Shown here piece by piece: positions 1-43,396 of a stretch of 43,396 nt of DNA. The stretch is from positions 1 through 43,396 of the forward strand of contig JAGWXK010000009.1 of assembly GCA_018969905.1 (NCBI GenBank), in the 5' to 3' direction. The first letter of the stretch is position 1; every line of letters begins with the position of its first letter. Position numbers and translations under genes: made by a program. This stretch comes from Bdellovibrionales bacterium (GTDB lineage: Bacteria > Bdellovibrionota > UBA1018 > CAIMNF01). Below the pieces are notes generated by a model, which saw only the letters and a program-made list of their open reading frames with translations, ran no database searches and was not told the origin of the DNA.

Positions 1-2
1 AT

Positions 3-704
3 AGTAGTGCTCCTCTTTATCTTCGCAGAAAAGACAATACACTACTACCGTCGGGTCCCTGTCTTTTCAGCTACTTATACGTTCAGTTGCACTACGAACT
101 TTTTTTCGGGAATTATTTTATGCCGGCTTTTCCGTTTCTTGCGCTAATTTTTGCGGTATTGATCGGAAAAATGGTTCCTTGGTTCTGGGACCGAGTGGCG
201 AAATTTGTGTCATATGCTACCCCGATCGCGATGTTCTCCCTGCTTGTCTTACCGATTTCTTTTGGTCCAGAGATGATGCCTGCGTTTCGATATTTCGCCC
301 CCTTCATTCAGAATTCGGGAAGTTGTTCTGACTCGGTGATGTTCATCGATGGGGGCAGTCTCTATGGAGGTCAGAATGCGTATTTTTGTCAGGTGGCTTT
401 CTATACCGGAAGAAAGCTTCTTCCCAGTTCATGTGAGGATGCACTTCGAATGATTGAGGAAAAAAAGCCAGCGTGGGTATTGTTTGCAGGAGACGCCCAG
501 GTTCGTTGTCTGAAAAATATGGAGTTACCGTCTTATGTAACCAGGCTTAAGTTCGGTTCCCAACATTTATGGGGAGTGTATCAGTCTGATCAGGCGGAGT
601 TTGATTTGACCCCGCTGTATCGGCAGTTGCTGCCTCCTGTGGACTGTAAGCCAAAAGAGTTGAAGAGTACGCCTTGGATTCGATTTGAGGCGGCCGGGAG
701 TTGA
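3..704 (+). CDS. C-terminal part of a membrane glycosyltransferase-like protein (5' end outside window)
   Basis: The reading frame is open from the left edge to a stop at 702-704, so the gene is cut by the window. The stretch from about 87 has a membrane pattern (LFFGNYFMPAFPFLALIFA, then a second hydrophobic span near 205-255). It is followed by a soluble tail of about 120 residues with several cysteines. The FMPAFPFLAL stretch resembles the 'RYxLPxxPxLA' segment of polytopic dolichyl/undecaprenyl-phosphate-mannose type (ArnT/PMT-like, GT39/GT83) glycosyltransferases, but this is a family-level guess. Upstream of about position 80 another frame (frame 1) reads more like a membrane helix than this frame does, so a frameshift near 80-100 is possible. 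The protein would act in the inner membrane on lipid-linked sugars. The gene ends 56 nt before the cysteine desulfurase. Confidence 0.5.
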   Translation, partial: SSAPLYLRRKDNTLLPSGPCLFSYLYVQLHYELFFGNYFMPAFPFLALIFAVLIGKMVPWFWDRVAKFVSYATPIAMFSLLVLPISFGPEMMPAFRYFAPFIQNSGSCSDSVMFIDGGSLYGGQNAYFCQVAFYTGRKLLPSSCEDALRMIEEKKPAWVLFAGDAQVRCLKNMELPSYVTRLKFGSQHLWGVYQSDQAEFDLTPLYRQLLPPVDCKPKELKSTPWIRFEAAGS

Positions 705-760
705 TTTAGGGAACTTGAAATCCATACAAAAAAGTAGTATTATAATGCCGAAGGATTTCC

Positions 761-1963
761 ATGATTTATCTGGACGGACATTCCACAACCCCTCTTGATC
801 CGCTCGTGTTTGAAGCGATGAAGCCTTACTTTCTGGAGCGTTTTGGAAACGCATCTCACGGCCTTCATATTTTCAATTGGGAGGCGGAATCCGGTTTGAA
901 TCGGGCGCGCGATCAGGTGGCTCGGGCGCTTGGAGCAAATGAGAAAGAAATCGTCTTCACTTCGGGGGCAACAGAGGCAAATCATCTTGCAATTCTTGGT
1001 GGTGCTCCAGCTTTGATGTCTGCGGGGAAAAAAAGAATCCTTTCCATAGAGATTGAACACGCCTCCGTATTGGGCGCACTTGAACTCATGCGGGGGAAAG
1101 GGTTTGCGATTGATTGGGTGAAGGTTGCGCGGGATGGGCGGGTCGATCTTGGGGACCTACGGGACAAACTCGCCTCTGATGTCGGCTTGGTATCGATTGC
1201 TCTGGCCAATCACGAAGTGGGAACCATCCAGGATCTGGCCACGATTTCAGAGTTGTCGCGTGCCTCTGGAGCGTGGCTGCATACGGACGCGGTGCAAGCC
1301 TTTGGAAAGATTCCCTTTACGGTGGATTCCATAGGTGCCGATCTTCTCACTTTGAGTGCTCATAAGATTCATGGCCCTAAAGGCGCTGGCGCGCTTTATG
1401 TGCGACGAAAAAATCCCAGAGTGAGCCTAGCTCCCATTCAGCTCGGTGGGGGGCAAGAGCGGGGACTTCGGCCTGGGACACCGAATACGCCGGCATGGGT
1501 CGGATTTGGCGTTGCGTGTGAACTTTCTGGTAGCCTGATGATTTCAGAGTCAAAGCGGGTTGCGGAATTGCGGGACTTTCTTTGGAGCGTACTTGAGCGA
1601 GCGCTACCTTGTATCAAGCGAAATGGCTCGGAAGAGCATGCACTTCCAAACAATCTGAATGTTTCGATTGAGGGCGTTGATGGAGCGGCGCTTTTCGGCC
1701 GCCTTAAGGGATTTGCGGTTTCAAATGCCTCTGCTTGTTTGAACGGTACGCAGGATTACTCGCAGGTTCTGACTGTGCTCGGGGTTGAGCGTGATCTTGC
1801 TCGGGCGACACTGCGCTTCGGCCTCGGACGCTTCACGACACGTGAGGAGATCGAGAAAGCGTCGGAAGAACTTATTTTTGTTGTGAACGAGCTTCGTAGA
1901 ATGGAAAAAGAGTTTGCGGCCCAGACCGGGACGGTTTACCGCAGTGGAGGATGTACTTCATGA
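761..1963 (+). CDS. iscS: Cysteine desulfurase (IscS/NifS family)
   Basis: This 400-residue protein is a class V PLP-dependent aminotransferase-fold enzyme that takes sulfur from L-cysteine as an enzyme persulfide for Fe-S cluster assembly and tRNA thiolation. The N-terminus MIYLDGHSTTPLDP is the family's usual opening, and GATEAN is the cofactor-binding loop. The PLP lysine is K202 in SAHKIHGPKGAGAL, and the catalytic cysteine is C326 in SNASACLNG. The start at 761 puts the conserved YLD motif at the normal position. The stop overlaps the start of the A-type carrier gene (ATGA), so the two are probably translationally coupled. The sulfur source role also fits MnmA at 35432-36538. No IscR regulator or IscU scaffold is adjacent. 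Confidence 0.93.
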   Translation: MIYLDGHSTTPLDPLVFEAMKPYFLERFGNASHGLHIFNWEAESGLNRARDQVARALGANEKEIVFTSGATEANHLAILGGAPALMSAGKKRILSIEIEHASVLGALELMRGKGFAIDWVKVARDGRVDLGDLRDKLASDVGLVSIALANHEVGTIQDLATISELSRASGAWLHTDAVQAFGKIPFTVDSIGADLLTLSAHKIHGPKGAGALYVRRKNPRVSLAPIQLGGGQERGLRPGTPNTPAWVGFGVACELSGSLMISESKRVAELRDFLWSVLERALPCIKRNGSEEHALPNNLNVSIEGVDGAALFGRLKGFAVSNASACLNGTQDYSQVLTVLGVERDLARATLRFGLGRFTTREEIEKASEELIFVVNELRRMEKEFAAQTGTVYRSGGCTS

Positions 1964-2289
1964 TTACAATGACAAGCAATGCGATTCAGGAAATCAAGAG
2001 AATTCAAAGTGCGGATCCAAATTACAACGGAGCGCACCTTAGGGTTCAGGTGATTGGAGGAGGTTGTTCGGGAATGAGCTATAAACTCGATTTTGAAACC
2101 GCCACAGTCACGGAAATGGACAAGATTTTCGATCAGGAGGGCGTGCGCCTGGTCATTGACAAGAAATCCTTTATTTATCTGACGGGGACTGAACTTGATT
2201 TTTCGGGTGGACTGAATGGCAAGGGTTTTGTATTCAGTAACCCGAACGCAAAGCGCACCTGCGGTTGCGGTTCGAGCTTCTCAACCTAG
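1960..2289 (+). CDS. A-type iron-sulfur carrier protein (IscA/SufA/HesB family)
   Basis: This 109-residue protein has the three cysteines of A-type carriers: C36 in GGGCSGMSY and C101/C103 in the C-terminal CGCGSSF. These proteins accept or hold an Fe-S cluster and pass it to apo-targets in the cytoplasm. I chose ATG 1960 over ATG 1951. The GGAGG at 1946-1950 lies 9 nt before 1960 but touches 1951, and 1960 gives the ATGA overlap with the cysteine desulfurase stop. The gene sits between the desulfurase and the ferredoxin, so it is the only cluster carrier in this short operon. IscA, SufA and ErpA cannot be told apart from the sequence alone. Confidence 0.9.
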   Translation: MITMTSNAIQEIKRIQSADPNYNGAHLRVQVIGGGCSGMSYKLDFETATVTEMDKIFDQEGVRLVIDKKSFIYLTGTELDFSGGLNGKGFVFSNPNAKRTCGCGSSFST

Positions 2290-2298
2290 GATACCCCC

Positions 2299-2592
2299 AT
2301 GCCAACAGTAAGATTTCTCCCGTCCGGAATTGAAACCAGCGCAAGAGAAGGCGAGACTCTTTTGGATCTTGCCCTTGCCAATGATGTTTCCATTCAGCAT
2401 GCCTGCGGAGGTTTCTGCGCCTGCACTACCTGTCACTGCGAGATCGTTTCAGGATTGGAAAACCTCGAAAAGCCTGAGGGTGATGAGCTTGAACGCCTCG
2501 AGGTTCTGGAGGGCAGAACCCAGCAATCGCGACTTGCATGTCAGTCAAAAATCAAGGGTGATGTGACTGTTCGCGTGGTCAATTTTGATTAA
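2299..2592 (+). CDS. fdx: 2Fe-2S ferredoxin (Isc-type, adrenodoxin-like)
   Basis: This is a 97-residue plant/adrenodoxin-type ferredoxin. The cluster ligands are C36, C42, C45 and C81, the C-x5-C-x2-C...C spacing of Isc ferredoxins. C40 and C47 are extra cysteines in the same loop (CGGFCACTTCHC). In the ISC pathway this protein supplies electrons for cluster assembly in the cytoplasm. It starts 9 nt after the A-type carrier stop and is the last gene of the operon. The convergent serpin gene ends only 6 nt further on, and I see no clear terminator between them. Confidence 0.93.
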   Translation: MPTVRFLPSGIETSAREGETLLDLALANDVSIQHACGGFCACTTCHCEIVSGLENLEKPEGDELERLEVLEGRTQQSRLACQSKIKGDVTVRVVNFD

Positions 2593-2598
2593 GGGCCA

Positions 2599-3840
2599 TC
2601 ATTCGGGTTTGTAAACCCGGCCCATAAAATAAATTTCACTGCTTTCACGATTCAAGAGCAGATAGAGAAATGGCTGATTGCATAGAAATTGCTTTTTCGG
2701 TTTGAGGTCGAGGCTTGTGGTTTCCATTGTGAGAGCCGTGGCCGCCGCTGCGGTGGTGCCTTGCTCGTCCACGTCCAGCGAAATGGCTTGAACCACATCA
2801 CCAAGGCTAAAATCGGGATCAGCAGAAATGGACACCCATTCCCCGGGAGCAAAGAGCTTTGAATATCCGGCAAGCAAGAGATCTTCCTTGAGGGAGGATT
2901 TTTCACTCATCTTGAACTTAGGCAACGCAAGCTCAATGCGCTCTTCTTTCATTTTGGTCATGGTGTCACTTACCGATGCGGAATCAAGCCTTGATTCCAC
3001 TGTTTTCAGATCAAAATCCTTCCGAGGCAATACAAGGATCATTGAGAGTGGAGAGTCTTTATAGGGGATTTCAAGCCATTTGGAATCATCATTTTCATGA
3101 AAACGGAATGAATGCACTTTTCGCATCATCTTGACCGAGTGACTTGCCGTCTCGGAGTTTCGGAAGGGCTCCTCCATTGTGGCGGCCTTCTCGAAAGGAG
3201 CGGCCCAATCCCCCTTGAAATAAATTGCATTCACGGCCACGAACGCAATTCTTTGATCCAAAGATTCGAGCAGTGATGGAATCTTGCCTTCAGTAATGGA
3301 CTTGACCCAGAGATTGATCTCTTTCAGGCTCAACGGACTGACCTGCGCGGAAATGGATTTCAGATGAGCCAGGTAGCTTGAGCTAAGGATCTTTGGATTC
3401 TTTAGCCAAATGGAGTTGCCGATCAGGAGCTTTGAGTTCTTGTCTTTTGAATGATTGAGGCGATTGGAGAGATCGCGTTCCGCCTTGAAGTGATTAGACT
3501 CTTTTGAACTGAAACCGAATCCGGCTTCCAGTGCAAGGCGTGCGTTCTCACCGGCTGCGGGATAAACCATCTCAAAGGCCATTTTCAAGCTGAGAGGGGA
3601 GTGAGCGAAGTTTCTTGGCTGGCCCGTGTGCAGTTTCAGGATCTGAAATGAAGCTTCTCCCGGTTTCAATGAAATAGGCGCGGGGTAGTCAGATCCCTTG
3701 ATGGTTGAGCTTGTCCGTGATGCGGGGGCGGCCATCTCTTCTTCCGGAGTGGCCACCTCCTTTTTGGTGCAGGAGGTGATTGCCATGAGTGTCAAGAGCA
3801 CATAAAGGATCTTCATGGAATTTGTTGTAACACGGATCAT
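2599..3840 (-). CDS. Serpin (serine protease inhibitor), predicted lipoprotein
   Basis: This 413-residue protein is a full-length serpin domain behind a lipoprotein signal. The signal runs MKILYVLLTLMAITSC, with the lipobox cysteine at C24. Serpin hallmarks are FVAVNAIYFKGDWAAPF in the middle, the reactive-loop hinge DEQGTTAAAAT near residues 355-365, and the C-terminal PFLYLL...IYFMGRVYKP. Counting from the hinge glutamate as P17 places P1-P1' near Thr-Ser in METTSLD. This would suggest an elastase- or subtilisin-like target, but the register is uncertain. The alanine-rich hinge is that of inhibitory serpins. ATG 3840 overlaps the upstream permease stop (ATGA); ATG 3816 is an alternative start at the signal itself. 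It is probably the last gene of the operon that begins at 9616. Confidence 0.9.
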   Translation of the reverse strand: MIRVTTNSMKILYVLLTLMAITSCTKKEVATPEEEMAAPASRTSSTIKGSDYPAPISLKPGEASFQILKLHTGQPRNFAHSPLSLKMAFEMVYPAAGENARLALEAGFGFSSKESNHFKAERDLSNRLNHSKDKNSKLLIGNSIWLKNPKILSSSYLAHLKSISAQVSPLSLKEINLWVKSITEGKIPSLLESLDQRIAFVAVNAIYFKGDWAAPFEKAATMEEPFRNSETASHSVKMMRKVHSFRFHENDDSKWLEIPYKDSPLSMILVLPRKDFDLKTVESRLDSASVSDTMTKMKEERIELALPKFKMSEKSSLKEDLLLAGYSKLFAPGEWVSISADPDFSLGDVVQAISLDVDEQGTTAAAATALTMETTSLDLKPKKQFLCNQPFLYLLLNRESSEIYFMGRVYKPE

Positions 3841-4676
3841 GTGCCGGCGTGAGAGCCAATTGAGGACTTGGGGTCCAGAATGTCCCGAAGTGAATCCCCA
3901 AGAAAATGAAAACCTATCATCGTGAGGAAAAGCGCCAAGCCAGGGAAAATCATCAGGTGAGGGTAGCTGAGCATTCCGCGAAATCCCTCGTTGGCTAGAG
4001 TTCCCCAGCTTGCATAGGGAGGCTGAAGGCCGAGTCCCACAAATGACAAAAAGCTTTCTGTCAAAATGTTGTTCGGGATTTGGAAGGTGAGCGAGACAAC
4101 CATTGGACCCATCAAATTCGGAAGGATATGCCGGAAGACAATCTGGAACGGATTCAGTCCCAGAGCCCGCCCGGCCTCAACGTAAGGAAGTTCCCTCGCC
4201 TGCAGGACCAAGGCTCGAACCAAACGGGCCTGGGTCACCCAGGTGGTCATTCCGATGGAAATGAAGATCCCGAAGAACCCCCGGCCGAAGAGAAGCGAGA
4301 GTAGGATCGCAAGGAGAAGCATCGGGAAAATGTAGAAAATATCAACCATTGCCATGATCAGACGGTCCGTGCGCCCTCCAAAAAATCCCGCAATCGCTCC
4401 GGTGAGGGTCCCCATAACCAGTGCGAAGGCGGCAGTGCAGAATCCGACCGCAAGCGACACCCGTGCCCCGAAAAGAACTCTGCTGAAGAGATCGCGGCCC
4501 AGGACATCCGTTCCCATAAGGAAGGTTCGATTGGGGGCTGTGAGATTCGGTCCGGCGCCAACCTCGTCGTAGGGAAACGGGGCAAGAAAGGGAGCAAGGA
4601 CCGCCAGCAGGCAAAGGGCTCCGAGCAAAAAGGCACTGACCAGAAAGCGTTTGTCCTTCAGGAATCTGGATTTCAC
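3837..4676 (-). CDS. Peptide/nickel-type ABC transporter permease (DppC/OppC-like)
   Basis: This 279-residue integral membrane protein has about six hydrophobic segments. It has the EAA loop of binding-protein-dependent importers (EAGRALGLNPFQIVFRHILPNL), which docks the ATPase, and the typical N-terminal GTDVLGRDLFSRVLFGAR segment of DppC/OppC proteins. It pairs with the DppB-like permease encoded just upstream (4 nt overlap) to form the inner-membrane channel for di- or oligopeptides. No ATPase or binding protein lies in this operon. The other peptide-type set, at 19096-22900, has a binding protein but also no DppD/DppF, so the ATPases must be elsewhere or shared. The substrate is unknown. 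Confidence 0.9.
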   Translation of the reverse strand: MKSRFLKDKRFLVSAFLLGALCLLAVLAPFLAPFPYDEVGAGPNLTAPNRTFLMGTDVLGRDLFSRVLFGARVSLAVGFCTAAFALVMGTLTGAIAGFFGGRTDRLIMAMVDIFYIFPMLLLAILLSLLFGRGFFGIFISIGMTTWVTQARLVRALVLQARELPYVEAGRALGLNPFQIVFRHILPNLMGPMVVSLTFQIPNNILTESFLSFVGLGLQPPYASWGTLANEGFRGMLSYPHLMIFPGLALFLTMIGFHFLGDSLRDILDPKSSIGSHAGT

Positions 4677-5599
4677 TCTTCACGCTCCAGGCGGATGCGG
4701 GGATCGATCAATCCATAGGCAAGATCGACCAGCAGATTGCAAAGAATGAGCACGAAGCCGAAAACCAAGGTCATTCCCATCACGAGCGGATAGTCGCGGT
4801 CGATCACAGAGGTGACGAAGTGGGTTCCAAGTCCCGGAATCTGAAAAATGGTTTCGACAACATAGGACCCGGTGATGAGGGATGCGGTGATGGGACCAAG
4901 CAGCGTGACCACGGGAATCAAAGCATTCCGAAGGGCGTGTTTGAACAATACCCGGGTTTCACTGAGCCCCTTGCTGTGAGCGGTGCGGATGAAGTCGGCG
5001 TGAAGCACTTCGAGCAGTGTGGTTCTGGTCATTCGCGCAATGATCGCGAGTGGGCGGAATGACAGGGTCAGGACCGGTAGTACCATGGATTTCCGATCCT
5101 CCCAAAGCGCTGGTGGAAGCCACCCTAGGTAACTTGAAAAGAGGAGCACAAGCATCGTTGCGATCAAAAAGGTTGGAAGTGTGATTCCGGACACCGCAAT
5201 GAACATTGAGGAAAAATCAAGCCAGGTTCCGCGCTTCCACGCGGAAAGGATTCCAAGGATCGTTCCAAATAGCATCGAGAGGGCAAGCGCCCAACCTCCT
5301 AGGAGCAGTGAGGGGGGCAGAGCATCCGAGATGATCTCGCGAACCGGTGTTCCGATGTAATGAAATGATTCCCGAAGATCGCCCTTGGAAAGATCGCGAC
5401 ACCACTCCAGAAACTGCACTGGGAGCGGTCGATCCAGTCCGTATTTGGCATCGATGTTGGCCTTCACCTCCGCAGGCCACACCTTTTCTCCGTCAAAGGG
5501 GCCGCCCGGCGCAAGCCTTAGCAGGAAGAAGGTTGCGACGATCAGGAACGCCAGCGTGTAAATGGACTGTAGAATTCGACGCACCAGAAATGCAGCCAT
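4673..5599 (-). CDS. Peptide/nickel-type ABC transporter permease (DppB/OppB-like)
   Basis: This 308-residue membrane protein starts MAAFLVRRILQSIYTLAFLIVATFFLLRLAPGGPF, the usual DppB/OppB N-terminus. The coupling loop is TAHSKGLSETRVLFKHALRNALIP, and the C-terminus DLAYGLIDPRIRLE is also typical. With the DppC-like protein downstream it would form a heterodimeric peptide channel. Its ATG shares one base with the stop of the DUF429 gene (TGATG), and its own stop overlaps the next start by 4 nt, so the three genes are likely translated in a coupled way. Confidence 0.9.
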   Translation of the reverse strand: MAAFLVRRILQSIYTLAFLIVATFFLLRLAPGGPFDGEKVWPAEVKANIDAKYGLDRPLPVQFLEWCRDLSKGDLRESFHYIGTPVREIISDALPPSLLLGGWALALSMLFGTILGILSAWKRGTWLDFSSMFIAVSGITLPTFLIATMLVLLFSSYLGWLPPALWEDRKSMVLPVLTLSFRPLAIIARMTRTTLLEVLHADFIRTAHSKGLSETRVLFKHALRNALIPVVTLLGPITASLITGSYVVETIFQIPGLGTHFVTSVIDRDYPLVMGMTLVFGFVLILCNLLVDLAYGLIDPRIRLEREE

Positions 5600-6516
5600 C
5601 AGGATTCCTCATCTTCTTCATCGTGAGTGGAGGAATCAAAGTTCGGATCGAGCATCGGCGACTTCGGATAGCGCACCCAGCCTGAATTGGCTGGAAAAGA
5701 TCTCGGCGGTGCAACGCACTCGTTTCGATCGTAAAGCAGAACGGTGTAGGCACTAATGAAGGCATCAAAGGCATTGATGTTCTGGGTGATTTTTTTTATG
5801 TCCCGATCATAAATGAAAATATCAAGGCTTTCGCTCATGCGGGCAAGAATGGTTTCGCGCGCATGCACTCCTTCATCAAGCTGGCGATAATCCGAGAGCG
5901 TCCGATGGGAAAGTTTCAAATAAGGCATCAAAAGAGCGATGGTGAGTTTGGGAAGAACCTCATGCTTTTCATACTTTGCAAGGTGGAACTTCAAGAAGTG
6001 CATTCGACCGGTAAGAGGAGCTTTGTTTCCGCCCAGGGTCTCATCGATCTCAAAGCGAATTTTCGGCGGGAGTTTTGGAAGCACCTCGTTTTTTAGCCAA
6101 AGCTCAACAGGGCGCTGAGTGTAGGGCGTGAAGTACTCCTTGATTCGAGCATTTCTCTTGGAGGTCGTTTTTTTGCCTCTCGCGGCTTTTGGTGAGCGGG
6201 AGGTGCGCATCCAGCGCACATCAGGAACGGTGCAGGCATCGGGAAGCGGGCAGGTTTTTCGCGTGCAGTGGATGCACGGGGGCAGGGTGAGTGGAACATT
6301 GATCCCCATTTTGAGGTCCGGGTGTTCATCCGCGTGATCCGTAATGGTTTGGAGCAAAACCTCATCCGAGCTATGGTTTTCATCGGCCCCGATTCCTGCA
6401 TGCACGTCGAGAACGAAGATCTTCCGCTCTTTCGGGTAATATTCGAGCACCGCGATGGTCGTCTTCGCGTTTTTTGCACCCGATAAATCAAGTCCAAGGT
6501 AGCGCTTTTGGTTCAT
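5599..6516 (-). CDS. DUF429-like protein (predicted RNase H-fold)
   Basis: This 305-residue protein opens with YLGLDLSGAKNAKTTIAVLEY, the first strand and acidic residue of an RNase H-like fold as described for DUF429 proteins. Near the C-terminus it has NAFDAFISAYTVLL, the conserved Asp-containing helix of that family. A cysteine cluster (CIHCTRKTCPLPDAC, near residues 82-96) with spacing C-x2-C-x4-C-x5-C could bind a metal and is followed by a basic stretch (SPKAARGKKTTSKRNAR). Family members are predicted nucleases, but their biochemical role is not established. It overlaps the GHMP kinase by 4 nt and the DppB-like permease by 1 nt, so it is co-transcribed with them. I cannot link it functionally to either neighbour. 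Confidence 0.65.
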   Translation of the reverse strand: MNQKRYLGLDLSGAKNAKTTIAVLEYYPKERKIFVLDVHAGIGADENHSSDEVLLQTITDHADEHPDLKMGINVPLTLPPCIHCTRKTCPLPDACTVPDVRWMRTSRSPKAARGKKTTSKRNARIKEYFTPYTQRPVELWLKNEVLPKLPPKIRFEIDETLGGNKAPLTGRMHFLKFHLAKYEKHEVLPKLTIALLMPYLKLSHRTLSDYRQLDEGVHARETILARMSESLDIFIYDRDIKKITQNINAFDAFISAYTVLLYDRNECVAPPRSFPANSGWVRYPKSPMLDPNFDSSTHDEEDEES

Positions 6517-7592
6517 GTCCTGACCGTAAGACCGTGGGGGACCGCCTCAAAGGGGAGGTGCCGGATTTCGCTTGATTTGAGAACTGCCGCCTTGACCGCT
6601 TCCCGGATCTCGGGATTTTTCTCAGGGAGAATGATGAAAAAACAGCCTCCTCCGCCTGCGCCACAAACCTTGAAGGCAAGGTCCGTCACCTTGCTTGCCC
6701 TCGCATAGGCCTCATCCATCTCCGGGGTGCTGATTCCGGGAGCGAGCGTTTTTCGGGTTTCCCATTCTTCCCGGATCGCTGCAACGGACGTCTTGAAGTC
6801 ACGCTTTAGAAGCGCACCCTCGAGTTTTTTCGTGGCCTCGACAATCGCCTTGAACCTCTGCTCGATCATCGGATCACGGTCAATCAGCCCCTTGAAGAGC
6901 TGCCAGTTGTTGATTCCGGAGTTGCGGGATTTTCCGGAGTAAAAAAGCAGCGTGCGTGCCTCGATTTCTTTCAGTGTCTCGACCGGAAGCGCAGTTCTTG
7001 AATTACGGGCGATCTCCCAGCTCAAGGATTGAAGACCGCCGAAGGCTGCACCGTAATAATCCTGAAGCCCTGCGGGTCCGTAGAGCACCTGGCTCTCGAC
7101 GTCGCGGGTCAGCGAAATCAGAAACTCGCCGTCTTTTTCAAGATCAAGCGGGGTTCTTGGATTGGTCCATTTCCAAAGAGCACCGATGATCGAAATGCTG
7201 AGCGCAGATGAGCCGCCAAGACCTGCGCCGGCAGGACTCTTGGCCTCGGTCTTCATGTGGAGTGAAAGTGCGCGCGGGTTTGAGTGGAGTTTGGCAAAGT
7301 ATCGAAGGAGCCTTACGGGGAGCACGAGTTCCGGGATTGCGGCAGTGCGGGAATCCAGAATCTCCTCCCAGGTGAAGGTATGGGACTTCTTCAAATCCAC
7401 TGACTCCAAAATCACCTTGGGCGCACTTGAGGGCTCGGCAATCAGCGTGGTCTTGGCAAAAAGATTGATCCCGCAGTTGATGGTTTTCGGCGAATCGAGC
7501 AGGAGGTAAAGAGGCCAGATGTCTACCGTTCCCCCGGCAAGATCAATGCGCACTGGCGCAACTGACTCAATCAACATTTTTTCCGTACTCAT
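6513..7592 (-). CDS. GHMP-family sugar kinase (heptose 7-phosphate kinase-like)
   Basis: This 359-residue protein has the three GHMP kinase motifs. These are an N-terminal substrate segment APVRIDLAGGTVDIWP, the glycine-rich ATP loop SPAGAGLGGSSALS near residue 120, and the C-terminal CGAGGGGCFFI near residue 320. The 'R(I)DLAGGxxD' pattern is that of the D-glycero-D-manno-heptose 7-phosphate kinase (HddA)/fucokinase-like branch, so a role in nucleotide-heptose or other LPS/glycan precursor synthesis is likely. The exact sugar is not decided by the sequence. It starts 24 nt downstream of the hypoxanthine phosphoribosyltransferase stop and overlaps DUF429 by 4 nt. Confidence 0.8.
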   Translation of the reverse strand: MSTEKMLIESVAPVRIDLAGGTVDIWPLYLLLDSPKTINCGINLFAKTTLIAEPSSAPKVILESVDLKKSHTFTWEEILDSRTAAIPELVLPVRLLRYFAKLHSNPRALSLHMKTEAKSPAGAGLGGSSALSISIIGALWKWTNPRTPLDLEKDGEFLISLTRDVESQVLYGPAGLQDYYGAAFGGLQSLSWEIARNSRTALPVETLKEIEARTLLFYSGKSRNSGINNWQLFKGLIDRDPMIEQRFKAIVEATKKLEGALLKRDFKTSVAAIREEWETRKTLAPGISTPEMDEAYARASKVTDLAFKVCGAGGGGCFFIILPEKNPEIREAVKAAVLKSSEIRHLPFEAVPHGLTVRT

Positions 7593-7616
7593 CGCAAAAC
7601 CCTCCCGGGACCCGAT

Positions 7617-8165
7617 TCAGCCTTCGAGGGTCCCGATGTAAGGGAGTCCTCTGAATTTTTCTGCATAATCCAGGCCGTAGCCTACCACAAAGCGGTTTGG
7701 AATTTCGAAGCCAATGTAATCGATTTTGAGACCCTTGGTCTTGATGGCCGCTGGCTTGAAGAGGAGGGCTACAGTCCGGAGGGAGGCCGGGCGCTTGGCC
7801 TTCAAATAGTCAAGCAAATAGCTGAGGGTGAGTCCTGTGTCCACAATGTCCTCGATGATGAGCACATGACGGCCGTTCAAGGGTTCGTTCAAATCAAGAG
7901 TGACCTTCACCTCTCCGGTCGATTCCGTGTGATCCCCGTAGCTCGAAACACCCAGGAATTCGCAGGTAACCGGCATCTTGAGGAGTCTCAGCAAATCGGA
8001 AAAAAACACTACGCTCCCTTTCAGGGTGCAAATTGCAGTGATTTCGTTATTTCCGTATTCTTCGTTGATCCGGCTGGCAAGTTCGCGAACGCGTTCCTTG
8101 ATTTCGGATTCGCTCAAAAAAACAGGCGGTTCAAAATACTTCACTTCAGGATTCTGATCAGACAT
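7617..8165 (-). CDS. hpt: Hypoxanthine(-guanine) phosphoribosyltransferase
   Basis: This 182-residue type I phosphoribosyltransferase converts hypoxanthine or guanine plus PRPP to IMP or GMP. The PRPP-binding motif is VLIIEDIVDTGLT (residues 101-113). CTLKGSVVFFSDLLR is the N-terminal loop with the conserved LKG, and VGYGLDYAEKFRGLPYIG is the usual C-terminal Mg/base-binding segment. The length matches bacterial Hpt. It overlaps the uracil phosphoribosyltransferase-like gene upstream by 8 nt and belongs to a three-gene nucleobase/nucleoside salvage block with the thymidine kinase. Confidence 0.93.
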   Translation of the reverse strand: MSDQNPEVKYFEPPVFLSESEIKERVRELASRINEEYGNNEITAICTLKGSVVFFSDLLRLLKMPVTCEFLGVSSYGDHTESTGEVKVTLDLNEPLNGRHVLIIEDIVDTGLTLSYLLDYLKAKRPASLRTVALLFKPAAIKTKGLKIDYIGFEIPNRFVVGYGLDYAEKFRGLPYIGTLEG

Positions 8166-8976
8166 AAGCGTTGTTCATGATTTCCCCGAAGCCGCCTCCG
8201 CCGGGTATGATGTATTGATGATCATTGAGCCCCTTCTCCTGATCCCAGTGGGTTCCCGGAATCGTGTTCAGAATCGAGGGTGACGAAAGTCCGCGATCAA
8301 GGCGAATTGCATAGATTTGCAGATCCGGACAGGAAAGGGTCACTTTTTTCAGGTACTCGGGCGTTACTATGCAATGAAGCGCGATCCATTTTTTTGGCTT
8401 TCCAAACGCCTTGTAAAGCTCGAAAGTCTCCGTCACTGTTGAGCCCGTTGCTCCCATGGGGTCGGGGATCATCACGATCGCGCCATCCACCGGGCCTCCG
8501 ATTTTATGCCCGGAAACAAGGCTCCCCGTGACGTGCTGGGATTTCTCCGTTTGACGGGCGATACTGATGTTGTCTTGTCGCACCTTTGCCGGATCGAGCA
8601 GGTAATTCAGGGTCTGGTAACAGATCATGGAAGGAAGGGTTCCGGCTCGCGCGAGATTCACGCTCACCGCAAGGGTGGACGGATCAAGAGCCTGATGCTC
8701 GAAAATCCCTTCCGGATGCAGAGAACTCATCCGGGATTGGGTAGTAACAGTTGCTCGCGGAAATTCCTGGTTTACGACGATGCGAATGAGCGAGGTGTAG
8801 ATTTGAGTGACCAGTTCCTGAATCAGTGGCTGAGTAGTCAGGGTGGAGCAGAGCCGGGCAAGCTGAGTAGTCAGAAACGGATCCGAGAGAAGATGAACAT
8901 TGGGCCCGTACTTGTGTTCTTGTTCGGAAAGTCGGAAAGAGAGGTTTTGATGGGCGGTGTCCCTATGCGGTTTCAT
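8158..8976 (-). CDS. upp: Uracil phosphoribosyltransferase-like protein (long form)
   Basis: This 272-residue protein has the UPRT PRPP loop in a variant form, IPDPMGATGSTV near residue 175 (most enzymes read DPMLATGGS). Its C-terminus GLNDHQYIIPGGGGFGEIMNNAYV corresponds to the 'YIVPGLGDAGDR' uracil-binding tail. It is about 60 residues longer than typical bacterial Upp (about 208), with the extra length at the N-terminus and in the loops. The likely reaction is uracil + PRPP to UMP. It overlaps thymidine kinase by 14 nt and hpt by 8 nt, which supports a pyrimidine/purine salvage operon. The divergent loop leaves some doubt about the base it uses. Confidence 0.75.
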   Translation of the reverse strand: MKPHRDTAHQNLSFRLSEQEHKYGPNVHLLSDPFLTTQLARLCSTLTTQPLIQELVTQIYTSLIRIVVNQEFPRATVTTQSRMSSLHPEGIFEHQALDPSTLAVSVNLARAGTLPSMICYQTLNYLLDPAKVRQDNISIARQTEKSQHVTGSLVSGHKIGGPVDGAIVMIPDPMGATGSTVTETFELYKAFGKPKKWIALHCIVTPEYLKKVTLSCPDLQIYAIRLDRGLSSPSILNTIPGTHWDQEKGLNDHQYIIPGGGGFGEIMNNAYV

Positions 8977-9616
8977 TCTTCTCAGGGGTTTTTTGAATCA
9001 GCTTGGACTTTGGAAAAAGCCCGGTCTGAAAAGAAGTGATGGTATTGGGCTCATGACAAAACCGGCAGCGGGCCTCGTAATAATCGTGGGCTCCCACCAG
9101 AACTTGGTCCTCGGTCGTGGCACCTGAGGGCTCCACCTCGCCTACCAAGCGCTGGGAGCGGGTAGCGGGTTCACCGCAAACCATGCAAACGGCAGAGAGC
9201 TTTGTGACCTGCTCGGCAATGGCCAGGAGCTTTGGCATGGGTCCGAAGGGCTGACCGCGAAAATCCATATCAAGTCCCGCACAGATTACGCGAGTCCCGC
9301 GGTAGGCAAGTTTTTGGGCAACGTCTACGAGGGTTTCATCAAAGAATTGCGCTTCATCGATTCCCACCACCCGCGTATTGTCTTCGACCTTTTCAAGAAT
9401 CTCAATTGCGGTAGTGACGGGGGTTGAGAGGATGCGATTTGCGTCGTGGCTTTGAACATGGTCGGTGCTGTATCGCTGATCGATCACGGGCTTAAACACC
9501 TGGATCTTTTGCTTCGCGTATTGCGCGCGCTTCAAGCGCCGCATGAGTTCTTCGGTCTTCCCGCTGAACATGCTCCCACACACCACTTCCACCTGACCGT
9601 TATGCAGATTCCCCAT
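8963..9616 (-). CDS. tdk: Thymidine kinase (type II, TK1-like)
   Basis: The protein is 217 residues from ATG 9616. The Walker A loop is GSMFSGKTE (residues 14-22), DEAQFF is the Walker B/catalytic segment, and two CxxC pairs (CMVCGEP and CRFCHEP) form the structural zinc site. It phosphorylates thymidine with ATP. I prefer ATG 9616, because an AGGG sits 9 nt upstream. ATG 9622 is an alternative, and the frame is open up to 9697 with residues that do not look like TK. It is the first gene of the operon running to 2599. Its promoter should lie in the AT-rich region it shares with the divergent toxin-antitoxin-like operon. Confidence 0.92.
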   Translation of the reverse strand: MGNLHNGQVEVVCGSMFSGKTEELMRRLKRAQYAKQKIQVFKPVIDQRYSTDHVQSHDANRILSTPVTTAIEILEKVEDNTRVVGIDEAQFFDETLVDVAQKLAYRGTRVICAGLDMDFRGQPFGPMPKLLAIAEQVTKLSAVCMVCGEPATRSQRLVGEVEPSGATTEDQVLVGAHDYYEARCRFCHEPNTITSFQTGLFPKSKLIQKTPEKNETA

Positions 9617-9787
9617 CGCCATAGGCCCTAAGGGGTATCGAACTTTGGGGCTGTTCGTCAACTGGATGCTCCCTCGTGCATCCGCCGATGCCCTCAAGGC
9701 ACATGGGCAATCTTCAGGCGTAGTTCAAGTGAGAATTCCTTAAAAAATAAATATTTAAATACATGTAATTGCGACAATTTAAAATAA

Positions 9788-9820
9788 TTAACTTATTTAA
9801 ATATGCATATTATAATAAGT
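9788..9820 (+). promoter_or_regulatory. Promoter with a 30-nt near-perfect palindromic operator, apparently leaderless
   Basis: A perfect -10 box TATAAT at 9811-9816 follows a -35 box TTAACT at 9788-9793 with a 17-nt spacer. A palindrome centred between 9805 and 9806 covers 9791-9820 with 13 of 15 pairs matching (outer arms ACTTATT/AATAAGT, inner AATATGCATATT), so it spans the spacer and the -10. Transcription is expected to start at about 9822-9824, which coincides with the ATG at 9824; no ribosome binding site precedes it. The layout suggests autorepression by the XRE protein encoded immediately downstream. The surrounding 9740-9830 is strikingly AT-rich compared with its neighbours. Confidence 0.7.
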
Positions 9821-9823
9821 ATT

Positions 9824-10324
9824 ATGGAGATTGACCTTAAGCGCCTGAGAAGTACTTTCCGGTTATCTCAAGTCGAACTCGCCCAGGAGAGCGGTGTGAG
9901 CTTACCCACCATTCAAAAAATCGAATCCGGACAAGGAAATCCAACCCTCGAGGTTTTGGAAAAGATCTTTTCTGCACTCGGCCTTCGAGTTCACCTAAAT
10001 AGTGAGGAATTCAATGTGAGCCGGGCCATTTCGCTCGGGGCGCCCCTGACAGGCAAAAAGGATCCGAAGGTCACTCCATCGAAAGCGGCACTCAGGATTG
10101 AATCACGGAAGTGGATCCATCAAGTGTTGGGGGGGCAATTAAGCGAACGGGATGAAGCCGCCATCTGGGCTGTATTGCTTGCGCTGAAAACGCACTTTCC
10201 AAAAGTGTACTCGGAGTTCATCGCCTCCCGCGAAATGGAAGACGGCTTAAAGGAAAAATCAGGGGATGGAAAAATCATCAAGCTCTATCGAATGGCTCTT
10301 AGTGAAGTGAGCCGATACTTATGA
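9824..10324 (+). CDS. XRE-family HTH regulator, probable antitoxin
   Basis: This 166-residue protein has an N-terminal Cro/CI-type helix-turn-helix at about residues 5-58 (LRSTFRLSQVELAQESGVSLPTIQ, then SGQGNPTLEVLEKIFSALGL). A C-terminal domain of about 90 residues follows that I do not recognise. I chose ATG 9824 because the alternative ATG 9803 lies inside the palindrome and upstream of the expected transcription start. The stop overlaps the nucleotidyltransferase start (ATGA). Regulator-first, enzyme-second with tight coupling is the usual order of type II-like or AbiE-like toxin-antitoxin modules. The operator suggests that the protein represses its own operon. Confidence 0.78.
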   Translation: MEIDLKRLRSTFRLSQVELAQESGVSLPTIQKIESGQGNPTLEVLEKIFSALGLRVHLNSEEFNVSRAISLGAPLTGKKDPKVTPSKAALRIESRKWIHQVLGGQLSERDEAAIWAVLLALKTHFPKVYSEFIASREMEDGLKEKSGDGKIIKLYRMALSEVSRYL

Positions 10325-10848
10325 ATTCAAGGACACTAAAAAAATTCATTGATATTGCCGCCGAGCGCTTGAGTGGAGAGTGGGTGGTGATCGGAGGAAC
10401 GGTGCTTCCAATTCTTGGAATAGATCATCGAGTCACTCTTGATATTGACTTCATCAGGATTCACGAAAAAGAGGGCAATGCAGATTCATTGATTCTGATG
10501 GAAATTGCAGAACAAATGGGTTTGCCTGTTGAAGCAGTGAATCAGGCTGGGGCTTATTTTTTTTCGAAGGTGGATCATGCGGACGATCATCTGGTTATCC
10601 TGAGAAAGGGGGGCGGATGCACAATCTATCGACCTGATGTTTGGCTATATATCGCTTTGAAGTTGGGTCGATTTACGGAAACTGATCTTGGGGATTGTTT
10701 GGTCATGATCAAGCATCTGGATGAAGAGTTTCAGTCTCAAAAAGCGGACATCATAAAACTGATTCAAGACAAGATCAAAGTCTCCAAATCCGGACATGAT
10801 GAGTGGCTGAGTCGGGTTCGTGAGTTGTTGAGAAAATGTCAGAATTAG
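10321..10848 (+). CDS. Nucleotidyltransferase-fold protein, probable toxin partner
   Basis: This 175-residue protein has the minimal nucleotidyltransferase signature, GG near residues 25-26 (VVIGGTVLPILG) followed by the metal-binding acidic pair in TLDIDFI at about residues 40-43. This resembles AbiEii/DUF6036-type nucleotidyltransferases, which transfer nucleotides to RNA or protein targets as toxins. The pairing with an overlapping XRE gene supports a toxin-antitoxin role, but no toxicity can be read from sequence. The protein is shorter than classical AbiEii (about 300 residues). Confidence 0.65.
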   Translation: MNSRTLKKFIDIAAERLSGEWVVIGGTVLPILGIDHRVTLDIDFIRIHEKEGNADSLILMEIAEQMGLPVEAVNQAGAYFFSKVDHADDHLVILRKGGGCTIYRPDVWLYIALKLGRFTETDLGDCLVMIKHLDEEFQSQKADIIKLIQDKIKVSKSGHDEWLSRVRELLRKCQN

Positions 10849-10857
10849 AATTTTCAA

Positions 10858-11340
10858 TTGATGTTATGGGATTTGGCAGATTCATTTATGAAACACCCGG
10901 TTGCCCGCAAAAATAAATTCAAAATGCCTATTCCCTTTGAATTCGTTTTGGACGAGCTGTCTGGGCTCGATCTTCACACGCGGCCGATGTTCGGTTGCAC
11001 TGCGGTTTACGTCGGAAGCAAGATCGTGCTTGTTCTTCGAAAGAAGGAAAAGAAAGACGCGGACACCGGGATCTGGGTCTGCATTCCGGATGAGTTTGTG
11101 CCGGAGATGAAAAAGCGGTTTCCGCTGCTAAGAGGAGTGAGCTTTTTTGAAAACGAAAACTCCGCATGGCAGAACCTGCCCGAGGAGTGTCCCGCATTTG
11201 AAGAGCTTGCACTTGAGCTTTGCGGGATGATCAAAAAAGGGACGCCGCTCATTGGCAGGGTCCCGAAGCAAAAAAAACCTCGGGTGAAGCGAAGAACAAA
11301 AGCAAAGAGTTGTAAATCCTCGGCAGTCAAAAAGAAGTAA
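10858..11340 (+). CDS. TfoX N-terminal-domain-like protein with lysine-rich tail
   Basis: The frame encodes up to 160 residues. The core PFEFVLDELSGLDLHTRPMFGCTAVYVGSKIVLVLR resembles the TfoX/Sxy N-terminal domain (small proteins with 'TRPMFG...Y..GKI'). About 25 residues at the C-terminus are almost all Lys/Arg/Ser, as in proteins that bind nucleic acid. The true start may be internal: ATG 10924 (MPIPFEF) matches where homologues of this type begin, and ATG 10888 is another option. None has a convincing ribosome binding site. It lies 9 nt after the nucleotidyltransferase and could be co-transcribed. A role in competence should not be assumed from the domain alone. Confidence 0.6.
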   Translation: MMLWDLADSFMKHPVARKNKFKMPIPFEFVLDELSGLDLHTRPMFGCTAVYVGSKIVLVLRKKEKKDADTGIWVCIPDEFVPEMKKRFPLLRGVSFFENENSAWQNLPEECPAFEELALELCGMIKKGTPLIGRVPKQKKPRVKRRTKAKSCKSSAVKKK

Positions 11341-11408
11341 AGCGCTTCACCTTGGTACAGAAACTGTATTTGGTTCTAAAAGGTATGGCTAAGCCCGTGG
11401 GGTAAAAG

Positions 11409-11480
11409 GAGTCTGGCCGACTCTCGCGAGTCAGGACAGACGCCAGCGAGGCCGCAGGATGCGGCTCGGAGGCCAAACTC
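11409..11480 (+). repeat. Structured intergenic repeat, copy 1
   Basis: A 58-nt core at 11416-11473 is 53/58 identical to the reverse complement of 39082-39139. The core contains a hairpin ACTC-TCGC-GAGT and a 6-bp hairpin GCCGCA-GGA-TGCGGC extended by CGA/TCG around a bulged G. The outer arms GAGTCTGGCC (11409-11418) and GGCCAAACTC (11471-11480) pair with one mismatch and so close the core. The arms have a different sequence from those of copy 2. The element fills the middle of the 206-nt gap between the TfoX-like gene and the cyclophilin gene. The flanks (11341-11408 and 11481-11546) show nothing else I can name. Confidence 0.75.
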
Positions 11481-11546
11481 ATCTGACTCTGAGGGCTAGC
11501 TAGCTACCACTCGAAACCCAATTCCCAATCTTCTCGGGCAGTTTAC

Positions 11547-12164
11547 TCAGTTCTTGATTTTGATGCTGATGATTTTCACATCCTGATTCGGACGATCCAT
11601 CTCATTCCGTGCGACAGTTGAAATCTTATTCACCACATCCATCCCGGAAGTCACTTCCCCAAAGATCGTATGTCGCCCATTCAGGTGCGGAGTAGGGGCC
11701 ACGGTGATGAAAAACTGCGAGCCATTGGTATTGGGGCCTGCATTTGCCATGGCAAGGATGCCGGGCTTTGCAAAACTATCGAGCGGTCCCACTTCATCCT
11801 CGAATTGATAGCCGGGGCCTCCGATTCCTTGACCTAGCGGATCTCCTCCCTGAATCATGAAATCAGGAATCACCCGATGAAAAATGGTACCGGCATAGAG
11901 GCTCTTGCCTTTCATTTTTTTTCCGGATTTCGGATCAGTCCATTCTTTTGAACCGGTTGCAAGACCCGCGAAGTTTTCGACCGTCTTCGGAGCCTTGTCC
12001 TTGAAAAGAGTTACCGTGATGGTGCCCAGAGAAGTCTTGATGGTGGCCACGGGATTTTTTGAGGCAGGAGCTTTCTTTTCAGTGGTGGCCTTTTTTTCAG
12101 AGGCTTTCTCGGAAGCAAAGGTGGAGGGAGCAAGAAGGAGTGCGAACAGGATCATTGTTTTCAT
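11547..12164 (-). CDS. Peptidyl-prolyl cis-trans isomerase, cyclophilin type, exported
   Basis: This 205-residue protein has an N-terminal signal peptide (MKTMILFALLLAPSTFASE) and a Lys/Ala/Glu-rich linker, then a complete cyclophilin domain. FHRVIPDFMIQGGDPLGQG carries the catalytic arginine, GSQFFITVAPTPHLNGRHTIFGEV is the other active-site segment, and a C-terminal strand closes the fold. It catalyses proline isomerisation during protein folding, most likely in the periplasm. It is the last gene of the run from 18970; the metG stop lies 48 nt upstream of its start. Confidence 0.92.
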   Translation of the reverse strand: MKTMILFALLLAPSTFASEKASEKKATTEKKAPASKNPVATIKTSLGTITVTLFKDKAPKTVENFAGLATGSKEWTDPKSGKKMKGKSLYAGTIFHRVIPDFMIQGGDPLGQGIGGPGYQFEDEVGPLDSFAKPGILAMANAGPNTNGSQFFITVAPTPHLNGRHTIFGEVTSGMDVVNKISTVARNEMDRPNQDVKIISIKIKN

Positions 12165-12212
12165 GCTCCCGACTCTAAATCAGGAAGGGGCCACAAGCAA
12201 GAGCCTGCCTGA

Positions 12213-13700
12213 TCAGGCGGGTTTTGCAGGCTCCAGGCGTGGAAACAAAACCGGTGGATCAGACAGGGTGTAGTTCCTGGCCTTAAGTTCAAGCTGGCCC
12301 GGCTTCATCCCGATGGAGGCAAGAGCCTTCGAGCCCGTTTCAGGCAGGAAGGCCGCAAGAACTTGCGATACCACATCAATGCCATAAAGCCCGTTGTAGA
12401 TCACTTCGATGAACTTTTTACGCCCTTCCGGTTGATCATCCTTCAGACCCCAAGGCGCTTGATCGTTGATGTACCCATTCACCCGATTTACTTCAGACCA
12501 GAGACGATCGAGCGCGCGATGGTGTTCGCGCTTTTCCATGTGTTCATTCATTTCAGCGATGAAGGAAGAGAAATCAAAAGCCAGAGGCATACCCTCGGAT
12601 GGAATCGAATCGCCAATACGCTTGCGTGCAAGCTTTACGACCCGCATGAGAAGGTTGCCGTAGTCGTTTCCAAGTTCCGACTGATGGCGCTTGAGCAGGT
12701 CTTCGAGCACGAAGGCCCCGTTGCTGTTGGAGGGGATGGCGCGAAGGATGTAGTATCGAAGCGAATCAACGGGAACTTTTGCAAGAACATCCATCGGGTC
12801 GACGCCGTTCCCGAGACTCTTTGACATTTTCCTGCCATCGGCAGCCAGTACCATTCCATGGACATAGATCTGTTTCGGGAGCGGGATTCCTGCCGCATGG
12901 AGCATGATCGGCCAGATCACAGCATGAAACCAAAGGATGTCGCGTCCGATGACGTGGGTGTCATTCGGCCAGTGGCCTTTGGGCCCGGAAGCCGTGTAGT
13001 AGTTGATGAGCGCATCAAACCAGGTGTAGATCACGTATTCCGGCTTACCCGGAACAGGAATCCCCCAGCCCTTCGAGGGGCGGGTGATCGACAGATCGCG
13101 CATGGGCTCGCTCTCGAGCCTGGAGAGAATTTCTTTTCGTGAAAGCTCAGGGTTCACAAAATTGGGATTCGCCTTGAGGTACTCGATGATCCACTTTTGG
13201 TACTGTCCGGTTTTGAGGAAGTAGCCTTTCTCAACAAGTTTATCGAGGGGTTTGTAGTGGGCGGGACACTTGCCATCTGGAGATTGAAGCTCGGTGTAAT
13301 AGGCTTCGCAGTTGCCACAATAAAGGCCCTCGTATTCGCCAAAATAAATGTCGCCTTTTGCCTCGAGAATCTTCCAGATTTTGTGGGTTGCCTCATGGTG
13401 TCGGGGCTCGCTGGTCCGGATGAACTCATCATATGAAATATTGAGCTTCAGGCAAAATGCTTTGAACAGCTCGACATTCTGATCTACAAAACCCCGGGTG
13501 GAGAGCCCCGCGGTCTCGGCGCTCTTGACGAGGTTCTGCCCGTTTTCATCGGTGCCGGTCAGAAAATAAACATCATGGCCGTTTAGGCGATACCAACGAG
13601 CGTAAGAATCCGTTACGATTTTTTCATAGGCGTGACCCATGTGGGGAGCACCGTTTGGATAATCGATCGCCGTGGTAATGGAAAACTTCGTTCTGGACAT
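12213..13700 (-). CDS. metG: Methionyl-tRNA synthetase
   Basis: This 495-residue class I aminoacyl-tRNA synthetase charges tRNA-Met. The HIGH motif is present as HMGH near residue 20 (DYPNGAPHMGHAYE) and KMSKS is at residues 291-295. The insertion CGNCEAYYTEL...CPAHY holds one zinc-site candidate (three Cys, one His). The protein ends after the anticodon-binding helical domain and has no C-terminal tRNA-binding (Trbp111-like) domain, so it is of the short form, against 677 residues in E. coli. It starts 20 nt after the stop of the Yip1-like gene. Confidence 0.96.
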   Translation of the reverse strand: MSRTKFSITTAIDYPNGAPHMGHAYEKIVTDSYARWYRLNGHDVYFLTGTDENGQNLVKSAETAGLSTRGFVDQNVELFKAFCLKLNISYDEFIRTSEPRHHEATHKIWKILEAKGDIYFGEYEGLYCGNCEAYYTELQSPDGKCPAHYKPLDKLVEKGYFLKTGQYQKWIIEYLKANPNFVNPELSRKEILSRLESEPMRDLSITRPSKGWGIPVPGKPEYVIYTWFDALINYYTASGPKGHWPNDTHVIGRDILWFHAVIWPIMLHAAGIPLPKQIYVHGMVLAADGRKMSKSLGNGVDPMDVLAKVPVDSLRYYILRAIPSNSNGAFVLEDLLKRHQSELGNDYGNLLMRVVKLARKRIGDSIPSEGMPLAFDFSSFIAEMNEHMEKREHHRALDRLWSEVNRVNGYINDQAPWGLKDDQPEGRKKFIEVIYNGLYGIDVVSQVLAAFLPETGSKALASIGMKPGQLELKARNYTLSDPPVLFPRLEPAKPA

Positions 13701-13720
13701 AGGAGAATACCCTATCAGAA

Positions 13721-14422
13721 TCAGGCCATGCCGGAAAGCTTTGCCAGTACCAGGGCGGCAAAGCCGACAAAACAGCCTAAAGTCAGGGTAAGTATGATCC
13801 CTGGAAGGAAGATGATCCCGCCCGCTCTCAGATACGAGATCCGGAATCTAATCCCGATGCCGATGATCAGAATGGCAATGTGGTAAATCCAGCCGATTGC
13901 AGAGCCGAGGTTGAGTGGCAAAAACCCCAGAATCGCCCCAACGAGGGCGGGGGCTGCGGAAATCGCGGCCAATCGGATGAAGATTGAAAGGTCCATGGGG
14001 TCACGCTCGGAGGCCGTCGCTTTTGGGATAAACATCATCCCGCCGACGTACAGAACCAGTCCGGACACACAGAAACTCGCAAGCGCTTGGAAGGGAGCCA
14101 CAATCAAAGCACCCACCTCGAGCGCCATGGAGGAAGAAACCGGGTTCGCGGCGTTTCCTGCCTGATTCCAAATCGTCTCGGGAACATCCTTGAAAATCGG
14201 AAGGGTTGCAAACTGCTCCTGGATCTTCCTTACGCTGTCCCAGAGGGTTTCGTGTTTCACGATGCGGGTCAGCCATTCCAGACTTGCCGCAAGCCAATTC
14301 ACAAGGATCCCGAAGGCAAGCGCCTGGGCAAAGCTGATGGAGGGGAGTCGCTCCCGAAAAAAACGGACGGGCTCGGTCAGAACCAGGATCAGATCCTTGA
14401 AGAAGCTTCGAAAAAATTCCAT
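13721..14422 (-). CDS. Yip1-family membrane protein
   Basis: This 233-residue protein has an N-terminal amphipathic segment (FRSFFKDLILVLTEPVRFFRERLP), which is the typical opening of bacterial Yip1-domain proteins. About five hydrophobic helices follow from residue 30 on. Function is unknown in bacteria. Its ATG directly follows the stop of the DUF4340 gene without a gap, so it is part of the ABC-transporter operon. Confidence 0.7.
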   Translation of the reverse strand: MEFFRSFFKDLILVLTEPVRFFRERLPSISFAQALAFGILVNWLAASLEWLTRIVKHETLWDSVRKIQEQFATLPIFKDVPETIWNQAGNAANPVSSSMALEVGALIVAPFQALASFCVSGLVLYVGGMMFIPKATASERDPMDLSIFIRLAAISAAPALVGAILGFLPLNLGSAIGWIYHIAILIIGIGIRFRISYLRAGGIIFLPGIILTLTLGCFVGFAALVLAKLSGMA

Positions 14423-15862
14423 TTACTTAGCTTTCCACGAATCCGCTTTCAGGGGAAAGCTATTCTTCATGGAATCCGGAAGAAGGAAGGCCTCGTTCAG
14501 CCGCGAAAGATGGTCGCGCGCAAAAAACTTTCCATCCGCCTCATGGATCTGGTAGCTGAATTTCTTTGGATTCTTCTCATCTCCCATGGTGACCGTAAGG
14601 GTGTCCCCTTTTGGAGCCGGCGCGGGTGTTTTGATTTCCGGGCAATGTTCGGTCGCCATTTGGTCGATCAATCCCTGAACCTTGCCTGCGTCAAGCTTCG
14701 GCTCGGCGGTTTTTTGAGCCCATTTTGAGCCCTCGTAATTGAATTCCACGGGGGTCTTGTATGCCTTGCCCTCAAGTTTCATCCGGGTGATCAGAACTTT
14801 TTCGCCTTGAGTGAGAAGAAGGTTACGCCTGAGTTCGTCCCGCTTTTTGTTGGTCTGAACCAGAAGATTGCTCTCCACCTCATACACAAGCGCAAGGTCG
14901 GGTGAGCGAAGGAATACGCGGGTAGGAGCGGGTTGGGCCTTTGATCCGGGTTTTCCTTCGGCCTTGGTCAAGAGCTCAAAGCGAACGGGTGAGCCTTTCT
15001 TCAGGCGCAGTTCGAAGTTGATTGTGGACTTGGCACCCTTCCAATCGGTATTTTTGGGGAATTCCTTTGCTTTGACTTGGGCGATCGAGGAAAGCATCGT
15101 GCCAATGCGGTCTTGATCTGCGGACATTCCATTGATTTCCCACGCGCCATTGGTGAGTTTCCCTTCGAGTTTTCCTGCCGGCGTTTTACCGGTGAAGGAT
15201 TCGACATCCATTCGATCGAATTGAAAAATCGATTTATCCCGAAAATGCGTTAGATTTTTGTCAAAAAGGTTGGCGCGATAAAAATTGGCAACCAGAAAAA
15301 TGGTTTCATCATTCAGCTTTCCGTCCACTGCAGACGCAACGAAAATCTTGTCTCCAATGGGATGGGTTTCGCCGAACCAGGCAGTAATCTTCTTTCCATT
15401 CTCAAGAGTCAGCTCCAAAAAGGAAGTGTTGAGATTTGTCCGCTTTGGATCACTGAGCCCATACTCATCCAAAATTCTGGAGCGCTGATCAGGGCTTTCC
15501 TCCGCAAGGCTGATGGTTTCGGCTGCGCTCATTCCGGATGCATTGTTCAGGTAATCCCGGATGTTGTCGCCATCTCCTTTCAGGGTTTCAGGATAGGTGA
15601 TGGTCCAATCGGCGGTTGCGCCCACCTTACAGGTCTTTTTTGAAAGGCTTTCGCACTTTCCCTCAATCAGTCCAGCAGCGGATTTGATCCTGAATGAGGC
15701 AATCTGATCCGACTCTGCCGGGAAGTTCAGGGGTTTTTTTGTTTGTGCCTCGGTTCTTTCTTTTTTTGGCTTATGGGAAAATTGGAGCCAATACACGAAT
15801 GATCCCAACACAAACAGTATTGCAGAAAGAATCAGCGGAGTTTTCCAATCGGGCTTCTTCAT
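14423..15862 (-). CDS. DUF4340 domain protein, membrane-anchored
   Basis: This 479-residue protein has one N-terminal transmembrane segment (LILSAILFVLGSFVYWLQF) and a long extracytoplasmic part rich in beta-type sequence. DUF4340 proteins are typically encoded next to GldG-like subunits of ABC systems, as here, 15 nt downstream of the GldG-like gene. It is presumably an accessory periplasmic subunit of that complex. No catalytic residues are recognised. Confidence 0.75.
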   Translation of the reverse strand: MKKPDWKTPLILSAILFVLGSFVYWLQFSHKPKKERTEAQTKKPLNFPAESDQIASFRIKSAAGLIEGKCESLSKKTCKVGATADWTITYPETLKGDGDNIRDYLNNASGMSAAETISLAEESPDQRSRILDEYGLSDPKRTNLNTSFLELTLENGKKITAWFGETHPIGDKIFVASAVDGKLNDETIFLVANFYRANLFDKNLTHFRDKSIFQFDRMDVESFTGKTPAGKLEGKLTNGAWEINGMSADQDRIGTMLSSIAQVKAKEFPKNTDWKGAKSTINFELRLKKGSPVRFELLTKAEGKPGSKAQPAPTRVFLRSPDLALVYEVESNLLVQTNKKRDELRRNLLLTQGEKVLITRMKLEGKAYKTPVEFNYEGSKWAQKTAEPKLDAGKVQGLIDQMATEHCPEIKTPAPAPKGDTLTVTMGDEKNPKKFSYQIHEADGKFFARDHLSRLNEAFLLPDSMKNSFPLKADSWKAK

Positions 15863-15877
15863 GTTCTTGTACCTCGA

Positions 15878-17263
15878 CTAAAGCTTCTTGCGGCGAACCC
15901 AGATCACGATTCCGAAAACCGAAATCAGAAGCGGAATCAGAATCACGCAAGTCCAAAAGATCACGATCGCCTGGGTCTGGGAGAGCTCAAGAGTGGAACC
16001 CTCATCCTCCTTGGCTCGGATCGAAATCATGCTCTCGTCCTCGACCGCCCAGCTGATTGCATTCAGGAAAAGGTCCACGTTTGCGCCAAACCGGGAGAAC
16101 TGGTTGCTTGGGAACTGGCCTGAGCCAAAAACCACAAGGCGGGTCTCACGGGGTGACTTGGAGTCCTTTTTCTTCCCGTTGACCTGAATTGCTGAAACCA
16201 AAGGTCCTGCGGGATCGATTGGATCTTTTTTGGCTGAGCCTTTGGAGAGTGCGGAGAAATCGGTTTCGCCGAATGCATTCGGAGTGGTTTTGGCAACCCA
16301 GTTTGTTTTGAGTCCCTCAGGAGCCGGGTTTACGAGTTCAAGCGGTCTTGAAAACGGAAAGTAGCACTGGCCCTGAAAGTCTTTTCCGAGAGCCGTATCC
16401 TTGTTGAAGGTCGCCATGATCGGAACCGTGGCATCCACGCCGACCATTTTGGAAACCGGATCAACGATCAGAGCTGATTTTGTGATGACTCCGTAGCTCT
16501 CCAGAATCGCCTTCAGTTCCTTGTTCTGATCCTGACCGTTCAAGGTGGCATCCAGTCCCACCACCATTCGACCCCCCTCCTGGAGGTAGGTCTCAAGCAT
16601 CTTCACTTCGGCCGGGAACAGGGCCTTATTTGCACCCATCATCACCAGGGCCGCACACTCTGCGGGGATTTTAGCTTCCTGGGAGAGAGTCAGCTCCTTG
16701 ATCAGGTAGGATTGATCCTCAAGGCCTTTTTTTGCAACCGAGTAGCCATTTGCAGAGTTGTCCGAAAGGGACGATTCGCCGTGTCCGATCACAGAACAAA
16801 TCGTGGGTTTTCCGTCCTTGGTGAGACGAATGAGCTCATTTGTGACTTTTTCTTCGGTGATTTCTTCCACCTTCGCGGTCTTTCCCTGATAGCTGAGAAT
16901 CAGGGTGTCCATCTTCTTGATTCCGGCAGCTTTCGCGCGCGTCGGTTCCTTGTTCGGGTCTACCGTCTGGTACTTGAAAAGATTTGAAGCCTTTTTGTAG
17001 TTCTCAAAGATCGGGCGGAACTTTTCGCGTGATCCGAAATCACCATAAAGAGTGGCTTCGACCGGCTCCTTAAGTCCCTTCATCACCTTCACGGTCTGGT
17101 CCGAAAAGGTATGGATCTTGTTTTTGGTAAGATCCAGGCGCTTCGGGTATTGCTTTCCCAGAAAATTGATCAGACCGATGATCGATACCACCACTACTGT
17201 GATGAATACGGAGTTGACTCCGAACGAAAGCTTGCGACTTTTTTGCTCTTGATTTGCGTTCAT
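15878..17263 (-). CDS. GldG-like ABC transporter accessory subunit
   Basis: This 461-residue protein has a transmembrane helix near the N-terminus (VNSVFITVVVVSIIGLINFL) and a large extracytoplasmic region that begins with the family's YPKRLDLTKNKIHTFSDQTVKVMKGLKEPV. A C-terminal helix (IVIFWTCVILIPLLISVFGIVIWVRRKKL) closes the protein. This is the layout of GldG-type 'ABC-type uncharacterized transport' subunits. I chose ATG 17263, which has GGAGAT 6 nt upstream; the longer frame to 17326 overlaps the permease gene. It works with the ABC-2 permease and ATPase encoded just upstream. The substrate is unknown; GldG functions in gliding in Bacteroidota, but gliding should not be inferred here. 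Confidence 0.8.
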   Translation of the reverse strand: MNANQEQKSRKLSFGVNSVFITVVVVSIIGLINFLGKQYPKRLDLTKNKIHTFSDQTVKVMKGLKEPVEATLYGDFGSREKFRPIFENYKKASNLFKYQTVDPNKEPTRAKAAGIKKMDTLILSYQGKTAKVEEITEEKVTNELIRLTKDGKPTICSVIGHGESSLSDNSANGYSVAKKGLEDQSYLIKELTLSQEAKIPAECAALVMMGANKALFPAEVKMLETYLQEGGRMVVGLDATLNGQDQNKELKAILESYGVITKSALIVDPVSKMVGVDATVPIMATFNKDTALGKDFQGQCYFPFSRPLELVNPAPEGLKTNWVAKTTPNAFGETDFSALSKGSAKKDPIDPAGPLVSAIQVNGKKKDSKSPRETRLVVFGSGQFPSNQFSRFGANVDLFLNAISWAVEDESMISIRAKEDEGSTLELSQTQAIVIFWTCVILIPLLISVFGIVIWVRRKKL

Positions 17264-17267
17264 GTTT

Positions 17268-18044
17268 TTATCTCCAACGATATGAGTCGAGGACCCGGTG
17301 GGTGAAGAAAAGGCCGATTCCGACAAATGACAGATAGAAAATCACATCGGTCGAATCGATGATGCCCTGACTGAAATTGTTGTAGTGCTGAATGAGGGAG
17401 AGGTAGTCGAGGAAGTCACTCCACACCGGACCAGCGGACTGAGATGCCCAATTGATCAGCCAGAAGAAGAGACCCGCAGCAAAGGTGAGGGCCCCCGCCA
17501 CAATCTGATTTTCAGTCATGGCCGAGAACAGCACTCCGGTCGCAACATAGCAGCTGGTCAGAAGCAATGTGCCCAGATTGCTGGATAGCATGGCACCCGC
17601 ATCAGGATTTCCGAACAGGATCAGTACGATCGGATAGAACGAGGTCAATGCAAGCATCGTAAACACCAGCAGCAGAGCGGAGAGGAACTTCCCGAGAATG
17701 ATCTCGGAGAGCCGCATGGGGGAAGTCATCAGGAGTTGTAGTGTCTGAAGCTTTCGTTCCTCCGCAAACAATCGCATGGTGATGAATGGAACCAGAAACA
17801 GGAAGATCACATTCATATTTCCATACAGAGGGCGGATGATCCCTTCGGTTAGGCTTGCGCCTTTGCCCATGCCGAATTGCTTGTATTGGATGTTTTGTGC
17901 CACAAAGTGCTGAAGGTTGAAAAAGAACATCCAGCCCATGATGACAAGAAACCCTGCGATCACGATGTATGCGATGGGAGAGGTGAAATAGCTCCGGAAG
18001 TCCCGGAAAGCCACGGCCCACATTTTCTTGAAACTGAATTTCAT
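17268..18044 (-). CDS. ABC-2 type permease (GldF-like)
   Basis: This 258-residue polytopic membrane protein has about six helices. It starts with AVAFRDFRSYFTSPIAYIVIAGFLVIMGWMFF and has the typical ERKLQTLQLLMTSPMRLSEIILGKF loop of ABC-2 permeases. It overlaps the ATPase gene by 4 nt and precedes the GldG-like gene by 4 nt, so the three form one export or membrane-remodelling ABC complex. Confidence 0.88.
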   Translation of the reverse strand: MKFSFKKMWAVAFRDFRSYFTSPIAYIVIAGFLVIMGWMFFFNLQHFVAQNIQYKQFGMGKGASLTEGIIRPLYGNMNVIFLFLVPFITMRLFAEERKLQTLQLLMTSPMRLSEIILGKFLSALLLVFTMLALTSFYPIVLILFGNPDAGAMLSSNLGTLLLTSCYVATGVLFSAMTENQIVAGALTFAAGLFFWLINWASQSAGPVWSDFLDYLSLIQHYNNFSQGIIDSTDVIFYLSFVGIGLFFTHRVLDSYRWR

Positions 18045-18970
18045 ACGCTTTTCTCCTGGGTGGTGAGTTGCAAAAAGACTTCTTCAAGACTGAGTTTTTC
18101 GGCTGCGAATTCAAGCACACCCATTTTCTCCGCGACTGCGACTTCGACAATCCGGTCGCGAAGCTCGCCCTGTTCGGGTTGGATTTCAATGAGAAGCTTG
18201 CCGCCTTCGGGGCTCACGGATTTCACCCCGCTTACCGACTGAAGAGCTGAAATCCCCTTTTCGGAAGGAGTCTTCACGCTCATGGTGTACAGCAGACCTT
18301 GCCGCATGCGGGTGGTGAGTCGCTCGATGGTGTCCTGGGCCACGATCTGTCCCTTGTTGATGACGATGATTCGCTGACAAGTGGCGGTCACTTCCGGAAG
18401 AATATGCGAGCTCAGAATCACGGTATGCTGACCTGCGAGACTCTTGATCAGTTCGCGGATCTCGATGATCTGAACCGGGTCAAGGCCTACGGTCGGCTCA
18501 TCGAGGATCAAAACCTTCGGATCATGGACAAGGGCTTGCGCCAGGCCGACCCGCTGGCGGTACCCCTTGGAGAGATTGCCGATGATGCGGTTTCTTACCT
18601 GGGTGAGACCTGTCCGCTGTATTGCGGAGTCAACCGCTCCCTTGAGCTTCGTTTTTGGAACGTCATGAATCCGAGCTGCGAATTTCAGGTAATCTTCGAC
18701 CACCATTTCAAGATAAACGGGTGGATTTTCAGGCAGGTAGCCCACACTCCTTTTTACGTCAAGCGGGGACTCAAACACATCAAAGCCATTTACTTTGACG
18801 GAGCCCGCGCTTGCCGGCATGAAACCAGTCAGGATTTTCATGGTGGTGGATTTTCCAGCGCCGTTTGGCCCTAAGAATCCCACAACCTCCCCTGAGTTCA
18901 CGGTAAAGCTCAAATTGGATACGGCGGTTCTGGGGCCGTAGAATTTGGTGAGACCGGATACGTCGATCAT
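18041..18970 (-). CDS. ABC transporter ATP-binding protein (GldA/CcmA-like)
   Basis: This is a 309-residue ABC ATPase. Walker A is GPNGAGKST (residues 34-42), the signature is LSKGYRQRVGLAQAL, Walker B is KVLILDEP, and the H-loop lies in VILSSHILPEV. A C-terminal extension of about 90 residues follows the core, as usual in DrrA/CcmA-type exporters. A strong AGGAGG lies 8 nt before the ATG. It is the first gene of the operon that runs through metG to 11547 and powers the ABC-2 permease encoded next. Confidence 0.93.
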   Translation of the reverse strand: MIDVSGLTKFYGPRTAVSNLSFTVNSGEVVGFLGPNGAGKSTTMKILTGFMPASAGSVKVNGFDVFESPLDVKRSVGYLPENPPVYLEMVVEDYLKFAARIHDVPKTKLKGAVDSAIQRTGLTQVRNRIIGNLSKGYRQRVGLAQALVHDPKVLILDEPTVGLDPVQIIEIRELIKSLAGQHTVILSSHILPEVTATCQRIIVINKGQIVAQDTIERLTTRMRQGLLYTMSVKTPSEKGISALQSVSGVKSVSPEGGKLLIEIQPEQGELRDRIVEVAVAEKMGVLEFAAEKLSLEEVFLQLTTQEKSV

Positions 18971-19095
18971 GGTCGGATTCCTCCTGTGGATTTTTTATGG
19001 ACATAAGAATGATCTCGTTCCGGAAATTGTCAAGATCCTTGCGATTGAAGATCTTTCATGTCACGTTTACGCGAGTAAAAAGAAGGGGTAGGTCT

Positions 19096-20811
19096 ATGAA
19101 ACTGAAATTCGTTTTTTTGGCGACTGCTTTCATCGGTCTTTCGGCTGGGGCCGTTTCAAAGCCGACAGGGTTTTTTTCCCCCAAGGCAGGGGAGGCGTAC
19201 CGCAAGCTTCCGGATTCAAAAAAGGCGGGCATTCTTTACCTCACCATGCTCGGAAATCCGAAGGTTCTGGTTCCTCTTCTTGCGGATGACGTTCCCTCGC
19301 GGAATACGGTGGATTATCTCTTCGCCCAGTTGATGAGGAAGGATTCGGAAACGGGTGAGTATTTTCCGATGATCGCCGAAAAAGTGGAAGTTTCAAAAGA
19401 CAAGAAGTCCTATTCTTTCACGCTCCGCAAAGAGGGGCTTTGGGAGGATGGCTCTCCGATCACTAGCGAGGATGCGGAGTTCACTTTTAACACCATGATG
19501 AATCCCAAAGTTGAAGCGGCTTCCCTTAGGTCCTATTTCGAGGGAATGAAGTTTGAGAGGTTGGATACTCAGAGCTTCCGCTTCACCGTTGAGAAACCCA
19601 ATGTGAATACTCTTGCCTCCATCCTCGATGATTTTTTGATCGTTCAGAAAAAGCAGTTTGGTTCTGTTCCCGACTTCAACAAGGCCAAAGGGGTCATGGA
19701 GCCCGTGACCAGCGGACCGTATAGGCTTAAGGCATTTGCGCGGGATCAAAAGATCGAGCTTGAGCTGAAAAAAGACTGGTGGGGTTTCAAAATTCCTGAA
19801 CTCAAGAACATGTTCAATTTCGAAACCGTCGTGATCCGGATCATTTCGGATCCGGCTTTGGCCTACGAAAAATTCCTGAAGGGAGACATCGATATTATCG
19901 AGATGAATGCTGAGACCTTTGGGAACAAGGTGAAGGGAGTGGATCGCGAGCGTTTTGGCTCGGGCGCTGATTCCAAGCAGTCCGTTTGGGCGAAACATTT
20001 CATGACCGATGCTCCGGCCCCGTGGACCTACATCGGCTGGAACCAGAAGCGCCCGGTGTTCCAGAGCAAAAGGACAAGGCAGGCTCTTGCCCATCTCATT
20101 CCTTATGAAGAAATCATGACCAAGGTCTATCACGGCGAAGGGATTCGTGCGGTATCTCCCTTTGGCTCACGCACTCCGAACGCGGCACCCGATCAGGCCG
20201 CAAAGGCATTTCCGTTTGATCTGAAGAAAGCCCTGCAGATGTTGAAAGAGGACGGGTGGGCGGATTTGGATCAGTCGGGTCAGCTTTCAAAGATGATCGA
20301 TGGAAAAAAAGTAAAGTTCGAGTTTTCCATTCAATACAACTCTGAAAACCCGATGCGTTCGAAAATCGCGCAAATGGTCAAAGAACAATTCCGCAAGGCC
20401 GGAATCACTGTGAATGTCCAGGCACTCGAGTTCAACGCGCTTCTTTCGAGGATCGACAATCGTGACTTTGATGCGATTGTTCTTGGCTGGGGAAAGGGAA
20501 TGCTTCATTCGGATTCAAAGCAGATCTGGCACTCAAAGTCCGCTGAAAACAAAGGGTCGAATTATGTCTCTTATTCAAATCCGGAAGTGGATCGTTTGAT
20601 CGAGCAGGCATCTTCTGAGTTGGATGGCGCAAAACACTTCAAGCTCAATCAAAAGATCGGAAGCCTGATTTACGATGATCAGCCCTACGCGTTCATTGCG
20701 GAGGTTCCAGGGTTCATGGCAGGTCTTCAGCGCGATAAGATCAAGGCAAAAAAGTGGGTCATGAAGTACGATGATACGGCACCCACCTGGATTTACTCAC
20801 ACGAACCCTGA
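19096..20811 (+). CDS. Periplasmic peptide-binding protein of an ABC importer (SBP_bac_5 family)
   Basis: This 571-residue exported protein has a signal peptide (MKLKFVFLATAFIGLSAGAVS) followed by a complete family 5 solute-binding domain. Family features include GLWEDGSPITSEDAEFTFNTMM, TSGPYRLKAF and the C-terminal half with YSNPEVDRLIEQASSE. It captures peptides, or another family 5 ligand, in the periplasm and delivers them to the permeases encoded 9 nt downstream. I chose ATG 19096 because it starts the signal peptide and follows a purine-rich AAGGGGTAGG; the frame is open back to 18997. It is transcribed away from the ABC-2 operon. Confidence 0.92.
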   Translation: MKLKFVFLATAFIGLSAGAVSKPTGFFSPKAGEAYRKLPDSKKAGILYLTMLGNPKVLVPLLADDVPSRNTVDYLFAQLMRKDSETGEYFPMIAEKVEVSKDKKSYSFTLRKEGLWEDGSPITSEDAEFTFNTMMNPKVEAASLRSYFEGMKFERLDTQSFRFTVEKPNVNTLASILDDFLIVQKKQFGSVPDFNKAKGVMEPVTSGPYRLKAFARDQKIELELKKDWWGFKIPELKNMFNFETVVIRIISDPALAYEKFLKGDIDIIEMNAETFGNKVKGVDRERFGSGADSKQSVWAKHFMTDAPAPWTYIGWNQKRPVFQSKRTRQALAHLIPYEEIMTKVYHGEGIRAVSPFGSRTPNAAPDQAAKAFPFDLKKALQMLKEDGWADLDQSGQLSKMIDGKKVKFEFSIQYNSENPMRSKIAQMVKEQFRKAGITVNVQALEFNALLSRIDNRDFDAIVLGWGKGMLHSDSKQIWHSKSAENKGSNYVSYSNPEVDRLIEQASSELDGAKHFKLNQKIGSLIYDDQPYAFIAEVPGFMAGLQRDKIKAKKWVMKYDDTAPTWIYSHEP

Positions 20812-20820
20812 GGAACTCCC

Positions 20821-21855
20821 ATGACCCGGTACCTGCTCCGACGGCTGTTCACCATGATTCCGATGTTCTTCCTCATGACGGCGGTCTATTTCTGGGTTCA
20901 GAACTCTCTGCCCGGAGGACCGGTGCAGGAGGCCCTTGCCCGAATTCAGTTCGGAGGGGGTGAGGGAGGCGGAAGGACGATGTCGGTCGATGACATTGCA
21001 AAACTTCGGGCTGAACTCGAAGTCCAATATGGTCTCGATAAGCCGGTTCCGGTGCGGTATTGGAATTGGCTCAAGAAGGTTACGGTTCTTGATTTCGGAG
21101 ATTCGACGGCAACACGCGAGCCTGCGATGAAGACCATTCTGGAGCGGGTGCCGGTTTCGCTTGGTTTCGGGATTCCGGGATTTTTCCTCACCTATGTCGT
21201 GTGCATTTTTTTAGGGCTGTTCAAAGGGCTTCGGGATGGCACCAAGTTCGATACCGGCAGCTCTGTAATTTTATTCATTGCCTACAGCATTCCCGCTCTG
21301 GTCGTTTCGGTGGTGCTCCTAATGGTGTTTTGCACCGACCGTTTTTTGCCGGGGGGGGCGCTCTTTCCGCTGGGTGGGGCGCGCAGTGATCAATGGGATA
21401 CTTTTTCCTTTGCCGAGAAATGCCTCGATTATGCCAAGCACATGTTCCTGCCGGTGGCCTCCTCGCTTCTTGGGGGCTTTACGTTTCTGACGCTGCTCAT
21501 GAAGAACTCGCTTTTGGATGTTTTGAACAGTGACTTCATTCGCACCGCCCGCGCAAAGGGGCTGAGTGAAACCCGGGTGATTCTGAAGCATGCACTTAGA
21601 AACGCGATCCTTCCCCTTATGGTGGGGCTTGGCGGGTTTCTCTCGGCCTTTGTAGCGGGGTCAATCGTGATCGAATCCGTGTTCGGACTCCCCGGAATGG
21701 GGAAGCTCATGATTGAAGCGCTCAATTCACGTGACTACAATGTCTTGATGGGGGTTGCGGTGATTCAATCGGGCGTGGTCATGTTTGGCCAGCTCTTGAG
21801 CGACATGGCCTATGTGCTGGTGGATCCGAGAATCGATTTCGGGGGGAAGGGCTGA
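20821..21855 (+). CDS. Peptide-type ABC transporter permease (DppB/OppB-like)
   Basis: This 344-residue membrane protein starts MTRYLLRRLFTMIPMFFLMTAVYFWVQNSLPGGP. It has the coupling loop TARAKGLSETRVILKHALRNAILPLM and the usual C-terminal DMAYVLVDPRIDFG. It is longer than the DppB-like protein at 4673-5599 because of extra residues near 45 and 175-190. With the next gene it makes the channel used by the binding protein at 19096-20811. Confidence 0.92.
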   Translation: MTRYLLRRLFTMIPMFFLMTAVYFWVQNSLPGGPVQEALARIQFGGGEGGGRTMSVDDIAKLRAELEVQYGLDKPVPVRYWNWLKKVTVLDFGDSTATREPAMKTILERVPVSLGFGIPGFFLTYVVCIFLGLFKGLRDGTKFDTGSSVILFIAYSIPALVVSVVLLMVFCTDRFLPGGALFPLGGARSDQWDTFSFAEKCLDYAKHMFLPVASSLLGGFTFLTLLMKNSLLDVLNSDFIRTARAKGLSETRVILKHALRNAILPLMVGLGGFLSAFVAGSIVIESVFGLPGMGKLMIEALNSRDYNVLMGVAVIQSGVVMFGQLLSDMAYVLVDPRIDFGGKG

Positions 21856-21856
21856 G

Positions 21857-22900
21857 ATGAAGCTTTTCTCCCACCAAAGTTTGTTGGCCGGGCTTTCTCC
21901 GCTAACGCGCAGGCGTTGGAAATCATTTTTCGGGCAAAAGCGCGCGATCTTCGGGCTTGTGGGATTCCTGTTTGTGTTTTTCTTTTCAATGACCGCGGAG
22001 CTTTGGTCCAACAGCAAGCCGCTCCTGCTCAAGCGGGAAGGCGTTTGGTACGCGCCCGCGATCCGGAACTACACTGCGGCTACTTTTGGAATCACCGATA
22101 GCTTTGTTGTCGATTACCGCGAGCTCGTGAAGACGGAGAGTGAATCCGGGAAAGTGACGTTTGCGCTTTTCCCTTTGAACCCCTGGGATCCTTTCGAGCA
22201 GACATCCGATGTGATGACGGGGCCAACAAAGCAGCATTGGCTGGGAACGGATTCGCTCGGTCGGGATGTGGCTGCGCGCCTGATTTACGGGCTCAGGGTC
22301 TCGCTCTCCTACGGGGTGCTTTTCTGGCTTGCCTGTTTTTTCATTGGAATCATCGTCGGATGCGTTCAGGGATATTTTGCAGGTTCCCTCGATTTCTTCA
22401 CCGAACGGGTGAAGGAATTGATTGAAATTCTGCCCTTTTTGTCGGTGGTGATTCTGATCAACGGTCTCATGAAATCCGACTCCTTTTGGGTCACCCTGAT
22501 GGTGGTCGTGCTCCTTTCGTGGGTGGGGATCGCATCTCAGCTCAGGGCCCAGGTGCTGTCGATCCGGAATCGGGAGTTTTGCGAGGCGGCTCGCGCGGCA
22601 GGGGCCCGGAACGGGCGCATCATCTTTACTCATGTTCTTCCAAATGCGCTGACCCCAATTCTTACGCTTACTCCCTTTTCGATCTCAGGCGGGATCACCA
22701 CCCTTGCGGTGCTTGATTATCTTGGCTTTGGACTTGCGCCTCCCACGCCGTCGCTTGGAGAGCTGCTCTCGCAGGGACGCGCCTACATTCAAAATGCCCC
22801 TTGGCTACTCATCGCGCCCACGGTTTCGCTTTCGTGGCTACTCATCTCGATCAACCTGGTGGGCGAAGCGCTCAGGCAGGCCTTTGATCCGAGGAAGTGA
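21857..22900 (+). CDS. Peptide-type ABC transporter permease (OppC-like, long N-terminus)
   Basis: This 347-residue membrane protein has GTDSLGRDVAARLIYGLRVS and the coupling loop EAARAAGARNGRIIFTHVLPNALTPILT. A periplasmic insertion of about 80 residues lies between the first helix and the core, as in YejE-like permeases. The ATG at 21857 lies one base after the upstream stop and follows a GGGGGGAAGGG stretch. The combination of a family 5 binding protein and long OppC resembles Yej-type microcin/peptide importers, but no ATPase gene follows. Confidence 0.9.
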   Translation: MKLFSHQSLLAGLSPLTRRRWKSFFGQKRAIFGLVGFLFVFFFSMTAELWSNSKPLLLKREGVWYAPAIRNYTAATFGITDSFVVDYRELVKTESESGKVTFALFPLNPWDPFEQTSDVMTGPTKQHWLGTDSLGRDVAARLIYGLRVSLSYGVLFWLACFFIGIIVGCVQGYFAGSLDFFTERVKELIEILPFLSVVILINGLMKSDSFWVTLMVVVLLSWVGIASQLRAQVLSIRNREFCEAARAAGARNGRIIFTHVLPNALTPILTLTPFSISGGITTLAVLDYLGFGLAPPTPSLGELLSQGRAYIQNAPWLLIAPTVSLSWLLISINLVGEALRQAFDPRK

Positions 22901-22956
22901 TTCCATTGCCATACAACGGGTTCTCGTGTAATCCCGTGACAGGTTTAGGGAGTTTT

Positions 22957-23910
22957 ATGGGATTCACGAGGTTTCTTTTCTCATTATTTTTGCTGTTTTT
23001 TTCAGCGCACCCCGCGGTCGCGCTTCAATCCGACGAAGGCAAAATCTCGGTTGTCATCGATCAGGCAGTGCCTCGTGCCGGAGCCAGGGTGGGTGTCGGT
23101 TCACCCCTGACCTTGCGCTTGCCGGGATTTCAGTCCGCACACTCAGGGCTATTTCTTGGGCAGATGATCAAGGTGGATGGAAAGCTGGACCAGATGATCC
23201 TGTTGGATTCGGAGCTGCAAAAGGTCCTATTCGTCGATCGCGGAAAGGTGGACCTCAACAGGAATTCCCTTCAAAAAATTCTAAGGCCCTATCCACAAAT
23301 CGATGGTACCTGCACCGGATATGCCCTTCATCATTTGTTTGCCCAGATCGGGACTACGGGGGTGGCCGGAAATGCACAGCTTGCGGCAACGTTTTCTACC
23401 GAATTCGGACGCACCCAGTTTCTGGTTCGGGCGATCAACGACTACTACCTTGCTACCCGACGGCGAAATTCGATTCTTGGAATCATGAAAGGATATGGAA
23501 AGGAGTTCGGACTCCGTTGCCAGAAGAAGATTTTCGACGATGCCGTATCGGCCATCCGTCATGTACAGGAAAAAACATCGCGTGGAATCCCCATTTTGAT
23601 TTCATTCTTCATCGGGCCCAATATGGTGGATTCACCCTATTCGCTTCAGAATTTTTCGGATGATTTTAACGCAAATGACCCCCGTCAGTTTCTGGACGGC
23701 CGCCTCTGGATTCCCAGGAAAATAGGTGAAAGAGAGAGTGGTGGGCACAGTGTGGTTGCGGTGGGATCCTTTGAATCCGGTGGTAGAAGCCAGTTCCTGA
23801 TGCTTGACTCGGACTGGTCGGAACCCCGCGTCTGGGATGCAAGTGGCTATCTCGGGGGCAAGGTTGACTTGAAAAATCTTGAGTTTTATTCCTGCGATGG
23901 AGCAGAATGA
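22957..23910 (+). CDS. Exported papain-fold (C39-like) cysteine peptidase candidate
   Basis: This 317-residue protein has a signal peptide (MGFTRFLFSLFLLFFSAHPAVALQ), and a GGGAG sits 5 nt before ATG 22957. A possible catalytic set is visible: C119 in DGTCTGYALHHLF, H264 in GGHSVVAVGSF and D284 or D286 in LMLDSDWSEPRVWD. The order Cys-His-Asp and the pattern 'GGHSVVAVG...D' followed by a tryptophan-rich turn are those of C39-like and related papain-fold peptidases. Substrate is unknown, and the location should be periplasm or outside. The stop overlaps the ceramidase-like gene by 4 nt, so the two are translated together. Confidence 0.6.
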   Translation: MGFTRFLFSLFLLFFSAHPAVALQSDEGKISVVIDQAVPRAGARVGVGSPLTLRLPGFQSAHSGLFLGQMIKVDGKLDQMILLDSELQKVLFVDRGKVDLNRNSLQKILRPYPQIDGTCTGYALHHLFAQIGTTGVAGNAQLAATFSTEFGRTQFLVRAINDYYLATRRRNSILGIMKGYGKEFGLRCQKKIFDDAVSAIRHVQEKTSRGIPILISFFIGPNMVDSPYSLQNFSDDFNANDPRQFLDGRLWIPRKIGERESGGHSVVAVGSFESGGRSQFLMLDSDWSEPRVWDASGYLGGKVDLKNLEFYSCDGAE

Positions 23911-24629
23911 ACTCCATGACATCAATCACGGAATTCGGTCCCGGCTGTCCTTGGTATGAGGATTTTGAAAAATTTGGAGCACCCAACGTAAAGTGGTGCG
24001 AGCAACGGATCTGCGCGCTCCTCAATGAGCCCTCCAACGCGTGGTCGAATGTCGCCTTTCTCTTGGTTGCAGTGTTGGTTTTCAAGCTTGCACTTGATCT
24101 GAAAAAATCCGGAAAATCGATGCGCTCAGCACTTTTGTTTTCCGGTGTGATCTGGGTCATGGGGGCGTTCTCATTTGTGTTTCATGCCACCAATAATTTT
24201 TTTACGCAGATCTTTGACTTCATCGGCATGTATCTCTTCGTGTTCCTGATCTTGGTGATGAATCTCGTGCGCCTGGGGTTCATTCAAAAAATGCTGTTGC
24301 TGTGGCATCTCGCGTTTGTCGGCTTGGGGACCGGGGCGTTGTTCTGGATGCGTAGCGCGGGTTTGCCATACCAGTTCATAATTGTGGGTGGGGCGCTCCT
24401 GATTATCGTGACCGAGATTCTGGCAAAACGCCGCGAAAAGCAGGCCATGGGGCGGGACTTTTATCTGGCGATCACTTTTTTTCTGGCCGGTGCCGCTTGT
24501 TCAGCCCTCGATGTGAGTCGGACCTTTTGCATCCCCGAGAGCATCATTCAGGGTCATGCTGCGTGGCACCTCCTTTCCGCGCTCGGAGCCTACTTTACGG
24601 CCCGTCACTACGTGGCTCGGACCACCTGA
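23907..24629 (+). CDS. Ceramidase-like integral membrane hydrolase (CREST superfamily)
   Basis: This 240-residue protein has about seven transmembrane helices. It carries the conserved set of alkaline-ceramidase-type proteins: WCEQRICALLNEPSNAWSNVAFLL near the N-terminus, SFVFHATNN, DFIGMYLF, and a C-terminal GHAAWHLLSALGAY. The His/Asp/Ser residues in these segments form the zinc site in eukaryotic alkaline ceramidases. A lipid amide hydrolase in the inner membrane is therefore plausible. The substrate may be a sphingolipid or another N-acylated lipid. It is coupled to the C39-like gene by ATGA. Confidence 0.75.
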   Translation: MNSMTSITEFGPGCPWYEDFEKFGAPNVKWCEQRICALLNEPSNAWSNVAFLLVAVLVFKLALDLKKSGKSMRSALLFSGVIWVMGAFSFVFHATNNFFTQIFDFIGMYLFVFLILVMNLVRLGFIQKMLLLWHLAFVGLGTGALFWMRSAGLPYQFIIVGGALLIIVTEILAKRREKQAMGRDFYLAITFFLAGAACSALDVSRTFCIPESIIQGHAAWHLLSALGAYFTARHYVARTT

Positions 24630-24711
24630 GCGGAACACGGCTGCCCGGCAAAAATTTCCGGATTCACACGGGATGAGTCGTGTCTTGTGTCAAATTTAAA
24701 CCATTCCGTTT

Positions 24712-24732
24712 GTGTAAAAAATCAGTTTACAC
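24712..24732. promoter_or_regulatory. Perfect 7-bp inverted repeat upstream of an exported-protein gene
   Basis: GTGTAAA (24712-24718) and TTTACAC (24726-24732) are separated by 7 nt and end 8 nt before the ATG at 24741, so the right arm is next to the ribosome binding site GAGGG. It could be a repressor operator or an RNA hairpin that affects initiation. I found no clear -10/-35 pair in the gap. Confidence 0.35.
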
Positions 24733-24740
24733 TTTGAGGG

Positions 24741-25475
24741 ATGGAATCGAATCGTGAAAATCCTGGAATCCTTTTGACCCGAGAAGTCCTTGGACTGGTT
24801 TTGCTGATTGCCTTGTCCGGGGTACCGGCCGCGAAAGCTGCGGAATCTGCCGTGAATCGGGCACCCGCCGTTGTTTCGGGCGAGGCGATGGAGGCCGCGG
24901 CGGGTTCGAATCAAGGGGGGAAGTTTTATCCCGGTGAATGCAGCTATCCGAGAAATCTTTTTACCGGCTCGGATTGGGAGGATCAGCGCGAAAACTACGA
25001 TCGCACCAACGCCGAGATCGAACGCTGCAAGGGGGGAATCGCATTTGTGTTTCCCGTGGGGGACGGAAACGACTGGCGGGTGATCTGTTCCCGCGAGTCC
25101 AAGGGTGAATATGTGATGACCATCCCCGAGGCCATTCGAAACGGCGGGAAGAAATATACGGTTTATAATAAGACCGGGAAAGGATCGATTTTTGCGCTGG
25201 ATCGCCTCCCTGAATCCGCGTCCACAGCCCAGAGTGCCGCGTATTTTTCTTCAGTCTGCACGGAGAATGCAACTGTGAACTTCGAAGTTTCAGGATGCAA
25301 AACGCTCTCTTCCAATCCCGCTGATTACCGTTCGCAAAAGACGCCGCAGGCATTTCTGATTTCGGATGCCGCCGAAGATTGCGACAAAATTGCAAAGAAA
25401 ACCGACATTCAGGATTCCCAAAAGCGGCTGATCAATCGGAAGGTCCTTGCGCCGCTGATTCAGTGCCGTCGCTGA
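24741..25475 (+). CDS. Exported protein of unknown function, cysteine-rich
   Basis: This 244-residue protein has a signal peptide near the N-terminus (LLTREVLGLVLLIALSGVPAAKAAE). The mature part contains about eight cysteines, in line with disulfide bonds in the periplasm. I do not recognise the family. A GAGGG lies 2 nt upstream of the ATG, which is close for a ribosome binding site, so ATG use or spacing is uncertain. It is monocistronic and convergent with the YgiQ gene. Confidence 0.65.
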   Translation: MESNRENPGILLTREVLGLVLLIALSGVPAAKAAESAVNRAPAVVSGEAMEAAAGSNQGGKFYPGECSYPRNLFTGSDWEDQRENYDRTNAEIERCKGGIAFVFPVGDGNDWRVICSRESKGEYVMTIPEAIRNGGKKYTVYNKTGKGSIFALDRLPESASTAQSAAYFSSVCTENATVNFEVSGCKTLSSNPADYRSQKTPQAFLISDAAEDCDKIAKKTDIQDSQKRLINRKVLAPLIQCRR

Positions 25476-25487
25476 TCGAATCTTCGC

Positions 25488-27434
25488 TCAGCGAGTATCG
25501 AGCAGAAGCTTTTTCCCAAGCTTGTTTTTTGGAGCTTCCACGATGCTGCGGGGACCTGATTTTTTCGGAGCCTCAAAGCGTTTCCCGGCCCGTTTTTCCC
25601 GCTCATATTCCCTGAGAATCTCACGATGCCCGGGCTTTTGGGGCTGCAGGAGAGCCTGTTGGATCTTCCGGTCCTTCCACTCTTTTGCGACAAAGAGGGG
25701 CTTCATGCTCATGGGGTTGAGCCCCGTCCAGTACATGGCCGTTGCAAGAGTCATGGGGGTCGGGATGAATGCCTGAACCTGCTGCAGGTTCCAGCCCTTT
25801 TCCTTCAAGTAGTCGTACACCTTTTCCATTTTTTCATGGGTGGTCCCCGGAAACCCCGAAATGAAATACGGCACGACATACTGTTCCTTGCCGGCTTCTT
25901 CGGAGACTTCCTTGAAGTAGCTTACGAACTCATCAAAGTTCTTAAGCCCTGGCTTTTTCATGAGGTGAAGGACTTCGTCATCGAGATGTTCGGGTGCAAC
26001 CTTCAGGTGGCCGCCCACGTGATTTGAGATCAGCTCGCGAAGATATTCCTGGCCCGCCTTCTGGTCGGATAACGCTAGGTCATATCGAAGACCTGATGCG
26101 ATGTGGATCTTGCGGATGCCCGGGATCTTTCGGGCCTTTCTCAGCATCTCGACCTGCGGAGTGTGATCATGTTGCAGTTGCGGGCAGACCTTGGGATGCA
26201 CGCAGGAAAGCTTCCGGCATTTGCTCTGGATCTCAGGGCTCTTGCAGCTCGTGCGGAACATGTTTGCAGTTGGTCCGCCGATGTCAGACACGATGCCCTT
26301 GAAGCCCGGAACTTTGGTGAGCCCTTCGACTTCCTTAAGCACGCTGTCACTGGAGCGGGATTGAACGATCCGGCCCTGATGCAAGGTGATCGCGCAAAAC
26401 GAGCATCCACCATAACAGCCGCGCACCGAGTTCACCGAGAATCGGATCATGTCGGCCGCAGGAATTCGATGTTTATAGACGGGGTGCTGTTCCTTGGTGA
26501 ACGGCATTTCGTAAACCGCATCCATTTGTTCTGTCGAAAGCGGGAGTGCCGGAGGATTGATCACCACGGCTTTTGATCCGTGGTACTGGATCAGGCGTTT
26601 TCCGTTGTAGGGGGATGCTTCGTACTCGATGAAGTAGGCGGCTTTTGCAAATTTCCGTTTGTCATCGCGCACCTCTTCAAAACTTGGAATGGTCAGGCGG
26701 CCCTCAAGAGTTCGCGCGTGATCCTTACTTGAGAGAAACGCGATTCCGCGCTGGGTTTTGATGTAATCGAGAGCCTTGGCCGTTGCAGGATGAGAGGTCG
26801 TAACCGGACCGCCGATTTCTGTTTCGGCTCCTTTGAAGGCTTCAACCATCATTTCGGTCGTGCGTTCGCCCATTCCGAATACCAGGAAATCAGCCTTGAG
26901 CTCCGAGAGAATCGAGGGCCGTACGCGGTTCTGCCAGTAATCATAATGGGCAAGGCGTCTGAGTGACGCTTCCACTCCGCCGACCACGATCGGAGTTTCG
27001 GGAAAGGCCTTTCGCGCAAGTTCGGAATACACAATCGATGCGTAATCCGGACGCTTTCCGCCCACTCCGCCTTCAGAGTACATGTCATCGGTGCGCTTTT
27101 TCTTGTTTGCGGTGTAGTTGTTGATCATCGAATCGACGGTGCCGCTGGAGACTCCGACAAAGAGGCGGGGCCGACCCATTTTTAGAAAATCCGTGTGATC
27201 TTTCCATTTGGGCTGCGAAATGATCCCGACTCTGAGCCCCAGTTTTTCAAGCCAACGGCCAAGGCAGGGAATCCCGAAGGTCGGGTGATCCACATACGCG
27301 TCCCCGGATACGAGAAGTACATCAAGCTCATCCCATCCGCGCCATTCCATCTCCTGGCGGTTCGTGGGAAGAAAGCGTTTCACGGCCTCGCGGTAGACGA
27401 TTTCATTGGTAATGGGAGTGGTTTTCGCCTGCAT
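25488..27434 (-). CDS. YgiQ-family radical SAM protein
   Basis: This 648-residue protein has the YgiQ layout. The N-terminal domain holds VSGDAYVDHPTFG and VVGGVEASLRRLAHYDYW. The radical SAM cluster motif C-x3-C-x2-C reads RGCYGGCSFCAITLHQGR, and DUF3362-type C-terminal features follow (FIPTPMTLATAMYWTGLNP). It binds a 4Fe-4S cluster and SAM. The reaction is not established for the family. I chose ATG 27434 because the conserved FLPTNRQEMEWRGWDELDV segment follows at the usual distance; the frame extends to 27515. Confidence 0.9.
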   Translation of the reverse strand: MQAKTTPITNEIVYREAVKRFLPTNRQEMEWRGWDELDVLLVSGDAYVDHPTFGIPCLGRWLEKLGLRVGIISQPKWKDHTDFLKMGRPRLFVGVSSGTVDSMINNYTANKKKRTDDMYSEGGVGGKRPDYASIVYSELARKAFPETPIVVGGVEASLRRLAHYDYWQNRVRPSILSELKADFLVFGMGERTTEMMVEAFKGAETEIGGPVTTSHPATAKALDYIKTQRGIAFLSSKDHARTLEGRLTIPSFEEVRDDKRKFAKAAYFIEYEASPYNGKRLIQYHGSKAVVINPPALPLSTEQMDAVYEMPFTKEQHPVYKHRIPAADMIRFSVNSVRGCYGGCSFCAITLHQGRIVQSRSSDSVLKEVEGLTKVPGFKGIVSDIGGPTANMFRTSCKSPEIQSKCRKLSCVHPKVCPQLQHDHTPQVEMLRKARKIPGIRKIHIASGLRYDLALSDQKAGQEYLRELISNHVGGHLKVAPEHLDDEVLHLMKKPGLKNFDEFVSYFKEVSEEAGKEQYVVPYFISGFPGTTHEKMEKVYDYLKEKGWNLQQVQAFIPTPMTLATAMYWTGLNPMSMKPLFVAKEWKDRKIQQALLQPQKPGHREILREYEREKRAGKRFEAPKKSGPRSIVEAPKNKLGKKLLLDTR

Positions 27435-27475
27435 GGTTGACGGAATGTATCGGATATTCTCTCTTGGCGCAAGGC

Positions 27476-27643
27476 CTATTTTTCCTTTGGGACAAGGTAT
27501 TTCCGGGCAGTGCATTTTCTGGCCAGATCAGAATTTATTTCCTTCCTACCCAGGGTTTCAGTTGATTTCAACATGCTGGAGATCGCATCGTATCCCTTTT
27601 GATTGATCTCGGATTTTCTTTCGTCCCCTTCAATTCCATACAT
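27476..27643 (-). CDS. Doubtful small ORF in the YgiQ upstream gap
   Basis: The 314-nt gap 27435-27748 holds one minus-strand frame that could encode 55 residues from ATG 27643 (MYGIEGDERKSEINQKGYDA), or more from upstream starts. Its composition is hydrophilic and protein-like, but there is no ribosome binding site and I recognise no family. Otherwise the gap only shows the AGGAG ribosome binding site of the next plus-strand gene. Confidence 0.18.
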   Translation of the reverse strand: MYGIEGDERKSEINQKGYDAISSMLKSTETLGRKEINSDLARKCTARKYLVPKEK

Positions 27644-27748
27644 GATCACAGGCTTCGCAGATTCCTGCCCTAATTTGACTGCGAGCGCCTTTATTCTTGA
27701 CAAAATCAGTACGAAAAAATACCCTATCGCCCTCACAGGAGCACATTC

Positions 27749-28114
27749 ATGCGAATCCCTTTTTTTGTTTTGGCCCTCAGCTGTCTTTTGGGTTCTGCCC
27801 AAGGAGCGGAAACTCAAACTTACTTGTGTGAATCGAGGGATATCGTCTCAGATGAGCTCCGGGTTGGAGCTTCAACCACAGTCCGGGTGGACGCTCAAAA
27901 AAGAGTGGCAGCGGTTTATTCGCAGTCCGTTTATCCGAGAGCGACTCCAAGACTGATTGAGTCATTTCCACAGGTCGAGGGGGCTTCGCTTCGATTCAGC
28001 GACTTAGGCAATTCCGGAATGGCTTTTGAGGTTCTTCCGGAGGACGCTTCGATCGGTCTGCTGATTGAGAAAAGATCTTCACGCACCGAAGTATATACCT
28101 GCAGAGTCCGGTGA
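27749..28114 (+). CDS. Small exported protein of unknown function
   Basis: This 121-residue protein has a clean signal peptide (MRIPFFVLALSCLLGSAQGAE) and an AGGAG 8 nt before the ATG. The mature part is about 100 residues with two cysteines (one near each end, YLCES and YTCRVR) that could form a disulfide. It reads like a small beta-type periplasmic protein. The next gene starts 13 nt later, so they form a pair. Confidence 0.65.
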   Translation: MRIPFFVLALSCLLGSAQGAETQTYLCESRDIVSDELRVGASTTVRVDAQKRVAAVYSQSVYPRATPRLIESFPQVEGASLRFSDLGNSGMAFEVLPEDASIGLLIEKRSSRTEVYTCRVR

Positions 28115-28127
28115 AGGACAATCCCCC

Positions 28128-28730
28128 ATGCCCAAGTTCACCCGCATCACACCCATTGTCCTGATTTCAATTCTTGCTCCGCAAGGGACGCTTGCGGATT
28201 CGGTTGCGCCCCCGCCGATCCTGTCCCCTGATCTGAATTCCGCCACCTCGGAACTGGTTCGGGTCGCAGAAGCGACTCTCGAAGCGCTCAATGATAGAAT
28301 CGCGAATGGACAAACTCATTTTGAGGTCACGCAGGATCAGGTTCTTGAGACCATGGGTATTTCAAAAAGTGATGAGGAAGCATTGCTTGCAAGCAACGAA
28401 GCGTTCTTTCACATCAAAAAGAAATCCCGGCTCAAGGCCATTCTCACCGGAGCTTTTCTTCGGGCGGAACTTGCAGGCGCCCTGCATGAGGTTGGAGCGT
28501 TGAAGGAAACAGAGGCCGGTGCGCACATGCCGCGCGCCTTGAACCGCCTTTTGACTTTCGTCCTTGTTGCGGGCTCCACAATGGCTGGAGTGATCTATCT
28601 TCAGCCTTGGGTGATTGCCGCAATTCCCGGGGTTCTTGCCGTCGGGCCGATCTATGTCGCCGGCGCCATCGGATTTGTGGGGGGCTGCATTCTGGGTTCG
28701 ATTTTTCAGACCATTTTCCGATCGGAGTGA
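28128..28730 (+). CDS. Exported/membrane protein of unknown function
   Basis: This 200-residue protein starts at ATG 28128, with AAGGA about 9 nt upstream; the frame is open back to 28065 inside the previous gene. It has a signal peptide (MPKFTRITPIVLISILAPQGTLADS), a helical middle, and two hydrophobic segments at the C-terminus (LLTFVLVAGSTMAGVIYLQPWVIAAIPGVLAVGPIYVAGAIGFVGGCILG) rich in Gly and Ala. I do not recognise the family. Confidence 0.6.
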   Translation: MPKFTRITPIVLISILAPQGTLADSVAPPPILSPDLNSATSELVRVAEATLEALNDRIANGQTHFEVTQDQVLETMGISKSDEEALLASNEAFFHIKKKSRLKAILTGAFLRAELAGALHEVGALKETEAGAHMPRALNRLLTFVLVAGSTMAGVIYLQPWVIAAIPGVLAVGPIYVAGAIGFVGGCILGSIFQTIFRSE

Positions 28731-28748
28731 CTTGGCTCCGGATTTGGA

Positions 28749-29189
28749 CTAGTACCTTCCGCCGAGTTCCAGGATTTTCTTAAACAGGATTTCGGGATTC
28801 TTCTGATGTCCGAGTACGTCCTTCAGTGATTCAAGAGCCTTCAAGCTGTTGTCCAGTCTCTGGTCGTTGAGTTTGATGAGCGATTGCTTCAGCTCTTTTG
28901 CTTCTTTAGGAGCGCTGGATTTGGACAACAGAGCCTTCAAAAGCATCACCTTTTGTTCACGAATCTTTGTATTGATTTCGTTGTTCTCTGACGTAACTTT
29001 TTCGATGATTGAGATCAGCTTGTTTTTGATTTCCGGTCCGATTCCCGTATCGGTCATTACCACTTCTTTTAATTGCTGTTCAAGCTCGACGTCCGCAAAT
29101 GCAGTGGAGCTTCCAAGGGAAAAAAACACTGCGAGACTTGCGATTGAGCGGGTCATCCTGCCAAAGAAAACCAGGGATTTGTTCTTCAT
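28749..29189 (-). CDS. Small exported helical protein of unknown function
   Basis: This 146-residue protein has a signal peptide (RSIASLAVFFSLGSSTAFADVE) followed by a charged, entirely helical sequence with heptad-like spacing (EIKNKLISIIEKVTSENNEINTK). An AAGGTG lies just upstream of the ATG. There are no cysteines in the mature part. The family is not recognised, and it is monocistronic. Confidence 0.6.
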   Translation of the reverse strand: MKNKSLVFFGRMTRSIASLAVFFSLGSSTAFADVELEQQLKEVVMTDTGIGPEIKNKLISIIEKVTSENNEINTKIREQKVMLLKALLSKSSAPKEAKELKQSLIKLNDQRLDNSLKALESLKDVLGHQKNPEILFKKILELGGRY

Positions 29190-29222
29190 GACGGCACCTT
29201 ACCTGAAATCGGGCGTGAAGTC

Positions 29223-29889
29223 TTACGGAAAAACGGGTTTCTTTCGTCCCACTCGAAGATGAATTTTCCAATACAAGACCCTTTTTTCATTTGGATTTTC
29301 CCAGTGGGGCTCCAGGTGTTCATGGAGCTTTTCCACCGGATCGGAATGGTAATGGTCTTTGTAGGCCTGGGTGGCCGACCATGAAGTGAAATAGCCCATT
29401 AGTTCCATCAGAGACCATTCCACGTGCATTGAAAACTCCGATGATTCAATTGGAGCAAATGGGAATGGCATATCCATATAGCCATTCCAGAGTAGCCGGT
29501 TATTTGGTTGCCAAAATTCACCCAGTGTTTCGAAATAAAATTGCTTTAGAAGTTTATCCATCGAGGTTAGGCCAGTGAAGAGCCTGGGCGATGGTTACCA
29601 AATCGAAATGGGAATCCGGAACCTCAAGACGATCTTCGGCCTTTGCCACCAGATACCGGATGTTTGATTTTTTTCGAGCATATTGGATCTGTTCCGTGCT
29701 CCGGTCAGTGGCAAGAACGCTGCCGAAGACTTCACTCAGGGCGACTGCAGCCTGTCCGTTACCGGTTGCACAATCCCAGGCTCGCTCATGACCCTTGCAT
29801 TGCTGAAAAAGAAATTGGTACATTTCTTCGGGATACATTGGTCGATACTCGGAGTAGGCTTTTGCTTGTTTTGAGAAAAAGTCGCTCAT
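29223..29889 (-). pseudogene. SAM-dependent methyltransferase gene with internal deletion and frameshift
   Basis: Two overlapping minus-strand frames together resemble one class I methyltransferase. 29889-29554 encodes the N-terminal part with motif I (AWDCATGNGQAAVALSEVFGSVLATD) up to LVTIAQALHW. 29561-29223 encodes the C-terminal part (QFYFETLGEFWQPNNRLLWNGYMDMPFPF). In related Tmt1/Crg1-type methyltransferases about 30 residues, including the 'RVLKPGG' segment, lie between these parts. Here they are missing and the first frame stops (TAA at 29554-29556). The second ATG (29559-29561) has no ribosome binding site. The gene is therefore probably inactive. Confidence 0.7.
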
Positions 29890-30058
29890 CCACCTTACCT
29901 TTGCATCGACTGGACAGGGTTTCCACGAAATAAAATATGGTTTTATGAAAGATGCGGATCAGATTTTTCTTAGGCGTGGATCTCCGGGGATTCAAAAATC
30001 TAATTAAGGTTGTTGTTTTAGAAGGGATTTTTTTTCCAAAAAAGGGCAGTCTAAGCCC

Positions 30059-31198
30059 ATGAAGAACAAAAAAATCCGCGACTTGATCTCCGAGATCGAA
30101 ACCAGAATTCCGACGAAGGCCTCGGAAGCCTGGGATCAAGTAGGCTTGATCACAGGCAACTCAAACCAAGTCCTGCGGGGAGCCGTGGTCGGAGTGGATC
30201 TCACGGAGGCTTTGCTCAAAGAAGCAGAGTCCACCCGATCGAATCTCATTGTGATTCACCATCCGCCGCTTTTTCCAAAGGGACGTGGGCTCAATCGCCT
30301 CATTCTTGGAGCGGATTCCGATCTTTCGACCTTGCTGCTGAAGGCCTTTCAAAAGGACATCTGCATTTACGTTGCCCATACGAATTTTGATCGCTGCGCG
30401 CTTGATGGCATGGCGAGACTTGCCCGCGATCTCGGCGCCAAACCCCATGCCCGAGTGTGGGAAGAGCCGGAAGAGGGTCAAACCATGCTGAAAAAACTTG
30501 TAACCTACATTCCGGTCGATCACTTCGAGGCGGTTCGGGATGCGCTCTACATGGTGGGATGCGGTCACATCGGAAACTACGATTGCTGCGGGTTTGGAAT
30601 TCCAGGCTTTGGAAACTTCAGGCCGCTTTCGGGGGCATCTCCCTTTCTTGGAAAGGTGGGAGAGCTTGAGGAGGTCGAGGAAGTGCGGCTCGAAACCCTG
30701 GTTGTATCCGGAATGGAAGAAGTCGCGATCCGCACACTCAAATCCGAGCATCCTTATGAGGAAGTCGCGTACGATCTCTACCCGGTCGAGCAGAATCCCG
30801 TGATGAAGGGAATGGTCTGGGGCATGGGATATGGATTTGTGGGTGACCTCGAAAAGCCAATGAGTTTTGATGCCTTCACAAAGGTGGTGAAGAAGGTTTT
30901 CAGAATCAAAAATTTTCTTACCAATCAGTTTACTCCAAAACTGGTAAAGAGAATTGCGTTTACTCCCGGGAAGGGAGCATCTTTTTTAAGTTCGGTGAAA
31001 TCGCATGGAGTGGATGTTTTCATCACAGGCGAGGTGGGATACCACGGCTCGCTTGATGCGGCCAGAAAGTCCCTGAACGTGATGGAGCTTGGTCACCGCG
31101 AGAGCGAACACTATTTCTTAAAGACCTTTGAGAGCTGGCTCTCCGAGTGGAATATCCCTGTTCGCACGCTCGATGAGCGGACCCAGCGCATCCTTTGA
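30059..31198 (+). CDS. Nif3-like dinuclear metal centre protein
   Basis: This 379-residue protein has the Nif3/DUF34 metal-binding residues: IVIHHPPLFPKG near residue 63 (His pair), HTNFDRCALDGMARL (His, Asp), and the C-terminal HRESEHYFLKTFE (His, Glu). The middle (about residues 135-235, LVTYIPVDHFEAVRDALYMVGCGHIGNYDCC to PYEEVAYDLYPVE) is the CutA/PII-like insertion of the long YqfO form. The enzyme role is unsettled; proposals include GTP cyclohydrolase 1-like activity. RlmF follows 4 nt downstream. Confidence 0.9.
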   Translation: MKNKKIRDLISEIETRIPTKASEAWDQVGLITGNSNQVLRGAVVGVDLTEALLKEAESTRSNLIVIHHPPLFPKGRGLNRLILGADSDLSTLLLKAFQKDICIYVAHTNFDRCALDGMARLARDLGAKPHARVWEEPEEGQTMLKKLVTYIPVDHFEAVRDALYMVGCGHIGNYDCCGFGIPGFGNFRPLSGASPFLGKVGELEEVEEVRLETLVVSGMEEVAIRTLKSEHPYEEVAYDLYPVEQNPVMKGMVWGMGYGFVGDLEKPMSFDAFTKVVKKVFRIKNFLTNQFTPKLVKRIAFTPGKGASFLSSVKSHGVDVFITGEVGYHGSLDAARKSLNVMELGHRESEHYFLKTFESWLSEWNIPVRTLDERTQRIL

Positions 31199-31202
31199 TT
31201 CC

Positions 31203-32099
31203 ATGTTTCATCCAAGAAACCGGCATCAGGGGCATTATGATTTCGAGAAGTTGAAAAGCCGCAGCCCGGATCTTGCCAACTATGTTGCAAAAAACATTCA
31301 TGGAAACCTCTCGATTGATTTTGCGAATCCAAAGGCGGTAAAGGCCCTGAACCGTGCCTTGCTTGAGGAATACTACGGGGTGAAGGATTGGGATTTTCCC
31401 GAGGGTTTCTTGTGCCCCCCGATTCCGGGGCGCGCGGACTACATTCATCACATCGCGGATCTTTTGTCCGGGGAATTGGATGGGAATCCGGCCCCCAATG
31501 ATTCACCGGTAGCGGGTCTTGATATCGGAGTGGGTGCCAATGGGATATTTCCGATTCTGGGATTCCACGAGTACGGATGGAAGTTTGTCGGGGCGGAGAT
31601 CAATCCGGAATCGATCCGATCGCTTGAGAAGATTCTGAACTCTAATCCGGAGCTCAAGGCGAATCTCGAGATCAGAAAGCAGGGCAATGAGAAAAGTGTT
31701 TTTCACGGGATCATTCGTCCCGGAGAGTTCTTTCACTTTTCCGTGTGCAATCCGCCTTTTCATGCCTCCATGGAGGAAGCGCAAGCGGGCACCCGAAGAA
31801 AATGGAAGAACCTTGGAAAGCCCGGCGGCAAGCGCCATGAAAAGCAGCTCGTCAATTTCGGGGGGCAGGAGTCCGAGCTCTGGTGTGAGGGAGGAGAGGT
31901 TGCTTTTCTGAAACGAATGATCGGGGAGAGTTTGGGGTTTAGGAACCAGGTGGGTTGGTTCACAACACTGGTATCCAGGTCGGAATCTCTTCCTGTTTTT
32001 GCTTCCTCCCTGAAAAAGAGCGGGGTCAAAGAATGGAAGGTTCTTGAAATGTCACAAGGGCAAAAAAAGAGTCGAATTCTCGCTTGGACCTATATCTAG
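31203..32099 (+). CDS. rlmF: 23S rRNA (adenine1618-N6)-methyltransferase RlmF
   Basis: This 298-residue protein has the RlmF/METTL16-type fold. It starts MFHPRNRHQGHYDFEKLKSRSPDLANYV (the family opening 'HPRNxHxGxYDF'), has a SAM-binding loop GLDIGVGANGIFPI, and has the catalytic N6-adenine motif NPPF at residues 183-186. It methylates A1618 of 23S rRNA (E. coli numbering). I chose ATG 31203 because it fits the family N-terminus; the frame is open upstream within the Nif3 gene. Its 3' end overlaps the convergent kinase gene by 4 nt. Confidence 0.93.
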   Translation: MFHPRNRHQGHYDFEKLKSRSPDLANYVAKNIHGNLSIDFANPKAVKALNRALLEEYYGVKDWDFPEGFLCPPIPGRADYIHHIADLLSGELDGNPAPNDSPVAGLDIGVGANGIFPILGFHEYGWKFVGAEINPESIRSLEKILNSNPELKANLEIRKQGNEKSVFHGIIRPGEFFHFSVCNPPFHASMEEAQAGTRRKWKNLGKPGGKRHEKQLVNFGGQESELWCEGGEVAFLKRMIGESLGFRNQVGWFTTLVSRSESLPVFASSLKKSGVKEWKVLEMSQGQKKSRILAWTYI

Positions 32100-34351
32100 G
32101 CAAGGGCACCGTCTTCGAGATGTGCCGGGTTTGTAGGGGGTAGCTCGCACCAGCACTCTCGGGGAAACAACATTGAAACAGTTGTTCCCACATCCAAAAT
32201 GGAGTTTACCTCGAGTCTTGCACCCAGTTCAGCAAGAAAATCCCTCGCGGAGGAAAGCCCGAGACCTGAGCCTCCCGGTTTTCCCCTGCTGAATCCACGA
32301 ACACCGACCTGGTCGAGATCTTCCTCGGGAATTCCTCTGCCTTGATCCATCACCGAGAGGATGAGTGATTGATCCTCGGCAAGGCGAACGCTGACCAGGA
32401 TTCCTGATTTAGGTGCCGAGGCCTCGATCGCGTTATTCAGAAGGTTTGAAATCACCCTCGAAAAAGAGTCTTTTTTGGTATGCAGACCAAGCGATTCAAG
32501 AGTTTGGTCGAAATCAAGATGAATCGGATTTCTGCCTGCACATTCGAAGCTCTTATCCCGAACCAGGGATTCCAGCGCTGACTTCACCCGCGTCATCGAA
32601 TCGAGACGGGATTCCGATGAATATGAGGCGGTATCCCCAAAGCTTCCTTTTTCCGAGTGCGTAAATTTTCCATGCGGCTGCATGATCCGGAGGTCGTTTG
32701 AAATCTCGGTGATCTTCTGAAGAGAGGAAAAGAGGGCGCGCCGTTCTTCTTCTTTTATCCCGCCGACCTTGGGAAGCAGCATTCTGAGCACCAAAAGCGG
32801 TGATCGTATGTCATGCTCCACCTGCTCTGCAACCCGCAGTCGCATGATCTGGCTTTCGTGCAGCTTTTTTATCTCAAGGAGATCGTCGAGATTTCGTTTG
32901 AAAGACAGGAGGTCCGAATACAGAATTCCGCCCCCGAGATGTTGGGTCGATTCTCCGTTGATGGAATTCAGTATGAACCCAAGCTGCTGGGTCATTCTTC
33001 TCGAAAACCTTGCTGAAAAAATCAGTGTCACCAACGTAGCACCTGCAAAAACCAGGAACATCATTCCGATTCGACGTGCAATTACCGACCACAATTCCGA
33101 GTGATCAAAAAACAAATCAAATGAAACAGGCTCCGGTCTTTCGGCGAGGCCCCCTCTGGGAGAAGTCCTCATTTCTGCGAGCTGATGTGGTGTGCAGGTT
33201 GTCCATTCATGAGCCCCGACGCCGATTCTTCCGCATTTCACGGTTGGATGGCTCTTCAGAATCAAGCCGATGGTCTCTAGCGCCTTGCTCCCGTTCGGAA
33301 GTGGAGCACGTTCGATCGCACTCCTTACCTCGGCGATGACTTTGGCTTCATGATGATCCGCCTCCCTGCAGGTGTGGACCAGGAAGTGAATGGATTCAGC
33401 GCAGAATCCAGAGAGAAAAATGAGTAGAACCATGTTGGTGAAGGCACGGGTGATGGCAGATTGAAGGGTGCGGGGGATTCGTTTTAGGTCGAGGATGGCC
33501 AACAGCCCGATCATGAGTGAGGCAAGTGTGAAAAAGCCCAGGAAGAAAGGAATTGCAGCTCTTTCTAGCTCGCATTTCCATGCAAAAAAAGAGAGTGCTC
33601 CGAGCAGGAAAGCCCCGGCAGAGTGAGCTTCGGGCCCGGGTGGGTTCTCTGTCAGTTTTAAGACTTCCGTTCCAGCGCTTGTCACGAGAGTCAAACCCAG
33701 GAGGGTTCCAAACTGAAGGAGGAGTGAACTCTGGCCAAAAGAAAAAACCCAGATCGAAAGAGTCAATGAGAGCAAAAGAGTGGCGATGCAAAAAAGCTGT
33801 CGGGTTCCGGGTTTCACTTGCGGCAGCCGTGGGAGAAAAATCGCGCGAATGAGTTTTCGCAAAAGAAAAATTCCAATCAGGAACAGCATCCCGATCAAAA
33901 GGGCGAGATGTGGCGGAGAGCCGACGCCGGCAAAGATCCGGAAGATTTGTCCTGTCAGATGGTGGTTGGAAAAGAGCTCGAGTGTGATGAGAAAAATCTG
34001 AAAAAGGAAGAAATGGATTCCCGAAGAGGAAGGGTTTTTGTTATCCGGTTTTTCGCTTGTTTGTCGGAGTGACGCAAGCGGATTTTGCAAGGAGTGCGAG
34101 GCCAAGGCTTTCAGTAGAAGTTGTATTGCTATCGCAAGCAGGAGCTTCTCACCCGCAAACGCTGGGAGAATTGCAAGCAGGCCGACCATCGATAAGGCGA
34201 TAAAATTACAAATATCGGAATAAGTGACCGGGCATTCGCGGAGGATGAGGGGCAAGCTCGCGGAGTTTCTCCAGGCTTGCCAGCTGGAATCGGTGGGGAT
34301 CACGGGGGGAGTGTTCTTTTGTTTTTGTGAACTCTGAAAAATCGAACTCAT
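32096..34351 (-). CDS. Membrane sensor histidine kinase, orphan
   Basis: This is a 751-residue protein. The first 350 residues contain about nine or ten hydrophobic helices. A presumed extracytoplasmic loop of about 100 residues follows, with Cys and His (HTCREADHHEAKV...KCGRIGVGAHEWTTCTP), then one more helix. The kinase part has an H-box EQVEHDIRSPLLVLRML near residue 510, the N-box SRVISNLLNNAIEAS, and the G-boxes DQGRGIPEEDL and GGSGLGLSSARDFL. A GAGG precedes the ATG by 7 nt. No response regulator is encoded nearby, so its partner is unknown. Confidence 0.88.
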   Translation of the reverse strand: MSSIFQSSQKQKNTPPVIPTDSSWQAWRNSASLPLILRECPVTYSDICNFIALSMVGLLAILPAFAGEKLLLAIAIQLLLKALASHSLQNPLASLRQTSEKPDNKNPSSSGIHFFLFQIFLITLELFSNHHLTGQIFRIFAGVGSPPHLALLIGMLFLIGIFLLRKLIRAIFLPRLPQVKPGTRQLFCIATLLLSLTLSIWVFSFGQSSLLLQFGTLLGLTLVTSAGTEVLKLTENPPGPEAHSAGAFLLGALSFFAWKCELERAAIPFFLGFFTLASLMIGLLAILDLKRIPRTLQSAITRAFTNMVLLIFLSGFCAESIHFLVHTCREADHHEAKVIAEVRSAIERAPLPNGSKALETIGLILKSHPTVKCGRIGVGAHEWTTCTPHQLAEMRTSPRGGLAERPEPVSFDLFFDHSELWSVIARRIGMMFLVFAGATLVTLIFSARFSRRMTQQLGFILNSINGESTQHLGGGILYSDLLSFKRNLDDLLEIKKLHESQIMRLRVAEQVEHDIRSPLLVLRMLLPKVGGIKEEERRALFSSLQKITEISNDLRIMQPHGKFTHSEKGSFGDTASYSSESRLDSMTRVKSALESLVRDKSFECAGRNPIHLDFDQTLESLGLHTKKDSFSRVISNLLNNAIEASAPKSGILVSVRLAEDQSLILSVMDQGRGIPEEDLDQVGVRGFSRGKPGGSGLGLSSARDFLAELGARLEVNSILDVGTTVSMLFPRECWCELPPTNPAHLEDGALA

Positions 34352-34668
34352 GGTACAGCCTCAAAAATGCTGCGCGAAGCTATCACTATTTTGAATGATA
34401 TTCATTTAATTTTTCTGATGGTCCTTGAGGGGTTCACTGAAGCTCAGGCGCTCAGGGTCTGGCATCAGATCGGTTGAGCTTCCGATTCTTGAGTGGGTTT
34501 GTGGATTCGGATCTTTATTTAATGACTGTTTAAGAATCTGGAAACATTCATAAATTTCCTATGTCGATCAATGTTGATCTGTTGAGGTGAGGGCCGTTCT
34601 GCCCATGAAGAGTGTTTGGGTTTATTAAGGTTGATTGTTTTTATCAATAATGCAACACTGCGCGTCAA
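34352..34668. other. 317-nt intergenic gap without recognised gene
   Basis: This gap separates the divergent histidine kinase and the exported protein at 34669. It is AT-rich with short direct and inverted matches, for example TTGAT/ATCAA at about 34641-34658, and presumably holds both promoters. I see no ORF with a ribosome binding site and no long stem. Confidence 0.5.
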
Positions 34669-35430
34669 ATGAGCGTTGGGCGGTTCCTTCTTCTTCTTGT
34701 CGGAATAATGTGTGTCGTTGCGGCGGGAAGCAACGCTGCGGAAGTGGATTTGCCGGAGGATGAGCAATCCTCAGGGTACGAGGTTCCCTCAAAGAACACC
34801 ATCTGGTTCCTTCCTCGAATCCTGAGGAACTCCTCGAAGATGATTCGTCGTGGGGTCAAGTTGATGCATTGGAGGCAAGTGCTCAAGGTTGCCCTTCGCG
34901 AGAAACTCAAGAGAGATCCCACTCCAGCGGAGTACGATTTTCAGGAGGAGCGATTTCGCATATTGGTATCCGATTTGGTGAAGCATTTCGAATTCGAAGA
35001 AGAAGGAAATGTTTTCCCCCTTCCTTCAGGGCCTGATGATCATAAACTCATCCGAATCTCAGGATTCGATGTGCTTAATATTCGGCGGAGCCATTTTGAG
35101 GATGAGGAGCTGCTTCGAACCCGTTTCCTTTGCGTGGAAGACTATTGTTTCATCCCTGTTCTTTTTCATCTCGAATCGGAATGGAGAACCGGTGTAAGGG
35201 AGTTTGTATTTCTCAGGGATGGTCAGAGGAATGGGGGGGATAAAAAGAAAAGTTCAGTGGCATGTCCAAAGTTCAGGGATCGTTCCAGGAGCGCATATGT
35301 TGTTGTTGTTCCCTACCCGAGGCTCCATTACGAGAAGACCAGGCTTCATCATTTGACCGGCAACAAGTACGAAAAGGCCATTTTCTCAAAGGTTCTCGGT
35401 CAATATCACTTCCGCCCGACTGAGGATTGA
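34669..35430 (+). CDS. Exported protein of unknown function
   Basis: This 253-residue protein has a signal peptide (SVGRFLLLLVGIMCVVAAGSNAAE). The mature part is charged with Arg/Lys-rich patches and a CVEDYCFIP cysteine pair. I do not recognise the family. The ATG lacks an evident ribosome binding site. The gene converges on mnmA with a 1-nt gap. Confidence 0.6.
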   Translation: MSVGRFLLLLVGIMCVVAAGSNAAEVDLPEDEQSSGYEVPSKNTIWFLPRILRNSSKMIRRGVKLMHWRQVLKVALREKLKRDPTPAEYDFQEERFRILVSDLVKHFEFEEEGNVFPLPSGPDDHKLIRISGFDVLNIRRSHFEDEELLRTRFLCVEDYCFIPVLFHLESEWRTGVREFVFLRDGQRNGGDKKKSSVACPKFRDRSRSAYVVVVPYPRLHYEKTRLHHLTGNKYEKAIFSKVLGQYHFRPTED

Positions 35431-35431
35431 T

Positions 35432-36538
35432 TCAGTTCTTTGCAATGTGGGAAATCACACCACCACCCAAGCAAACCTCGCCCTGATAAAACACCACATA
35501 CTGCCCGGGAGTCACCGCGCGCTGGGGTGAGGCGAACTCAACCCGGACCTCGCCGTTCGACAGGGTTTGCACGGAGCACTCCTGATCCTGTTGTCGATAG
35601 CGTGTTTTTGCAGTGCAAGTGAAGGTTTCGGCAGGCGGTGCTCCCGCAAACCAGTTTAGTTCGCGCGCCACGAGTGTGCTTCGGTAAAGTTCGGGATGGT
35701 CGGTGCCCCGAACCACCAGCAGCTCGTTCTTCTCGATGTTTTTTGAGACCACAAACCAGGGCTCGCCCTCACCACCAAGGCGCAGACCCTTTCGCTGACC
35801 CAGGGTATAGAATGCGACGCCATCGTGTTCACCGACGATGCCGCCACCAAACTCACGGATCTTTCCGGGCTTGGCCTGGACATATTGATTCAAGAACGCC
35901 TTGAATTTCCGCTCACCGATGAAGCAGATTCCTGTGCTGTCTTTTTTGGTGCTGGTCGCAAGATGATGTCGCTTCGCGATCTCGCGGACCTCGGGCTTGG
36001 GAAGGTGTCCAATCGGAAACAAAACGCGATCAAACACTTCGCCCTTCACCGCGGTCAAAAAGTAGGTCTGGTCCTTGTTCGGATCATTGCCGCGCAGGAG
36101 TTCCATTTTCGCTCCATTGGGAGCAGGAGAGGTTCGGTCTCGCACCTGGGCATAGTGACCGGTGGCAAGGTAGTCGCAGCCGAACTCGATCGCCTTTTTC
36201 AAAAACAAATCGAACTTGATCTCGCGATTGCAAAGAACATCCGGGTTTGGCGTGAAGCCCGCCTCATATTGGCGCACAAATTCGCTAAACACGTGGTTTC
36301 GGTATTCCTCGATGAATTCAATCGAATAGCACGGGATGCCGAGCGAGGAACTGACCTTTTTCACATCCTCGTAATCCTGGGTGGCGGTGCACTCGCCGTT
36401 CTCGTCGGTCTCATCCCAGTTTTTCATGAAGAGGCCGAGGACGTCATAACCCTGTTCTTTCAGCAAAACAGCGGCAACGGAGGAATCGACTCCCCCGGAC
36501 ATCCCAAGGATGACCTTTTTTCCATGTCCGTTTTGCAT
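35432..36538 (-). CDS. mnmA: tRNA-specific 2-thiouridylase MnmA
   Basis: This 368-residue enzyme makes the 2-thio group of U34 in tRNA-Lys, -Glu and -Gln. The PP-loop is MSGGVDSS (residues 13-20). The catalytic cysteines are in DVLCNREIKF and STGICFIGERKF, about 100 residues apart, and the C-terminal beta-barrel with QRKGLRLGG and GLGGGVI-type segments is complete. Sulfur would come from a cysteine desulfurase such as the one at 761-1963, in many bacteria through the Tus relay. Confidence 0.96.
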   Translation of the reverse strand: MQNGHGKKVILGMSGGVDSSVAAVLLKEQGYDVLGLFMKNWDETDENGECTATQDYEDVKKVSSSLGIPCYSIEFIEEYRNHVFSEFVRQYEAGFTPNPDVLCNREIKFDLFLKKAIEFGCDYLATGHYAQVRDRTSPAPNGAKMELLRGNDPNKDQTYFLTAVKGEVFDRVLFPIGHLPKPEVREIAKRHHLATSTKKDSTGICFIGERKFKAFLNQYVQAKPGKIREFGGGIVGEHDGVAFYTLGQRKGLRLGGEGEPWFVVSKNIEKNELLVVRGTDHPELYRSTLVARELNWFAGAPPAETFTCTAKTRYRQQDQECSVQTLSNGEVRVEFASPQRAVTPGQYVVFYQGEVCLGGGVISHIAKN

Positions 36539-36578
36539 GGGGCTTTCTTATCACAAAACAGGCGGATTTGACAGATGC

Positions 36579-37700
36579 TTAGAGGGGGGCGGTCTGGTCA
36601 AAGTTCAGTGACCCCGCTTCAATTGCGTCACAAAGACTCAGGCAGTGTTCGAGCATCACGTTGATCTGTGCGCGATCCCCGCCCTGGAGTTTTTGACTCA
36701 GCTCGAATTGGCCCTGCATTGCGCGGAGAACGGAGCCCATTCGGTACTCGAGACTTGCTTCGTTCTTGATCCGTGCGTCCGAGGCGAGGCCGTTCAATTG
36801 TTGGGTGATTTTTTCAGAATTGATGACGATGTCCTCGATTCTACGCTCGTGGCTGAGTTGAGTGGATTTGAGTCGAATCAGAATCTCCTCGAATTCCTTC
36901 AGCCAACGAGCATAGTCGAGTGGTTGGGTTCCAGCCGAATGTGTGGTTGCGGAGGGAACAGTTGTTTGTAATTTTGGGTCGAACTTCTGGAAAAAACCGG
37001 GGCTCAAGCGGGTCGCGCCGACTCCAAGCAGGAAGCCGAAGAAGGCGACTACGAAGACCCAGAAAAAGTTGTTGCTGCCGCCATTTCCTGCGCCGAAGAA
37101 CTCGCGCTTGAATGAATCACGCGTTTGCACTGCCTCTTTCATGGACTTCATGCTCTCTTCCACCGCGACCCAGCTTGTTCCGGGAGCGGAAGGTGAGGCG
37201 CCAACGGGGGCGATCTTTTTTGAAATGGGTTCGAATTTGTTGTCGAGGAATCCGCGCTTTGCAATCGCACGAGCCTGGGGAAAGAGGCGACCTTTCCTCA
37301 GATTCATGATCTCTTGCACGGTGACCAGGTATTGGCTGAACTCGGCCTCAACCCCCCATTGTTTCGGGAGCGGGCTTTTCTTGATCTCTTCCAGCTTTGA
37401 AAGAAGGGCTGCGTTCAGTTCAGCGGCAAACAGCTCCTTGGGTACTTCGTTTGCAGGAACTGGCGCAATGACCGATGGGTCAAGGGCCATGGCACGCCAC
37501 AGGTCGGCTTGGAATCGCTCGATCTCAGGCCAGTGAAGATTGCGCTCCTGAGCGGCTGTGTCCTTGGTCGCCTGAATCGCACGCTCGAGTTCCGCAAAAC
37601 TTTCCTGGAGTTCTGCAGTCTGAGAGTCTGCGCCAAGGCTCCGGGATGCGGTTCCTGCGATTGCGAGTGCGGCGATGATGATCCATCCTTTGATCTTCAT
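36579..37700 (-). CDS. Membrane-anchored protein of unknown function with coiled-coil ends
   Basis: This 373-residue protein has a signal peptide (MKIKGWIIIAALAIAGTASRSLGAD), a helical extracytoplasmic part of about 190 residues, one transmembrane segment (NNFFWVFVVAFFGFLLGVGATRLSPGFF) and a helical cytoplasmic tail of about 140 residues. The family is not recognised. It follows the M48 peptidase gene by 24 nt on the same strand and may be co-transcribed with it. The topology suggests a single-span protein that links periplasm and cytoplasm. Confidence 0.65.
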   Translation of the reverse strand: MKIKGWIIIAALAIAGTASRSLGADSQTAELQESFAELERAIQATKDTAAQERNLHWPEIERFQADLWRAMALDPSVIAPVPANEVPKELFAAELNAALLSKLEEIKKSPLPKQWGVEAEFSQYLVTVQEIMNLRKGRLFPQARAIAKRGFLDNKFEPISKKIAPVGASPSAPGTSWVAVEESMKSMKEAVQTRDSFKREFFGAGNGGSNNFFWVFVVAFFGFLLGVGATRLSPGFFQKFDPKLQTTVPSATTHSAGTQPLDYARWLKEFEEILIRLKSTQLSHERRIEDIVINSEKITQQLNGLASDARIKNEASLEYRMGSVLRAMQGQFELSQKLQGGDRAQINVMLEHCLSLCDAIEAGSLNFDQTAPL

Positions 37701-37724
37701 GTGGAATCCCTTTCCATGCTTCCC

Positions 37725-38936
37725 CTATCGACTGACGATCCGTCCTTCTGAATGGGAAACGTTTGCCTGTGGGGCTCGAACATTCGAGGCCCAGAACACA
37801 ACGCCCAAAACCAAAAGCGAGTAGGCAAGAACTGCCGGCTTGTTGCTAAACACCGGTTCTTTCTCGGAGGCGCCGCAAGAGAGGATCTCCTCGATCCTGG
37901 AGTCCGTTGTCGGGTAGAGATTGCCCGAAAGAACTCGAAGGACCGGATTCTTCGATGCTTTGGATTGGCCTGAGAGTTTCCGGATTGCCTCGATCAGGGC
38001 ATTGCTGCTTGCACCCATCCGCACTGCCATGAGATCAGCCTCGAGTTCCTGCCGGGTGATTACTTTTGAGAGAAATAAGGCCTGGGCAAAAACGGTCCCA
38101 AAGATCGAGGCGCCCAGGAGCGCAAAGTTTTTGGGAAACAAAAATGCCAAAGGGACCGTGATCCAGAACGCACAAAGCACCATGAGTGCAATGGAAAGCA
38201 GAATTCGCTTTGTTGCATGGTGCCGTTTTGCATGAGCTGCCTCATGAAGTGCTACGGCAAGAATTTCGGTTTCGTTCAGTTCTTGGATCAGGGGAAGAGT
38301 GAGGAAGAGTGTTTGCCCGAAAGCCCCGGCCCCAAGCGAACTTCCTGTGATGAAGGCGTTCTTTGAGTTCGAGTCCTGATCATCAATCAGATAAATGTTG
38401 GAGAGTGGAATTTCTTCTTCTGTGAATTTGGCCAAAATCTGCTGTTTTAAAGGGGAGTCCGCCATGGGGGCGCACGCGTGCTGAAGCCTGACAAAAAGTG
38501 GCATGAAAAAGGGAATGGCAAGAGGGAGAACCAATACCAGCAGATTTACTTTGGACATCAAAAAGCAAAGCGTGGCTCCTACGACCAGCCGGCTTGCATT
38601 CTTACGAATCGAAGCACCATGGGCTGCAAGCGGTTCCCGCTTTTGACGATTCATTGAGATCTGATAGCGACCTGCGAATTGATAAAGGAATGAAAAAGAA
38701 ATCACCGCCGCAAAGAGCAGGACCATGGCAGCGCCCTGATTCTGACGATTGAAAATGAATCCACCAAGAAAGAGCAGTCCAAAAATCAGAGTGGAGAGGC
38801 GGGTGGTCTTGTTTTGGACCTGTTCTGCAAGAATGGGGCGGGTCCGATCGAGCCAGTTCTTGAAGTAAAACGGCACTCCCGTGATTCCGGCAAGGCAGAT
38901 CCAGACTGATAGTTGAATTGTGCTTGGGTTTCCCAT
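37725..38936 (-). CDS. M48-family zinc metallopeptidase, membrane-bound
   Basis: This 403-residue protein has N-terminal hydrophobic helices, the zinc motif HEAAH (H231 to H235 from ATG 38936) in LAVALHEAAHAKRHH, and further helices after it. RQELEADLMAVRMGAS supplies the third zinc ligand (Glu in the 'EADxxA' motif). This is the layout of Ste24/HtpX-type peptidases, which act on membrane or misfolded proteins. ATG 38936 has a strong GGGAGGA 8 nt upstream, so I prefer it to the TTG at 38951. Confidence 0.85.
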   Translation of the reverse strand: MGNPSTIQLSVWICLAGITGVPFYFKNWLDRTRPILAEQVQNKTTRLSTLIFGLLFLGGFIFNRQNQGAAMVLLFAAVISFSFLYQFAGRYQISMNRQKREPLAAHGASIRKNASRLVVGATLCFLMSKVNLLVLVLPLAIPFFMPLFVRLQHACAPMADSPLKQQILAKFTEEEIPLSNIYLIDDQDSNSKNAFITGSSLGAGAFGQTLFLTLPLIQELNETEILAVALHEAAHAKRHHATKRILLSIALMVLCAFWITVPLAFLFPKNFALLGASIFGTVFAQALFLSKVITRQELEADLMAVRMGASSNALIEAIRKLSGQSKASKNPVLRVLSGNLYPTTDSRIEEILSCGASEKEPVFSNKPAVLAYSLLVLGVVFWASNVRAPQANVSHSEGRIVSR

Positions 38937-39058
38937 CCGTAGTCCTCCCAAGGTTCACATCGGATGTGGGGGGATTCGGGTGAACGGGAAATGTTTGCCG
39001 GGGAGTGCGCGTTTTCATGATTTCCCATTGAATAGTGACCTCGGGATTGGCGCTTGTG

Positions 39059-39162
39059 CACCTCCGGAGTGTGAGGCATTTGCCTCCGAGCCGCATCCTG
39101 CGGCCTCGCTTTCGTCAGTCCATACTCGCGAGAGTCGGCAAATGCCTCACACCCCGAAGGTG
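39059..39162 (-). repeat. Structured intergenic repeat, copy 2
   Basis: The core 39082-39139 (minus strand) matches 53/58 bases of the copy at 11416-11473. It is closed by a perfect 16-bp stem, GTGTGAGGCATTTGCC (39069-39084) with GGCAAATGCCTCACAC (39137-39152). This extends outward to CACCT (39059-39063) and AGGTG (39158-39162) with two mismatched pairs, for 24 of 26 pairs. The arms are unrelated to those of copy 1 while the core is kept. The element lies in the 346-nt gap between the M48 and thioredoxin genes. The remainder of the gap shows no gene. Confidence 0.8.
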
Positions 39163-39282
39163 TTCAGCTGTCAATTCCGTGCCCTGTTCAATAAGATGAT
39201 GAAAGGGCGCAATCCACCTGCAGCGCCACCGCAGAATTTGACATCCGCGACTTGAGCCCCATTAAGGATTCAGGAGCTGATC

Positions 39283-39723
39283 ATGGAAACCTACGCGCCG
39301 TGTCCCAAATGCAATCGACTGAATCGTGTTCCCCTGAAGTCAGAACAGGGCGGCTCGCGGCCTGAGCCCGTGTGCGGAGCCTGTAAGATTGCGCTCCCCG
39401 TTCATGGCGCTGTGGTCGAGGTGAATGCAGAAGGGTTGCAAAAGCTGATAGATAAAAGCCCCATTCCGGTCGTGGTTGATTTCTGGGCGCCATGGTGCGG
39501 GCCGTGCCGGATGTTTGCGCCGACCTACATGCAGGTTGCGGGCGCGCATTCGGGGAGTTATGTTTTTGCGAAAGTCGACACCGAGGCGAATCCGATGGTC
39601 GGGGATCGTCATAGAATTCGAAGCATTCCCACTCTTGCCATTTTCAAGAACGGAACCGAAGTGCAACGACAAAGTGGCGCGATGAATGAATCAGGACTCA
39701 AGCAATGGCTAGGCCTTCGGTAG
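39283..39723 (+). CDS. trxC: Thioredoxin with N-terminal zinc ribbon (TrxC/thioredoxin 2-like)
   Basis: This 146-residue protein has two zinc-binding pairs at the N-terminus (C7-x2-C10 and C31-x2-C34) and a thioredoxin domain with the active site WCGPC (W71, C72, C75). The IRSIPTLAIFKNG segment carries the cis-proline. It is a cytoplasmic disulfide reductase. An AGGAG lies 6 nt before the ATG. The MGMT-like gene starts inside its 3' end (19-nt overlap). Confidence 0.93.
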   Translation: METYAPCPKCNRLNRVPLKSEQGGSRPEPVCGACKIALPVHGAVVEVNAEGLQKLIDKSPIPVVVDFWAPWCGPCRMFAPTYMQVAGAHSGSYVFAKVDTEANPMVGDRHRIRSIPTLAIFKNGTEVQRQSGAMNESGLKQWLGLR

Positions 39724-40046
39724 AAAAATTAAAGCGGGATCTGGAAGAGCAGGGCTGCACGCCCTTTCAAATCGAGGTTTTGCTCAAGACTGCGCAAATT
39801 CCGCGCGGCGAGACCCGAAGCTATTCTGAAATTGCCAATGCCATTGGACGACCAAAAGCCACACGCGCAGTAGGATCTGCGCTCAGGCGCAATCCCTATC
39901 CGGGAGAGCGGGTTCCGTGCCATAGAGTGATTCACAAGAGTGGCAGGATCGAGGGCTACATGGGTTCGCTTGATCCGGATTCTATCGAGAACAAGAAGAA
40001 GCGGCGGTTGCTAGAGCGGGAAATTGAGAGCCAGAGCCAAAACTAG
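39705..40046 (+). CDS. Short MGMT-type DNA alkyltransferase-like protein
   Basis: This 113-residue protein consists of only the C-terminal, DNA-binding and active-site domain of O6-alkylguanine-DNA alkyltransferases. PRGETRSYSEIANAIGRPKATRAVGSALRRNP is the helix-turn-helix with the arginine finger, and PCHRVI carries the acceptor cysteine C72. The cysteine is present, so it is not an ATL protein in the strict sense (those have Trp or Ala there). The usual N-terminal domain of Ogt is missing. It likely repairs or senses alkylated bases. An AGGA lies 8 nt before the ATG within trxC. Confidence 0.87.
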   Translation: MARPSVEKLKRDLEEQGCTPFQIEVLLKTAQIPRGETRSYSEIANAIGRPKATRAVGSALRRNPYPGERVPCHRVIHKSGRIEGYMGSLDPDSIENKKKRRLLEREIESQSQN

Positions 40047-40164
40047 GCGTTTTCTGTCATTGACAAGGTCTTCGCCAAAAACGCTTTTAAAGCTATTTCA
40101 CAATCGGGATTTCTTTTGCGGGTCACTTTGGACACCCCCTAGGAACTGGTTTGATGAAGAAAAC

Positions 40165-40193
40165 TTGACTAAATAAGTCAAAAATAACAGAAT
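40165..40193 (+). promoter_or_regulatory. Candidate promoter with palindrome over the -35 box
   Basis: TTGACT (40165-40170) and CAGAAT (40188-40193) are separated by 17 nt and could be -35 and -10 boxes of the small lipoprotein gene at 40212. TTGACT also forms a perfect inverted repeat with AGTCAA (40176-40181), 5-nt loop, so a regulator could bind there. The resulting leader would be short, starting near 40200, and just include the GAGG at 40201-40204. Confidence 0.35.
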
Positions 40194-40211
40194 AGGGGAA
40201 GAGGTTTTGAT

Positions 40212-40424
40212 ATGAAAACATTAAAACATGAAATAGTTTTGATTCTTCCTCTGTTGTTTTCAGTTGGTTGCGCGGTAGAGGTCAGGGGTAGAGCTTGCAC
40301 CACTGCCGATGGTTGCTTGGAGTCCGAGAAGGTAGTTGTGTCGCCCAAGGTTTGTGGAGTGGTTTCAGGCACGGGCTCAGGCTCAAGCACCTCAGGCTCA
40401 GCGAGTTCAGAGGGCGGATGTTAA
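40212..40424 (+). CDS. Small predicted lipoprotein, Ser/Gly-rich
   Basis: This 70-residue protein has a lipoprotein-type signal (MKTLKHEIVLILPLLFSVGC, cysteine at 20) with GAGG 7 nt before the ATG. The tail is a low-complexity Gly/Ser stretch (SGTGSGSSTSGSASSEGGC) that ends in a cysteine. The nucleotide sequence here is a set of GGCTCA-type repeats, which suggests growth by slippage. It converges on the coiled-coil gene (4-nt overlap). Function is unknown. Confidence 0.6.
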   Translation: MKTLKHEIVLILPLLFSVGCAVEVRGRACTTADGCLESEKVVVSPKVCGVVSGTGSGSSTSGSASSEGGC

Positions 40425-41242
40425 CGCTCTGCTTCGATTTTACCTAGGCCTGTTTCGAGTTCATTGATTTGGTTTGATTTCTCAGTGATCAGTTCATTGG
40501 TGGATTCTAGCTCTTTTCGTAAACGCGTGGGGTCTTCATTTTCTCGAGTCCGGAGGAGTTCCTCCAGACCTTTGATCTCCTTGATATCCCGTTTGATTCT
40601 GGACCTGACGCCGCTGACGGAAGAGGAGTCCCCTTGCTCTTTGTGGGCATCGATAAATGCATTTTGTTCGGATTGAACGGCCTTTAACTCTCGTTTCAAT
40701 TCGCTGAGTGCCTCACCGGGTTGAGTCGCTTGCCAGGAGACACCCGGATTTTCTTGTCTTCTCTTCGACTTGGCCTCCCGGATGGCGGTTTCAATCGATT
40801 TCAATCTGACGAGAATTGCCTGATAGGCGGGGTCGCTTCGCCATTCTGCCCGCTGGGAATTGATCTCGCGTTTCTCCTCCCGCAGGCGACGAACCTGCTC
40901 CTTCATTTCATCGATCTTTCGACGCAAGTTGATCGGATCCATCGAATCCAAAGAGCGAACACTTTCAAGCAATTGAACTTGTTTGGTTTGGAGATTCTTC
41001 AGGTCGAGCTTCTCTTTTTCAAGCCGAGTTCGAATTGAATCGATCCTTTTTTGAATCGTTTTATTTGTGCCTTTACCTGAATGATTCCTGCTGGTATTCA
41101 GTTCCCCGGAGTTTGCGATCGGAGCAGTCAAGGTGTCCGTGTGCCGCTCTAGTTGCTCAATTTTTTTTGAGAGTTCGTGGTTTCTGTAAATCGCAAATAA
41201 AATGATCAGAACCAAGCTTCCGTATGAGATGAATCGGAACAT
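40421..41242 (-). CDS. Membrane-anchored coiled-coil protein
   Basis: This 273-residue protein has one N-terminal transmembrane segment (FISYGSLVLIILFAIY) followed by long charged heptad-like sequence over most of its length (IRTRLEKEKLDLKNLQTKQVQLLE, LRRKIDEMKEQVRRLREEKREI, and others). No enzymatic motif is seen. It is encoded divergently from the candidate retron-like RNA, and only 31 nt separate its ATG from the first arm of that RNA, so their promoters must overlap. Whether it belongs to the RT cassette is unknown. Confidence 0.7.
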   Translation of the reverse strand: MFRFISYGSLVLIILFAIYRNHELSKKIEQLERHTDTLTAPIANSGELNTSRNHSGKGTNKTIQKRIDSIRTRLEKEKLDLKNLQTKQVQLLESVRSLDSMDPINLRRKIDEMKEQVRRLREEKREINSQRAEWRSDPAYQAILVRLKSIETAIREAKSKRRQENPGVSWQATQPGEALSELKRELKAVQSEQNAFIDAHKEQGDSSSVSGVRSRIKRDIKEIKGLEELLRTRENEDPTRLRKELESTNELITEKSNQINELETGLGKIEAER

Positions 41243-41273
41243 GAAACAAGCCTATCATAAAAAAGCAGAGCAG

Positions 41274-41455
41274 GGCGGGTCTTAGTCAAAGTGAACTTTA
41301 GCTGCTCTTCCAAGGAGTGCTAGAGTAAAAACTCTTCGAAGACCGGTACAAGACCCGGAAACATTCCCGTTACTGAAATGCGGCTTCCACCGCCCCAAGG
41401 GTTTCCACTCGGACCGGAAGTAACGAAGGGCCAGAGACCCTCGGTAAGACCCGCC
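41274..41455 (+). ncRNA. Candidate retron-like structured RNA (msr-msd-like)
   Basis: The 182-nt segment is bounded by a perfect 11-bp inverted repeat, GGCGGGTCTTA (41274-41284) and TAAGACCCGCC (41445-41455), comparable to the a1/a2 repeats of retrons. A G (41285) directly follows the first arm in the context CTTAG, the place of the branching guanosine in retron RNA. The 5' part has short hairpins: AAAG-TGAA-CTTT (41288-41299), TAGC/GCTA with CTC/GAG (41299-41322) and GAGT-AAAA-ACTC (41323-41334). The 3' part has a stem CGTTACT/AGTAACG (41368-41374 with 41419-41425), which encloses GCGG/CCGC (41380-41383 with 41390-41393). It is followed by AGGG/CCCT (41427-41430 with 41438-41441). A weak -10-like TATCAT lies at 41253-41258. 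Confidence 0.65.
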
Positions 41456-41500
41456 ACGCTCCGTCCAATACAGTGCCAAATTAAATCCATTCCAACAAAG

Positions 41501-41540
41501 AAAAAATCGAGTAAGCTTTTCAAAACTCGAAGTATTTTTT
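41501..41540 (+). terminator. Terminator-like hairpin between the structured RNA and the RT gene
   Basis: TCGAGT (41507-41512) and ACTCGA (41525-41530) form a 6-bp stem with a 12-nt loop. It is preceded by six A (41501-41506) and followed 4 nt later by six T (41535-41540). It could end the small RNA before the RT gene, or act as an attenuator, and in principle works on both strands. Confidence 0.5.
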
Positions 41541-41561
41541 CGATCCTGCTTGGAGAGCCCT

Positions 41562-42797
41562 GTGGATTCGTCACTCATCGAGAACGAACTTAAAAATCCT
41601 GGAACCTATGTGGCTGTATTGGAGCGTATTGCGGCAAGGGATATGTTCGGTCGAACCATTCCGGAGGCGCTCCAGGTCATGCTGTCGGATCCGGAGGCAA
41701 CAGCCGAAGCGATCACTCAATGGGTACTCAGGTCAAACGACCCGATGGCCCACTACCGTAAGCTTGAAATCAAGCAATCCGGCAAAACCCGCGTTATCTA
41801 CACTCTTTCGTGGCCGTATCGGGTCATTCTCATGGGAGCGCAAGTCGTCATCTCACGGCATCTTGAATCCAGATATTCGAATCGTCTTTATTCGTTTCGG
41901 AAAGGCCGCGGCACACTTACGGCCCATCGGGCCTTTCTTTCCTATCTTGAATCAAAGAAGACGGTGTATGTAGCCAAGAGAGACATCACGGGTTTCGGTG
42001 AATCCATTCAGGTGGAAAAACTGAAAACCAAATTTGCGACATTGTTTCCCCGCGATGAATTGCCAACGCTATATCGGATCATGGACCGGTCTTTTGCTGC
42101 AACCTTTATCGAGGGCGAAGAGCCACCCAAATCGCTGAATATCGGCATTCCGACCGGTTCGCCCCTGACTCCGGTGCTTGAGAATATCTATCTGATGGAT
42201 CTTGACCGAAAAATGGATGGCATTTGTGACGCGAGAACGGATTGTTTTTATGCGCGCTACGGAGATGATTTCATTTTGGCCTGCCCCGATGAGGAGTGCT
42301 TTAAAGTCATTACTGCTGAAATGGATTCCGAAATCGAACAGCTCGGACTCCAATATTCCGCGAAAAAGAAAATCGACTGCCATCTTGGAGGGGAAACCCG
42401 CTACCTCGAGTGGCTCGGCGCCACATTCATGGCCGGAGGCAGGATCGGCCCGAGGCCAAAGCACTTTCGTGAAATTTATTTTGATTTCAAGTGCTCATTT
42501 CAGAGGCTTCTGAACGAACTTTCGGTTCGAGTCGGCTCCTACGATCAATCAAAGCCCGCCATTCAAAGCGCGGTGCACCAGTTCCTGACGCTACAGAGCA
42601 ATCCCAAGCTTGGTAAATTGGTGGTGAACCAGAATCATCCGGCGATCACGAAGCTCGTGGATCAGAATGTGCGAGTGATGCTCGTTCGTTGGCTCACGCA
42701 TGAATTCAAGATGAAAAAGTCTAGGGCTTGGAGGGAATTGAGGTCACTCAAAGCACCTTCTCTCAACCGACAGAGGAGAATGCGATGGAAATCGTGA
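41562..42797 (+). CDS. Reverse transcriptase (RVT_1), atypical, linked to the retron-like RNA
   Basis: This 411-residue protein has RT motifs in order. These are a KSGKTRVIYTLSWPYRV-type RT1, YSFRKGRGTLTAHRAF (RT2), catalytic D141 in KRDITGFGESI (RT3), GIPTGSPLTPVLENIYL at 195-211 (RT4), and Y233-G-D235-D236 in YARYGDDFILA (RT5). RT6/7 follow with TRYLEWLGATF, then a C-terminal helical region of about 120 residues. There is no endonuclease or maturase domain. YGDD and PTGSP differ from the YADD and PQG-A-TSP common in retron RTs, and I cannot find the retron VTG motif. I chose GTG 41562 because GGAGA lies 5 nt upstream; TTG 41550 is in frame. The stop overlaps the next gene by 13 nt. Confidence 0.9.
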   Translation: MDSSLIENELKNPGTYVAVLERIAARDMFGRTIPEALQVMLSDPEATAEAITQWVLRSNDPMAHYRKLEIKQSGKTRVIYTLSWPYRVILMGAQVVISRHLESRYSNRLYSFRKGRGTLTAHRAFLSYLESKKTVYVAKRDITGFGESIQVEKLKTKFATLFPRDELPTLYRIMDRSFAATFIEGEEPPKSLNIGIPTGSPLTPVLENIYLMDLDRKMDGICDARTDCFYARYGDDFILACPDEECFKVITAEMDSEIEQLGLQYSAKKKIDCHLGGETRYLEWLGATFMAGGRIGPRPKHFREIYFDFKCSFQRLLNELSVRVGSYDQSKPAIQSAVHQFLTLQSNPKLGKLVVNQNHPAITKLVDQNVRVMLVRWLTHEFKMKKSRAWRELRSLKAPSLNRQRRMRWKS

Positions 42798-43396
42798 GCT
42801 CGCCTGAAAGACAATCCGGGAGTGAGTTCGAACTTGAGCGTATTTTTCGTTTCAAGACCGGGGATGCCGAGGCCCCGTCTTTGTTTTCAAACTCCTGGTC
42901 CGGTTTTATGGGCTACCTTTTTCACAGGAATCGCGGATTTTTTCAGCGCAAGGTTTTGAACTTGGCCAGTGAGGTTGTCGAATTGGCCTGTCTCAGCCTT
43001 GCATTTGATCTCGGACTCCTGAAGTCCCTTCTCCTTGTTCCCCTGGTCCACATTCTGATCAATCAACTTGCGGAATTCCACTGGCAGCTCTCGCGGACGT
43101 TGCCCGGGGCATGGCGCGAACGCAGAGTGAATCCGCTCGATCTTGGCCTCTGGGTTTTGTCGGCATTTTTTCTTGTAATTCTTGGGTTTTGGATGGGTTC
43201 CAAGGACGACACCCGCGGAATTCTCTCTACTTTGGTGGCGATTCGGGCTCTGGCAGTGGTGGTTCAACTTTTGTTTGCGCCTGCAGTCGCCCGCCTCACC
43301 ACCCTTCGCCGGGTTCGTCCGAATCTGACCCTGCTTCGGGCGGGGACGGTCGGAACCTGGGCTCTGTGCATCGCTGCCGCCTATTTTTTTTCCGGA
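42785..43396 (+). CDS. Multi-span membrane protein, 3' end outside window; candidate RT partner
   Basis: The frame is open from ATG 42785 to the window edge (204 codons). An AGGAG at 42774-42778 lies 6 nt before the ATG, which sits inside the RT gene, so the two are co-translated. After about 60 soluble residues it shows hydrophobic segments near residues 60-95 (two), 110-130, 145-165 and 185-204, so at least five helices are likely. I recognise no family from this part. Type IV retrons have small two-helix membrane effectors; this protein is larger. Its position supports, but does not prove, a partner or effector role. Confidence 0.8.
   Translation, partial: MEIVSSPERQSGSEFELERIFRFKTGDAEAPSLFSNSWSGFMGYLFHRNRGFFQRKVLNLASEVVELACLSLAFDLGLLKSLLLVPLVHILINQLAEFHWQLSRTLPGAWRERRVNPLDLGLWVLSAFFLVILGFWMGSKDDTRGILSTLVAIRALAVVVQLLFAPAVARLTTLRRVRPNLTLLRAGTVGTWALCIAAAYFFSG

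Follow-up and report, generated by a model that had tools for sequence, protein, structure and literature searches.

The window, as we call the whole 43,396-nucleotide stretch of DNA that was analysed, holds two members of a genuine family of mobile palindromes. It is a mobile DNA hairpin family of predatory-type bacteria, with a common folded tip and a private matching stem for each copy. The family has defined ends, nested inverted arms, a two-hairpin core on a long stem, tens of intergenic copies and presence/absence differences between species. In the best reading, which we consider probable, it is a non-autonomous mobile palindrome of ~196–200 bp that folds as a single strand and works in a REPIN/MITE-like way. 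The pair of related segments from which the original prediction started is a small piece of this larger family. A repeat family is hereby described for the predatory-bacterium order; literature searches restricted to open-licence papers listed no such element.

The 54-base cores of the two copies (11419–11472 on the plus strand and 39083–39136 on the minus strand) are identical at 49 of 54 positions, and direct reading of the sequence bore out the 53/58 identity first reported for 11416–11473 and 39082–39139. This match is not due to chance, since the best 58-mer match in 50 shuffles of the window reached 35/58. The core covariance model (R2) scored 59.6 bits for copy 1 (11407–11481) and 60.2 bits for copy 2 (39074–39148). 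The short arms proposed to close copy 1, GAGTCTGGCC (11409–11418) and GGCCAAACTC (11471–11480), indeed pair with one mismatch. The coordinates first given cover only the middle of a ~170–200 bp element, and the pairing of the copy 2 arms reaches much further than stated, with 24 bp per side and two positions not identical. The fold z was −9.15 for copy 2, with 0 of 200 shuffles as good, and −1.91 for copy 1, with 7 of 200 shuffles as good. The orthologs of copy 1 in G002 and G009, two genomes of the same genus, have a 23–24 bp paired arm where the left arm of copy 1 has partly decayed. The features of the window are as follows.

11361–11388, plus strand: copy 1, left outer arm (AAACTG...GGTATGG), decayed (comparison with orthologs L090 and L098)
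11389–11418, plus strand: copy 1, copy-specific inner arm on the left, decayed in part, holding GAGTCTGGCC at 11409–11418 (ortholog comparison)
11419–11472, plus strand: copy 1, conserved core with P2/P2b hairpin and P3 hairpin (R2 match)
11430–11441, plus strand: copy 1, core hairpin P2b, loop GGA at 11434–11436 (loop conserved across 56 cores)
11451–11465, plus strand: copy 1, core hairpin P3, GCCGC-AGGAT-GCGGC (stem covaries between genera)
11473–11500, plus strand: copy 1, right inner arm (sequence and ortholog comparison)
11518–11544, plus strand: copy 1, right outer arm with end CAGTTT, adjoining the PPIase stop codon
39025–39044, minus strand: copy 2, outer arm, diverged
39059–39082, minus strand: copy 2, inner arm lying 3' of the core as read on the core strand
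39083–39136, minus strand: copy 2, conserved core (R2 match)
39139–39162, minus strand: copy 2, inner arm lying 5' of the core as read on the core strand
39177–39195, minus strand: copy 2, outer arm, diverged
9698–9802, no strand: empty site in an intergenic gap, filled in the G002 counterpart (alignment)

At the copy 2 locus in G002 (G002:C2 ~531000–532300; window 39079–39139), an additional ORF of ~270 aa was present, together with a core-less palindrome whose outer arms resemble those of L002.

Full copies measure 196–200 bp and run from AACTGG to CCAGTT. The distance from ACTGG to CCAGT in 21 full copies was 196 bp in 15, 193–195 bp in four, and 203 and 243 bp in the remaining two. From the outside in, the order is an outer arm of ~22–25 bp, a spacer of ~22 bp, an inner arm of ~22–33 bp and the core, followed by the mirror image. 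The inner arms are copy-specific and commonly end in TTTGGCC, and the outer arms of the 21 copies held 50 mismatches in 462 positions. Terminal repeats are present and lie further out than the segments first considered. The core, bounded by GACT and GGAG, is a three-way junction consisting of P2 (CTCGC/GCGAG), which bears P2b with a GGA loop, an internal loop GAG/GAAA, P3 with an AGGA loop, and then GGAG. Across 56 cores of 54 bases, the three GGA bases of the P2b loop were identical in 55, 56 and 56 cores, respectively, and in the P3 loop G39, G40 and A41 were invariant and A38 was present in 55. No GTAG or CGTC tetranucleotide was found at the hairpin foot. Reading the GAG/GAAA internal loop as a kink-turn or a hammerhead was considered and dropped, as the strand order and motifs were unsuited to either. 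In L218 (294–428) and L019/L020, cores were interrupted or enlarged by additional hairpins with AGGA or ATGA loops, and L021 and L023 (G000:C162) are two degenerate core half-matches, 170 bases apart, within a longer repeated stretch.

A 92-base query hit 24 places in the genome that holds the window (G000) at E ≤1, the last few of them weak. R1, a covariance model that spans inner stem plus core and was built from 49 aligned copies (alignment A1), gave 24 matches in G000, 44 in G002 and 21 in G009 at E ≤0.01. The genome-wide search called for by the original prediction, by DNA query and covariance model, returned 24 copies in the own genome rather than the two of the window, with arms that are divergent yet paired. 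R1 also matched 28 times in G039, which belongs to another family, and between one and three times each in G003, G004, G005, G007, G010, G020, G025 and G026, so that 12 of the 55 genomes of the order were positive. With R2, 14 of the 368 genomes of the phylum were positive. A DNA query with the full element matched 6 of 40 relatives, with many copies only in G000, G002 and G009, and most congeners were without the element at the sensitivity of this query. The copy alignment retained 59 of the 62 copies that passed the match-length cut, the three others having no recognisable core end. A1 comprises 49 of these 59, after removal of L001, L014, one hybrid and near duplicates; alignment A3 comprises 39 of 56 R1 matches, and the G039 statistics cover 21 of 28 copies. 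A viral origin found no support: the core pattern had no match in viral_contigs, and one element queried against phages and plasmids gave none. A core-pattern match in Myxococcales (L088) was taken as chance, only part of the profile being matched. In Rfam searches of the window and nine loci, the element was not above any gathering threshold, one tRNA beside an element apart, and a 50-bit MIR807 match on one locus (threshold 113) was taken as a chance long-hairpin match.

The original prediction had argued against a simple mobile element, and this argument fails. Copies are scattered and intergenic, occur in some sister species and not in others, have recurrent ends and a nearly constant length, and the site of one copy is empty in two relatives. 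At that site G002 holds a full copy between two genes (outer-arm matches at G002:C2:501222–501399), and the alignment shows G000 (~9698–9802) and G009 to be empty there; this single empty site could also be a deletion in an ancestor of G000 and G009. Copy 1 yielded no clean empty site among seven congeners without the element, because the neighbour beyond the PPIase gene differs in these relatives. The element is or was mobile. Copies were mostly intergenic, and the core strand was unrelated to the strand of tandem genes: of 60 classified contexts, 16 had the core on the same strand, 18 on the opposite strand, 15 were convergent and 11 divergent. Another four copies lay within a long ORF and six at a contig edge. 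Direct repeats of at least 3 bp flanked 6 of 21 copies, compared to 24% for mismatched flanks, so that no target site duplication beyond chance was detected, and inspection of the flanks of these copies by eye revealed no fixed tetranucleotide.

Several arrangements also bear on mobility. In G002, L026, L034, L084 and L105 have near-identical arms and are close copies at different loci. Adjacent head-to-head elements exist there too, and L083 (G002:C4, ~164409) is a hybrid with its left half from one copy and its right half from another subfamily, which suggests recombination between copies. L208 and L209 (G002) consist of outer arms and spacers only, which looks like loss of the inner hairpin, and the unpaired outer-arm matches inspected in G002 are remnants or chance. 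No recurrent family was found among the ORFs neighbouring the copies, nor any autonomous copy or adjacent transposase. The low-copy members L114, L115 and L128 adjoin the 3' ends of tRNA-like sequences, of which the tRNA at L114 was confirmed by Rfam.

Covarying sides of long hairpins are usually read as proof of RNA selection. In A1, where the arms were aligned outward from the core by sequence and not by pairing, 27 of 40 pairs showed changes on both sides, with 381 double-change cells observed vs 102 after shuffling. Paired cells made up 94.0% of A1, compared to 73.9% after shuffling and at most 48.5% with partners slid, a percentage that leans towards the fold, which was derived from the same sequences. 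Between genera, 9 of 12 pairs in the core helices had double changes (90 cells vs 24.7 shuffled); P3 reads GCCGC/GCGGC in one group and AAAC/GTTT, GAAC/GTTC or GGAC/GTCC in others. The G039 stems pair at 827 of 863 positions, with a mean identity between copies of 0.35 at arm positions 7–28 vs 0.88 for the cores, and several G039 loops are ATGA, ACGA or AAGA, without GGA. The inference of selection on structure held in that the arms vary yet pair, with heavy covariation, but compensation need not mean selection on RNA: core inversion at orthologous loci, with the arms in place, is an outcome expected of polymerase template switching (PMC8604942).

The inner arms of 53 copies, with identical arms removed, were mismatched at 141 of 1398 positions, and on the core strand these comprised 50 G.U and 19 A.C, which suggests that the core strand is the folded strand, as RNA or as single-stranded DNA. 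The p value of this asymmetry, 2e-4, is no true probability because the copies are related. The excess was not repeated in G039 (15 G.U vs 12 A.C) or in the outer arms (18 vs 14).

Ortholog groups were defined from the flanks, and core orientation was tested by alignment score. Among 21 ortholog pairs in 16 groups, the core had the same orientation in 14 pairs and was inverted in seven (six groups). Inversion was supported by both flanks in three groups and by a single flank, at a contig end, in one; in two inverted groups, both at G000:C52, copies had rearranged with each other, which confounds the reading. The clearest case was G000:C172 vs G009:C74, in which only the core and a few bases per side were turned, and the spacers and arm-specific differences remained with their flanks. 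Replacement by a new insertion is possible for the inverted groups C138/C153 and C5/C32, because the arms differ there too. Two similar G039 copies, L165 and L170, differed by a one-base deletion and two substitutions, each in both arms. In very close copies, arm changes were mostly one-sided, a pattern that fits two-step compensation as well as copying; copying is therefore not instantaneous. In yeast, template switching between inverted-repeat arms homogenises the arms and inverts spacers (PMC8604942), and such switching can create and maintain paired RNA hairpins (PMC8794818). Arm homogenisation and spacer inversion are common to these cases and ours, but the inverted spacers there are a few bases long, compared to a 54-bp structured core here. 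Core inversions and arm indels shared by both sides leave a trace, so that dozens of copies with orthologs in two relatives allow selection for the fold to be separated from mutation copied between arms. The family is therefore a good test case of how pairing persists in long hairpins as the sequence drifts.

Under the reading as a mobile palindrome, the element would move in the form of a folded single strand on which an enzyme of the Y1/HUH (IS200/REP) type acts in trans. We infer single-strand movement because of the lack of a detectable target duplication, the conserved hairpin tip and the strand-biased G.U pairs of the largest subfamily. The core would serve as the recognition module and be conserved for that reason, and the stem would be free in sequence provided that pairing persists. 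A mutation in one arm would be transferred to the other; the most likely route is template switching inside the hairpin, which may occasionally also flip the core. Arm pairing would be kept by this switching together with selection for the fold. With arm changes copied across the stem, each copy would thus drift to a private but paired stem.

Among known systems, bacterial MITEs are likewise short, non-coding and dispersed, with terminal inverted repeats. The element differs from them in its nested covarying stem and in that no parent IS was found, and it was not filed as a strict MITE because no target duplication was found. Unlike PATE-like elements derived from IS200/IS605, our element has no fixed short 5' target sequence in the flanks of 21 copies, as judged by eye. 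REPINs and BIMEs, which are REP doublets that form hairpins (PMC3116915), share with it the character of intergenic, hairpin-forming, length-constrained, gene-free miniature DNA with paired conserved ends, a less conserved interior and common compensatory changes on both sides; one REPIN type measures 71 bp between its conserved 16-mers. The element was not filed as a REPIN because it has no GTAG/CGTC foot and no adjacent cognate RAYT, is larger (~196 bp) and has a conserved capped tip, the two-hairpin core; its G039 stems, moreover, are wholly private between copies. REP sequences, hairpins of 20–50 nt preceded by GTAG (PMC8266576, PMC6006769), resemble the element in being intergenic and in forming a single-stranded hairpin on which a Y1 enzyme probably acts, a link that for our element is a candidate one.

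As a special case of the mobile palindrome, it is possible, if rather doubtful, that the element is REPIN-like and owes its mobility specifically to RAYT proteins of this order. Of the 55 genomes of the order, 34 encode Y1 proteins of the RAYT sort, which are thus abundant, and in G020 several RAYT-like genes have a private-arm palindrome ~120–200 bases upstream, with two G020 loci matching the P2b hairpin of R2 (E 0.012 and 0.014). Such a palindrome precedes the RAYT-like gene at L191, L264, L265 and L261, forming two hairpins in two of them by a strict test, or in three; the second hairpin has a GGA loop and resembles P2b, and in two cases it is preceded by GAG and followed by GAGA. However, no element lay beside the RAYT genes examined in G000, G002, G009 or G039, the GTAG/CGTC foot is missing, and G007 and G010 have elements and no RAYT-like gene at E 1e-6. 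A general upstream palindrome at RAYT genes was rejected, with 5 of 53 upstream regions vs 7 of 159 shuffled ones. Nor do Y1_Tnp (Pfam) counts follow element copy number: there was one each in G000, G002 and G009, seven in G039, and four each in G005 and G011, which have few elements. Matches to NCBIfam REP_Tyr_transpos were below the cut-off. Y1/RAYT-like homologs were located at L198 (G000:C53), L268 (G009:C81) and L267 (G002:C1). In the alignment, the closest Y1 homologs in G000 and G009, L198 and L268, no longer have the first His of HxH and lack the catalytic Tyr region; they are possibly domesticated. Such degenerate relatives are candidates for a past or present partner, and Y1/RAYT proteins are candidates only for the transposase of the element.

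Three side observations concern the RAYT-like genes themselves. A CATTGCCCC motif is conserved shortly 5' of their starts in several genera (L261, L262, L264, L265, L191, L198, L268, L270, L275 and others). G014, G032, G034 and G025 carry 15 to 22 of these genes per genome, an unusually large family. The element of G011 and a RAYT gene are 1.5 kb apart and separated by a further ORF.

The main rival to the mobile element is a dispersed structured RNA, in which the copies would be transcribed, the stem protective and the two GGA-loop hairpins bound by a CsrA/RsmA-like protein as a sponge. We consider it unlikely. GGA in a hairpin loop is a CsrA site, and the main subfamily has GGA loops, which G039 has partly lost. 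Such a Csr/Rsm-type sponge RNA would fit with helices that covary while their loops and internal-loop bases are conserved, with the preference of the main subfamily's inner arms for G.U over A.C, and with the additional AGGA-loop hairpins of some cores. However, the copies have no orientation preference relative to genes, no promoter-like site was found around copy 1, and the core is inverted at orthologous loci. In addition, GGA is lost from the several G039 loops named above, and, unlike known RNA families, the element stayed below all Rfam gathering thresholds in the window and the nine loci.

Parvovirus terminal hairpins have a long stem, two small capping hairpins and a tip in both orientations (flip and flop). 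The element has the same long stem, two small hairpins on its tip and both orientations, but it is chromosomal and non-viral, and the likeness lies in fold and tip orientation. Propagation through a folded single strand with one arm templating the other, as a chromosomal analogue of parvovirus-type hairpin transfer, is a decidedly speculative idea. If it were true, private perfect stems, the two-hairpin tip and the flipping core would all come from one mechanism and not from slow compensatory mutation.

That the elements act as bidirectional terminators or insulators between genes is very improbable: several copies lie just past terminator-like T-runs or tRNA 3' ends and 15 of 60 classified contexts are convergent, but tandem (34/60) and divergent (11/60) sites are common too and the stem itself has no trailing T-run. 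Scarcely credible is a role of the copy-specific arms as siRNA-like guides against other sequences, for although arms are unique to each copy, most so in G039, whole-element queries of two copies matched only elements or short weak stretches, the single phage and plasmid query gave no match, and the exact matches of the arms of 15 copies in 121 kb of own-genome DNA (overlaps included) were no longer than those of shuffled arms, with two exceptions, a 14-base match and a 16-base match that was taken to be sister copy L012.

Follow-up and report, generated by a model that had tools for sequence, protein, structure and literature searches.

The window analysed here is a stretch of 43,396 nt, positions 1 to 43,396 of contig JAGWXK010000009.1 from a Bdellovibrionales bacterium (assembly GCA_018969905.1). 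At its downstream end an intergenic inverted repeat is followed by a gene encoding a reverse transcriptase (RT) and by the beginning of a gene encoding a membrane protein. The features of the locus are the following:

40421–41242, minus strand: divergent upstream gene encoding a coiled-coil-like protein, no Pfam match
41274–41455, plus strand: predicted structured ncRNA, candidate template or scaffold of the RT (fold z = -2.9; position, arms and covariation in homologues)
41274–41284, plus strand: arm 1, GGCGGGTCTTA, a1-like, predicted 5' strand of the closing stem P1; exact complement of arm 2, with equivalent arms of other sequence in most relatives
41285–41294, plus strand: unpaired linker after arm 1, with the putative branching G at 41285, which is not conserved (junction table, alignment)
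41295–41326, plus strand: 5' hairpin P2 (41295–41302 with 41319–41326), present in the minimum-free-energy (MFE) and centroid folds, with a hairpin at the same place in homologues
41357–41406, plus strand: tentative pseudoknot helix PK1, GGAAAC (41357–41362) with GTTTCC (41401–41406); similar topology and two-sided changes in homologues
41368–41425, plus strand: tentative pseudoknot helix PK2, CGTTACT (41368–41374) with AGTAACG (41419–41425); A-U in the window versus G-C in L018 and L027
41426–41442, plus strand: hairpin P4 (AAGGGCC...GACCCTC), just 5' of arm 2, strongly conserved with L018 and L027
41445–41455, plus strand: arm 2, TAAGACCCGCC, a2-like, predicted 3' strand of P1; complement of arm 1, with equivalent arms in relatives
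41562–42797, plus strand: RT ORF, GTG start behind GGAGAG (alternative start TTG at 41550), active site YGDD, RVT_1 E = 1e-17
42785–43396, plus strand: ORF of a polytopic membrane protein (profile search), overlapping the RT stop and cut by the contig end

The two arms are exact reverse complements with a gap of 160 nt, and arm 1 is directly followed by G and then T; on both points the first-pass annotation had read the sequence correctly. Extended, the arms comprise 17 nt at 88% complementarity (41268–41284 and 41445–41461), and the RT ORF starts 106 nt downstream of arm 2. Over the whole 43 kb such repeats are not uncommon: a search for perfect arms of 11 nt separated by 20–200 nt gave eight overlapping 11-mer matches at three places, compared with a shuffle mean of 2.9. 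A perfect 11-nt repeat of that kind was contained in 43 of 5000 dinucleotide shuffles of the 307-nt intergenic stretch, so that the repeat of the window is by itself suggestive, not decisive; with G-U pairs allowed, the score of the arms corresponded to p = 0.0075. No terminator was found.

The MFE fold of the RNA (-73.5 kcal/mol, z = -2.9) pairs both arms, in agreement with the folding check which had been proposed for them. The proposed order of short hairpins first and a longer stem second is present in this fold of a single sequence. Relatives do not preserve the longer stem, and in them it has a competitor in a pseudoknot-like pairing. For PK1 and PK2 jointly, 35 of 500 shuffles were equally good, so that the pseudoknot, weak when taken individually, is marked as tentative. 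The RNAs of group A, the RT group to which the window belongs (see below), share a layout of linker, hairpin P2, unpaired stretch, possible H-type pseudoknot, hairpin P4 and arm 2. An Rfam scan of the window yielded no match.

For comparison, whole-genome searches in the phylum Bdellovibrionota yielded about 20 loci, which belong to a single RT clade (loci are coded L, genomes G, each with a number). A strong inverted repeat within the 360 nt 5' of the RT was present in 12 of 16 testable independent loci, with gaps of 77–160 nt and differing arm sequences. Compared with shuffles these 12 loci reached p <= 0.07, ten of them p <= 0.03. The combined Fisher p is 6e-12; 3 of 31 control windows within RT genes fell below 0.05. 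No significant perfect arm was detected in L022, L025, L069 and L070. Arm lengths, with gaps in nt in brackets, are 11 bp in the window (160), 14 in L018 (156), 16 in L027 (156), 13 in L066 (142), 13–14 in L067 (145–147), 16 in L068 (147), 17 in L072 (77), where the perfect arms are longer than at any other locus, 11 in L021 (81), 11 in L020 (83), 9 in L019 (88), 13 in L026 (113), 10 in L023 (117) and 9 in L014 (110).

Within L066–L069, ten pairs carry two-sided changes, four of them in the closing stem alone; the shuffle mean was 4.4 and none of 500 shuffles reached as high a number. When the partners were slid by 1–3 columns, pairing fell from 94% to 43–58%. Complementarity kept despite differing arm sequences, together with the two-sided changes, argues for pairing of the arms, which would thereby enclose a structured RNA. 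Independent drift of the two arms, named by the first-pass annotation as the observation which would speak against the pairing, is thus not what the homologues display. The covariance model suggested there as a further check was less successful, as a model built from L066–L069 does not find the RNA of the window. The sequence of the ncRNA is not conserved across the whole clade, and MAFFT-based consensus folding of the window with distant homologues was poor. The structured RNA predicted between the paired arms measures about 100–190 nt.

In L027 (G007) the ncRNA occurs as a tandem duplicate (2841–3027 and 3126–3313), the first copy diverging mainly around hairpin P2; the near-identical L018 is without a duplicate. 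In L070 (655–661) the stop of the upstream gene lies 6 nt before the RT start and leaves no room for an ncRNA, which may be located elsewhere, overlap the gene or have been lost.

A maximum likelihood tree divides the RTs into group A (support 100/99), consisting of the window, L018, L066–L069 and L071, and group B (94/95), with L014, L019–L026 and L070. The genome of the window carries one copy of each group (C30 and C92), and genome G306 harbors three RT operon copies (L070, L071 and L072), two belonging to group B and the third to group A. The clade was seen only in Bdellovibrionota and its named records are metagenome assemblies. Pattern scans based on the single RT found nothing in the genome and viral collections; alignment-based scans retrieved only Bdellovibrionota loci among the genomes and nothing among the viral contigs, and tblastn against plasmids and phages gave no matches other than distant RTs, of group II type or of other kinds. 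The AF2 model of the RT has a pLDDT of 88. In Foldseek searches DRT9 ranked first, followed by the group II RT GsI-IIC, G2L4, DRT2 (within the top 15) and a DGR RT, with the group II RTs about level with DRT9 (TM 0.62–0.65). Sequence models scored 90 bits for a generic RT, 84 for UG26, the best specific PADLOC model, 82 for CRISPR RT-Cas1, 72 for Drt2 and 57 for retron II-A, and no cut-off of an NCBIfam model was approached. The RT represents a previously unclassified lineage that falls into none of the retron and UG families which the searched libraries name. Group II intron and G2L4 RTs resemble it in overall fold and in sequence (TIGR04416, 80.7 bits), but the cut-off of 300 is not reached and the RT stands in a fixed operon with a membrane protein. 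A group II intron is not supported, as the Rfam scan of the window revealed no intron RNA around the RT.

Another contig of this genome, C109, encodes the remaining C-terminal part of the membrane protein, which matches residues 231–567 of the homologue from L059. The next, overlapping ORF on C109 encodes a secreted HKD PLD-like protein that shares 35% identity with its PLD-like counterpart from L059. Based on the complementary coverage of one gene, the window contig and C109 presumably adjoin across an assembly gap. Since C109 carries both the missing C-terminus and the PLD-like ORF, the operon of the window would read ncRNA – RT – membrane protein – PLD-like protein. The membrane protein comprises about 560–670 aa with 5–12 hydrophobic segments in a simple hydropathy scan; no Pfam family and only incidental PADLOC matches were obtained, and its AF2 model has a pLDDT of 44. 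A profile of this protein gave 15 matches in 14 of 369 genomes, all of them carrying this RT, and each match lies beside it or at a contig edge. RT and membrane protein are strictly linked.

In group A the third gene encodes a protein with one HKD motif (PLDc_2) which, going by its N-terminal sequence, is exported. In group B a gene for a surface protein is located directly upstream of the RNA, with 12–88 nt between its stop and arm 1. These surface proteins form one family, united by a C-terminal domain of roughly 200 aa; a lipobox is present in several and Ig-like repeats in one, and within the phylum all matches of their profile fall at group B loci. In G047 (L025) the surface-protein gene is nearby in a different orientation. 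The surface protein of L026 (2379–4634) carries HYDIN/ASH-type Ig-like repeats N-terminal to the common domain. Profile searches of the membrane protein and the group B surface protein against the PDB found nothing.

The Pfam scan of the neighbours did not reveal any known defence genes. The divergent coiled-coil gene was considered as a common neighbour of L018 and L027, which was not supported (25% identity, E = 0.035). Further upstream in the window, an intergenic inverted repeat with perfect arms of about 16 nt (GTGTGAGGCATTTGCC...) and a gap of about 52 nt at 39069–39152 is possibly a repetitive element or a terminator, and a small alkyltransferase-like gene (39705–40046; MGMT C-terminal type with a PCHRV motif) adjoins a thioredoxin-like gene.

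Among the alternative explanations, a system of the class 2 UG/DRT type, with protein-primed, possibly repetitive synthesis from a template beside an ncRNA pseudoknot, is a serious candidate, although it falls short of being probable. The Foldseek ranks of DRT9 and DRT2 and the position of UG26 among the PADLOC models point in this direction, as does the tentative pseudoknot 3' of an unpaired segment, an arrangement reported for the DRT2 ncRNA (PMC12039810). DRT10, which according to PMC12632851 consists of a UG17 RT, a 137-nt ncRNA and a SLATT protein, likewise combines an RT with an upstream structured ncRNA of similar size and a membrane protein; the same paper links membrane proteins to DRT1, DRT3 and DRT9 too. 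However, no UG family matches at member strength: the 84 bits of UG26 are close to the scores of the generic RT and CRISPR RT models, Drt2 reaches 67.7 bits against a cut-off of 390, and UG17 only 56 bits. The polytopic membrane protein without family match, the exported partner and the long arms that close the ncRNA also differ from DRT10. In the DRT descriptions consulted, DRT2 and DRT9 are presented as RT plus ncRNA, DRT9 only sometimes with SLATT, and neither long a1/a2-like closing arms nor a dedicated polytopic partner nor exported proteins are mentioned.

A true divergent retron, in which a G near arm 1 would prime a 2',5'-branched msDNA and the msd would be located 5' of arm 2, is in our estimation unlikely. 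The first-pass annotation had pointed towards this interpretation, and its structural part has held: an ncRNA with a1/a2-like arms directly 5' of the RT is predicted computationally (12 of 16 loci, covariation), and as in Ec86 and its relatives an effector-like gene is linked. Neither the branching G nor the retron identity was supported. The base after arm 1 in 13 rows is G, A, A, G, A, A, C, G, T, A, T, A and A; the closest relative has A, so that even among near relatives the G is not kept. As a retron-like priming site, the motif UU(G/U)AGC at the linker end would be slightly more plausible, which is found in the window, L018, L027, L066 and L069; it is not universal, as the AGC is absent from L067, L068 and group B, and in the window the AGC (41301–41303) sits in the 5' strand of P2. 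The RT itself does not group with retron RT models. All 18 clade members checked are without NAxxH and without VTG at the expected places and have YGDD or FGDD instead of YADD. NAxxH and VTG are present in most experimentally validated retron RTs (PMC6868368), but their absence alone is not exclusive, since only 59% and 47% of retron-like RTs, respectively, possess them (PMC4244168). Moreover, the NCBIfam retron models stay far below their cut-offs (retron_St85, 55.5 versus 235 bits), retron structures appear in Foldseek only from rank 21 (Ec86) on, behind DRT9 and the group II RTs, and an exported partner distinguishes the clade from retrons.

It is very improbable that the arms match by chance or belong to a regulatory hairpin without relation to the RT. 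The occurrence of a perfect 11-nt repeat in about 1% of local shuffles would allow it, but it is contradicted by position and complementarity being kept across the clade while the arm sequences change, and a gap of 160 nt is long for a terminator. Least credible is a diversity-generating retroelement with the group B surface protein as target and the RNA as template repeat, as the superficially similar order surface protein – RNA – RT is opposed by the lack of any near-repeat or template repeat/variable repeat pair between RNA and neighbouring gene at 16 loci, by the weak sequence match of the DGR RT 8ub7 (27 bits) and by group A, which is without such a target.

On balance, it appears probable that the repeats close an ncRNA dedicated to its RT partner and that the operon represents a new, non-mobile RT lineage, an RT–ncRNA system with an envelope-directed output which would work in the manner of retrons or class 2 DRTs and probably serves defence. 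Its resemblance to retrons and to defence RTs notwithstanding, the present tests place it in neither of the two. For this reading the RNA structure rests on covariation, the RT fold on prediction and the operon on gene linkage. The two repeats would form the strands of a long-range stem closing the ncRNA, which the downstream RT would bind and in part reverse-transcribe. Retrons prime from a 2'-OH, DRT9 and DRT10 from a protein residue, and either way could apply here. The resulting ribonucleoprotein or its cDNA may control the membrane protein, and the exported partner may act or sense at the envelope. As the RT belongs to no curated family, such mechanisms are transferred by analogy. By analogy with retrons and DRT10, defence would be the likeliest purpose, with predation or surface biology of Bdellovibrionota as a possible alternative.

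Among known retrons and DRTs an exported partner is, to our knowledge, uncommon, and most characterised RT defence systems work inside the cell. It is conceivable, though doubtful, that the RT–ncRNA complex, its dedicated multi-pass membrane protein and the exported protein, either a secreted PLD-like nuclease/lipase or a surface lipoprotein, constitute a system whose cDNA or ribonucleoprotein acts at or passes through the envelope of these predatory-type bacteria. Because groups A and B both occur in the genome of the window, the parts are separable and testable. No description of this combination of genes and RNA was found in the literature, with subscription papers mostly outside the coverage, so that its novelty is provisional. 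The findings add an RT lineage that has a covarying RNA as partner and is tied in a fixed manner to membrane and exported proteins. If an RT operon linked to the envelope holds true, one would have to ask what role reverse-transcribed DNA plays at the membrane.
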